Shown piece after piece: positions 1-64,000 of a stretch of 64,000 bases of DNA; positions within the stretch are counted from its first letter, which is position 1; each line of letters begins with the position of its first letter. The stretch comes from Ascidia mentula (taxonomy: Eukaryota > Chordata > Ascidiacea > Phlebobranchia > Ascidiidae), in NCBI GenBank assembly GCA_947561715.1, contig OX387199.1:5027001-5091000 (forward strand), in the 5' to 3' direction. The notes beneath the pieces are model-generated. The model saw only the letters and a list, made by a program, of their open reading frames with translations, had not been told where the DNA came from and did no database searches. A program made the translations under genes and the position numbers.

Positions 1-348
1 AATGTATTTCCCCTGGGTTTTGTATTTGCATTCTTATGGTGAGCTTTTATAAATCAGTAATTATTGGAAATATTCTCTGTAATTGGGGTTTGCAATTTCT
101 TTTGATTGAGGTATTTGTGTGCCCTATGTAAAAAATGATTCTAGAGATCAATGATTATGTCATGTAGTGTAGTCGGGCATTAAACATTGCTTTCAACATT
201 TTTCGTTAAGTTTGTCAGAAGATCTTTAAGTTAAAGTTGATCATTCCAACAGTGGAGAAAACCAGACTGTTTACCTATTTTTGGTTGTAAAAAACCTGCA
301 AGGCATGCAATGACTTGACATTTTTACAATTTTGTTTTATTTTATCAG

Positions 349-3300
349 TGGCACCCATGGATACATTGCCCCAGAAGTATTAATGAAAGGTGTTTCCTAC
401 GGAGCAAGCGCCGATTGGTTTTCATACGGTTGCACAATGTACAAACTACTGAGGGGGCATTCCCCCTTCCGCAATCACAAGACGAAGGACAAAGCGGAGA
501 TAGACAAGATGACAATGACGATGGTAATTTAGCACTGCATGCATGTTTGCAAAGCAAGTGGGAGTAAGACTTACCCGGTGATCTCAAAATCATGTTTTGT
601 GATGTCATTGTGTGTGGTAGAGTTGTGTAAATAAACTCATAGTTATTCCACCAGCTATTTCTAAATACACACTGGGCTTGCCACGTAGTGCTTCATTTTA
701 CATGTAAACAAGATTGAAAAGCCTAACACACGTTAAAAAATGTACCTAAAGAATATATGTCCGTGGTATATTTCTGGAAAACCTTGCATACAGTTCGACC
801 AATCTAAATCCTGTATGTAACCAGAAGAGTTTGAGTGTACTGATAGTAACATTGCTTCATGTACATACAATATTTACAGATTGTTCAAACACTTTTTAGC
901 TGACATAACGTTTTGTGTGCATTAGAAAATTTTCTTTTGTGTCAAACAATGTTCTTAATTTCTCAAAGCTATTCTGTTTTAAAAATTCAATATTTGCAAA
1001 GGGAAAGAGAAGAGTGTCGCATAATCCCAATTCCCAACTGATATATTGATCGCATTATAAAACATAATATACATTTTGGGGTTTTGCATCTGAAAGGAAA
1101 TTTGTACAAAGGTTATGCCAAGCTCATTTTTCATATCCTTCAATACATTATAATGTCACCATCACACAATAGGGCCATTTAAATTGCAAATATTATATTG
1201 CTTTGAAGTAGTGCAAGCGATTATGTCATTTTTCACGGCACTAACGAGCTATTAACTATGTGGATTTATTTTTTCCACTTGTCTGTTTATTACAAAGGTG
1301 TTGTTAGTGTAATAAAATAGTTTTGGCTTTGGTCATTGGAAAAAAACTGCTGTTTTTGTTTTAATTTTGAATTTAAAAACCAGACCTTTGTAGTTCCTTG
1401 AAACATATTATGTAAAGTTTCGAACACAACCTTCATTGTAAAGGATGGTAACTCACTGCCAATGTAGGAAATTGCCGGAAGGGACTCATCCCATCTTTTG
1501 CATAACATGTTAAGCAGCAACTTGATAACGTTCACTTTCTCATTCAAGATCTTACATTTTATTCAAATAGCAAGTCATTTAGTCACTATGATATGTCGTT
1601 GCCATAGCATGAAGTGCAAGTGATGGTGGTAACATTTTTAGCAAACACACGATAAAGTATGACATCATCTAAAGATGCATGTTGGTGACCATGCTAGTCA
1701 TTGCCATAGAGTCTGCAACATCTCCCCAGGGTTTCTACAGTTATGTCTTGCCAAGTAGAACAACTGTTGGCATGTGAATGTATTATCCTTTTTTTCTTAC
1801 ATGAATCCTGCTAAATAATTGTTTTTTTCTGTGTAGGAGGTGAAAATGCCTGAGAGTATGTCTCCCGAAGTGTCTTCTTTCCTGTCTCAACTTTTCCGGA
1901 AAGATCCAAAGGATCGGATTGGTTGTCGTGAGCGGGGGTAGGTTGCCGTGCATAACCAAGTATTTATTTTTTTTAAGTCTCGGAGTGTGTTGCTGTGTGC
2001 TAATGTCTGTGGACTCCTTTACCCAACTATGTATTATTAAAATTGAGGGAATTTTGAAAAGTTTTGACAAATATTACTTAGCAACTAAGGTCCTTTCAGT
2101 GTCAATAATTATGTTTCCTTCACAACAAAACCTAATTTGTGATCTCAAACAATTTACCACACTATTTTCACATTGATTGAACATAGTAAATAGCAGGTTA
2201 ATTTTAAAATGCAAAAGGGAGCAGAAACTAATTCTTTTTTTATCATCATTGTTTTGTGATTTCAGAGCCCAAGAGGTAAAAGAACATCCATTTTTCGAAG
2301 ATGTCGATTGGGAGCAAGTGTTCCGGCAAAAGGTGCAGTAGCTTTGTCTGTCCTAATCTTACACAAAACAATACGATTGGAGAAGTTTAAACTCTCCAAA
2401 ACAAGTATTTCCTACAAGCATTTCTTTTTTAATTCTGCCAGGAAATCAATGCCCTCTCTTAATTTAATTGTGGACTCTCAAGTTTCAGCGCGTGACGATT
2501 CTGGTGCCGGGCTTGTCTGTGTTGGGGAGGGGGGGTGCCATCAGTTTAATCACTTGAAATATATTTTGCCCAAACACCAGTATTAACCTTAAGCTCGACT
2601 ACTTGACATAAATGTAACAATTGCAAGAGAATATGTTCATTGGTGCTTCAGAGATAATCAGAAAAACACGCAATTTTTGACGACATCGTAGGGCTAAACA
2701 AGAGTACTCTCAATATTCGGAGCCCTAATATTACTACCCAATGATAATTACATTTGAAATGGATCTTATCTGCAGTACATCCCCCCTTTGACGCCCCCAC
2801 GTGGTGAGGTGAATGCAGCCGATGCGTTCGATATCGGAAACTTCGATGATGACGAAACAAAGGGAATTAAACTGGGGGAGGCTGACCAGGAGTTGTACAA
2901 AGATTTCGACCTGGTCGTCTCTTCACGCTGGCAGAAGGAGATTTGTGGTAAATGGGAATGGTTACTGGTTGTTGAATTCGTTTATAATGTCCGCAAGGCG
3001 GTAATATTTGCGTTAAAAATGTTATTTTTTTCATTCTGGTTGGGGGGGAGGCTATAATTTAAAAAAAATCCGTTGATTTGTTTCAGGGAATTGTAATCAT
3101 TTGATAAGCAAACAACCAAACGTTCTATTTCATCATTGATGTTTTATTTTGCTTAATTTACTTTTAAAAATGCGAGGCTCTGTGTTCCCAAGGTTTCGAA
3201 TTCACCCATGCCCCCAGTCCATGTTAGATTCCAGAAACGTTTACAAAAGTGATTGTCAACCTTATTGTCCTGGCTAACCCCTTCAGGTTTTGCAAAAATC

Positions 3301-6300
3301 ATCTTTACTTTGAGATTCAAGTCGGTGGTGTTACGTCACAATGCGTTTTTTGTCAGCCATATAACAAGGTTTTAACATCCTTCTGTAAGTTTGCATGGTC
3401 CGGGCTGTATTACAAAATGCGTAATTGTGAAAATAGGACTTATCGAGCGCATAACGTGAGTATTTACTAGTTTGCGCGCGGATCCTCTGGGAATGCTCTA
3501 TACAGCCCCCAGAACTGCTGGTTTACAATCCTTGCTATGAACGAATCCCACACTGCACATATGTGGACTGCGCCGGCAGTGTCACTGACCCCTAGCAATA
3601 CACTGTATCCCTTTATTTTTTAGACACGGTCTTTGACATGGTGAACCACGAGACAGACAAACTGGAAACAAAACGCAAGTCGAAGGGGAAGTACCTTGAT
3701 GCAGGTCGGTAAAACGCCTGGTTTATTTTTGGGTTGTCAGTTGTCGATGCCTGCCCGCAGACTTGTTTTCAGGGTTATTTATTGAATTCCCCCATTGTTC
3801 CGCATACATCAGTGCATCCTGATTGACGTTTGGTCTTCACGACCTTCCGGTCCATATATTACAAAAATTATTGGTCGTTGTTTTGTTTAAAAATTACGTG
3901 AAATGCTAAAAAATAGGTGTGTGGTCGAGTGCTTCCCAATGTGAGAAGTGAGAATTTTGTTGAATGTTTAAGACCTAACAGCTTTAACCTGCCTATCTCT
4001 GGCATAGTCAGGACCGCCATACCCTTTATTCGAAAAGAAATTAAGAATGCAGGCAAAATAAGACATTAAAAAGTTACCCGACGTCTCTTGTTAAAAATTG
4101 CGTTTGATTTTGGTGGGTTCTGGAATAGTTTTTTGAATTAAATTGGACTTGTTTCGACCTATAGAAATTGGCGTTTTTTTAGCTTTTTTAAATTTGATTC
4201 TGTCTGCATTCACGTCGATAGTATTAAATCCCATAAGAGTAATATGTAAGGGGTCAGACGTATTCAGCCAATTCAAAAACTCGTCTGACAAAAAAACATT
4301 TATGTCTGACGGGCCTTTAAATTGACTGAATATTATGCGTGGCTGCGTCATCAACAAGTTACGTCTGACATATAAAACGTGTCACGCGATACTTTGGGAC
4401 TCAACATAAAATACGAATAATTAATCATAATCTGAAACACTGAAATAGACAGGAGCCCCCAATCAAACTTATCAGCAGAAGCAATAAGAAATGCGCTACA
4501 TCTAATAGCTGCCCTTTAAACATGGATTTGCGACACAAGCACCATGTAGGCTATGAAATATTAATAGGGTATGAATAAATCAACGTACATCTGATATTGA
4601 ATGCGTGTGTTGCCTCGTGCAGTAGTGCGGTTTCCATTTCCAGTCTACGTCATAGTAATGTACATTCACCTGTAATGGGGTGTAACATGTGGGCAAAATG
4701 CGCGGAGGGATTATTGGAATATATGCTAGACTTCTGCGTTGGAGTAAAGTGTTACCAGCCTAACATTAACAGCTTTAGGCGAACACAAATACACCCCACC
4801 CCCTTCGCCCGTAACATGAAAACAAAACTGTCTAAATTATTGTTGAAATTTTGTACCTAAAGCTGTGTTGCAAACTGTTGAACAGTTTAATCTTCATATT
4901 TAATTTTGCTGAACGCTCTGCAGTGACCTTGATCGCCTGAAACAATGGAACAGAAAATTCTTTATTGCTTTTTTTAATTACTCAATTGCAAGAACCCCAA
5001 GAAACACTTGACTGTATAACCGATGAAACGATCAAACTGGGTGTTGTTTTCGCGGCTTCGTTAACCTAAAACCGGTATTTTTCTTACGCAGAGAAGCTCC
5101 AGGACGATTGCGTGTTACACGGTGTGATGTACAAGCTGGGAGGCCCACTCAGCTTGACCACGTGGCAAAAACGATATTTCTATCTCTACCCGAATAGGTT
5201 GGAATGGAAGGACCAAGAAGGGAGCGTAAGAACTGCTTGTGTTTCCAAATTTTTCCATGAAATTGTTAGAATAACTATCAGAATCACCAAATAGTCTTAT
5301 GGGCAACGAGGACTTGGCATTTTTCGATAAGTTATAAAAGAAAACTCTAAGCCGTTTGTCGTTGTAGATTTAATCTACTATCAGACATCGTCAGTATCAC
5401 TTATCTAAATCCAGTCATAAGGACAAATGACTTGGGGTCTTTTTCTTGCTTAACTTTTGCGTTGCATTTATTTCATGAATGAATTTTTAACGGAAAGAGT
5501 GCATAAACGATGACGATTTAACGTAACCAGTGCAGTCCGTATAACTGATGTATAATTCATCGGCATACACTTTCTACAACCATTCTCAACTAATTTTACG
5601 AATTGAAACACTTCACTTACAAAGCACATACGGATCGACTAAACGTCGGTGCTATATGTCATGTCGTCATCAATCCGTTGCAAAGCGACGCATTTCCGCT
5701 GTAACACCTGACAGCCCACTGTGCAATGTTAAATTCCCACCTCCACATACTGTGTTGAGCCGGACATGGAAAGGCGGAAGCGTGGGTTTTTATGGTAACA
5801 CGATGCGGTCAATTGCAGAAAAATCTGGTGGTGTTCGAGTCGGTGACCATGATTAAGGAGGGGCAAGCGAAGGGCATGAAGTATTGCATCTTCATATCGG
5901 CCCGTGATACCAACAAAGACATCATCATACGAGCAGAGGTGATTTGCTTATCGTGCTTCTATTGTGTGGTAATGTAAAGGTTACCTGTCGTGCTGTGCGC
6001 TTGCGCACTAGTGTATCGTGACCACAATATACCCTGTTCAACCGCTGAGCTCATGTAGCTCAGTTGGTAGAGCGTTGGGCCTGGTTCGCCCAGGGTCGTG
6101 AGTTCAAACCTCACCGGAAGCTTGACTTGATCCAGCTTGGCTGCGAAGCCAGTATGATTAAATCTACCTTGCCAATAACAGTTAATGAAATGACCCAAGT
6201 CCTCCGCGATAACTTGGAGCGAGATCTGAAAATCAAGTCGCAAATCCTCACGACTTTTGAACATATTTTACCGATTCTCTCTGTTATTGTACTATTCTAC

Positions 6301-8812
6301 AGTAAATCCTACTGCGAAATTATCTTTAAATGTAAACTGTCTTATACCTGTAAACACTTTTAATGCGTTTAATTGTGCCAGAAGAACAGATTCATTAAAA
6401 TACAATATACCCGGCAGCAACAGCAACATAATACTTTTTAATAAGTAGAAAATAAACTTTGATTTGTAAAACCCGCAGACGGAACCGGAGTTCGCTCAGT
6501 GGTCGCAAGATTTGGTGAAAACTTGGTGTCAAGCCAAACGCGTCCTCAAGAAGGGCCCGAAGCTGATCAGTATGCAGAGGTCTGTTGCTGAGGACGCCAA
6601 CTACAACAAGGTAATATATTAACCACTGTTCCCGAAGCTTAAAATCTCTTTCAGATAAACCGTATTCGCCTAAAACCTGACGCGCGCAACTCGTAGGTTT
6701 AGTAATTACAATCAGAGACCGTACTTCTAAAAAAATTTACGTTGTCGAACGTTTTGACGAAATTAAGGAACATCATCTTCTGATTTTGATGCGAGAAAAA
6801 ACGAACAAACCGCAGATTCCGCAACCGTTTATTATTTATTTTTGAAAGGGTTAAAAGGTTCGTTTAATGATGTGAACAAAATGCATTAATTTCGCTTTAA
6901 TTTTAACCGTTTAAGCGTAAATAAAAACTAGATTACAACAAAATGAATGGTTGCGTAATTTTTCATTGCTGTGATTTACAATGTAACTTTCGATCACGTG
7001 ACGTTATGATTGCGCCCTAATCCGACGCGAAAGTCCCCAATTGTTCTGATAAAACAGGGGAGAGTTAACCTTTCGCCAAGGTAACAATGAGGGCGAACTT
7101 ACAACCGGTGTTTGCGGGTTACTTGGTAACAACAGAACTCCACACTATCCAACCCGAAAGGAAAAACGTGCAACACATGTTTCGGTGTTGTGACATCATC
7201 AGCGATGACGTCATCATTAAGATCTGCTTGCGAATGACGTTGCTTTTGATCGCCTGACTTTGCACCAGCCCGTTTTGTGTGTTATTGTTGTACACCCCTG
7301 TTCACAGATACGTCATCTGTGTGACGTTTTAAGTTTGTCATGCTTCGTCGGTGTTGCCATGGCGACCAAGAACGCGACCGCAAGAACGCGACAGTTATTT
7401 TTGTTACTTTTTTATTTTTGTTTTTTAATCAGGTCAGAGCCTTGGTTTGATGCAACTGCACCTTGTGTGGTTGATTGGAATTGGCAGCAACCGGTTTAAC
7501 CGTCGTAACAGACTAATTTACTCCCAAGACAATATATATTCCAAATAAGAATTTTCATTTATTGTTTATCGGTAAATATTCCCCCCCGAAAGGACATTTT
7601 GGCCCCATGATGCTGAAATGAATTTAACGATTCATTTCTATGAACGACCTTAAACCGGTTGCGTATTTGTATGTGTCCCTCCACAGGCTCCGTTGAAGCG
7701 CCGAGCCACTGTAGCTGGAACGTTCCTCCGTTGAACCCCACCCCCGTATCGCGTGTGCCCGTCTCCGCTCGGTAAAATTTGCTCGGCAATTTTACGTCGC
7801 TCTTACATGCACGTGTCGTCGTCACGTGACTCTGGCGGGTTGCATGTTTTTGCCTGTGCCCCCACGTATATTTTTGTAACCATTCTCAAAAACATTTGTC
7901 TGTGTCGTGTCGTATCTGTGTTAGCTGATGACGTCATAAACATACTCTAGCCGATGACGTCATAAATATACGGACGTGTTCTTCGTCATTAGCCTTTTCT
8001 GATTGGTTGGTTTTTCGTTTCGGAAGCCAAAAAATTGTCCTCTTGTCGGTTTTGAATTGGCAAGAGTTATCAAACGTGCGGACGTAAGCACCCTGTTTGC
8101 TTAACGAGGGAAAGGTTTAAGTAAACATGTTTAGTTTCGATGTTGGGACTTCAACTTGTACAAATAATCAACAAATATTATGAGCTAAGCCACTATGTCC
8201 TTTGCTGACTACTTTTTTGTTATTTTAATAACTTAATGAGATGGTAGTGATTGCAATCAGTAAATTAGAATCGTAATCGTAAGTTTTTTGTCCGGTAGAA
8301 TTTGTGTCGTTACTTTCCACTAATATTCCATAATTGATTTCGAAATCTTTTGTCATTTGAGTCTTTTCTGGCATCAATTATTTGCTTAATGGTCAACCAC
8401 AAACCTCTTCATTTGTCATTAACATTTAAGAAATGCAAGTTTCGTAATCATGTCGGTAACTTATCTGATTTAATTCGCCAATGACTGCCGTAATTCACCC
8501 GATGTTGTTTAACCCAATTCACTGATCAAATCCTGATATTACGAAGTTAAGATAAATAGCCAGCAGTATAAACTCACCCATACCACAACATATACCCCCT
8601 GATTTAAACATGCAACAGCCAAAAGAGCGAAGTTGTTTCGTGCCTGTAACCTGTTTCTCTGCTTTTATTAGGCTATCCTGGCCGCTCAAACCAAGTCTGT
8701 CCATAACTCCAACCCAACAATACCAACTTACCGCCACAAACTCGTCACAGCGGACAGCGAGACGTCGTTCGACCGAAAACTCTCCGATTCCGACAGTTTT
8801 TCGGGCAGCTAG
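349..8812 (+). CDS. GRK2: GRK2/3 (beta-adrenergic receptor kinase), 3' nine exons; 5' part lies outside the window
   Basis: Serine/threonine kinase that phosphorylates activated G-protein-coupled receptors and is recruited to membranes by G-beta-gamma and phosphoinositides through its PH domain. Exons: 349-523, 1837-1937, 2266-2332, 2776-2947, 3624-3704, 5092-5225, 5819-5938, 6479-6610, 8672-8812 (stop TAG 8810-8812). The first exon opens in the activation segment ([10 protein letters not shown]), followed by SADWFSYGC and [16 protein letters not shown]. Exon 4 gives [15 protein letters not shown], the GRK2/3 AGC-tail/RGS-return signature. The PH domain starts in exon 6 ([15 protein letters not shown]) and ends with the conserved Trp of PEFAQW in exon 8. 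All exon phases agree. The last exon gives a 46-residue tail ending SDSDSFSGS, unlike the vertebrate tail. One GRK2/3 gene before the vertebrate split is expected in ascidians. Upstream exons (RGS homology, kinase N-lobe, DFG) must lie left of position 1. Confidence 0.95.
6048..6170 (+). repeat. tRNA-derived SINE, in a GRK intron
   Basis: The head resembles a tRNA: A-box TAGCTCAGTTGG near 6057, D-arm GCTC/GAGC, an anticodon-like stem TGGGC/GCCCA, and a T-arm with GAGTTCAAACCTCAC near 6100. The 5' and 3' ends do not pair as an acceptor stem, so it is not a working tRNA. A similar head lies at 16769 and a partial one at 30785. Confidence 0.7.
7929..7962 (+). promoter_or_regulatory. Paired CRE-like palindromes TGACGTCA
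   Basis: Two perfect CREB/ATF palindromes (7929-7936 and 7955-7962) lie 26 bp apart in near-identical context (GATGACGTCATAAA), in the last GRK intron. A third sits at 7206-7213. Binding is not shown; only the consensus sequence is seen. Confidence 0.4.
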
Positions 8813-10258
8813 CCACCTTTCGTCGCAGGGCCCACTTCTCCTTCACCGTGGAATGCTGCAAGTTGTGTTGGCTCTCTGGCGCCCACGGGCGGTCGCGCCG
8901 TTCGTTGCGTATTGTCCGATGGTCTTTTTTGTTTTGTGCGCTCGTTTGATTCGGGCTCGGCAAATATTGTGCAAGTATCTCAATATTTTTATGGTTTAAC
9001 TCATTTGTTTCACTTCACGTACGCGTTGTTATAATCATTTAAGATCGCGGCAAATTACATCAGAAATATCTGAATTAACAAAAAAAAAAAATATTCGTGA
9101 CGTGAATATCGTTGAATTGTACTTAAAATGTGTGAGTTTTGTCATGTGTAAAACCCACACTCATTATCGCCACTACTCTGAACTTCCGCTAGTGAACTAC
9201 TCTCAACACAGCGGGTCAAAGCTTTAAATCGCCACCAACATCATGGTTTTAATATTTCAGTTCTTGCGAACATCCCCTAACTCAGCATGATGGTGTTTGG
9301 TTACAAACACAATTTTAAGCAACATGGGCAAATCAACATAATTTGGCCATTATATATACATCATATGTAGTAACGTATACGTCACCAGAAAATAACTTTT
9401 TCGTGTTACTCCCATGTTCAACCAACCGAGCGCTTTATTCGAATTTGCTTCCCCTGACAACGTAGGTCCGGCACACCTTTCTGGTGACCCCGTACCTAAA
9501 GCTTAACTGTTACACCATCAGGTCCAAATTATCCATGTCCAAATTTCTAACGAGCACTTTGTCTAAAAAATCACCCACCGGGATTTTCCCGACAGGTACG
9601 ACACCCTTATGTCTACAGTGACGTCATAGCGTGAGGTACACTCTGTTTGTTGTATCTTTTTCACGGTATGAAATTGTTCACGAAATATGTTTCGTTCGGC
9701 GTTTTTTTGGGGCACTAAACAAGCAGTTTCACAGCGCTTGCGCGATAAATGGCCACAATTATGAAAGTTGGCAATTTGTGAAAGTCCCAATTTTCCATCC
9801 GTTGAGATGTTTTTTAATTCAAAACAACAAAACCGGTCATATTTGCTGTTACTTGGTGTTCAACAACACTCCGTTAAGTTTTCCGCCAACTTGCATCAGT
9901 ATTCCGCTTTTAACTGACCGAGCACTTAACGAGTATAGATTGTCACGTGACCTGTGATGTAGAACACGTGATCTATTTAACCCCGGAAGTTGACGCGACT
10001 TGAAAATGTCGCTTTGCACAAATATTCTTTGTCGCTTACACCGTATCTAAATGTCCGCGTTGCGCGTATTGACAAAGACGTCGTATCTGTCAGCGGTTAA
10101 TAATAATAACGCGTCTAAACAACAAAGTTTCTCGAAAAAGATGTTTTCTTGACGTCATATTAGCAACAACTGCCTTTGTTTCATCGTGTCACCATTTATA
10201 CTTCTGTACACAGGCTGTTCCGCTGGTCATTCGTGTGCGTTTTGTCGACTTTTGCACA
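8813..10258. other. GRK 3' UTR and intergenic sequence
   Basis: No convincing exon. There are short random reading frames only, an A-run near 9081, and two CRE palindromes (9619-9626, 10150-10157). I saw no canonical AATAAA close behind the GRK stop, so the GRK transcript end is not placed. Confidence 0.5.
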
Positions 10259-11520
10259 TAAGCTCACCTCCCCCCATCTTCTCTTACGTAGCGCACCCCC
10301 ATTTCTCTGTGACGTCCCATTCTAAGACCGAATTCTGAGGGAGACGTTATTTTTCGTGTTTTCGACTTCCTATAACATAGTGTACTTAAGTTTACTGTGT
10401 TTTCTTAATCGCCCTCGTGCGGACGCGCGTACCTACAATGTCGGAAGCGTTGTTTGGGAAGTTGTAGTTGTGTATGTAGGTAGTTATGTATGTGAGTGTG
10501 TGTGCATTTGTTCATTTTCTTCATTGTACACGAGCGCTACCCTGTCTAGATTCACAGTCTCACCTTTTGAGGTACAAAAACACGGAATTTTGTATCTATT
10601 TGATTTTTTGTTTAACTCCACAATTAAAACACCCATAAACATGACTTTCCAACATTTTGACTCCGACGTGCTTCTAAAAATTCGAAGAACGTCTAAAAAT
10701 ACCTCCAGGCCACCCTCATCATGTTATTCGTTTCAGACATTTTAAATTTTACGCAGTGTTCCGCGGAGCGCATATCGCGACCAATACGCCCTCTAGAGGC
10801 CGGGTTTCGCGCAAGTTTTAATTTTTACTGCGGTGACGAATTCTCGTTTGTTCGGAGTTAACTGTGCCATACTCAATACAGCACTCCGATAAGTTGAGTG
10901 GGTTTTGTTTCGTTTTATCTATGAAGCTGCTCGTTTGCTGGAAACTGTAACGTGAGGTCCTTTTTTGCAAATTTGCATTCGAGCTTTTATTTGAGCCACA
11001 CAGACTATGACACAAGCTTTACTCCATTTCGGTGACGTCATCCAAGTCTTGGTCTGCGCAAACATTATTATAATTAAAAAACAGTTATATCTTCGGCTAC
11101 ATCTAACAATAGGCTTTAAAAAATCTTTAAGTGCTCTCTGGCGGTACTATTTTAATTTTAAACAACAAGTGGGCCGTCTTATAATTGAAATATTCGCTAA
11201 GTTCCATTGTAGACTTGTGTCTGGATCAAGTATATCGACCAATCTGCGTCCCGGTGTATTTGCATTTTCCACAAGACAAAACTCACTTGTGTTTTCCAGT
11301 GCTTCGGCCATGGCGGCATCAAACATTTTATCCTGTCACGAAAAAGTCTTGGTTATCTTTTCACGGTATAAAAGCAAGCGTTGGCCAATGCGTATTACCG
11401 CATCAGCACCAATGTTGAACAATCATATGTTAAATTTCTTCAATACGCCGTGTCAGTCTCAGTTCCATAGCTTTAGTATTTGCTTTTGCACTGTTTTGGA
11501 CAGACTGACTGTTTAAAAAT

Positions 11521-11526
11521 TTTATT
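11521..11526 (-). terminator. Polyadenylation signal AATAAA of peptide gene copy 1
   Basis: Reads TTTATT on the plus strand. It lies about 90 nt past the read-through stop of the copy-1 peptide gene and has a counterpart at 14478-14483. Confidence 0.55.
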
Positions 11527-11611
11527 TGCACGAGCTTTCGCGAATGATATTAAGTTTTTCGCACTGGGATGAACCTCTTAGCCTTGAACTCGCTTGCATA
11601 TCATAATTTCA

Positions 11612-12089
11612 TCAGAGCGGGTGTCTGTTCGCGGCTTGACAACCCAACCAGCTTACCTGCTCCTCAGGAGACAACCCATGTTCACTGTCCCAGATAAACT
11701 TGGCACCTCTTGCGGCGGATGTCAATACTTTTGTCCAACCGCCGCCGCGCCTGCGTCGACGTGGCCTGGGTGCTGCTTGCCTGTGATTTGCAATGGTCAA
11801 CTTACAATGTGATGACATAGCGGCCTACCATTATACACATTGTTTACGATGATAAATCGTTACAACGTACCGCTTATATAGCTTGTGACACCGATTGAAC
11901 ATTTCGTGCCATGGGTTTTAGACGGTTACACACGAACACAATCATCTCTTGTTAGAAAAGAATATATTTTAAAGCATTTATGACCTACCGTTGCTGCGCA
12001 TGGTAGTGCTGACCACGTCGCTGACGGGTGTACGCCGCGGTGGATAATTCAACAACCAACAGAAGAAGGCAAAGTACGACTACCTTCAT
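11612..12089 (-). CDS. Antimicrobial-peptide-like precursor, copy 1
   Basis: Probably a secreted cationic defence peptide. Exon 1 (12089-11989) encodes a signal peptide (MKVVVLCLLLLVVELSTA) and a pro-part (QRRGQHYHAQQ); exon 2 (11780-11657) continues with a run of five arginines (RPRRRRR), a likely furin-type cut, then GGGWTKVLTSAARGAKFIW and an acidic tail DSEHGLSPEEQ. A signal, basic helix and acidic C-terminal piece is the layout of tunicate precursors such as styelins, clavanins and the Ciona Ci-MAM/Ci-PAP families; no specific orthologue is claimed. After SPEEQ a good donor (CAG then GTAAGC) is present. If it is unused, the frame runs VSWLGCQAANRHPL to a stop at 11612; if used, the last exon is uncertain. 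TATA at 12156-12161 and AATAAA at 11521-11526 frame the gene. Confidence 0.75.
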
Positions 12090-12155
12090 TTTCTACACAG
12101 TTTTCAAGTAGAGACACTTTCCAAAACTATGGTTCCAGCCCGAGGTTTGACTGTA

Positions 12156-12161
12156 TTTATA
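12156..12161 (-). promoter_or_regulatory. TATA box of peptide gene copy 1
   Basis: TATAAA on the minus strand, about 70 bp upstream of the ATG at 12089. It is preserved in copy 2 at 15111-15116. Confidence 0.55.
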
Positions 12162-12637
12162 TGATATCTAAAACGACAAAGATTTAATTAAAAACCGGTG
12201 GAGGCGAATGAATTTACATACTACTGATTTTCTTTACGCACTCCAAGTAGTTCATTTTAGGCCAAGGAAGTCTTGAACCCCGTTTTCAATTCATAAGTGT
12301 ATTGTGCCATGCCACGGGATTCAAAACAGCATCCGAAGCAAAATTTGGTTTATTCAGAGTTGTGATTCTCCAAATTGTGGACCGCTGGGTCAGTTCTTTG
12401 CATACAGTTTTGTGAACTTTGCGATGCTGTCATGAGTTTAGAGCGAAGTGATTTCTTTTTGCCTGCATAATCCTACTAATACTGCAGTACAATATGATGC
12501 TAGTATACTATGCTTATGTCAACACCTGCAATGACACCCGCGACACGATGTATGCGACACAAAGTTGTTGTGCACTCATGCGTTACAATTTGTCGTAAGT
12601 GCCGGAAAGCAAATTGGTTGGAATTTTACGAAGGAAA

Positions 12638-13112
12638 ATGTCTTCATCTTGTGCCAAAAACGTCGGTTTGGTAATATCGCTGTGTGTTGCTCTTGTCGGT
12701 GCTTTGTATGTGGATCAAATAGGAAAATTTGACTGGAAAAAATCGCTTGTCGGCAAGGTAGGAAATGGTTGGTAATTTTATAAATTGTATACAAGGTTTG
12801 TTTATTTAAATGCATTTTATGTAAATTTCACAGTTATTTGCACAATAGAGGTACTGTATATATTTACATTTGCCAATATTTGTTTACTAATTGCAAAAAA
12901 ATTGAACAATATTTGAAATTTTTGCAATATGAGTCAAAAGTGTTGTTTACATTTGCAAGTACAGTTGGTTGCATTTGATAGTTCTGTTTCTTTGGGAAAA
13001 CATATTTATGTTGCTACGGAGAGAAATGTGTTAGCAAGCATCAGCGCCAAGAACGGTCAAATGTACTAGAGAAAAACGCTAAGTCCCAATGATGGAAAAG
13101 TAAGCAGGAAAT
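12638..13112 (+). pseudogene. EMC1: EMC1 5' stub (exons 1-2 only), dead copy
   Basis: Duplicate of the start of EMC1. Exon 1 (12638-12757) still reads as the signal-peptide exon with an intact donor. The exon-2 equivalent (12959-13099) has lost its acceptor (CAG became CAA) and carries an in-frame TAG at 13067-13069 where the working copy has Trp. Nothing downstream of exon 2 was duplicated, so it cannot make EMC1. The promoter region is copied too, so a short transcript is possible. Confidence 0.9.
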
Positions 13113-13214
13113 TGTCCACTGTGGTAGACTTAGATACTTCCTCCTGATGAAGGCTGTTGCATAATAGCCGAAACGTCGAGAAACGTAAATACAATAAAGT
13201 TTGCCAGAAGAGCA
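13113..13214 (+). repeat. Unrelated spacer at the duplication junction, retroelement-end-like
   Basis: About 100 bp between the two copies. It contains CTGATGA (13144-13150), a GGCT/AGCC stem and GAAAC (13170-13174), then AATAAAG. The motif order resembles hammerhead-type ends of Penelope-like elements, but the flanking arms do not pair, so this is only a resemblance. Confidence 0.45.
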
Positions 13215-14477
13215 GTAGCTCACCTCCCCCCATCTTCTCTTACGTAGCGCACCCCCGTTTCTCTGTGACGTCTCATTCTAAGACCGAATTCTGAGGGAGG
13301 CGTTATTTTTCGTGTTTTCGACTTCCTATAACATAGTGTACTTAATTTACTGTGTTTTCTTTATCGCCTTCGTGCGGACGCGCGTACCTACAATATCGGG
13401 ATCGTTGTTTGGGAAGTTGTAGTTGTGTATGTAGGTAGTTATGTATGTGAGTGTGTGTGCATTTGTTCATTTTCTTCATTGTACACGAGCGCTACCCTGT
13501 CTAGATTCACAGTCTCACCTTTTGAGATACAAAAACACGGAATTTTGTATCTATTTGATTTTTTGTTTAACTCCACAATTAAAACACCCATAAACATGAC
13601 TTTTCAACATTTTGACTCCGACGTGCTTCTAAATATTCGAAGAACGCCCAAAAATACCTCCCGGCCACCCTCATCATGTTATTCGTTTTAGACATTTTAA
13701 ATTTTACGCAGTGTTCCGCGGAGCGCATATCGCAACCAATACGCCCTCTAGAGGCCGGGTTTCGCGCAAGTTTTAATTTTTACTGCGGTGACGAATTCTC
13801 GTTTGTTCGGAGTTAACTGTGCCATACTCAATACAGCACTCCGATAAGTTGAGTGGGTTTTGTTTCGTTTTATCTGTGAAGCTGCCCGTTTGCTGGAAAC
13901 TGTTACGTGAGGTCCTTTTTTGGCAAATTTGCATTCGAGCTTTTATTTGAGCCACACAGATGATGACACAAGCTTTACTCCATTTCGGTGACGTCATCCA
14001 AGTCTTGGTCTGCGCAAACAAGATTATAATTAAAAAACAGTTATATCTTCGGTTACATCTAACAATAGGCTTTAAAAAATCTTTAAGTGCTCTCTGGCGG
14101 TACTATTTTAATTTTAAACAACAAGTGGGCCGTCATATAATTGAAATATTCGCCAAGTTCCATTGCAGACTTCTGTCTGGATCAAGTAGGTATCGACCAA
14201 TCTGTGTCCCGGTGTATTTGCATTTTCCACAAAACAATACTCACTTGTGCTTTCCAGTGCTTCGGCCATGGCGGCATCAAACATTTCATCCTGTTACGAA
14301 AAAGTCTTGGTTATCTTTTCACGGTATAAAAGCAAGCGTTGGCCAATGCGTATTACCGCATTAGCACCAATGTTAAACAATATTAGGTTGAATTTCTTCA
14401 ATACGCTGTGTCAGTCTTAGTTCTACAGCTTTAGTATCTGCTGGTGCACTGATTTGAACAGACTGACTGTTTATAAA

Positions 14478-14483
14478 TTTTAT
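14478..14483 (-). terminator. Polyadenylation signal AATAAA of peptide gene copy 2
   Basis: Reads TTTATT on the plus strand, about 110 nt past the read-through stop of the copy-2 peptide gene, and matches the copy-1 signal. Confidence 0.55.
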
Positions 14484-14594
14484 TCGCACGAGCTTTCGCG
14501 AATGATATTAAGTTATACGTACTGGGATGAACCTCTTAGCCGTGAACTCGCTTGCATATCATGATTTCATCCGAGCGGGTGTCTGTTCGCGGCT

Positions 14595-15043
14595 TTAACA
14601 ATTTAACCAGCTTACCTGCTCCTCAGGAGACATTACATCTTCGTTGTCCCAGATAAACTTGGCAACTTTTGCGCCGAATCTCAATACTTTTTTCCAACCG
14701 CCGCCGCGCCTGCGTCGACGTGGCCTGGGTGCTGCTTGCCTGTGATTTGCAATGGTCAACTTACAATGTGATGACATAGCGGCCTACCATTATACACGTT
14801 GTTTACGATGATAAATCGTTACCGTACCGCTTATATAGCTTGTGACGCCAATTGAATATTTCGTGTCATGGGTTTTTTACATATGTACACGAGCATAATC
14901 ATCTCTTGTTAGAAAAGAAAATATTTTAAAGCATTTACGACTTACCGTTGTTGCGCATGGTAGTGACCACGTCGCTGACGGATGTACGCCGCGGTGGATA
15001 ATTCAACAACCAACAGAAGAAGACAAAGTACGAGTACCTTCAT
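14595..15043 (-). CDS. Antimicrobial-peptide-like precursor, copy 2 (more cationic)
   Basis: Paralogue of the gene at 11612-12089. Exon 1 is 15043-14946 (MKVLVLCLLLLVVELSTA, then QRRGHYHAQQ); exon 2 is 14739-14616 (RPRRRRR, GGGWKKVLRFGAKVAKFIW, DNEDVMSPEEQ). Read-through past the donor ends VSWLNC at 14595. The predicted basic segment has five Lys/Arg against three in copy 1, spaced to form an amphipathic helix, followed by an acidic tail that may hold the peptide inactive until cleaved. It faces away from EMC1: its ATG and the EMC1 ATG are 548 bp apart, so the two genes may share a promoter region. The secreted-peptide reading rests on composition and layout, not on a family match. Confidence 0.78.
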
Positions 15044-15110
15044 TTTCTACGCAGTTTTAAGTAGAGACACTTTCCAAAACTATAGTTTCAGCCCTGGAGG
15101 TTTGACTGTA

Positions 15111-15116
15111 TTTATA
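15111..15116 (-). promoter_or_regulatory. TATA box of peptide gene copy 2
   Basis: TATAAA on the minus strand, about 70 bp upstream of the ATG at 15043. Confidence 0.55.
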
Positions 15117-15590
15117 TGATATCTAAAACGACAAAGATTTGATTAAAAACCGGTGGAGGCGAATGAATTTACATACTACTATTTTCTTTACGCACTCCAA
15201 ATAGTTCATTTTAGGCCAAGGAAGTCCTGAACCCCGTTTCATTCCATAAGTGTGTTGTGCCATGCCACGGGATTCAAAACAGCATCCGAAGAAAAAGTTG
15301 GTTTATTCAGAGTTGTGATTCTCCAAGTTGTGGACCGCTGGGTCAGTTCTTTGCATACAGTTTTGTGAACTTTGCGATGCTGTCATGAGTTTAGAGCGAA
15401 GTGATTTCTTTTTGCCTGCATAATCCTACTAATACTGCAGTACAATATGATGCTAGTATACTATGCTTATGTCAACACCTGCAATGACACCCGCGACACG
15501 ATGTATGCGACACAAAGTTGTTGTGCACTCATGCGTTACAATTTGTCGTAAGTGCCGGAAAGCAAATTGGTTGGAATTTTACGAAGGAAA

Positions 15591-18500
15591 ATGTCTTCGT
15601 CTTGTGCCAAAAACGTCGGTTTGGTAATATCGCTGTGTGTTGCTCTTGTCGGTGCTTTGTATGTGGATCAAATAGGAAAATTTGACTGGAAAAAATCGCT
15701 TGTCGGCAAGGTAGGAAATGGTTGGTAATTTTATAAATTGTATCAAGGTTTGTTTATTTAAATGCATTTTATGTAAATTTCACAGTTATTTACACAATAG
15801 AGGTACTGTATATATTTACATTTGCCAATATTTGTTTGCTAATTGCAAAAAATTGAACAATATTTGAAATTTTTGCAATATAAGTCAAAAGTGTTGTTTA
15901 CATTTGCAGGTAGAGTTGGTTGCATTTGATAGTTCTGTTTCTTTGGGAAAACATATTTATGTTGCTACGGAGAGAAATGTGTTAGCAAGCATCAGCGCCA
16001 AGAATGGTCAAATAAACTGGAGAAAAACGCTAAGTCCCAATGATGGAAAAGTAAGCAGGAAAAACTACAACTCATATATTTGTAAATAATTTAATTTGTG
16101 GTTTTTAACATTGCAATCTGTGTAATTTTTTTGTGCCCAAAGTTCAGTTATTGATAGTTATACTCCACATTGGAAAAAAATGTCGTGGATAAATCCTCCG
16201 CACACTTTTGCGAAAATTTGCCGATAATCCGCACAATATTAATTAGCTAATGCATTACCTTACGAAAAAACGTTGAAATCCTCTGCGCAAAAAACAAACT
16301 TTCCAATCTGGGTTATACTTGCTATGTCTGGATACCACACAACTTTACATCTGTTAACATAGTGATTTGCCAGATTAGAAAGTTTGTAAAGGGTGGATTT
16401 CTTTTTTTGGCAATCATCAATTGTGCGGGTTTTGCACAGAAATCTCACTTTTTTATGTTAATGCATTAGCTAATGGTTTTGCCAATAAAATTGCGAAAAT
16501 TTGATTTCCAATCAAGGTAATATGTAAGTAACCATGGTGAGTGTAAACAACACATATTCTTCAGATAAATTCTTTGACTCATGTTCGAGACGGTTTAGTG
16601 GTTGTCACAGACACTGGGGTATCACGTATATTTGATGCAGCTAGTGGTGTTATGAAGTGGGATGCAAACCTGGGGCTTGCCTCATTGTGAGTAGCAAGTA
16701 ACTAATAAACTATTATGCATACACATATATATATTACATTTACTACAATACACCCCCCCGTCCAACTGATGAGCTCCCGTAGCCCAGTTGGTAGAGCATT
16801 TGGCCTGGAAGCCCAGGGTATTGAGTTCAAACCTCACTGAGAGATTTTTCAGATCTCGCTCTGACTTGTCAGGAATAAGTGGCCTTGGATGCTATGCCCG
16901 CAACTTTTGTAGATATATGTATTATACAGCATGCACAATACTATTGTGTTTTTATGTTGTTATATCAGATAGTGTGTATTGTATATATTTAGCCATTTAT
17001 CTCCTTTTTTCAAAAACCAACAGGTGTAATAATTTTTTGAACACTTTGCACTTTCTGCAGGGATGATTCCACAGTTTACCAAGTTACAATTTTGGAACAA
17101 AGTTACACTGAAGGAAACTTGTTGGTTGTTTTGAGCAATGGTGGTATCTTTGCTGCCCCTCTCTCTAAAAATCATCCAAAGATAAAATCAGTGCTCTTTG
17201 AACATAGTATTGGAGAATCGAAGGATAATAAGGTATATACAAATTAGTTGTTCATAGCATGGAATATACATATATTAAGTAAGTGTTTGGCATTATTTTG
17301 CATGAAAAGAAGTGTTAAGTTTGTATGTTGTAATAGCATTTATGCAAAGTAAAACTATTTGGGAACTTACTTGTCTGTAGATGTTTGTGGATTCTCAGAA
17401 TGGACAGATTCTTCATCTGCAATTAGAGTTAAGAACGGGAATAAAAGTTACAATGTTTGATGCAAAACTGTTGGAAGTAAATTCTGAACTGACAGTTTCA
17501 AGTAATTGGTTAACCAGCCTCGACAAAGTAAGTATTGTTACAAACTGTTATCATGTATTGTGTAAGCTGCAGACAGATGGCCACTGTTTCGACATAAAAG
17601 TCTCATCTTATTATTGGCTCCAATTTGTTTATGTTATCATGTAGTTTGAACCTTTTGCAAAGTATGAATTATAAAGATCAACATTATCTAGGCTTATTTT
17701 ATCCTACAAAACACATAATTTCACAGAAAAGAAAACTTAGAAAAAAAAAATTTAAAAAGGCAATATGGAGTCAATAGTATAGACTATGTGAGCTGCAGAC
17801 AAAATATAACTTACAAATAAATTTTACCTTTGCAGGTTGCATTGTTGGAAGGAAATCAATTACTGTATAGTTGCAACGAACCAGAGGCTGAAATGTTGTA
17901 TGTCTATGATTTGAACAGTGGGAAGATTGTAAGCTCTCAAAACCTGGAGTTGCTTGGAATTGACACAGTTGCATCATTTGTGGCTTCCAGCAAGTAAAAA
18001 CACATATTTTTTATGTTTAAATGATATTTTAATCAGTCGAATAAAATGCAATTGCCTATATTGGTAAAGTGTTAGTAAATGTGCATATCAGTCTTCTGAA
18101 TTTACCAAATCAACACCATTTTCGGAATTTGAAACATATTACTTGACCTTATTTTCCGAAATTGCAGTTCAGATGCAAGCATACACAGCACCAATGTGTT
18201 GCTACGACACGGACAAGGAAAAGTTTCTCAAGTTAAAGTGGAGGACAATGAAATAACGGTACATATCATAACTTTTTCCTTGTCATTTTGCTTCCTCAAC
18301 TCCACTACATTACGTCTGTCCCTGAGCTTTTGTCATAACTTACATTGTTGTGAAATTCTACACAACTACTTACCTGTAGGTGGCGTGGACAAAAGAACTA
18401 GATTCGTTGAGAGATGTTGTCACCAAGCAACTTGGATCAGAAGAATATTCTTTCTTTACTTCTCTGAATGGCCATGAAATAATCATAACTGCCATGAATT

Positions 18501-21500
18501 TAAAAACAGGTAAGCTGTTGATAGCAGGTAGTGGTTTGAAGTTTAATTCTTCTCAAGATGTATCTGTAGGTCTCATAGTAATCATAAATATTCCTGACCC
18601 GTTGTATAAAGCAATTAGCACTTAAGTTTTGTGGTCATGTCAGGTGTTTTAAAATGGTGTCCTTGGAACAATCCAAATTTTGTTAGAAGTTGAAGCACAT
18701 GCTGATTTGTGTATAAGCTGCAGACAGATGGCCACTGTTTCGACCTTGCTTATCACATGCTGATTGTTTTTAAAATGTTGAATATCTTGTTTCAGGACTG
18801 ACCGATGACAGCCTCACTTTAAAATCAAAACTACCAAAAAATACAGGTAAATTGTCAGATATCCACATCAACATGTTCCTCAAAAGATCGACACCAATCG
18901 GATTCAGGTTAGTTTTAGTAAAGTTAATGTTGAAACCAGGACTCCTCAAACCTTTTGGTTCTGCTGCCCTATTTTAAGAAACAAATTTCTATGCAACCCA
19001 ATTACCTTTGATACCACAGAAAACATGGAGTTGCCGTAACAAAGCAAATTGGTTCCATGACCACCAAATTACATTTGCCGACCCATAGTTTGATAAGCCC
19101 TGGTTTAAACTATTGGATTCAATTTCCTCCATTAATAAAAAAAATGTTAAATATATGATAATATTGACATAACTTTGTTTCAGAGCAATAGTGACCACAA
19201 CAGCGGACTCTGTACTTTTCCTTATTCATCCAAACCGGTTGGCATGGCAACGTGATGAGTCCCTCGCTTACATAACATCGGCAAATATGCTCGACCTTCC
19301 ACTGTCCGATGGCGATGCTGGGATTGAGGCTGAGTTCGATGAAGCGGAACGGATTAGTGTTGCCAACATGTTTACCAAAGTAAGGTTTCATACCAGCAAT
19401 AACTGGACATTTCCTAACAAAATGCTTTGTGTCACAATTCCCATCAATTGGTTGTTTATTCATAATAATTTGATTGAAACACGATAGTTGTAAGTATCAA
19501 GTAAGGACCTTCGCAGTGGGGTAATGTCTTGTCATGCAATAGCATGCAGAACTTCTTGATGGTTAATTTGTTTGTTTTATATTTTGTGCTTTTCATTTAA
19601 ACCAACAGTGATAATTTAAAATACCTGTCACTCACAATAATATATCTGTAAAACAAGTTCAACATTCCTTGTTCTTCCGACGCAGAGATTAAAAGCGCAG
19701 TCAGCTCAACTTGTTTCATTCATCAAACAAATGGCCAAAGAGCTCGACGAGGGAACTCTTTTCAAGCACAAGACTAGAGATCCACTCATACAGGTATTAA
19801 ACTAAATGTGTTGATTGGAGATAACAACATCTAGATTGTGCAGTGTTGATGTTTATATTGTACCAAGTGCTTAAAGTTCCAACAAGACTTCCCAGTAGTA
19901 GTTTCCAGATTTTAATTAGATACATTGGCATGGTTTGAACAAGCATCCAATAATTAAAATATACAGTTGGTGGTTTCTATTTGAGAAGTAAAGAAGGCTG
20001 CTCTATTTTCTCTTTCCATGCATGTAGAGTCAGACACAATACTGCCCACAAATATGTAAATTTACACAATCGCTTCCTTTTCCAGGTTGAAGGTCTGACA
20101 AGAGATCCATTTTCTTTACACAAGATGATTGTGGTTGTTACTAAAAGTGGGAGCTTGTTCGGCATCGACAGTCTGAATGGCGACATCGTGTGGAGGTTGG
20201 TAGTTTCTGCAATTTGTGTTCCAAGTAATAATACTAATTTTATATGTTTTTGCAAAGTTCGGTTGTTTTTGTACCTCAAGTTGCCTAATCCCTAAGTAAT
20301 ATTACCAGTTTTATACATTTTGAAAACTGTAGTCCATGTTTGGCTATCGCAAAGTACCAATGCTTTTAGATATTTTTCCCATCTTCTTGTGGATCGTGAT
20401 TTACACTTCTATGTGCAACGAACAACTGCCCATTTTCCGCACCCTCCACAAGCGATTGTTCTTGGACTTGATCCACAACAAGAAGCTGCTCCAGTTCTTT
20501 TGCAAATTAATCCAATTACAGGAGATGTGATCGACAATACTGGTAACTTACCATAACTTACAGTTGTATTGTTTGATAATTTTTTTAAAATTTACTGTGC
20601 AAGAGTGCAACATCTGTAAATTTTAAAATTCAAAGTCCATATTATTGTATTTCAGACATGTTAAGTGGAATTGCCAGTCCTATCATGCAGGCAACCCTTT
20701 TGTCAGCCCCAGACTCAAATCACCTCCGACCTCTACTCTTGCTGAATGCAGATGTAAGAGTTCAGTGAAATTTGGACCTCTTATTTTTGTATCAAGAGCT
20801 ACTAAATTTAAATCACCATCAGCAATTCCATGTTATTTTACACTGAAGAAAAATATATACAGTTAAATATATGTCCATTCCTTCCGTGTACGTGAATGTA
20901 ATACAATTGTAAATAGTTACATGTTAACCATGTTTCTTTATTTTACCCCTTTGATGTGTACAGGAATTTTTTGTACCAAAATTTAAAAACCAAAAACCAA
21001 AAAATTCAAATGGTATGGATTAAACTTTTCTTCACAGCTGAAAGTTCATTTGTTTCCAAAAACTGATGAAACTGAGGCACTTTTGGAACAGCAAAATCTA
21101 TACATGTATGATATCAACCCACAAACAGGATTAATTCGAGGATTTTCGGTTGGTGCAGCAACTGATGCAGTCCCAACATGGACAGTATCTGTACCAAACA
21201 CTCATAAAATAATCAAGTTTGCTGGAAAGGCTCCTGGTGAAAAGGTAAGTGATGATATTTAAACAATTGAGATAAAAATATTTTACCTGAAATATTGACC
21301 TAGAATATGCATTTTTCCATGGAGTTTTCGTTAGTTACAGTGATTAATAAATCTAAACCTCTGTTGTTTTAGCCAAATAGCAGATAGCACTGCTGTTAAT
21401 TTTAATTTATTTGCAGTGGAAATAAATTTATTGTTACCATGAACTTCGATAACCAGCGTTATAGCATCTGCAATCTGCCTTGGAGCAACTTACCAATTTT

Positions 21501-23190
21501 CTCCATTTCACCTACAGATCGATTCTGTCGGACGACCGCTTGCTGACCGTTCCGTTTTGTTCAAATATCTCAACCCCAACTTGGTGGCAGTATTGAGTGA
21601 ATCTTATGAGAAAAACATCGACCGTTGTTCGCTGATGTTGTTCCTCATCGACGCAGTCACCGGTCATGTGAGTATGATTGTCTACACTTGTATTCAGAAT
21701 ATGTAACCTTTTTAACACATTAAATTATGTGTTGTCAAACTACTTTATGCATGGTTTTTGAAATTGTCTTAAACCAAGCTAGTGCTTTGTTAAGCATATG
21801 CTGTTTTTTTAAGTTAATAAGCAAAGTTAAAATTTGCAAGATATTTTTTTTAATTTACCGACGTTGTTAATTCCCATGTGTTTTTCTTCAGATAATACAT
21901 TCGACGACACACAAACGCTCGCAAGGTCCAGTCTATATTGTTCATTCAGAAAACTGGTTAATTTATTCGTACAGAAACTCAAAAATGAGAAGAATGGAAG
22001 TTGCTGTAAGTCCTTATGTCACAACGAGTATATGTTAAAAAATGTTTAAATTCTCATTGAAACCAACTGTAAACAAGAAATTATTCTGTTTTTTCATGTT
22101 TGCAGGCACTGGAAATATACGAGGGGAAGACTCAATACAACAGCTCAAGTTTTTCTTCATTTCACGCCCGTCCCGATCCACCTACAGTGTTAAACCAAGC
22201 ATACATATTACCATATGGTCAGTTGGACTGGACACATTTTGCTACTATTGTCATTGTTTTACTTTTCAAATCATAATTTTGGCATTCAAAATCGACCCTA
22301 AACCCTGTAATGAGCTGACTAACTGTATTGGTCACTCAGCTATTGTGAGGGCTTAACATAAACTAAAGAGCATGTGTGTCTTTAAATCTGCCATTGAAAG
22401 TCTTCCTGTGAACATAATGGCATATTTTTTGTGTTAGGTGTAGCCTTACTGCTATAACTGTGGGTCATACTTGCAGGTATTTCAAGCATGGGCGTGTCGA
22501 AGACTGACAAAGGAATAACATCACGTCAAATATTGTTCGGCTTGAAAAAGGGGTCTTTGTTTGGGATTCCGAGGAAATTATTTGATCCAAGAAGGTCTTT
22601 GCACCCAAATGAAAAGCACAGGTATTAAAAAATATGGACATGGAATATTTAATATCCCATTTTGTTGCTAGGCAACCTGAACACTAACTTTTTAATGCGG
22701 TTCAATTTTCCATAGGATTTCAAGTAATTTTTATTTTTTCCATTGCAGAGAAGAGGGTATTATGCCATACTCACCTGAAATACCAGTCGTTCCTGAGTTG
22801 TATTTGTCGTATAATCTCTCATTGGAACAAATTGATGGAATATATTGTGCTCCTTCAGCATTGGAATCGACCAGTCTTGTTTTTGCAACTGGTCTAGACT
22901 TGTTTTTTACGGTAACAAACATTTTACCATGTTAATACAATACTACAAAGAATGTTATGTGGGAATGATATTATTGTTGCTTACTTGAAAAGGTGCTATG
23001 AAAATACCTTAACTTATTTTGCATTTTTGTGTCTTTTTTCCAGAGAACACAACCATCGAAAATGTTTGATGTTCTTAAAGAAGACTTTGACCACATGTTT
23101 ATCAGTGCTGTGTTGATTGGAATGTTGGTTGTTGCTCTTGTTACTCGAAGGTTGTCACAAGTTAAACAACTGAACAAGTCATGGAGATAA
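15591..23190 (+). CDS. EMC1: ER membrane protein complex subunit 1 (EMC1), complete, 21 exons
   Basis: Largest subunit of the ER membrane insertase complex, with a big luminal beta-propeller and one C-terminal membrane helix. Exons: 15591-15710, 15910-16050, 16565-16686, 17061-17232, 17381-17527, 17836-17993, 18168-18258, 18380-18509, 18796-18907, 19184-19379, 19686-19793, 20086-20195, 20370-20542, 20656-20753, 21038-21244, 21518-21667, 21892-22005, 22106-22217, 22477-22621, 22749-22911, 23044-23190. They sum to 2916 nt, i.e. 971 residues (human 993). Signal peptide about 1-24, then DQIGKFDWKK. Strong family matches are VQRTTAHFPHPPQ, RSVLFKYLNPNLVAV, VHSENWLIY, GITSRQILFGL, and the end (FDVLKEDFD, a membrane helix at about 942-960, then VKQLNKSWR). 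The exon-13 start is the least certain: 20370 has the best acceptor. Its 5' end is duplicated at 12638. Confidence 0.97.
16769..16930 (+). repeat. tRNA-derived SINE, in an EMC1 intron
   Basis: tRNA-like head with TAGCCCAGTTGG (A-box) and GAGTTCAAACCTCAC (B-box/T-arm), then a tail beginning GAGATTTTTCAGATCTC. The head matches the element at 6048. Confidence 0.72.
17561..17616 (-). repeat. Hammerhead-motif repeat, copy 1 (EMC1 intron)
   Basis: On the minus strand: stem II GAC/GUC, then GAAA, stem III CAG/CUG around UGGCCAU, cleavage triplet GUC, then UGCAGCU. The first core box reads AAGAUGA instead of CUGAUGA. The adjoining GGAGCCAATAATA is shared with the copies near 30969 and 44574. Confidence 0.65.
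18711..18757 (-). repeat. Hammerhead-motif repeat, copy 2 (EMC1 intron, truncated)
   Basis: Carries the 3' half only (GGTCGAAACAG, then GGCCATCTGTC and TGCAGCTTA on the minus strand), fused to GATAAGCAA. It looks like an internal deletion of the fuller copy at 44822-44890. It ends 38 bp before an EMC1 splice acceptor. Confidence 0.6.
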
Positions 23191-23498
23191 TTTTTGGTAC
23201 CATTATTTAGGAAAATATTTATGCTGTCTTCACGTTTGTTCAATTCGTCCTGTGTTCTTGTGTGGCGTGTGTGTTATGCAATATGTTGATTGAAGTTGAA
23301 ATGAAACCACCTTGTGGGCCATGACATGATCAAAATAAGGGTACAAGTATCTGCTAATAATGTTAGAAAATATAGTTCCAAGATTCAATACTGCAATTAC
23401 ATACAACATCAAAATACTTTTGTCCTTTTTTTGGAAGGCAAGTACTTTTACTGCCAAAGAATCTTTTATTTTTTTTTGATGTTGCAGTAATTACCGTC

Positions 23499-23504
23499 AA
23501 TAAA
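23499..23504 (+). terminator. EMC1 polyadenylation signal AATAAA
   Basis: 309 bp after the EMC1 stop codon, and before the opposing Mn-SOD signal at 23621-23626. Confidence 0.65.
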
Positions 23505-23620
23505 TAATACTGACCTTTTCATGTTAAATTTGTTATTTTGCTCTACCAAAACCAGCATTCAGAAACACTATGCCAACTGGGCTATGATATGTGAAAGGCA
23601 TACATGAATTCGAAAAGAAC

Positions 23621-23626
23621 TTTATT
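23621..23626 (-). terminator. Mn-SOD polyadenylation signal AATAAA
   Basis: TTTATT on the plus strand, 95 bp past the Mn-SOD stop. The two convergent signals (this and 23499) are only about 120 bp apart, so the transcript tails nearly meet. Confidence 0.65.
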
Positions 23627-23720
23627 TTTGCAAAGCCATAGATTGTCAACCACGACAAAACTTTCATACAACAGGGTCATAAGCATGATATGGAACTTGA
23701 AAGCCAGTGCAACGTTAAAA

Positions 23721-24979
23721 CTATTTCTGGGCATTAATAAATCGTTCAGCCACCTTATCCCAATTCACAACATTGAAAATTGCATTAACATAATCTGGTC
23801 TAACATTCTTGTACTGAAGATAGTAAGCGTGTTCCCAAACGTCAATTCCAAACAAAGGAATAAGACCTAGAATGTGAAAAATATAAAAAGTTTCTTTTAA
23901 TTTGTGAAACATGTGTCAGTTAATTGGGTAGATTGAAACTTTTTACACAAAATGCCATCATAAAAAAGTTACACCAAAATATTTTGATATATTCATATAT
24001 ATAAAAATTACCAGTGGTAGCTTGTAACGGGTCCTGGTTAGCACACGCAGCAATTTGCAATTTTCCGTCATCCTTGTTGTAACCCAACCAACCCCAGCCT
24101 GAACCTTGCACCGCTACTGAAGTTCCTGACAACTTGGCCTTCATCTTATCAACTGAACCAAAATCTCTCTAAAAATAAGACAAACAAATTTTTAGTTGGT
24201 AGGTAGGTACACTACTGAAAAAACAATAACTTTCAAATTTTTCTTACATTTATTGCAGTCAAAAGATCTCCACTGGCACACTGCCCTTTTGCAGGAGCAA
24301 GTGTATCCCAAAATATTGAGTGGTTGATATGTCCTCCACCATTGAACTTTAATGCTGGGCCCAGGGCAATAATTGCAGAAGCATCATCTGAAACATTTTA
24401 TTTACTGATATGTTATTTATTATAAATATTTAAAACAGGTCATTTAAGCAATTAAAGTTTGTATGCCAACAAAATGTAACTTCCTATCTTAACTGCACTT
24501 TATGCATATCAATCTTACTTGATGACTTCGCTGAGTCCAGTTTTTCTTCCGCAATGTTTAAATTGTTTACATATGTCGCATGGTGCTTGTCGTGGTGCAG
24601 CCTCATAATTTCGGTTGAAATATGAGGTTCCAAGGCATCAAAATCGTAAGGGAGGTCGGGGAGGGTGTGCTTCAAACGCAACACGACCGCACATAACGCA
24701 CGCCCAGGGCTGATTGAAGTCCTTAATCAAAACACAAAATATCATGTTATTTTATCAGTCGCAGCTTTTGTGGCAAGGACACAAACGGTACAAGTATTTG
24801 TTTGTCAACAGATTTGTATTTTGCGCAAAAACAACTACGCGGATAAACAACACACAAACGAAATGAAATGACATGGGCACTGATAAAACCATTTAGGTTA
24901 GCGAAATAGATGCTCTCGTAATTGAAAAAAAATGAACAAAATGATAACCTTACCTGTTAATTATTTGTCGTAGAGCCAT
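23721..24979 (-). CDS. SOD2: Mitochondrial manganese superoxide dismutase, complete, five exons
   Basis: Converts superoxide to hydrogen peroxide and oxygen in the mitochondrial matrix. Exons in order: 24979-24954, 24709-24519, 24387-24248, 24168-24012, 23866-23721; 660 nt, 219 residues (human 222). Residues 1 to about 21 ([12 protein letters not shown]...) form a basic transit peptide before [18 protein letters not shown]. Manganese ligands by alignment are His47 (in LHHDKHH), His95 (in [11 protein letters not shown]), Asp180 and His184 (DVWEHAYY). Tyr55 and Gln164 (CANQDPLQ) match the active-site gateway residues Tyr34 and Gln143 of human SOD2. All ligands share one constant offset of 21 from human mature numbering, so there are no indels between them. 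Upstream is a CT-rich leader, and tyrosinase starts about 740 bp away in the opposite direction. Confidence 0.97.
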
Positions 24980-25512
24980 ATTTTTGCTGTTCCAAATTTT
25001 CGCAAGAGTGAATGCAGCAGAAAAACAAACGACCTCCTCTCTCTCGTTCCGGTCTATTGCACACACATGGTGCTGTGGTGAAAGCAGCCAAGCGAGACCA
25101 TATATAACTAAACTAAAATACTAATACAATATTCTATGATTGGTTAGCTCTTAAATTTCGCAAGCAAGAAGTTTAGAATAAAAAAAATGAGACACATTTT
25201 AAAGTTTACAAAAGTGCTACATTTTGTACGTTCAATGGGCTCCTGACTCCATAACCCTTGTAGTTTTATCGGTGTTCATGCCATTTTATGTTTCACGTTT
25301 ATTGTTCATGTGCGTAGTGCGTGCAAAATAAAAGTAATTTGGCTGATTTTAAAAATTTAACTGTTTAATGAAATACCAAACGACCCGATTTATTATATAC
25401 TGTATAACCCTTGTCTTGTCATCTTCCTTGGTCACTTTCAAAAGTTGTATTGGAAGAAAGTGCCTCTTTGCCGTGAATGATGGCCGTGTAGCGTAATCAC
25501 GTCAGTGTGCAG
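24980..25512. other. Intergenic sequence between Mn-SOD and tyrosinase
   Basis: Shared upstream region of two divergent genes. The Mn-SOD side has a pyrimidine/CT-rich stretch (about 25030-25060); the rest is AT-rich with no reading frame of note. Confidence 0.5.
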
Positions 25513-25675
25513 TAATCTGAGACATGTGACTTAACTAATTTCGCCCGCGGGATTAATTCCCACCGAGATGACTTCCTACTGGAGTTTAAATAAACCCAAA
25601 ACGCATTAAACCACATCCTTAATGCTATGACGTTAATAAAATACATTGACTTGATCCATGTGTAGCTATATAAGA
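25513..25675 (+). promoter_or_regulatory. Tyrosinase core promoter: TAATCT, M-box-like E-box, GGATTA, TATA
   Basis: Within about 210 bp of the ATG lie TAATCT (25513-25518), CATGTG (25523-25528; reads TCACATG on the other strand, an MITF-type E-box), GGATTA (25550-25555, Otx-type K50 homeodomain core) and TATATAAG (25667-25674, 48 bp before the ATG). Otx and MITF control pigment-cell genes in chordates. Use of these particular sites is inference. Confidence 0.55.
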
Positions 25676-25721
25676 GATTTCCTCACTTTCTTAACGGTAT
25701 CAGTACATGTGTTAGCACTGG

Positions 25722-28700
25722 ATGAACATGTCGTCCACAGTATATGCACAGATAGCAAGCCTATTGTTAGTGTTTGGTTTTGCCACGGCGCAGTTTCCGA
25801 GGCGGTGCGTGGACTCTGGATCACTGTCACAAAGGGAATGTTGTCCAATCGGTAGAGACGGCTCGAAATGTGGGGAAGCGATTGGCAGAGGAATTTGCGG
25901 AGAAATCAATGCGGCAGAAACGAGTCTCACGTTGAACGAGGTATGACTTTTTTTTCCACTTTTCTTGCCAGCTAAACAAACAACAAACGTCCCCCCCGAT
26001 GCAAAAAGAAAACATATTTCGGCCAATGCAGTGAACGAAAACGATTTTACGCAATCTTAGAACCCTTAAAGTATTTAAGACAGCTATGTTACTTAAACCG
26101 TTACTGGAAGGTTGCCGATCGTGTAGGCGAGCGAATACAGTTACCATTTCCATGGCCATTTCCAGCAGTTTGCAACAAAATCCTGTTCGTATTATGCTTT
26201 CAGACCCTGTTATTTTTGTTGGATGAACGCGCACGTTGGCCCAATGCTTTGTACGACCGGGCATGCATTTGCAACGGGAACTTCGACGGCGTCGATTGCT
26301 CACGCTGTTTGGCCGGATACCAGGGCGAAAACTGCCAAGAGAGGGCGCCGTTGGTCGTCAGACGAAATATTACTTCCATGTCAGTCGTTGACTTGCAGGT
26401 AACCAAAATAAAAATTAATAGAAATATTACAGGCAACAATGACTGTTTTTTTCCTTGATACAGAAATACGTTTCAATTATCGACAAATCAAAGCGGACAA
26501 ACAGTGAAGAATACGTCATACTCGTGACGTCATTCGATCGTATACTGCAAGGGGAAACGCCTGTTTTTCGCAACATTTCCATCTACAACTTATTTGTTTG
26601 GGTGCACTCGCATGTTTCCAGGGATAATCTCATATTTCAGAACCCGGAAGTAACGAAGTAAGTCTGCCACCTAGCGGTTCCCGACAGCGTCGCTTATAGT
26701 TTTTTGAAAGTTGGAAAACAAGTGTCAAAATGTTTATTATGCTTTTTCAAATGATGTTCAGTGCATTAGTTGTTTAAAACTGCCGCTTGTTCAAGTGGAT
26801 AACTTGGTAGTTTCCTAAACTTGACCTATATATTCGAACATGATCGCGATATAAATTTACAATCAACTTTCGCCAACAGGCTTTTGACAGCCAACGACCT
26901 CAGCTTGGACGCAAAGCTCGGTTTAATCGACGAAATTTTGGCACGAAACGTTTCCCTCGACGTTGAAACTGCGGTGGATTTCGCGCACGAGGTATTTTTC
27001 TCACAAACACCAAAAATTTTTGCCGGAAACTCAGCATCCTCTTCCACAGGGTCCCGCTTTCCTGCCCTGGCATCGCTACTACCTCCTCAAATGGGAGACG
27101 GAAATTCGAGAACTTGTCGCTGAAGACCCGTCATTCGCCCTCGTGTACTGGGACTGGCGCTACACTACCGATTGTGACGTGTGCAATGACGTCATGATGG
27201 GAGGAAGGGACCCAGATAACCGAGCGTTGATCAGTCCCAGGTAGATGGACTGTGATAACCTCTTGTGCTATCCAATTTTTTTCAGTGGTCAGTCTTTAAT
27301 AAAGATAAACCAGTAACCACATAAGTCACAGATCTGAGACTGACACGACGTATTGCAGAAATATTTTATTTCAGGTTTTCTGTATTCTGTGCAATGCGGC
27401 TGACATTGTTGTTGGGGACTGAAGTAATTTGTTGAGTCATCCGCAATTTCCATATTTTAATTTCACAATTTTACATCACGTTCTAGTTCTCCGTTTTCTC
27501 GATGGGAAGTCATATGCACGCGCGGCAGCGATTACATCCGCCAGGGAGCGCAATGCACCGGCGAGCCGGAGGGACCACTTGTTCGTAACCATGGCAACTT
27601 CGACCCGCTTAAAATAACGGGACTCCCCACTGCAGTGGATGTGGATCGCGCGTTGTTGCTAGGAGACGAATACGACACTCCGGAGTTTGACATTTTGGCA
27701 AACCAGAGTTACCGGAACTTGATCGAGGGTTTCGCGCGAACTGACACGGGAAATGCAGGTGATTTTTGCTTGCTTATTTGAAGTCGACTATTTCTGTATC
27801 AGATTTTCGGGATGTACATTTGAGATAACGGAAGTCAGCGTTGTTTTTTCAGCGATATACAACTTACATATATGAGTAAGCGAAATGTCAGTGAATACAA
27901 TTAACTTGTTACTGACAAATTATTCCATTTACCGCAGCACATTTTTGCATTGAATTGTCTGGTTAGAACGCGCCAATCTATAAGTCAGTCTGGTATAAAT
28001 GCATCTAATGAATATTTGCCTGATTGGTTTTTGTAACTTTGCTTATCCGTTGACCGGGTGGCAGTCCACATCTTGACTAAAAGTAACTTGAACCAATACT
28101 TGTGGTCGCTTAATAACAAATTAACTGGTTCTTATGTAGATCCAATACAAAGCCATCTTCACAATGCTGTCCACTTGTACATGAACGGGACAATGTCATC
28201 AGTTGATTCTTCTGCTAACGATCCGATATTCGTAATACACCATGCCTATGTCGACAGTTTGTTCGAACTGTGGCTTCGGAAGAGACAAGAACAAAACAAG
28301 CCAAGTAATTATCCTACTTTTCTCGTGTGTAGATACAAAATGGTTCCTGTTTGTCCGCAATGGGATGCAATCAATTTTTGTGTCGAAATATTTCATAAAC
28401 CAATCTTTCTTGAATGTGCCAGAAAGAAGCAATAAATTTTCGACATATTGAAACGGGATTTGGAATATATTTCGGTTAATTAGGTGGTTTTTCTATTTCA
28501 ACAGCGAACTTGAACTTCAATGGTCCGGACGAACCTCGCCTAGGCCACAGAGCTCAGGATTTCATGGTGCCCTTTTTTCCTCTCGTACGAAACGAGAGAG
28601 GCTTTGCCAGTTCCGAAGAACTCGGTTACGTATACGATTACATCACCGACGGTGATGAAACAGGAAGCTCCGATGACGTCATCATTGACGTGCCAAGCGA

Positions 28701-29635
28701 AAATCTTATTGTAGACTCAGAAGAGGTTCTGGATGACGCAAATATCCTTTCGCAACAGGATATCGTCCCTAACCTTGATAGTGATGTAACGAATGTTGAT
28801 AGTGACGTATTGAGTGTTGACGGTGACGTAATAGTCAATTCGCCCGTGAGAGGAAATCAAGTTCAAGCTGTTTTTGTGGCCGAGGAACCTGGCGTGGCTT
28901 TGAGGCAGCAGTCGGATTTGGAAGGAAATTCAGTAAGATCGGATGAGCTGAAAAGAAGGTTTAAGTGGAGGAGAGGGTTGAAGTTGCGGCCATACAAGCT
29001 CGGAGAAGGGGGTTTCTCTATTTACGACAATATACCGAATGTTGTAGCTGACATGGGGTCCACGCAGATGCTGGTGGCTGACAACAGAGGTTTGTAAACA
29101 TGACCACTAAATAATAGTTAGAAAGGAACCAACGAAATGTAAAAATCTGGAAATTTTAGCTTCGAAGTACAAAACTTGGGCTCCACCTGGTGGCGGTTCG
29201 ATTTTCAGCAACTTGTCCACTTCATCAAAAATAAAAATTTATGAAAAAACTTGAAAAGTTTCAAATTCATTTAGAATATTTTTAATTTCAGCTCTTGCAG
29301 TTGACACGTCATCTACTCAGTTCAGCCCTACCCTGTGGCAACGGATCAAGAACTTTTTCGCCTACTTAAACCGTGTCCTCAGGGAAATGCCTACTATCGA
29401 TTTAATCGTGATAACGCTCCTTTGTTTGCTCACAATCTTCCTATTATGTATGTTGGTGAACCTCTGCCGGGCGCGGAATTATACGAGAAAAAGGCAGCCA
29501 TCCTGTTGCTCCGGATTTCCATGCTGCTGTTGCTGCGGATTTGGCGGCGAACCAGAGGAATCTGTTGCCTTGCTTGAAAGCCCCAATGAGGTTTTTGTGA
29601 AGGGGAAATTAGTTAAAGGGACGACTTACATGTGA
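25722..29635 (+). CDS. TYR: Tyrosinase, type I membrane protein, complete, nine exons
   Basis: Copper enzyme that oxidises tyrosine/DOPA in melanin synthesis, needed in the pigmented otolith and ocellus of ascidian larvae. Exons: 25722-25940, 26204-26398, 26464-26657, 26880-26991, 27050-27240, 27487-27758, 28140-28304, 28505-29089, 29292-29635; 2277 nt, 758 residues. Signal peptide about 1-23, then FPRRCVDSGSLSQRECC and an EGF-like CICNGNFDGVDC. CuA ligands: His186, His239 (DFAHE), His248 (FLPWHRYYLL). CuB: His402, His406 (LHNAVHLYMNG), His429. YWDWR and CDVCNDVMMGG favour TYR over TYRP. Oddities: about 31 extra residues between the first two CuA histidines; an acidic stretch with DSDV repeats in exon 8; a membrane helix at about 680-702 followed by a Cys-rich patch (716-726); and ESVALL, a dileucine sorting signal. 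A second in-frame ATG is at 25728. Confidence 0.96.
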
Positions 29636-29775
29636 TGAAATACTAACCCCGCAATGATATAACTTCTAATACTCATTTGTTGTCTCGTATAAGTTTACTT
29701 GTGCTATGAATACTAAGTATTTTTCGTGGCTGTATATTTGACCTTTATGAATTGTTTCAACGTCGTGTAGGCAAT

Positions 29776-29781
29776 AATAAA
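29776..29781 (+). terminator. Tyrosinase polyadenylation signal AATAAA
   Basis: 141 bp after the tyrosinase stop codon, in the run AATAATAAATAAC. Confidence 0.65.
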
Positions 29782-30784
29782 TAACAAACATCACATGATG
29801 TTGTATGAGTGGTCTTTCCTACAATCAGCACGAGATAAAAACTACAAGTTGTTAAGTGTTGGCGGAAAAAATGCCTACATTTATTGCAAGCTTTTTAATG
29901 CTCTGTAAATAACATTATTGTTTACACAAATGTTGATGTGTTTGTTTATCTGAAATATTTAACTTGCAATGCCACAAAACGTCATTTTCGTTAATGTTTA
30001 GAAACATTCTTTGGGCAAAATACAACCGATTCTGTTAGTATCGGCGAATGAAATCGCGATAACTCTCTTTTTTACAAAGTAGTCGTCGGTCTAGTGACGC
30101 AAAGCCAGCTCGAAAGTTTGGTGGTGGTCAATTGTTTCATACGTTAATTGGGGGAGCAGAAATGTTCAGTTTAAAACGTCGCCCCCACAACGCAGAATAC
30201 GAAAATGGACGCCCAAACGAAAACTAACCAACTTTTATCCATTAATAGAAAAACTAAAACTAACGAATCTTCAACTATTAGATCAGGGAAAACCCTGGTC
30301 ACGCCGAACACAAAACAACGACACAATCCAAATTATTCCCGGTTCAGTATTCCACATAAAAATCCATATCGTGTTTCTTTAATTGAAATAGTTGTTGGGT
30401 GTTGTAGCACACAATAAAAACTCATTTAAAACAGGGGAAACCCCCACGTGAAAGTTACTTTTTGGTCAAATTTTATTTAGTTTTAGTCGGTTTGGTTGTC
30501 TGAAGATGGTGGCGGAAACACTAATTAGAAGCTTTTAATTCTTTGCCTGCAGGTCGGCGTAGGAAAATCAACGATAAAACTTTGCTCAAATCGAAGAAAC
30601 AAAAAGATTAACTCAAATAAAGTGTGACGTCATTCCACACTTTTCGGTCGTTCGTTAGTTTTTGGGAAAACGTCATCACTCCACCTTTGCCTTCGAAAAA
30701 CTTCATTTCTGGAAAAGAATGAGACGGTTTAGTATTTTTCCGACTTTCTCAAATACTTGAAGGCTAGCTTAATTATTTGGGTCA

Positions 30785-30880
30785 AGCCCGCGAAACGCTA
30801 GGGGTCGTGAGTTCAAACCTTAGCGGGAGTGTAGATTTTTCCATGCTTTTTCAGATACAAGCTGCCTTAAACCCACCTAT
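30785..30880 (+). repeat. tRNA-derived SINE fragment
   Basis: Carries the T-arm/B-box part only (GGTCGTGAGTTCAAACC) followed by TAGATTTTTCCATGC. The tail TTTTTC...CAGAT is shared with the 16769 element. Confidence 0.6.
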
Positions 30881-30968
30881 ATGGTTGCGTTACGATCTTA
30901 CGCTTCATTACTCTAGTTAACGAAAAATGCCATAGTGCCTCAAGAAATGTCCAAAATAGTTGTGTTTA

Positions 30969-31055
30969 TAAGCAACAGAGCCAATAATGTTTTTATAGTG
31001 AGTCGCAGACATGGTCAATGTTTCGACATAATAGGTCTAAGTAATGATGAGATTG
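30969..31055 (-). repeat. Hammerhead-motif repeat, copy 3
   Basis: On the plus strand GAGCCAATAATG precedes the motif. On the minus strand: stem II GACCU...GUC, then GAAA, stem III CAU/AUG around UGACC, triplet GUC, then UGCGACUC. The CUGAUGA box is lost. Confidence 0.58.
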
Positions 31056-31204
31056 AACGTTGTCATTGCATTTATACGGATACTTTTGTATGCGCTGAAA
31101 CAGTGATAATCACATATGTAACAAAAGTAACTATATCTACAAATGCCAAAAAAGTGGCTTCAATTTGACATTTACGTTTTCCCATTTCAATGTCGCACTT
31201 GCAG

Positions 31205-31769
31205 AGCAAAGAATTCGATCCCAACGAAGATTTGCTCCATACCGCCACCACGAGGCGACCTTGCGTCAGAACTTTTTTCCGCACGTTGGGAAATTTAATG
31301 TTTTTGTTCAGTGTCATCGGGGAAACGCATTTAAAAGTTTGTGTTTTGCGTTTTATCCGTCTGTGACTCGGATCCTCGTGTTCTAGGGATCTGAAAAACA
31401 CGTGTGTTTGAAACTTCATAATTTGATTCCGATAAATCGGTCAAGTAAATGGGTTTCAACGCATCACCCACACTATCACGGGGCAATGGTAGATGCGGGA
31501 AAGCCAAAACATGTTGATATGCTACTGATTGGAAGGTCAGTTATAGGACATAAAATAAAAAAAAAACGCAAAATACAGGGTATATTTCTCAACATCAACA
31601 CTGTTCATTGTCTCCTAGCAACGACAGAGTAGAATTAGATGTCTATTGGCAATATTCAAGTACTGGCAGAGGCGGATATGCTTTGCATTTCGAAAAGGAC
31701 AAGACCGTGCTTGCAGATACTATCTTGGGTCAAACGTTCGCGCAACATCAACTTATAAAGGGCGGATGA
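31205..31769 (+). CDS. Unrecognised gene, 3' exons
   Basis: Three in-phase exons: 31205-31264 (SKEFDPNEDLLHTATTRRPC; its donor TGC|GTCAGA is weak), 31387-31535 (opens GSEKHVCLKLHNLIPI, contains HHPHYHGAMVDAGKP) and 31619-31769 (NDRVELDVYWQYSSTGRG ... LIKGG, stop TGA). The last two have good acceptors and join as AG+C = Ser. Codon composition looks protein-like, with a His-rich loop and strand-like alternation (VELDVYW), but I do not recognise a family. The 5' end was not found. It runs tail-to-tail into the gene on the other strand, whose stop is 241 bp away. Confidence 0.5.
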
Positions 31770-32010
31770 TTCATGGTATATTGACGTTGCGTCACATGAC
31801 TGATTTTGTCGGCTTAAACTACAACTGATAGAGTGCTGATAAAATCAGGTTGATTCGCAAAAAAAAATTACATACCTTGGTGATTATTTTTTCTGTACAC
31901 CGAGTTTCGAATACGCACAGTTTCTTTTTAAACATTTATCACTACAATAGATTGAGTTATGATAACAGGTAATAGAATTGTCGATTAAAGAAACAACCGT
32001 GCCAAAACTG

Positions 32011-35000
32011 TCAATGTACCCACATTTTAACGTAGATCTTAGTCTTTCCGATCGCCAAGCCTTCCAGCGTCTTGAGGAAAACCTCCAGATCACACGTATC
32101 CCCGTCTTCAATGACCGCCATATTATCTCCATTACTTGAACCGGTGTGAATGCATCGTACTTGTGCCGATACGCTGCAAGCCGTGGGCGTGGTTTCCTTT
32201 GGTCGATTGCCGAAGAATTCGATGCATTTCGTGCGACCCTAAAAATTGTGTCCCGTCAAAGCTTCAATGCAAATGTAAAACACAATATCTCAGGTATTGT
32301 TTGACTTTTCCTAAATTGCAAGTGCATCTAAATGCGTACCCTGCTCAACTTAGAAGTTCATTTAAATATTATCGCAGAGTGAAGGCAAGATTTTTTTCTG
32401 GGACTTTTTCTCTGCAAATGTTTGTAATTATGTTTATTTTTGGACACCATACCACACCGTGAGTGTTTGTGTTAGCATTTCTGTCGAAAACCCTATATAT
32501 ATTGCATTTTGCAAATAGTTGCAGAATACGTGCACTTGTACATAGTTTGACATTGGCAAGTTTTGTCTTGCTGTGGGGGCAAATGCTGCATGGTTTTATA
32601 AATCATGATGCAGTTATGCGGTATTTTGTTTTGTTACCGTAAAGCAACAAACGAGTATCTTATCAATTGTTGATATATTAACTCTTGTGAAAATACTGAG
32701 CTTTGTTGTTCCAAACCAGTACAAATTGGTTTTGTTGCAACTGTTACGTCATGACGTTTATATTTTTGATGGCCATCCATTTTAGTGAAACGCTTTTGGA
32801 ACATCCCTGCGTACGCGATTGAACGGAACGATTTGCGTTCGACACTTTCATTACAAAGAAAGACATATACGCCCACAAATTAAAGAGCTTTTCACGTTCA
32901 GTGGGCGTTACGCTGGATTCAAGCCAAACATAATCGCGTTGGTTTCATGGGTCGAAATGGAATGATTGGTGAGGCGCTATGCTTTGTTGTATGACATCTT
33001 TGGGATGTTTTATACACCCAACTACGCAGCTCTCTGTATGCTAAAGGTTGCCGACCTGTTACATGCGACCCCAGGCCCATATAACAGGTCGGCAACCTTT
33101 AGCATACAGAGAGCTGCATAGTTTCATTTTGCAAATTGAGACATACACTAGGAGAACCTATTTCAGATTGCCAGAGCCTATTTTGACCGTGTAAGGACGT
33201 ATTTTCGAACCAATTATGCACAGTATTACCTTTTCCCAAATGATTTGTCATATAGGAGCCCCGACAATCTGATAAAAGTGCCACACATGGCCAAGCCGTG
33301 GGTTGGTGATATATGGTCTACGTATTGTACTCTCTGTAAATATGCGGCAGTTCACTTTCAGTGCCATAAAGCACACGAGCAAGGTATTTGGTGGGCGTTG
33401 TTTTGTACTTATCCCAATCATACACGATTTTGTAGTTACGCAATAGTAAAGAGATCTAAGTTTAGCTAACGAATCTTTGGTTATACCAAACGAGTGTCAC
33501 GCCCCTGTATATAATGTATAACACGCTCCGAGTGTGCCAGGACGGGCAACTACAATTTCTCCCAGGGGTGGCGGTCCTTCTAATAAACCTCCGATTAAAA
33601 TTTCATCGTTGGATCGAAATGGCCTGGGGTTGAGTTAGTGAGTGACCCCCACCGTGGCCAGCAATCTTATTTGAATCGATCAACCGTTGAAGGCGATTTA
33701 TTAGCGCAGAACGAAAAAGATTAAATGGATTTTGACGCGATTTGGGGTCATCTATGTTGGGATTAGATCTCTAATTAACAAGCGGCCGGGAAATAATTAT
33801 TAATTTTTTATGAGCCCAAAAATAAACTAAAAATGGAAAATGGATTGATTATATAATTATTATTTAGGAAGCTGCCCTTGCTTTAGCAATATTAATGTTA
33901 GTTAGAATAACGACTGTAAGTAAGCGGAACCCACATTAAAAACCTGCTTGATCGGTAACTGGCACTTCATAGAGATTTAGTAATTGAATGTTGCAGTGTA
34001 AATACCACGTCCCACAACGTTTTAATGGACGTGTTTTGTACCTTCAGTTTAACAATTAATACTACAGCGAAATTGAAGCAGTGGTACTGTGGGACTCAAA
34101 CTGATTTGTTGCAACAGCGATCTAGTTACAGCTCGAGGATACAGGAAATTGTAAACTGTGGCGTAGTCGATTGATGTAATTATAAGCGACGTCCCGCCAT
34201 AGTAACATTACCCTAATGTGTACCTTCACGTTTTCGGCCTGTTCTGTTTCGCCACATTCTGCTTTGCCCGCGCTTGACGACACGGTATTGGATTCGGGGA
34301 ATTCCGCGGTTTTGCTCTCACTCAAACTCGTGCCACCATGTTCTTGTTCTTTTCCTTCTTTCTCTTTCGGATCCGACTCGACGGCAAGGTGACGTGGGGT
34401 CTCGAAAACTGCTGGGGCGTGACCGCACGGTTGTGCTGTTTCGTTCGTCGGGTGGTTGCTGCTGTTTTGCGTGCCGTGAAGGTCATTGGTGCATGGTCTC
34501 TCCTCCGTCAAGGATTCGGTGGAATCAGCAGTTAATTCACTTGACTTGTCGTGTAAATCCGTTAAATTGGTATCGTCATGCTCCGCTGCGCTTTGCTCTG
34601 ACTGGTCCACAATTGTCATATTTTCTTTCATTGAGCTGCTGATTTGCCCACCACTCTCATTATGCTGTGTTGTGGTTACGTCATTTCCGTCGGATTTCTT
34701 ACAGGTGGTGACGCAGAGATTGTTACCCAGCGACTGGCTACAACAGGTAGCGCATTTAAATGACCTTACACGGGCGCCATCGACGTTATCAGCATGGACG
34801 TCCGCCTTTGTTACGACTACATGTGGCGACAAATTGTTTGCTTGCGTGGAGATGGATGATGCGGCAGTGCCGTTACAATCAACACACTTCATATCAACAT
34901 CATCGGCCTTGTTGTCAACCTCGTCGCAGCTGCTGGGACTGTTTGAAGGGTCATCGACTTTGTCGCCAGTCATGACTGCTTCGTCGCTTATGTTGTTCAG

Positions 35001-36877
35001 AGCGCTGCGTGCTATGTCAACATTGGCATTTTGCGCTTCTGTATTGACATTATCAACCTCTGCCTCTTGTTGTCCGTTAAACGAACCACTCTCCATATCT
35101 TCCTCCTCTTCTTCAAGAATTGGCGCCATGACCGGACTCGAACATGCAAAAATCCCGTCTCCTGTGGTAGTCGCCAGACCAGCATCGTCAGCTACTTCAT
35201 CTGATTCATTTAAATCCCCAGTGGTGGCGTCACCAGTGCTGATGTCAGCGATTTCACGTTCGTTCCTTTGCATTTCTTCTTCCATGGCCATAAGTTGCAA
35301 GTGATATTCCAGCCCGTTCTTGCTCCTGCTGCTGTCACCGTTGTGCGAGGTTTCTTCGTCCATTTCGCCGTTTTCTTGAATACTGTCCAATGCAACTGCA
35401 GCAGCAGGTAGAGACTGAAACGCAAAAGTCTCGCTCACTTGTTGCAAAGCACAGGGTTCCATATTTCCAGGTGTACGTTGTTCACATTGACCAGCGCCTA
35501 ACTGTGCATTACATTCCTCTGTTTCTATAGCATCGGCCCTAGAAGTTGTATTTGCCTTCTGTAACCCAGTTACACACGTTTTTGCTTCGCTACCTACAGA
35601 TTTGTCGATTGAAAGTAGGCCGCTTATTGTGCGCTCACAGTCAACAACAATAGCCCCCTTCTCGTCGTTTGTTGACGTCACACTCTCCACGCTTGACGAA
35701 TCGCTGTCGCACGTGATCAAACTGCTGACGCTTGTGAGCAAAGTGGAACAGGTTTGGTCACTGCTAGAGCTCTCAGAAAGAGTATCCGAACTGCTATTGC
35801 CTGCAGGCGTATCGCTTAATTCCGAGCCGTCAATAAATCCGCCTTCTTTGCCCGCCTTTTTGTTACTAGTCTCGCAACAGGCTTTTATGAGATCGTCAAT
35901 CAGCTTGCGGGCGACATATCCCGGTGACACTTTTTCTGGAGTGTTTTTTGTTGGTGGTGGAACAGGTTTTGTACTTTCTTGCACGTCGGCGTCCCGCTTT
36001 TCTTTCAGTTGGGATTTATGGTCGCATAATTTATTGACTGTATCTCCGCCGAGTCCGACTGACCACAAGATGGAGTTAGAGTGCAACAGGGCATGTTTTA
36101 TGTCTGTTAAAACAAATACTTTTTTTCTTGATGTTTTCGAAAAAATATCTGTTATTTTTCGAATTGACAAGCGACCAATAGATAACCAACAGCAGTAATG
36201 CGCATGCTATTTGTTTGTTTGTTTAAGTTTCTAACGCATTGTTTTGCCAGTTTACTTACCAGTTTTTGGAACGTCTGTATTGTCATTGTCATCTTCGTCT
36301 TTTAATTTCCTGAAAAACAATATTTTTTAAACATTTGAAAAACCTACGTTCACTAAAATCATTAGGAGTTCTTTCTCAAGCACCAACTTTGAGGCGATGG
36401 TCATTTGCATTTGTCAACAAATTCAAATTCATTCTTAATCTTTCGCAGAATTATTTGAATTGATACCACGTTGTTTTTAAACGTAAAATTAAGAACATTT
36501 TAATGCAAATGGTATAAGATAAGAAATCAAACACGTGCAAAAAGAGCCATAATAATCATTGAGAACTACAGGCAGGGTGTACACGCTGTTTCGACCTGTA
36601 AGGTCTCATCTGTGTGCTAGTGTAAAAGCTAGCGCAGTGTCACAGTTCACAGCTGCACTGATGCGACGTTACAAGTCGAAACAGTGTGTACACCCTGTCA
36701 GCAGCCCCCGAGAACTCTAACAATTGTATTAGGTTGCTACGCATGCTGTAACACTTGGTTTCACCTCTTATATTTTTCGATGTAGATCGATGCAATCTTA
36801 ATAGCAGCAGACGCCCCCACATAAGTCACAACAGCCAGCAATGCGAAAGACGCAATATTGTTAACACTACCCGCCAT
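32011..36877 (-). CDS. Membrane-anchored acidic protein with an AKAP-like helix
   Basis: Exons: 36877-36765, 36309-36260, 36103-34212, then after a 1.97-kb intron 32238-32011 (stop at 32013-32011). All phases agree; about 760 residues. Residues about 8-30 (ASFALLAVVTYVGASAAIKI) form an N-terminal membrane anchor followed by basic KYKRKLK, as in tail-out mitochondrial or ER proteins. Residues 118-131 (VARKLIDDLIKACC) fit the A-kinase-anchor amphipathic pattern of paired aliphatic residues. The rest of the large exon is disordered, Ser/Asp/Glu-rich. The last exon begins GRTKCIEFFGNRPKE and ends KIYVKMWVH; I do not recognise it. AKAP1 shares the N-terminal anchor plus RII helix, but I found no KH or Tudor exons, so AKAP1 identity is unproven. 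The acceptor at 36924 implies a spliced or trans-spliced leader. The long frame also opens at 36170, but that start lies in the intron. Confidence 0.7.
33020..33123. repeat. Long near-perfect hairpin in the acidic-protein intron
   Basis: Arms 33026-33061 and 33082-33117 are 36 bp and perfectly complementary, around a 20-nt loop; with one mismatch they extend to 42 bp (33020 and 33123). The arm begins GCAGCTCTCTGTATGC. No terminal target duplication was seen. Confidence 0.9.
36545..36720 (+). repeat. Hammerhead-motif repeat, copy 4 (two inverted arms)
   Basis: Begins AGAGCCATAATAATC. The left arm holds a minus-strand motif (GAUGAGACC...GGUCGAAACAG). The right arm is on the plus strand: CUGAUGC (36658-36664), stem II GAC/GUC (36665-36677), GAAA (36678-36681), stem III CAG.GUG/CAC.CUG (36682-36697), UC with the cut expected after 36699, and stem I GCUGC/GCAGC. 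The arms pair over about 26 bp (GGTGTACAC). It lies in intron 1 of the acidic-protein gene. One core base is off (A to C). Confidence 0.7.
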
Positions 36878-36949
36878 GTCTAAGTTTAGTAGTTGTTTCC
36901 CTTTTATCAGTTGAATTAAATCTCTAAAACAAACAAATTTAAAACTCAA

Positions 36950-38659
36950 AATAAATTGATAACAATGTGTGATGGGTTTTGTTGTTAACCTGTTAAACCA
37001 ATATAAACCACAGTCGACATATTTGATATTGAAGTCGACATATATTTTTGTGTAATATTGTCATCCATACAGTTGGTTGTAATTCTAAAACCCAACAAAA
37101 ATATCATTGGGCGTCAAACACAACTTTTCGTCCTAAACTTTACGGGTGTTTAAAAAATTAAAGTGAGTTCAAACAGAACAAAACCTAACTATTCGCTGAC
37201 AACTTGCAAAAAGCCCTCACATGAGAAATGACTTTAGAATGTAAAATCCACTTGATATTACTGCGCATTTTGCTGCAATCGAAGCTTGCTTTGTTGGTGC
37301 TTTAATACGGTTGCTTGGAAAACTTGTTCGCGTGCGTGTTGCCTGGCAACGTTGAATAAGTCGCTGCCCAGTTTTAATATTTGACCTTCGACCGAGTTTG
37401 GCAAAAAGACAAATAAAGCTCATGTTTCTGAGTGCAAAATTGTGCTTTAATTTAACAACCGACTGAAAAACGACCATTAAACACTGCTATGTCTCTGTAA
37501 CAGTTGTCATGGCGGTGTACGGTTGAAACTCATTCAACCTTGAACTTAATTTTTGAAACTCATTGTATAAGTTTACGAAGCTTTAATTACAAATGTATTT
37601 GACACAACCAACTTGGCTTATTACATCACATAACTCGTGGGTCTATTTTATTCACTTTAATACGTTTTTTGCAGCATAACGTTCTTTGTACCAAAGTTCT
37701 GCATTCCTCAGATACCGCACAAAAACCTTAAATTTAGGACTAACTTTTATCAAACACTCACTAATGTGCGCCGGAAAAGCTACGTGATAACGATAAATAA
37801 TCAGACTAACAACGCCAACACTCCAATACTTCCATCTTGTACAGACATGAACGTTTCGTGCATCAATCCATCAATATGTTGTCGTATTCCGCAACATGTT
37901 TGTTTTCCTTTCGATTTTTTACAATCAGTCTGTTTTCTTTAATCCTGTGCTCGAGAACCCTCCGAAAGACTGCGGTGCAGATGGATTCATTTTTAGTTGC
38001 ATTGGATCGATCATGCTCGGGCAGTAACAAAGGATTTGTGAGGATTACGCGAAGAAAATTACTTTTTTCATTTATTTGTGTTCAAGGTCACCTTGACGAC
38101 GACCACGTTGTTGCTGCACTTTTGCAAGAATTGCTGTAAATAATCACTGTTCTTTTTATTGTGCGCAAATTAAAAAAGCGTTATCATCTGTTAAGCTTTA
38201 TAGTTTTGTTTGTTTATCACCGCACTGAACCAGATTACGTGAAGAATGACGTATGTGCCAAGGTTTTATTCCGCGCCAAAATTTTCCAGAATTTGTCTCT
38301 TAACATACTTTTGAAAACAAACCGTTAGGTGTCGTTGTTGAAGTTGGTTTCGAAGCTCATTGGACGATCAACCAGGACTTCAAGTCAGAATTAAAATTTG
38401 CTTGCAAGTTAGAGGCCTCTCCAAAATTACAATACTTTTTGTGAAAATTGAACCCAAAGATGCGACTTTATGTATAATCTGTTTGATAAATGTGCGCGCA
38501 AGTTTTGTCCGACTAATTTTTGGGTGTAAAATACAAAAAAAAAACTTGAATGAAATCCCAAGTGTTGCTAAAACACTTAAGATGAAAAGGTGGTTCCAGT
38601 TATCGTTACATATTTATCCCATATGGAAGAATGCCAATTTGTTGGCGGTCACGTGTATA
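36950..38659. other. Gene-free stretch
   Basis: AT-rich; GTCGACATAT occurs twice near 37013-37043. No exon is supported. A possible terminal exon near 38087-38139 (GHLDDDHVVAALLQELL then stop) is weak. Confidence 0.4.
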
Positions 38660-38667
38660 GTATAACG

Positions 38668-39037
38668 CAGTGCTTTTCAACCTGTGGGACCATCCGCACT
38701 GGTGTGGTGCGGATGGGCAACATGGTGCGGATGAGTGCGGATGACAATCGCCCGATAAAAGGCTATTTAGTCTAAGAATTGTTCATATTTGGTTACGTAC
38801 ACTAGCTTCAAGAAGCAACGCTAATCCTTCCCCTTTAATCGTCGGTAGGTTTCCAATCGTTTAAATTTCGAAACGTCCAAGAAAGGGCAATTTATCATGA
38901 AGCCTGGCTGTTGGTATTAGTTATGTACATCCTGGGTGTTCGCAAACATTTTATGCGCGGTTTGGCCGCATTGTGCGGATGAAACTTTCGTGTCACAGAA
39001 AAGTGCGGATAGAATTTAAAAAGGTTGAAAAGCACTG
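38668..39037. mobile_element. Non-autonomous hAT DNA transposon (MITE)
   Basis: 15-bp perfect terminal inverted repeats (CAGTGCTTTTCAACC and its complement) are flanked by a perfect 8-bp target duplication GTATAACG (38660-38667 and 39038-39045). GTGCGGAT or its complement recurs about six times near both ends, as expected for transposase subterminal sites. 370 bp with no transposase frame, so it would need a helper in trans. Confidence 0.93.
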
Positions 39038-39045
39038 GTATAACG

Positions 39046-42000
39046 CATTAATGAGGTCGTAATTCGTTCCCTGAAACTGATTCCAATTACGTTTTATTTT
39101 TTGTTTGGGGGCTCTGTAGCAGGGTTTGTTTCACGAAAATATCGGACAAAGTTCTTATGGTGCTGTGTTTGTTGCCACATAGTGACAGGGCTCGTTGCGG
39201 AGCAAAAACGCCGTGACTGTCGCTGAACGCATATGTAAATGGCCTGTAGCATTCAGCAAACAGTAGATGCGCTGGGTTGGTATGTGAATATTTTTAACGG
39301 TTGGCAAGCCTTGCATGGTAGTTGATTACATCTCTTAACGGGAGACAAGCTTGTTGTACCACAAAAATGTCGGAAGCTTTACGAAACGATCAAAGTGCGA
39401 ATCATTGTTCATTTACTCCGAAACTTTGATGTCACAATGTCCAAGTCACGTGTTTCATTTGTCCAATTAGATTCGGGCAAACGCATTTACACCCGGTACG
39501 TTTTGTTATCTTTTCTTGCAAGCACAGAGGCGCCACAAATCGGTCCTTTGTCCGAACTACAACGAAACGGAAGCCACTTAACCAACCGATAGGCGCCTGT
39601 CAAAAGCCCAATGATGAGATTGGCCGGTTCAAGTTTTGATAACGTCTGTCTGCAGCATGCTTTTTGTCACCTCAGTCACCTTGTGACAAACAACAACTTA
39701 GCCTACGTCACTTACGGCTATTTTGGAGTAAAAAACTTGAAATTCAACACTGTGTGAATTCAAATAATTGATAGCTTGGAGTAAAGTGGGTATTTTAGCC
39801 CGGTGTACATGAATAAATATGAGGAATATGTCCCGATTATAAATGCATCAATTCTTCTCAGAAATCAAGTTCATTGCAGTGAGGAAATACCGTTTACCAG
39901 CACATAAAATTCGCGGGAAATCCAATTCCACTTCAACAATCAACTTTGTGCCGTTTGCGTTCTAGAGCGGCAAGGCAACAATGCGCCTTTGTGATGCAAC
40001 AAACGCCTTCTGCGTTGCGTCTTTTTTATGCAATCATGTGTGACGTCGACCCATAGCAGAAGAGTTAGGGCTGAACTGCACGTCTTGTGATGTGACCAAC
40101 ACAAGGAATGCTGATGAATATAAATGTGCATTCATATTAGACAGCTGTTTAGATAAGGCTTATCAGAATAACTGACAGCAAGATAGTGAAATGTGCGATG
40201 TTGCTGTGATAACTTTGTCTGCAGTTGCATTTTTGACCTTTGTGTTGACTATTGGTGTCCTGTCTTGTTAGCGTTAAGTTGATTTGTGTGATTAAAGCAA
40301 CATAACTTTGACTGTAACAGAATATGTAACCCTCAGAAAAGGGCAGTGCTGTGATGTGAAGACCCTTTCGAAAATACGGAAGTTGGCGTAAAACCTGTGT
40401 TTAAGTGTAAAACTTTCTATGTCACCAAAGCAAATTAAACTACGTCCGTGAACGTTCTTCCTTTTCCATGTTTTTTTCTAGTTTAAGATTTATTGGTTTA
40501 TTACCTCAGCAACCCAATATGTTTCCAAACATTGCTAAAGGCTGCAATCATTTAGTAACATTGTTCGTAACAAACGTCGTTGACGAAAACACGGACTGGA
40601 AGTCTTTTCAGCAAGTAGTTTCATAGCTTTCATGAATCACGGGTGATCACAGGTTGCTCACTATTTGTTTATCCATTAAAAGTGGCTTTAAAAATCCGGG
40701 AGGTCGTTAAATCCGCACGCATCTGTGCTACGATCATCACTAACTACGTTAACCATAGCGCGTGCCCAGACAGGTATTCGCGGTACTTTTATGGCTTCAT
40801 CAGCCACGTGGTGGAAGTCAGGAAGTCTCTAATGGCTTCTGAATCGTTATAGCCCCGTTTTTATCACGAACGTTGGGGCTATGACCCATCGAGTAAACAA
40901 CGTGGATTGTTATGACACAATGTTATTTTGTTGCGCAATGCCTCCCTTATTGCCGCTAAGGAAGGTCATTAGGGTCATTTTAGCATAAGAGCACCCTCTC
41001 AAAATCTAAAGCCTTGTTATTGCCACCATAAAGTGTTTTGGATATAGCGTTAGCATGTTGTATGTTACGGGGTATATGAGTCCAACCAGCTTTAATCTTT
41101 AGAAATCAAACATGTATTTTGACGCGCGTGTTTTTAAAACTGAGAAATTACTTGATTTTTCAACTATATCACGCACGAAGTGCGCTTTTGGAAAGTGGTT
41201 GATTTCAAAAAGAAATATGTCCTCGCTTAACGGGGCCACGTGATGCGTTTGTGAAGGAGAGTTGAATGTCAAACTTTGAGGTTTTATGCAAATTGTTTTC
41301 CCGTTTGCGTTTCCGGTTGCCGCATGAATACCTTTGTTTCGACGGATGTTTGTTGAACTCCCGGCCTCACAAATTGCTCGGGGGCATTCGTGGTTCCTCA
41401 TTATTTTGCTTCCTGACATCGGAAGGTTTCAGGAAATACCCCTTTCTTATCGTGTGGCTCTTTATGCAAATGTATCGTGACAACAACATTTCCAACTGTT
41501 TCCCGAGCTTGTCGGTGATATGTTATTGTATCCAGACCACCTGTTTGTCCCAAAAATAAACTTCAAAATAATGCATTGGTTTGTTGTGTTATGTAACTTT
41601 GGTCATAACATGATAATTTCTGATACACCAGCTCTCTGCAGTTTCTTGCATTTATGCCGCGACTAAAGACGCTGACAGCAGAGTAAAATGCGCTATTACG
41701 GCGTTTTGATCAAGTTGAATACGCATGCGCATGACAAATACCCAGGTCAAATAGGAATCTCCAGGTTAACAGAAGGTTTACTGTATAACGACCGAATCAC
41801 CAAGCCTAATAAAAGTGTTTTTTTGCCAGTACGAGTTAAGCTGTATTTAACTGATGCTGACTTTGGCACTTTACGGCCTTTTAACAAAGCTTTGCTTATC
41901 CTGCCTACGAGGCTTGCGGGGCAAAAGTTCACGAACTGAATGCCGTGTGTTTGCTTTGCGTCGTGAATTCTTGATAACAAGGAACCGTTTCTATGTGTTG

Positions 42001-44070
42001 GAAACTTGAACCGCGCAAAGGCGGTTTTGTGGGTTAGGAAATTTCTGGAAGCTCAATCACTGTCACCTGTTTGTTAGAGCTGCGACTGATTTTGTGCAAT
42101 GCAGGTTGGCAATTTCTCCCTCAAAAGTCGTGCAAAAAACTATCAAACAAAGTTTGCAATCAAACGCTTTGCGCCAAACAAAAACATTACAGTTCAAACG
42201 CGAGTTAATTGTCAAGTTCATGAAAGCCTCCTATTTGCTTTGTGTTGGGAGGTTGTTGATATCGAGAGACCTTCTTTGTGTACAAGTCAAGGGCGTGCAA
42301 ACGCGGTTTAATTGTGGGTTGACAGGTTCGGAATATTCTCCACCACGGTGACACGTTTCTTAAACTGCCGGAGAAATTGTCTTCACAGCTTTCAATAAAC
42401 AGTTGGGGTATTTACTGTGAATATTTAATTTCCTGGGAAAAGGCTCGCTTTGGCTTAAGATAAGCGTGTGGTTGGTGAGGTTGGTTGCTGTTACAGTGTA
42501 TAGGAAAGATGGGAAATCACCCTTAATCGGAAGGATCAACTGTATTTTCCCCCTGGATAGGGTGAGTTGTAAAGTGTTTTTGTGCCACGATCAAACATCA
42601 CGCTTTGTTTAACAGGGCGGGAAACTTGCGTTACTTTATGACTGCAAGCATTGCTGTTTGTTTGTCGATAAAATTAGAACTGTGTGTACACTGCTTACAC
42701 ACTTAAAGAGCAGAAACTACTTTCTTCTCAGCTGGCCGTCCCAGGCAAGCCGTTTGTGTTTTATCAAGGGCAGACGGCAGTATGTGTTACAGGTTTGCGT
42801 AATCCTTTCTCTTTTCGTGTCAAAGTTTGTGTAACGTAAATCCGAATGTGTCTGTAGAATTTTACCGTTAGCCGGTTAAAAATGTATTTCATTACTCAAA
42901 CCTCCCGTCGCGCCGTTTCACGTCGTTTTAGCTGCCACCGGCAACTGTCCAGCGTTTTCCTCGTCTGGAAAGCCACCGTTACCAGACGAGACGCGCACCC
43001 AGCGATGTTAAAAATCCGCCTGAACAGCGTGTTATCGTTTATTGAACTTGACATTGATGTACTTTGTTGTGTTTTGCCTCGCGTAAGTGGATTTAAATCG
43101 CTGTTCGTTGCATCCTGACGGATGGCCTGTAATCAGTTACCTGCACCTGTGCTCTTTGATAATGCCCTTGCTTAAAATCTCGATAACGAAAACGTTGCTC
43201 TTTGTGTTTGCAATCTGTGTACGTGCGTGAGGCGAAGTCAGCGTGAAGTTTTAAAAGGTTTGATGCGGACCGGATGGTCGTGGGCTGCTGTGTTTACTGT
43301 TTGGAACTTTTCTGCGCGATGCAAAAGCAGTTTCCTGGCGATGGGACCATAAATTACACACGGGGCTGTGGGGTTACAAGGAATGGCTTTTAACTGTTGG
43401 GCAATTCGGCATCTGGCACCTTATAATTATGTTCCATAATAGGAAAGGTCGACGTCGAATCTTATCATATTATTCGTCCTTTGGCCGGAATGGATATTGA
43501 ACAATCGAATACAAAACTCCCAAAATGTTTTTTTGCGTTTTAGTCACCTTTACTAATACACCGGTACACAGATTCGTAGGCATACTTTATCTGCATACAA
43601 GTGTGCTTGCAGCATCGTTTATCCTTGCAGTATAAGTCAAGGGACAAATTGAAGAGTTTTCTTCGTATTGAAGGATGTACCTGAACATCGCACGTCAGAA
43701 AAAAGCGTATTTCCCCCATACGACTATCCACTTTCACTGTTTCGAAATACCCGAATCCACGAAAACTTTGACGTGACTTAAATACACCATAAAACTTTCC
43801 AAAGTTAAAACGAGAAATTCTGATTGGACGGTGTGGTCACGTGACCTTCGAAACAGAATCTTTTGCTTCGTCAGGTGTTTTTTCCGTCCAGGTCTGTGCG
43901 TCAATCCACGTTGTGCGTCACGTAACTTTCCAAGTTAACTAAAAACGTAAAATAAAAAAACTTGAGAATGATCCTTTCGCTTCCTGTGATGTTCGAATGC
44001 GATTATTGACGTGAAAAAATATCCCGTATTTTTTTTCTAGAAGTCGGTGACATGTTTTATTTATTTATTT
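39046..44070. other. Gene-free stretch
   Basis: Only short scattered reading frames without exon-like borders on either strand, and no RNA gene recognised. Moderately AT-rich. Confidence 0.4.
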
Positions 44071-44084
44071 TTTTGACCACAGGG

Positions 44085-44175
44085 ATTTGAACCCAAGATA
44101 TCCTGGACACGAGTCCCGATCAGGTTTTCTTCTTGGTATATGTGTCGGGCGCTTGGCAGATGTTGCCAATGCCAA
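44085..44175 (-). repeat. tRNA-derived SINE fragment
   Basis: Minus strand: TGCCAAGCGCCCG (A-box-like) and GGGTTCAAATCCC (B-box). The T-stem is imperfect and the A-to-B spacing too long for a plain tRNA. It shares its head with 60165-60245. Confidence 0.5.
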
Positions 44176-44573
44176 TGTTGCGGTGACACGTTTTCAGCAC
44201 GCAACGGTTGTGGGAGGAGGGTAGAGCGTTTTGTTGTACGATATAGCGATTATCGTTCCGCTTGATGTCCGGTGAAATCGAGAATCGGATGCAAATTTAA
44301 TAAGTGGCATCTTCTCTGTCGCCTTAGTGAATTAAGGCCAATTGATCGGGTTAAACGGATACAAGCGCCCTTAGCCTTGATAGGCGACGCCTAAAATTTC
44401 GACAATATTCAAATTCGACGTCTGAAAAGACTTTGTGACGACACAATTGTGATTGTTGCTGTCTGTGTTCCACCCTATAGTTGTCGGTGGAAGGGAATGA
44501 AGAAAGGTTCCTTTTGTGGTCTGTTAGTATTTGACTGGAAGCTTTGTGTTGTGTTCAGACTTGATAATGATGT

Positions 44574-44895
44574 GATAAGCAAAGTGGAGCCAATAATATG
44601 AATTGTGTAAGCTATACATACAGATGGCCAATGTTTCGACCTATAAGGTCTCATCAGTGCAGCTGGAGTGACTTTTAGACGACTTGTGGTGACTATACAA
44701 TCACCGTCATCCGTTGGGCACCAAACTAGGTCCAACCTAACGGAGAAAACAAGGTGGAAACACTATGGCCAAGCAATGATCAACCGATAGTGCCGTCAAG
44801 CCCCGTGTCACAATAATCATATGATAAGCAAAGTGGAGCCAATAATATGAGACCTAATGTAGGTCGAAACAGTGGTCATCTGTATGCAGCTTACA
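44574..44895. repeat. Hammerhead-motif repeat, copy 5 (most complete)
   Basis: Direct repeats of GATAAGCAAAGTGGAGCCAA (from 44574 and 44822) and inverted hammerhead arms enclose a 160-bp middle. The minus-strand motif at 44664-44611 has stem I AGCUGCA (44664-44658), CUGAUGA (44657-44651), stem II GACCU/AGGUC (44650-44638), GAAA (44637-44634), a short stem III (44633-44621), and UA at 44620-44619 with the cut expected after 44619. The right arm (about 44843-44890, plus) has stem II GACCUA/UAGGUC, GAAA, CAG/CUG, UA, UGCAGCU but lacks CUGAUGA. Confidence 0.75.
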
Positions 44896-47853
44896 CAATT
44901 GAGAATAATAATTCTGTAGTTTTACAAATTACAGCAAAATGTCGGTAATTCAAATCTAATTTGGAAAACTGAGTGGGCTTTAATTCCAGTTTCAATCTAG
45001 TTTTGCTAATTTTTCCAACGGCGTTTTTACTCGAGACGATTTTTTCACACGCGACGCAAGCGAACGTGTCAATCTTGGCGTGCAAATCGTTGCCATTTCA
45101 TTATAACGAAAAAAAATCTGACATAGCATAAAATTAACATGTTTTCATGTCGAAAAAAAATCTACTTTATATAGAAAGCCTAAGTAGTTCCTATTTTTAA
45201 TTCTAATCTGATTTAAAAACGCTAAATAAAGCTGGCTGTCCGAGTGTGATTGTGCTCCATGATTAGTTGAATGATAAAACAGCGACACTGCGCAATTGTT
45301 CGTTTAAAGTGATTGCGCAAGACTTCGGAAATAATTACAATTTGATAATTTTAGATTTGCCTGTCGGCTTTTATCTGGAATGTCAGTATATTTTCCTATT
45401 TTGCCGGTTTGGAAGATTTAGAGTAAAGAATCTTGTTGTGTTTCTTGAAATATTTTAAATTCTGTAACTTTGGCCTTTTCGGCCCAAACTGCCAACCCAG
45501 TCAGTTTGCTGCCATCTTTCCGATCCAACTGTTTGTTTCTGACAGCCGATGCATTTCATATCTAACAAACGTAGAAAGTCTGCTATTGAAGCCCATTTTA
45601 CGTTATGGGCAGTGCTGAAAGCAAGCCGTCACGGTAAGAATTGAACGGCTGGTCTGTCCCAAATATGTATAAGAAACTTAAATTTAGTATTTGTTTCTAA
45701 CTGAGTTAAGAAATCACACAAGATATTCGAAAACAAAATGGCTTATTTTTTGCTGTAAATTTATTCGTTCCGGTGAGGATTTCTTTACTTTCAGTCCTGG
45801 TTACAGGGTTATTGGCATTCAGACGTATACGAGGAACTTTTTAACTGTCACGTAAAATTGTAGGTGGAACTCAGCCTTTATGATGGAATATCTTAGTTTT
45901 AAACCAAACAATGGTTTTGCGTGGGCGCCCTGTTTATGGCCCCCTAGGAATAGAGAAAGTTGGCCCACGCAAAACCGCATAAGCCCCTGGTATCCTGCAC
46001 CGACTGCACCCCGTATCGTGGAGTCTGCGTTTGGGTAAAAATGATACTATCAGCCTCACAAAAAAATTGGCAACTATTTCCATCACGTAATGTTGACCTA
46101 TTGCGTACCGGTTGCGCCCCGTTCTAAGGACCAAAATATCCACAAGGAAATGTTAGGAGAAAACGGTTTGTGGTTTTGACGCCAAGTTGAAGTTGCGGTG
46201 ACGCTATACTTGTGTTCGCTTTGCGTTACGCATGCCCTTGTGGGATATTCGGCCTCAATGCTTTTTAAAAACGATAAATTTGACATGTTTCGTGGAAATG
46301 TGTTCGAGGATTGGAAGAAACTTTTTATAATTTGGCTTTTGATCACAGAAGCTAATTCCAAAACGTGTGGGCGACTTGCTTATAATTGAGATAAATGGTT
46401 GTACTTTCTTCATATGTACAAGAAGATTTGTGTCAAAGTTGTGCACTCCACATCAGGTTGTGTAATTTAAAATTAAGTGCATGCGAGCCTTGTTTTGGCT
46501 TAATTGTAATGTCACATATAAATAAACTGTGGATTTAGGTTTTATTAGTTGATCCACGCCTGACCAACAGATGTTTTAGTGAAGTGGTGTATTCGTCACA
46601 ACATAACAACTGATAAAGGTTCCTCCGCAAGACTTGGAATCCTTAGAATAGACCACAAATTAGGTATTTAGCCTTCCATCAGACAACCTCATGGCTATAC
46701 CAATCCCCTTGCTATCTGAAAATTGCAGTAATACGGTCGTTTAGAGTTTAAATTCGATACCCCGCTGCCCTTGATGGCCTCTGCGTCATAAAGAGACTGG
46801 ACTCAGAGGAGACAGCCAGAGTGTGCAGGAACCAATTTGTCAGTTTAGTCTGACTTGTGAAATGAAATTGTATGATAATTTTCGTATTGTTTTACACGAG
46901 CAACTGGGGCTTGAAACATCGTCAACATCTGCGGCGCCTTAACTAAAGCACGCTTCAATCTTATCACTGGTCGCGGCGGATTTTTGCCCTTGTTCGAGCG
47001 ATGTTAAGATTAAAATCGCATATTTTGTGGATTTAATACTTGCAACTTGATACGATGCCATACTGGATAGACTTTGTTCCTTTCGAACGTTGCCAGCTCT
47101 CATGGGATTTAAACGCTGATTGTTACGATAAAATTGAGTTCGTGTGGTTTTTGCGGGTAGATTTATCGGAAAACAGCAGATTTTGTGCCCTAATTTTCTG
47201 TGAGAAATTTGTTTTTGTCTCGTTACCAACTTCCAGGCTTACTTGTTTCAGGTTTTCGTATCACTGCTAATTTCAGTTACAAAAACGACAAAATGTCATT
47301 GAAACATTTCATGAGGTATAGCCATCATTGTTTATTTCTGGAAATGTGTACATATTTTTACGGGCAGTGTCTCAGAAACGAAAAATGTGCTGATCTTGGA
47401 CTTACGTGCTTACCATCCTGACAAAATTTAGACAACTTTTTTAAAATAATTGAAGTGATTTTAGCATCAAAAAGTAGCGTGCTGATTTTTAGGTTTCTGT
47501 TTGTAGTAGATTAAACAGATGCCAGAAATCATGTAGTTCCAATTCCGCACTTGAAGTTTTGTGTTAATCGTGGAGAGGGTTGTCAAAAAACTATGCTTGT
47601 TCCCAAGAAACGCCCTTGTATTTAAGAGCGGCGTCTCAGAAACCCGGAATGTTTGTTTCTAGGAAATGTTCTTGTTTTCGATTTTCTTGTTTTGTCACCT
47701 AAACCTGCTTATTTGCATCGAACGCTGGTTTTGGGCGTAATTTTGTAACATGTTTTCGGCGCCCACGTCGGTAAACGAACCGTGTCTAAAACAGATCATC
47801 ATCCTGACGTATTTAATAATAGCCAGTAAAATCAGACGTATTAAAAATAGCCG
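44896..47853. other. Gene-free stretch
   Basis: No supported exon. Contains one 13-bp inverted repeat (45913-45976). The frame at 46198-46389 is short and has no splice context. Confidence 0.4.
45913..45976. repeat. 13-bp perfect inverted repeat
   Basis: GGTTTTGCGTGGG at 45913-45925 and its exact complement at 45964-45976, with 38 bp between. Confidence 0.75.
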
Positions 47854-47993
47854 GTGTATAATCAGAGTTTCCACCGCACCAACGGAACAACTTGACTGAA
47901 ATAAATCACAATTTATATCTACACAGCGCAATTAAAAAAAGCAGCGCGCTAATTTCTTTGTCCGTTGGTCCGGTGGAAACTCTGATCATACAC
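47854..47993. repeat. 33-bp imperfect inverted repeat (foldback/MITE-like)
   Basis: Left arm 47854-47886 (GTGTATAATCAGAGTTTCC...) and right arm 47961-47993 pair with only a few mismatches around a 74-nt AT-rich middle. No protein frame. Confidence 0.8.
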
Positions 47994-48909
47994 CACGTTT
48001 TAAAGCCAAGCGCAAATATGGTATTGTCAAAAGATGCGCACCCTTTAATTGGAACCCTTTGATGCTTGGCGGTCAAGTCCCATAATTTTACAACATAATG
48101 CCTATAGTTTCGCAACATTAGCTCCAATATTTTGGTTACATTGTGTGAGATCTCGGAGGCCTTTTACCCAAAGGGTAAGACACGAAAAGCTAAATCACCG
48201 CAAAATGCTGTTGGCAAAATAGCGCAGAACGGCAATCATCTATTTATAAAATGTCCCAGATTCCCGCGTGGATTTCAAACATGAGCCTGCGAGTCGTTAG
48301 AGTTCAGAACAACCGGCTCAAACCTCTCGTTTCCCAAATGGTCCTCATGGGTATATTGCCCACGAGATATTGAAATCCATTTTTCGCGGTGCGGTTTTTG
48401 TTGTCTCCCGTAGCGACTCTTAAGTCAACATGAATGGTAACTTTTTGTAATTGTGAGAGAGTGCTTGTTCATTTGTTCAAAGGTCTTTCTAGTTGTGAGC
48501 AGATTACAAAAGCCGGAAGCAAGAAAGTGACGAACGAGCTCTGTATTGTTGCTGCTGCTGGACAGTTGAGAAGATTTGATTTGTAGCATACAAATATTCA
48601 GACAGATGTTTATTCACTGCGAAAAGGAATAGTGGACACGTTTTTTTCTATAATGTGTTCCTGTTTTCATTAATTTTGCGGCTAAATAAAGACTATTTTA
48701 AGGCAGAGCCCAAAATTAGGACTTTCATATGCGTTTGTTGACCCACTTTAGTCTACAGGCGTTTTGCAGTCGATTACCTTTGGAGATTCCGTTTCTTCCT
48801 ATACTGTTTGTTGTTTTCAAGCTTTTAAGTTAAACGTATTTTCTGTCCCATTTGTTTAGTGCGGACTTAAACGTAATAGATGAATTTATATTCAGCGCTT
48901 GACACACTT

Positions 48910-49340
48910 TCTGTAGCAACCCGCCTCGCGATCTACAAGATCTTATTAAATCGCGTCGCGACGACGAAAAACCATTCGGTCGCTAACACAATAACCTGAC
49001 ATTAAATCGAATTATTCGCATCGGGCGGGGTCGCCTCTTCACGCCTGTCGTCGAACGATCGCTTCTCCGCCTGCACGAGAGCAACGCCTCACACAATTCG
49101 ACTTCGGGTCGTAAACCACGGCGACGACCCGTAATTGAAAGCACTCTTTCACGCGCTGCTAGACGGGTATTAATTCTGCTTGGAGGGCGAATTCACACGA
49201 GCGATCCGCGGTTCACTTGTTTATTGCGCTCTCCAACCAGGGGTATGCGGATGTCATTCGCGGGCGGATTGGCGAGGGACGACAGGGCGGAAAGGTTGCG
49301 CGCTTTTCACGCTTCAGTGGAAGTTCACTGGTTCGCTTGT
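48910..49340. other. CpG-rich patch inside the gene-free region
   Basis: Dense in CG, unlike its surroundings (e.g. TCGCGTCGCGACGACG near 48953). Includes a hairpin CGGGTCGT/ACGACCCG (49105-49131). Could be an unmethylated promoter or regulatory element. No exon was recognised; the frame opening at 49180 has no support. Confidence 0.45.
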
Positions 49341-52300
49341 CAGTATAGTTTCCAGGTATGCGGAGGCGGCATTAACAAAAGAGGTTTTGTGCATTTGCCG
49401 TAAAAATATCGTTTCGTCGCCAGGTTTTTTGTGTTACGTTCTTGTCAAAAATGGAAGCACTTTTTTTGTTATATTTAGCCAACAAGTTAGAAAACAACAA
49501 TCTGTTTTGTAGCAAATTCAATATTTCCGCCCAGAGGTTACGTAAGGCGACCACCGTTCAGGGTTGTGACCATGCAAACATGGCAAACATAGAGTAGCTA
49601 GGTTTCAAGTTGTGCGCTGTGACTCCGTGAAGCTACCAAACAACCCAATATTTGCTTTGGTTTATCCGAAGTGGCGAAGGGTCAGTGTCCGATTTCTGGA
49701 GAGCAGGTGTTTGTTTCGATGCTGAAATGTGCAGCTTGCAGTGGATTGGGTTATCTTGGACAATTGCCTAATTTCCTGCATTGTGCGTGTTAAGATTCTT
49801 GGATAAAGCTATGCTAACGTTTGTGAGAGGAGCGTTGTCAATTCAAGTGTGTTTTTACTTTCATGTAAAAATGCGTTTCGTTACATGTAGATGTACGTGG
49901 TTTGGCAATAAGGAAAATTATGTTTTGCTTTATACTTTGATTTTGTTAAACCTGACCTACAGGTTACAAAACATTGTGAGCCAAGCATTTTGAAACTACA
50001 TACTTCCAACATCATTGTCGTAAGGCCGCTAGCTGCATGTCAAAACGTTTGGGATTTGAAACATATTTGCTGCGAGCGTGATACGCTGTAGACACGCCTC
50101 AATTGAGCGAGACCACTCTTACACCGAAATCCAACCACCCCAGACATCACTGTGGTTGTTTTTGGTGTAGGTAAGTGGGGTCTCCCAAAGCATTCGTGAC
50201 GACAACTTTACTTGGAAACGTGTAAGCGAAGATTAGACTTTTTGTTGTGATTGTCAAACAACAACCAGCAGAGTTTTTTTGACAACTTTGCAGTGTTTTA
50301 TTTGCACCAATATATAAACAAGAGGCAACATATATTGCTAGTTCGATCTATCAAGATTTGCAATCAACAGCAGCTGGTTTGCCAGTTAAGAAAATAGCGT
50401 GCAGGGCTTTTGAAGGAATAATTTCTATATTGCTCTAGGGCCGGATTTATAATCAAGTATGGTTTTACCAATCCCTCGTAAATTGTCGTTGCATTTTGTT
50501 TTGATCTTTTTGACTGACGACGATAAAAAATAAAATGAATTGAATTTAAAGTCACATTGCTCTTGAAAATAAATTCATGATTGTGTATCAACAGTGCGTA
50601 CAGGCCTTGACGTTATGGAGTGTGTCTTTAGGTTCATTGCTGCTTGCAGAATGCATGCAAAACGGCCTATGTCCCATTTTTGCAAACGAAACCACCGGCA
50701 ATTTAAGTTGACATGTGCCTACGTTGTCTAAAGCATACGTTGAATTGATGCATGGCGTCAGAGCGCTATTGAGGTTGTCATCGTTGGTGATTGCCATGTC
50801 GGCCACCCACGTATAATGCAGGATCTTTGCAATGACTGTTTGCTGTAAATTGATGCTTGCATTGTTATTGTTGAATTGTTATTTGTCATGAGCAAAAGAC
50901 TATTGGACAAAAGCTACGGTTTACTATTGTATGTAACCTTTGTTGCGCAACGACATGCGGCCCAAAATAAGGCTCCGCGGGGATGCAGTATTCGCCTAAT
51001 AGCCGTCCATCAAGATCCATACACTCCCGCTTGTCGATGAATGGCGGGCGCCTTCAACCGTGGTTTCCGAAATCCTATCTCCCCGTGTGCAACCATGGCT
51101 CGGTTGCGTCTTACAACCCTTCAAATTTACCGAATTTCGGCGACAGATTTGTGCACCAAACAATACAATTTGACATGAGAGCGATTTTGATGGAATTTAT
51201 GGCCGTCTCTTTTAACAGAAATTCGCGCACGCTGAGACGAGACGTCGGTTTTCTGGTTCCCTCGTTTGTTGAACAAATATTGAATATATTTGACAACGCT
51301 TTAAACTCCCGTTAAGGATATGTATGTAACTAACGACCCAGAGTCGCATGTTGAGCTAATGTGTTTGAAGCTAGGCGAGAGTGCGGCAGATGCGAAACCC
51401 ACGAAATCAAACGTGTATTGTCACGTTGGTACTACGTCACGCGATTTTCAAATCAACCCAATCAACACATAACCTCGTTATATTGGGTAAATCGATTATT
51501 GCACTGTCAATACTCACCTTATGTCGCAGTGAATTCAGGTTAATTATTGATCCCCGATTGTATTGCAGTTGTCGTTTTTTCGAAGCCGTGTATCTGCCAT
51601 GTCAAATTATGTATGTTTCATTATGGGAAAGGAAGGTGATTTGTAGTTAGTTTGTGCAATTTCATCTCTCTTTAGTCGATTATTCTTGTGACAACAGCAT
51701 AGGGAATTAATGCTTTAACCGCCACAGACCATAGTGAATTTATTACACAATAAAGCTGTACTAATCTAATTGGTTGCATTTTGTGTTATAGACTGGGTAA
51801 CTATAAGCCTAGACCAAAAAATAACCACGCAGCTTTTTGATGGCGAAGTAGTTGAAGATTTTGTTTGCCAACGTGAATGCCCAAGTACACAATTTGCCAG
51901 GCAACAAAAATCTTCATTTGATCCAAATAAGCACCTTTAAATAAAAAACTTAGTTCGCCAATCGAAAACAGATCGCGTTTTTGAAACTATGTGCGGTATA
52001 GCAACCCCTAGGTTTTATTGGCGTGCTACACATTCCAACGGCTCTCAACCAACGTTTACGCCACGAAGTTGCATCAGGGACGGAACATAATCCCATGGGC
52101 CTAAACGACAATCCAGGCTCAGTTGACCGCGCATAAACTTTAACGCAAGATTATCTTGGCAGATTCCGTTGCTTTGCTGCAACTGGTGGCTCTGACGGCG
52201 AGGTAGTTGCCAAGCCTCAACGTAAACGAATATTAATGCGTCTTGTTTTTATCTTATACTGTGTTTTTTTGTTCTTATTTAGTTGCAACCTTTTTTATGG

Positions 52301-55300
52301 CAACAGCGTGATACCTGTTGTTCAACATCGTTGATATTTAGGAACAAAAGTTACGATTTTGTAAATCTTTGAGCCAAACAATATAGCTCATATAAATGCT
52401 CTAAAATTCCAGTTGGCAAACGTTTCGATGTCGATTTATACAGGCTGCATTGCTTGTCTAAAGTTGTTGATGTTGTTTTTCTATGTAAAATTTGCACCCC
52501 AAACAACGAAAAATGACGTCTAGAAACCGGAGCGGTGACTTGGCGATGCGTGGGCTCAGTTTTGAAAGTGGAATGTCAGTGTTTGCAACCGAATTTCACA
52601 GAAAAACGCATTTTTGATTAACCACAATCACGTACGTTTGGGAACAGTGAAATTTACCGGGGCTGCATTCTTATAAACTGACAGACTTTGTGTTGGAATT
52701 GAAAATGCAATGTGAAACTAACTGGGAGATGCATTCTTTCTAAGCTTTGTCAACAAAGAGAATGTTTACTTAAAAACAAGTGGTCGAGGTCCCATAGTTC
52801 TAATCCGCTGTCGTGCTATCGTAGTATGATGAAGTTACTGTAGGCACTTAGTGTTGAAATGTAAAATGTTGGGTGAGTGTTGAGGCGCAACGTTGCCTGT
52901 CACAATGCACCTAAGACTCTTGCCGTTTCTCATTGGATTTCGATTATGTTTTGCACAAGTTACATAAAGTGCATTCCCGTAGATCAATCGGGGATTATAG
53001 GCACCACAGATGATAGGGCATGGCTTCGTTACCTGGGAATCAACGTGTTTCGTTCGTGGCCACCTCGAGCACACACATAGCGTAAATAGCGCTGTGTCTT
53101 GAACTTTGCCAATCCCCACGAGATTAAAACCAGGTTGCGAAAGGTTGTTTGCTGTGCGTAGAAGCATGACGGGCATATTGTCACGCATGATCGGTTTTGT
53201 TTGCACCGTATTGTCACGCTTGTTACATCTGTGGAGGCTGTTATTGCAGCAGTTCATCTTCTCGGTGAAAGTGCGCGAAAGATCGACGTGTATAGAGGCA
53301 TTGGTTCGAATTTGAAAGCAAAAAACTTTCATAAAATGCAAGGCCAACGACCTTTACGTTCGAGATGAACGTGTTCCCAAAAAATCAGATTTAAAATGTA
53401 AATAAATGCTTCTTTCAACCAACGCAATTGAAGAAGTGAAGCCAATTAAACAATATCCAGCCAGATATTTTTTTATCGTTAAATAAGTTTATTGTGTCGT
53501 GTGCAAATGCAGATTTTTTGTTGTTTTTATCAGTTATGTTTTGTGCGATTCCCACCTTCAAATCAACAACTGAACCCTCAGAAAAACGTCCACTTTTGTT
53601 TGTTGTTCTTTAAAAGCTAAAACAAGTCGCAAAAAATCACCAAGTTTAGCATATACGAGCTTAAACATCTATCACCATGTCGCCAACACATCACGTGCGG
53701 TTGATTTACTTGCGCGTAAACTTTATTTACGAGTACAAGGGACAGTAAAAGGCGCTATACCCACCAGCAAATCCGCCGAAAGCTTGCATTAAGACCTTTT
53801 AGCTACAAACAGGATTACAGGCCTTGCATGAGGGAACGGCTACTTTACGACTGTGTCTTGACCTTGCCGCCGGGCCGCTTTAAAATGTCGCTCTTGGGCC
53901 CGTTTATCATATTGGCGAAGGCGTTCTGTCTGGCTCCGTTTGCCAGGTTTGTTGTTGTGTTTGGGGCTTGACGTAAACATACGTATGGTTACAGTTTGAT
54001 CGATTTGAAGGCAATTTTGCTGCTAGTAGTAGATGTGCGTGTGCCCGTTCTGGAAGATTGGTTGCGCTTAGTGAGAATTTTGCATCGCAGTTTCAAATTT
54101 GCTCAAGAAAAACTGTTTACATATTTTTTCCATGCTGAATTGCATGTCAGTCAGTTAACGCAGGCAGAATGTGCAGCTTGTGTCCAAGTACAGAACAGAT
54201 GTAACATTAAGTATAATTGCAGACCACGTTAGCAAATGTTTGGGGGAAAGGGACATAGATTTTTGGAGTAAACGTTGTCTCGATTACAAAACAATAATGA
54301 TATCACAGACCGTCTTGTTGCGTCATATAAGTGGAGACATAGTTTCAGTGGGTTTGTTGCTCAATTTACTTTTCTCACATTTTGATGCGTTGTTACAATG
54401 TTAGCTACGTAAGTTGCGAGGCGTTTTGCCGAATAAACCAATACGTGTTTAAGCAGTTTGATCTAATTGCCGCTATGTTTAGCGCCAAATTCAACTTATA
54501 TCTGGGTCCAGATTCTGAACGAAATATATGCAAAAAAACGGCGAATACTTATAGTATTTTGGTGCAGTTAGTCAGTTAATAGTTGCATTGATGAAGAATA
54601 CAGTTGTGTTTAAAATGCGTGTTCACCATTTTGGCTATCTTATTCAAAGTAACAGCCAACTATTTGCAGAACTCAAATCGCTTTCGCCAAATCACTTTCC
54701 CACATTAGCAGGTGCACAGAGCGATCGCCCAGTCCTGAATTAGGCACCAATTCAAAGGGCACACCGAACACTTCATCCCGAAACTAAAGGTATGTTTCAT
54801 ACAAAATGCCGAACCCGAAGTTCGCGTGGCAATTGCCGGAAACGTGCAGACCGATTGGTCGAGTAATCCGGACCTTTGTGGACGCCCTACGTCATTTGCT
54901 TGCGTAAGCAGTCAGAAACGGGCATGCGATTTGACCTATGGTTGCGTACAGTTGGTTGGGGTTGCTCAAATTTGAGGCGTATCGTGGCTTTTAGATCGTT
55001 GTTACGATATTGTAGCTCATTTTTTTGGCTTGAGGCTGCGGTCAACAGAAAGGTTATGTGCTCACATTGAAAGTTGGTATTTTTGACCTTTTATAATACG
55101 TCGCGTGTAAAGTTATTTGGCGCGAACAATTGTGACTGCGAAGTTAATTTTGATGTTGAAGCTGGCTATTTCGTTAAACTTTAAAATATGCGTTTAATTT
55201 TTTGTGAGTTTTTAGTATTATACGTATAGGTTTGCAGTTATTTAAAGGGACCGCTGCAGTTGTAGCTTGATTGGACCAAGCCGACCGACCATGTATTTTT

Positions 55301-58030
55301 CCAACTTGTCGGGTGTGCGGCCGCAACCAATCAATCCTACGTGGTTTGAAATGTCACCTTGGCATTTACTCGTAAAATGAGGCACAGTGAAAAGGCAGCC
55401 TTGAAATTTTGTTCTGCGATTTCTGTTTAGTTTCCATTGACTACACAGCCGCTCTTTGTGTTTGTAATATCAATATTTCTGAACCTTTTCAGCCAAATCG
55501 GTTCGTCCAGTTCAAGATCATTGTGTTGTTGCGAGCGCGGCGTTCAGAGAACGGTAGTTATTACTCCGATAACATCTCTGTTATGGACGTTTTAGATGGA
55601 GGTTTGTGGCACCGGATTAACTGAAAGCTTTGTTACCGACAAAAGCTTGGTAACATATTTGTTGGAAGATACATTTTAAAAAAGTGATTCTGATGATATT
55701 TTCAAGTAGGCGAAATACCAAACGAAGACCTTGTATAAGACAAAACGACTTTGAAACAAACTCTGCTTTGAAGGAGTACTGACGATGCCCAGTTGTGGAC
55801 AAAGTATATATATCAGAAAAAACAACATTCGACAAATGACTTTTTTCTTGTCGAAAGCTGTTTTATCACGAACTCGGTTTTTCATTTTTATTCGAAATCT
55901 TTGACCTCGGCAGAAAACAAAAGCATACCTGAGTTCACGGCCGAGGAAGTTGAGGAGCAACGACTCAATTACCGACATTGACCTTTCCGACGAAGTTAAT
56001 TACGATCTCCTAATCACCTTTTCAATCGATGACCTCTTGCTTTTGGTTTCACCTTTGAATAAGCGACGCCCTCTGTCAAGATATCAATCACGCGTTCAAA
56101 GGCTTGTAAAATTTCCCACAGTTGTCCTTGGAATATCTGCCAAGTTAATTTGGCTGCGAATCCTGATTTGTGTAGTTAAATTTGCAGCGGCTGAGCTCAG
56201 ATTCTAAAGATTGTGCTACGGATGGTCTGAGTCAGGCTGACATACGAATCAAACAAATTAGTTTCCGGTAATGCAAAAAATAAGAACTAGTCTTCTTTTC
56301 CTGCCTTTAAGAGCATGGGTTAATTAGGTTAAAATTTGACGATTTTGAAAGTTTCAGCAAGTTGAAGACCATACATTGGACCCGTTTGGGGGGAAATCGG
56401 TCGAAAACGTGTCGTATGGTTTTGCCACTTTATTTTTGAATTGTTACAGGCACTTTGTAAGCAACACTGGCGTCGTAAAAAAATTGTTTCCCGTACTTTA
56501 TTTTTGCCTCAATTGGCCAAATGGGAAGCAGCATCTTCCACTCTACGCAATGCATTCCGGAGCACTTTGCAAAATCATGAGTGGGCAAGGTTTTATCAGA
56601 GCGTGACGATAATTCCGCCACCACATATGCACGCACCTGCGCCACAGCTCATTACATGAAGTGCGGTCAAGAAGTTAGGGTCGATTGTGCTGTCAAAGTG
56701 TTATGCCCAGGTGCATGTGCATGTGCATGGCTTGTTGGTTGTCTAAGGAGGGTTGTTTCAGGACTAGTGTTTCAGTCTCTTTCCATTGCCACGCGACTAT
56801 ATCTCATTTTTTTCTTCGTGCTTTAGTGATTATGTATTCGTAGAGATATGTCAATGTAAATCAGCGGTCCAGTTTTTGCACAACAAACCACTTTAAGGTA
56901 GTTAATACTGTTCTATAATTTTTAAATTTTTTTTGAGTTGACAGAACAGGTGGTCGCAGAGTGCTAGAAACAACTGAAAATCCCAAAGGAATCTTTGTGT
57001 ACACGTGACCAGACTCATTTACGGTGTTTTCTTTTATTAATGCTGTCATATATTCAAATGCATTCTCACCGAGCAAAGTTTGTATGTTTCCGATGTTAAC
57101 AAAATGTTTGCTGGTGTTTTTAATCTACAGTTTGTCAAAAGAGGTTAAATCCAAAGTCACAACATGCGTGTCTTGGCTTCCCTGCATCCAAACGTAGTAG
57201 ATTGAGCAATTGAGAGAGAAGCGAGACACTTTTAAAGCTGCAATTTGGCAAACCCCAACTTTCCTTTGCAAAGGCGGCAATGGCCTTGAGCAAATGATTG
57301 TTTTGAGGTGACGTTGATTTCACAACTTCCCTTTGGCCTTTACTATAGTTGTTTTCCTATGGAAACGCCACTTTTGGAGTTGGCAGCGAATTGAGAACTC
57401 GGGAGGTTTGCGTGAATTGTTGGCATTATTGCGTTGTTTTGTGCTGAGAACTAGACCATTTCTCAGCTGCAAATTCAGGTCAGTGGCTTCGAAGTTTGAA
57501 ACAAGAGTCGATATTTTTGTAAACAAGGTCGCGGTTTGGTAACGGGTTAAGGCATAAATTTTTGTTTAGCGTTTTTAGCTATCCGTTGCGTACAGACGCC
57601 ATAAACCGATACAAATAAAAAATTGCGCCTGTTAATCTTGTAGTAGTTGGCGCCTGATTACGGATTACCGGGTTGGATTCGAATGATTTTTGTCACACTT
57701 AGATCTGTGGGATTCGCTTTTGGTGTAGCATGTCAAACAAGCTCATTAAAATTATTAGTTTCGTGCACTTTGTTTGACTGTGGTCCTGCAGCATGTTTAT
57801 GAATCTGCTTCTTCTGCTGAGTACCATTCAGCCTAACAAACATAAGTTTTAAAATTTTAAATATTGTCGCATGGTTTACGGTTGTTGTGTAAATTGTTGT
57901 TTTTTTCTTAAATACTCCTTCGTTCAAAGAGTTGATGATGGTTACACATATATGTTTAGTACAAGTTTTGTGTGCCGCAAAAAGTATAACGATTTAGTCG
58001 AGATACGTTCAACATGTGACAATTTCCAAA
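49341..58030. other. Gene-free stretch
   Basis: No supported exon in about 8.7 kb. Holds a miRNA-precursor-like hairpin (50109-50184) and a tiny GTGCAT tandem (56711-56728). The longest frame here (minus, 52835-53347, 170 codons) has no domain, splice or codon support. Confidence 0.4.
50109..50184 (+). ncRNA. miRNA-precursor-like hairpin (candidate)
   Basis: 76-nt imperfect foldback. GAGACC/GGTCTC close the base, TTAC/GTAA and ACC/GGT pair in the middle, and CAACCAC/GTGGTTG close a 13-nt loop (about 26 pairs). Size and bulges suit a pre-miRNA; I do not recognise a known seed. Confidence 0.3.
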
Positions 58031-58243
58031 ATAGTGATTTTACTGCGTTCTATGTTCAGATATTGTTGGCGGATTGTGTCGGGAACAAAAGTGATGAAAA
58101 CGTACAATTGCCACATTCTCTATCAAAAAAGTATTTTCATAGCGTTTGCATCAAAATCACTACGCAGATTGAACTATGAACACTTTTGTTCCCGACACAA
58201 TCCGCCAACAATATCTGAACATAGAGCGCAGTAAAATCACTAT
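58031..58243. repeat. 63-bp near-perfect inverted repeat
   Basis: Left arm 58031-58093 (ATAGTGATTTTACTGCG...) and right arm 58181-58243 differ at about one position; the middle is 87 bp. The outer ends have no clear target duplication. A MITE-like foldback or a recent inverted duplication. Confidence 0.88.
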
Positions 58244-58859
58244 CTGTAGTGGCAATTACGGTGTGGTGGTGTTTGTCTATTTTGCACCAACATGTGGCGA
58301 AAATAAGAACAGGAATTTTTCTGTCAAGCGACCCTCGAAACTATTTGCCAACTCCATACAGATTGGCCGCCCCCTGACCCAGACGTCCACGGTCCACCTA
58401 AACTGTGATCTGTTTTTGAGCTAAGGGAGGTCATCGACTGCGTTGGTCATGTGCCCGGTTCCGCTTCATTGCGCACGCACATACCCTATTTCAACAAGAA
58501 GCGAGGTCAGCAATTTTCGGTTTAATCTTCCATCACGTTGGCTAATGATGCATTGGGTGCCCTGCTCCATTTTTAAATCCGTCTTGTTCTGTTTTTTTTG
58601 TATAGACCTAGAATAGATCTGTCTTCTGAAAGAGATTGAACAAAGTTCTGAGAGAACGGATCGTTGAAATGCAGTTGTTTCACAGACGGGTTGTTTTAAA
58701 ACTGTGGAATGTTGTTTTATTGGTTTAAGTAAGGTTTATTTCTTGAACTTATTGCGGCAAACGTTTCTTAAGCACATAGAACGTACAAGTAATGGTGGCT
58801 TCAGTAGTTGGCTACGTCATTAATTGCATGTTATTGTGAAAAAGTGGTTGGCACAAAGC

Positions 58860-58957
58860 ACCTGAAAGGCCCAATATGCCATATTGTGTCAGCTTACTTT
58901 GCTGGGATTCGAACCACCAACCTTCGAAACCACAAGTTACCGGAAGGTTTTTAGCAC
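58860..58957 (-). repeat. tRNA-derived SINE fragment
   Basis: Minus strand carries GTGGTTCGAATCCCAGC, a perfect B-box, preceded by GCTAAAAACCTTCCGG. The paired tRNA stems are incomplete. Confidence 0.5.
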
Positions 58958-60164
58958 ATTTTCTATGATCAGCAATGAAGTTTACATAAAGTTGAGGTAA
59001 AACATGGTCAGTTTTTAAGGCTTTAAACATTGTGAATATAAATTGAACCATTACAAGTGGCAACTGTTACTTAAAAGGTCGAGCATAGTTAAAAAAACAC
59101 CTGTTGAGTACAAATTTAGCAAAATTTGGCGAAAAAAACATTTGGACATAAATAAAAGGTGCTTTACTGACGAAAGAGCCATCGATTTCTAGCTATTGTT
59201 ATTAATTTTTCTGGGAATATGACGATGACAGGCGTTTTTTTGTCTTCCATCGAGGCGTGTGACATCGTACGGTCAAAGTGTAATATACGTGATATTGGCC
59301 TTATCACTGCCGTTGAGGGATGCGACAAACATCATCTCCTGGGATGGAAGTATCCCACCTGTGTAAACTTGTGCCACCAGACGTTTGGTCGTTGTGTCGA
59401 CGCCCCGCTTAAAAGTGCGCTATTCCTGCTGTAATTTGCGCTTGTATTTAGTTTGTGTATGCTTTGTGGTTGCGGATGAGTCATACACTGTGTTCTAATT
59501 ACACCTTATTACGAATTGTAACTGAAACACTCTTGCTGTCATGAAGGTACATAAAGAATTAACGTCCAAATCACTTCTTTATCTGGCAATTTACCACAGA
59601 ACAACAACCAGGGCGAGATTACAATTTAACATGTAAAATTTCAGGATCATCTTTTTTTTACTTAAACAGCGTTCGAGTTAATTGCACCCCCATGTAACAC
59701 TAAAACTCAAACCAGTTGCAGATAATTTCACCAGGATATTCATTCGTCTCGCGTTTCAAACATTGTCATAACAGAGTACTGGCCGTTGTGGGTGGCTTGA
59801 AACAAACGTGGTGCAGAAAATCGTTTTCGTGAAGGGAGAAAAGCTTGCGGTTAACCTAAAATTTAGAAACAGAAACATGTTTTCGATGTGTTTTGATTCG
59901 GTTCACCGACTTACATTCACGCTTTCCGTCGAAATAATTTGCCCGTGTAAGTGTTTATACTGCACGGAAGGCAGTTGTTTTAATTTCGCCGGATATTTGG
60001 CGAAACCTTATTGAAATAGTTGAGTCGATAAAAATCCATTTGTCTATGAAAAACGCAACCGAGGTTTATTAATTATCGTTAGTAACATACGAAGCCTGAC
60101 CAAATTTGTTTTTGGAAAGTTTCGGAAATGATAAAATGCGAAAGGCGTTGCTCGACTCGTCGCA

Positions 60165-60245
60165 AACCTCAGATCCGAACCCCAGCATATCATTCACAGA
60201 CACTTGACAGGCGATCCTCGTGGTTGCACGGGTGCTTGGCAGAGC
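60165..60245 (-). repeat. tRNA-derived SINE fragment
   Basis: Minus strand: GCTCTGCCAAGCACCCGTGC (A-box-like) and GGGGTTCGGATCTG (B-box). Same head as 44085-44175. Confidence 0.5.
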
Positions 60246-62847
60246 GAAAACAAACTCCCTCGTGCGGTACTTCCCGTTCAAACCCATTTCCGGTGCAACT
60301 GAGAAACAGGAAAACATGAACATCACGAGGATGAAATGATGCGGATTCAGCGGCACGCAACCGAGCTTGGAGCACCTGAACGTGGGACCATGGAGTCGGA
60401 ATCGATCGCAGAGTTTCGTGTTGACGTAAGTTCACACTTTCCGACCTCGTGTCAGGGCCGGAGCAAATACTTCAATATTATGGCTGTTATCCGGCGAAAG
60501 TGCGCTTGTTGGTCCCGTTCGAAAAGGTGGTAATTGGTGAATTTGCCAAACCGGCAAAACTTTAAAAATGTTTAAATGCGAAAGTTGCAATCTACTTGGA
60601 TAAAATGCGTAGTAAGGTACCGAGGCACAGGGTTCGTATTTTTGAATTTCTGCCGCAAGATTTCTGTGAAAAGGTGATAAAAATAGTGGTATAAGTGGTT
60701 TGTATATTTATAAACTACATTTGTCATGATTCATATGACAAACGCTTGGACATTGATGACTACAAAAAGACTTCATGTAATTTTTTTTAACCTGTGATAA
60801 GACGTTTTTCTCCCAAATCATCGCTCGTTTGCAGGTTGTAGACGATTTGCTGTAGGTTATTTTGGAGTAATCGTAAACGTGTGCACATATCGACAAAACT
60901 AGCCGCAATTTTAAAATGCGAAAATCGCAATTACCTAATATGTCAGTATAATATCGGTACGATTTTATTGTTACGTCACAATTGCCGTGATCCACGAGGA
61001 ATTACAACTTATTATCAATCAAGTTTACCACGAGGTTGCTGTTTTCCTTGGCGCGTGTAATAAGGAAGAATATATTTGTTGACGAAGTTCAGTTGAATTT
61101 CAGTCAATGTTAATTATGTGAGAAAGGAGCTGGTCTGTTTAACAGACCATCACGCTGTTGTTTCATCGCCGAGTTTTTCAAACGTTTTTCAAACTACAAC
61201 GGACTCGGTGCACAGAAGTTTCTTGTGACGTTTTAGGATTGTTGGGGCGTTGTATCCTGCAAAAAAAGGGTTTCATTAATTTAATTTGCGTATTAAACTA
61301 CATGCTAGCTATTGAACTGTTGCAACGAGAACAATTCCGGTTGCACGCACGCTATTTCGTTTCTTACACATTAGTAACAGTTTTGTCTTAGAAAAAGGAC
61401 TAACAGTTTTTAGCGTGTGGTCATGGTTTGAGATCCACCGGCACATTTCCAAATATCACCAATGACGATTTCCTTGTTGTGATTCTTGTGTGTGTCGAAT
61501 AATGCTTCAATGCAGTCAGTGAAATGTTAATATTGCAGAAATTGTCAAGAGCTTGGTCCTCTTACGTGAACGTTTCGGCAGCTTTCGATTTGGATCACCT
61601 AAACCTTAAACCGAAAACACGGTTTGGTTGGAAAACATCACGCAACTTAGACATCGCTGTTACAGAGACAGAGGTGCTTGCCCTCGCTGGGTTTGCGGTT
61701 AGATGATCGGCGGTCGAAGGCGCTCTTGGCTGCCTTCTTCTTTCTCGAAAGGCCTTTATATGCAGAGCCTCCCGACTGAGGGTAGACATACGTATGTTGT
61801 AAGGTGCGCTGGCATAGTGAAGAGTTGCACCTTATATATGACAGACGTGGTCGACGAAGTTGGGTTCTTTGTGTAAATTATTGGATCAAATTTTAGCCCA
61901 GGGAAATATGTCAATGTTTTAGCAGGGAAAGCTGTCTGGAGGCTTGTTGATTTAATTGCAGTTTTAGTTTTGTCACATTAACTTTTTAGAGAGCGGGTGT
62001 ATGGGTTTCAGCGTACATTAGTTGAAGTACTTACAGGAGCATATTTCCAATCCTATGTTAACTTATTGTAAAACATTCATTGCGTGTGTTCGCAGCAACT
62101 TCAAAATACGTTTGTGGTCGGGGAACTTACGCTGGTTAGAAATTACAGGAGACTTTTAATTGAGATGTAATTGTGCACTTGGTATTGTCGAAGCTCAGGT
62201 CTTGGGTATGGGCCAATACGCAAAACTGCCACAGGGCACTGTGGACTGAAGGATATCACAACATTCGCATAACGCGAAATGGAACATTTTATTTGCTAGA
62301 GTCGCACAAGTATTTGTCCTTATAGTGCTTGATGGCGATGCTGTTTAAGCAGCGATACTTCTGAGTGAATTTAAAGTAATTCCTGTTAACTAAAAGGAAG
62401 TCAATTGTTTGTGATTAGTGCGTTCAACCGCCATCCACGTATGAATCACGTAAAGCTGTATGATCATCCATTGACCTTGAAATACATGATGTCTTGCAAG
62501 GCCGTATCTTCTATTTCACCCTCAGGCGAGTGTGTTGTTTTGTATTGCGTTACGTGTAGAAAGCTAAAGCTAACCTGCGTTAGTTGAAGTTTTTCCAGTT
62601 TAAGTCGGCGTGATCGGTTTGTTGTTGTTAAAAATGTAGGCTTTAATCTCAATTAATTGTCCCTGCAATGGTTAAATAACATGGGCTTCCTAAGAAGTGG
62701 CTGTGTTCTCTTTTAACGTTGTTAAACTAAAACATTCATATTTTGCATACGTTTGCATAAAGACCATGATGGTAATGCAGTTAGACTTGCACCAAAAGGT
62801 CTGCAGTTAATACCTGAAGAACATTCCATTCACATTATATTTGAAAT

Positions 62848-63050
62848 AGAGCCATAACAATCAATCAAGAGCTACGGAAAAGGTGTACACACTGTTTCGA
62901 CTTGTGAGGTCTCATCATTGCCATTGGTGACTGCGGTACTGGCCTTGCTGTTAGACCAGCAGGCACACAGATTTCCGCTTTGTGGTACCTTCCGGTCAAT
63001 CGTCGAACCCTTGGGTGCCCAACTGGAAACCAAACAACAGAGAAAATTTC
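62848..63050 (-). repeat. Hammerhead-motif repeat, copy 6
   Basis: Starts AGAGCCATAACAATC like copy 4. The minus-strand core reads AUGAUGA, stem II GAC..GUC, GAAA, then CAGUGUGUACACC; stem III has decayed. The right half carries TTGGGTGCCCAACTGG, comparable to the middle of copy 5. Confidence 0.55.
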
Positions 63051-64000
63051 ACTCATAAGTGATGGGTTTTATTGCACTGTCTTATTTCCCAAAAAAAAAT
63101 ACAAAACTTTTCGTCAATTTATTAAAACGTTACATTATTTGAACAACACATACTACAATTCCAGTATTTTTGAGCTAATTTCCATTAAAGGTCCTGAATT
63201 TATTGAAGGAATTGTTGATTTGAACGCAAGCCACTTTCATTAGATGCTGGTCATCGGTTTGCAACGTCCTTCCGTCAAACAACAACAAACAAGTGACTTC
63301 TATGAGTCATAATAGGCGCTTGTAACGTCACACTTGCTAATTGTCCGCTGCGCTAACTTCCTGTTTTTCAGTAGGTTTTCTATCTGTTACCTCAGTGCTA
63401 CCTAAAATGAAAGTTTTTGCAAAGGTTTTTCTGCAATATACGAAATCTTTTAATTCAAACGCTTGTATAAAGGAGCGGAAAATTTAGGCCGTGGAAAGGA
63501 TTTGAAACTGCAGATAACCAAAAAAACAGAATGCGATTTGTTGCAAAGGTTTTGCAAATTTTGAAGTCCGGGATTTCAAAGTTGGTTTTGCATTGGAACA
63601 TTGTCTTGCTTGTTAAGTTTGGTGGTGATTTTGTTGACTTTGTGTATGGCTTTTGGTTAGTAGAACCCACAATGTTGCATTCGCTACACACAAACAGCGG
63701 TAACACAAGCACTTACCGCCTTAAGGGAGTATCAGAACTCCTCTAATATGATTTGGAAACTCCCCTGATAATGTATTCCGGACAAAATAAGAAAAGTATC
63801 ACTGAAAATCACGCGAGTCGCACGGCTTATGGCTCGATCTCGTAACTTGATTATGAAAACACTAGCGAGATACCTTATCGTCTCTAAACCACACCCCCTT
63901 CATCTTGCTTTTGCTGAAGTGTTTAGCACAATATACATTTCGTTTCGGTGGAAAAAAAATATCGGTTAATCACAAAAATACAACCAGGAAGTTACGGCTT
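63051..64000. other. Gene-free stretch to the window end
   Basis: AT-rich, with short frames only (63455-63746 on both strands) and no exon borders. Confidence 0.4.

Follow-up and report, generated by a model that had tools for sequence, protein, structure and literature searches.

Tandem copies of a candidate antimicrobial-peptide gene next to EMC1 in the ascidian Ascidia mentula

The analysed window, 64,000 nucleotides of Ascidia mentula contig OX387199.1, contains a head-to-tail duplication of a 2.85-kb unit, the two copies of which are 95.3% identical with 116 mismatches according to blastn self-comparison (Table 1). Each unit carries first exons of EMC1 alongside a minus-strand gene for a predicted secreted peptide, the two being arranged head to head. 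Among the matches listed for the 195.8-Mb genome, the only full-length ones are the two units themselves (best 40 of 260 candidates scored). The EMC1 exons of unit 2 were identified by a match to EMC1 in the PDB (E = 2.3e-12); exon 1 alone matches the Pfam model Beta-prop_EMC1_N with E = 2.2e-5, which is under the cut-off of the model. The EMC1 fragment of unit 1 is broken and stops where the arm of a mobile element starts. This arm, which forms the linker between the units, is 98–100% identical to most of at least 50 matches listed, including the window's own (best 40 of 369 candidates scored). Ascidian heterozygosity can reach several per cent, and two haplotypes set in a row by the assembly could therefore resemble a tandem duplication. 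However, the changed acceptor and in-frame TAG of EMC1 in unit 1, its end at the mobile-element arm, and the lack of any N across 9000–16200 make such an artefact very improbable. A search of the window with Rfam identified one tRNA and nothing else. In COX1 of this genome, reading AGR as glycine (translation table 13) restores conserved glycines, which table 5 renders as serine; this identifies the genome as that of an ascidian.

Table 1 Features of the duplicated locus (positions within the window)
Feature	Position	Strand	Remarks
Tandem unit 1	10261..13111	.	blastn self-comparison with unit 2
Tandem unit 2	13217..16062	.	blastn self-comparison with unit 1
Junction linker between units	13109..13217	.	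arm of dispersed inverted-repeat element
Dispersed repeat arm in intron 2	11430..11543	.	genome matches; contains decoy AATAAA
EMC1, first two exons, open, unit 2	15591..16062	+	PDB and Pfam matches; head to head with peptide copy 2
EMC1, dead 5' fragment, unit 1	12638..13111	+	in-frame TAG; exon 2 acceptor of unit 2 lost
TATAAA box	copy 1 12156..12161; copy 2 15116-15111	-	in both copies
Copy 1 exon 1: predicted signal peptide MKVVVLCLLLLVVELSTAA, followed by the RQRR-containing beginning of the pro-part	11989..12089	-	donor CG/GTAGGT
Copy 2 exon 1	14946..15043	-	donor CG/GTAAGT
Copy 1 exon 2: putative cut site RPRRRRR, cationic helix GGGWTKVLTSAARGAKFIW, first portion of the acidic part	11657..11780	-	donor CAG/GTAAGC
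Copy 2 exon 2: cationic helix GGGWKKVLRFGAKVAKFIW	14616..14739	-	donor CAG/GTAAGC
Copy 1 exon 3: acidic helix DKMFDAAMAEALENT	11287..11332	-	acceptor CTTTTTCGTGACAG, donor A/GTGAGT; reading frame uninterrupted in both copies
Copy 2 exon 3: acidic helix DEMFDAAMAEALEST	14245..14290	-	frame open
Copy 1 exon 4 (tentative): NVAEDITVF and stop	11074..11102	-	phase-1 acceptor in both copies
Copy 2 exon 4 (tentative): NVTEDITVF and stop	14030..14058	-	phase-1 acceptor in both copies
AATAAA	copy 1 10986..10991; copy 2 13947-13942	-	common to both copies

The two tandem peptide genes are probably real. The presence of two copies, proposed in the initial annotation, was confirmed; both are encoded by the minus strand, with start codons at 12089 and 15043 and second exons starting at 11780 and 14739. 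The frames are open across four exons in both copies, giving precursors of 99 and 98 residues when the tentative exon 4 is included. The product of exon 3, DKMFDAAMAEALEN or DEMFDAAMAEALES in the two copies, is an acidic helix, and the acceptor of the exon is pyrimidine-rich and in the correct phase. Counting both strands, the window contains 1139 pyrimidine-rich acceptors of the right phase, and 15 of them lead into an acidic helix-like 14-mer; the two of these that also have a donor, according to criteria set post hoc, are exactly the third exons of the two genes. Similarly, 12 signal-like ATGs are present in the window, three of them are followed by a donor, and two of those three belong to these genes. 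Exon 4 is weakly defined, with AATAAA positioned 83 nt past its end. A simple pattern search of the promoter did not detect a kappa-B-like site.

The coding end previously placed at 11612 is a read-through into an intron, because the EEQ motif is followed in both copies by the donor CAG/GTAAGC; exon 3 of copy 1 is located outside the originally annotated span of 11612..15043. A two-exon gene with the tail VSWLGCQAANRHPL or VSWLNC and polyadenylation at 11528 was rejected, since a consensus donor opens the tail, the tail differs between the copies by a 1-bp indel and in its stops, and the AATAAA near 11528 that fits this model sits inside a dispersed repeat, now part of intron 2. The repeat has at least 48 matches outside both units with 76–92% identity (best 40 of 260 candidates scored), and ten of its copies were read individually. 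Extension of exon 3 to its own stop (61 or 58 codons) was ruled out, because the frame is shifted by a 2-bp indel and the GTGAGT donor lies ahead of it. The units differ by 12 indels, 11 of which are outside exons and 1–2 bp long, whereas the only coding one is exactly 3 bp long and corresponds to the single codon lost from the pro-part that had been noted before. The in-frame indel and the splice, TATA, and AATAAA signals common to both copies argue against non-coding or decaying DNA with frames open by chance. The 15 nonsynonymous and four synonymous differences over the four exons are as expected for unconstrained DNA, and the adjoining EMC1 fragment is dead; nevertheless, it is distinctly improbable that the pair is non-functional.

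The predicted signal peptide is 19 residues long and consists of MK, a hydrophobic core, and STAA, as judged by eye and a simple hydrophobicity scan. Past the signal there are no cysteines. The charge of the helix increases from +3 in copy 1 to +5 in copy 2 owing to additional Lys and Arg residues, as the initial annotation had stated. The hydrophobic moments of the 16-residue helices are 0.51 and 0.60, higher than those of about 97% of shuffled sequences (P = 0.030 and 0.027). Windows of 18 residues with charges of +3 to +5 have hydrophobicities of 0.30–0.54 and moments of 0.41–0.58; the same scoring over 18 residues yields moments of 0.45–0.53 for five Ciona peptides. AlphaFold2 modelled the 41 residues of copy 2 exon 2, from one sequence without an alignment, as a single helix GWKKVLRFGAKVAKFIWDN spanning residues 14–32, with a pLDDT of about 94 for residues 21–30 and a mean of 79.1. 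The acidic helix SPEEQD[KE]MFDAAMAEALE has charges of -5 and -7 and moments of 0.32 and 0.30, and the net charge of the whole acidic C-terminal part is -9 in copy 1 and -12 in copy 2. A short secreted precursor with basic cut sites is compatible with a hormone or neuropeptide-like signalling product, and a peptide secreted by Ciona haemocytes, CiEMa, has been proposed by its authors to be a signal (PMC10888236). By contrast, reading the sequence after the helix revealed neither a glycine followed by a basic cut site nor a repeated peptide unit, and a cationic amphipathic helix succeeded by an anionic one is the layout of antimicrobial precursors. A signalling rather than microbicidal role is therefore quite unlikely.

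The segment from GGGW to EEQ was correctly described as differing at 10 of 30 residues between the copies, with most of its 12 base changes altering the protein (10 nonsynonymous and two synonymous by Nei-Gojobori counting). In the cationic helix, all six changes alter the protein. It had also been stated that the signal contains two substitutions; it does contain two base changes, of which one is silent and the other results in V4L, while T21I is just past the signal. The surroundings had been considered nearly unchanged. This holds for the start of exon 2 encoding the Arg-rich part, which is identical, and for the distant 5' flank (22 of 1017 sites differ in 12090-13111), but not for intron 1 (17 of 206 sites, 8.3%), intron 2 (28 of 324, 8.6%), or the near 3' stretch 11233-11611 (28 of 379, 7.4%). 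The identical stretch over the Arg-rich part, 11734-11838, continues 58 bases into intron 1; therefore, constraint on the protein is not sufficient as its sole cause.

Several observations are in line with the diversifying selection on the mature peptide that had been suggested. The nonsynonymous divergence of GGGW..EEQ, 10 per 71 sites, is higher than the divergence of the 5' flank (P = 1.5e-5), of the 3' side to the end of the unit (P = 0.0011), and of the whole unit (P = 0.0008), and marginally higher than that of introns 1-3 pooled (P = 0.044), all P values for divergence being one-sided and uncorrected. Furthermore, differences within the unit are most concentrated in a 90-nt window that contains 15 of them from 11632 and overlaps exon 2 (permutation P = 0.0003), and the six protein-altering changes and the charge gain of 2 in the cationic helix point the same way. 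However, no significant excess is seen over intron 1 (P = 0.12), introns 1 and 2 together (P = 0.098), or the near 3' stretch (P = 0.058). The comparison that the initial annotation had named as able to refute selection thus goes against selection for introns 1 and 2, but not for the distant flanks. Other 90-nt windows with at least 12 differences start at 11396-11428, covering 11396-11517, and at 11838-11921, the latter mostly in intron 1. The dN of GGGW..EEQ is 0.155, the dS 0.116, and their ratio 1.3; the 10:2 ratio of nonsynonymous to synonymous changes equals the neutral expectation (binomial P = 0.53), and a single pair of copies provides little power. Diversifying selection is thus not established, and its action on this gene pair is unlikely. 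The clustering of amino-acid changes between the copies is weak evidence of selection, because the introns of these genes have diverged to almost the same degree.

It is likely that the locus contains two tandem copies of a gene for a linear cationic alpha-helical antimicrobial peptide of the ascidian type. In the mechanism proposed here, in which expression, processing, and activity are predicted from the sequence, a peptide gene of three or four exons would be driven by a TATA promoter lying head to head with EMC1, and its precursor of 98-99 residues would be directed into the secretory pathway. Cleavage at RPRRRRR by a furin-type protease may free a Trp-flanked cationic helix of about 16–19 residues, which would bind and break microbial membranes; until its removal, the acidic C-terminal part might neutralise the helix. 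A local duplication beside EMC1 copied this putative immune-type gene together with the now dead EMC1 fragment, and most of the gene may since have been subject to drift or have retained older allelic differences. It is conceivable, although improbable, that the genes represent a new family in which the duplicate is being reshaped as a charge-matched pair, with the helix of copy 2 gaining two positive charges and its acidic part three more negative ones; the peptide and its built-in antidote would then change jointly. The locus yields two candidate peptides of defined, testable sequence, and the model of their gene has been corrected.

The short linear cationic peptides of ascidians include papillosin, halocyntin, and clavanins, which the candidate pair resembles in general description. 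Searching the genome by tblastn with the peptide recovered both copies plus a single weak match (E = 0.25), and no clear homologue elsewhere; the best profile matches scored 14.7 bits against a cut-off of 29.6 in Pfam and 16.7 bits against 35 in NCBIfam. The earlier suggestion that the family may be undescribed is therefore not contradicted. A PDB sequence search with the originally annotated copy 1 precursor gave nothing meaningful (best E = 0.71). Among 16 of the 22 Ciona peptides of a published table, KH.S908.1 is the most similar; its P value from half-wise shuffles, 0.0047, was the smallest among 32 tests but is not significant after correction. The end of KH.S908.1, AEALEN, also occurs in copy 1 exon 3. 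Searches by tblastn with Ciona KH.S908.1, KH.C1.1268, and KH.C1.640 did not match the locus, an empty answer that is uninformative without a positive control. The signal MKVVVLCLLLLVVELSTAA does not match, by eye, the Ci-MAM consensus MDRKIVFALXLVXXLXVSXXXA (PMC7387483), nor do the genes of the window contain the consensus of a second Ciona family, MNKSALLXLLXXGLXVLXEXXXA. A look-alike of the latter is present elsewhere in this genome. No literature on the exon/intron organization of Ci-MAM-A was found, whereas three papers, PMC10888236 among them, were listed for positive selection and the mature peptide in ascidian antimicrobial peptides.

The similarity to ascidian precursors lies in the layout, as anticipated in the initial annotation. 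Most Ciona precursors consist of a signal, a cationic helix, and an anionic helix, and are 50–100 residues long (PMC7387483), a range that includes both copies with the tentative exon 4. Because the exon encoding the acidic helix had been missed, the likeness is greater than previously apparent. Both copies have cationic segments within the limits used for Ciona LCAMPs (18 residues, hydrophobicity 0–0.6, moment 0.1–1.0, charge 3–10, no Cys), and their acidic helices are within the charge (-3 to -10) and moment (0–0.5) limits for the anionic C-terminal helix (PMC7387483). Runs of Arg adjoin the helix in several Ciona LCAMPs, and likewise in these copies, in which, unlike in the Ciona peptides, the helix follows an Arg-rich pro-part that includes RQRR and RRRRR. 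Botryllin of Botryllus, considered here together with the styelins of Styela, is also cationic, partly helical, and cut from a prepropeptide; however, its precursor has 158 residues, and its mature peptide of 37 residues has a charge of about +11 and a KHK motif, which neither copy contains (PMC9966394). Judged from sequence, the pair would represent a new antimicrobial-peptide gene whose general type is already known, and would join a group of peptides known for salt-tolerant activity.

The two minus-strand genes of the tandem units (copies 1 and 2) are probably a new pair of antimicrobial-peptide genes of the ascidian LCAMP (linear cationic alpha-helical antimicrobial peptide) kind, a function suggested by the layout of their precursors. 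Each copy has a TATAAA 72–73 bp upstream of the ATG, a signal-type N-terminus, a donor directly after CAACG, and an acceptor, CACAG, that precedes an Arg-rich stretch. The protein end in the two-exon model of the initial annotation is a read-through of the donor CAG/GTAAGC, and the resulting tail has a 1-bp indel and a differing stop between the copies. Exon 3 begins in the correct phase after CTTTTTCGTGACAG in copy 1 and after CTTTTTCGTAACAG in copy 2, encodes DKMFDAAMAEALENT and DEMFDAAMAEALEST, respectively, and runs to a GTGAGT donor. A tentative exon 4 encodes NVAEDITVF (copy 1) or NVTEDITVF (copy 2) followed by TAA, with AATAAA located 83 nucleotides past its end in both copies. Under the four-exon model, the 11 non-exonic indels are all 1–2 bp long, and the sole indel in the coding sequence is 3 bp. 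Because the acceptor filter was picked post hoc, when exon 3 was already known, the following count is descriptive and without proof value: 1139 acceptor-like sites in the window pass a simple filter, 15 open an acidic helix-like 14-mer, and two of these, exon 3 of copies 1 and 2, have a donor at the right distance.

The precursors contain, in order, a signal, a pro-part with RQRR and RPRRRRR, a cationic helix, and an acidic part. The predicted cationic helix is GGGWTKVLTSAARGAKFIW (+3) in copy 1 and GGGWKKVLRFGAKVAKFIW (+5) in copy 2, and the net charge of the acidic part is −9 and −12, respectively. The hydrophobic moment reaches 0.51 and 0.60 in the 16-residue cores, above about 97% of shuffles; over the best 18 residues of each of five Ciona peptides it is 0.45–0.53. 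AlphaFold2, run without an alignment on the 41 residues of copy 2 exon 2, predicts one helix at residues 14–32, GWKKVLRFGAKVAKFIWDN, with high confidence at its center (pLDDT averages 94 in that block and 79.1 over the whole model).

The genome searched comprises 195.8 Mb in 79 contigs, with the window in contig C52. Conserved glycine positions of COX1 on a 19.5-kb contig (C79) read as glycine under the ascidian code (AGR = Gly) and as serine under the invertebrate code; therefore, the organism is an ascidian. The window also contains a tRNA-Thr gene with anticodon GGT (6048–6123).

The tandem units (10261–13111 and 13217–16062) share 95.3% aligned identity, with 116 mismatches. Among the genome matches listed (40 of 260 candidates scored), there is no third full-length copy, and the remaining 48 all lie on a dispersed repeat at about 11430–11543. 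In both units, the peptide gene lies head to head with the plus-strand start of EMC1 (PDB EMC1, E = 2.3e-12). The EMC1 start of unit 1 is dead, because the exon 2 acceptor seen in unit 2 is gone and a frame-keeping alternative AG leads into an in-frame TAG. The inverted-repeat element at the junction looks young, since most of its copies among the matches listed are 98–100% identical. That the dead EMC1 fragment abuts a mobile inverted-repeat arm speaks for a genuine duplication and against two haplotypes assembled one after the other.

Features of the tandem units and of a separate set of precursor loci
Feature	Location	Strand	Remarks
Dispersed repeat arm	window 11430–11543		presently within intron 2 of each peptide gene; carries AATAAA; inverted partner nearby at some places
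Dead 5' EMC1 fragment left by duplication	window 12638–13111	plus	changed acceptor, in-frame TAG
109-bp arm of dispersed inverted-repeat element	window 13109–13217		junction of the tandem units; EMC1 fragment stops at its start
Dispersed Arg-rich secreted precursors	L007, L025–L044; contigs C2, C70, C73, C67		MNKLLLALLLVAVL..EESEG and RRRR blocks

Diversifying selection on the mature peptide, proposed in the initial annotation, is not shown. The 30-residue GGGW..EEQ segment of exon 2 has 10 nonsynonymous differences in 71.3 sites and two synonymous in 18.7 (dN 0.155, dS 0.116), a split equal to the chance expectation (P = 0.53). Introns 1, 2, and 3 differ at 17/206, 28/324, and 7/184 sites. 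In one-sided, uncorrected tests, the excess of nonsynonymous change in the segment has P values of 0.12 relative to intron 1, 0.098 relative to introns 1 and 2 together, 0.058 relative to the near 3' stretch 11233–11611, and 0.044 relative to the three introns pooled. By contrast, the excess is clear against distant sequence (3' side to the unit end, P = 0.0011; whole unit, 0.0008; 5' side, 1.5e-5). Divergence is therefore raised across about 11.3–12.0 kb, introns included. In the cationic helix, all six changes are nonsynonymous (P = 0.20 against introns 1 and 2; 0.12 against pooled introns). The densest 90 nucleotides of the unit, starting at 11632 and overlapping exon 2, hold 15 differences (permutation P = 0.0003), and 105 unchanged bases (11734–11838) within the diverged stretch cover the Arg-rich part together with 58 bases of intron 1. 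Towards EMC1, identity between the units is 98%. Such patchy divergence would be explained by gene conversion, or by duplication from dissimilar alleles, no less readily than by selection acting on a single peptide.

A genome-wide tblastn search with the precursor of the initial annotation finds both copies and one weak match on contig C2 (E = 0.25), a member of a separate, larger set of Arg-rich secreted precursors with 25 places at E ≤ 10. Among 20 loci of this dispersed set, the usable translations are those of the 10 on the plus strand, all of which start with MNK-type signals. At L007 (the same place as L025), an acidic second exon was read by eye after the donor. The set is alike in shape to the second Ciona LCAMP family, whose consensus its signal resembles; Ciona KH.C1.640 as a query gives just one weak match, elsewhere (E = 0.03).

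Homology of the peptide genes to Ciona LCAMPs is not claimed: the best overall similarity among 32 comparisons with Ciona peptides (16/22 table entries), to KH.S908.1, has P = 0.0047 and is not significant after correction. Ohtsuka and Inagaki report signal, cationic helix, and anionic helix as the layout of most Ciona precursors (PMC7387483). There, Ciona KH.S908.1 is LPS-induced, is active against E. coli and S. aureus below 3.125 µM, and retains activity in 500 mM NaCl (PMC7387483). Its C-terminal AEALEN is also present in copy 1.
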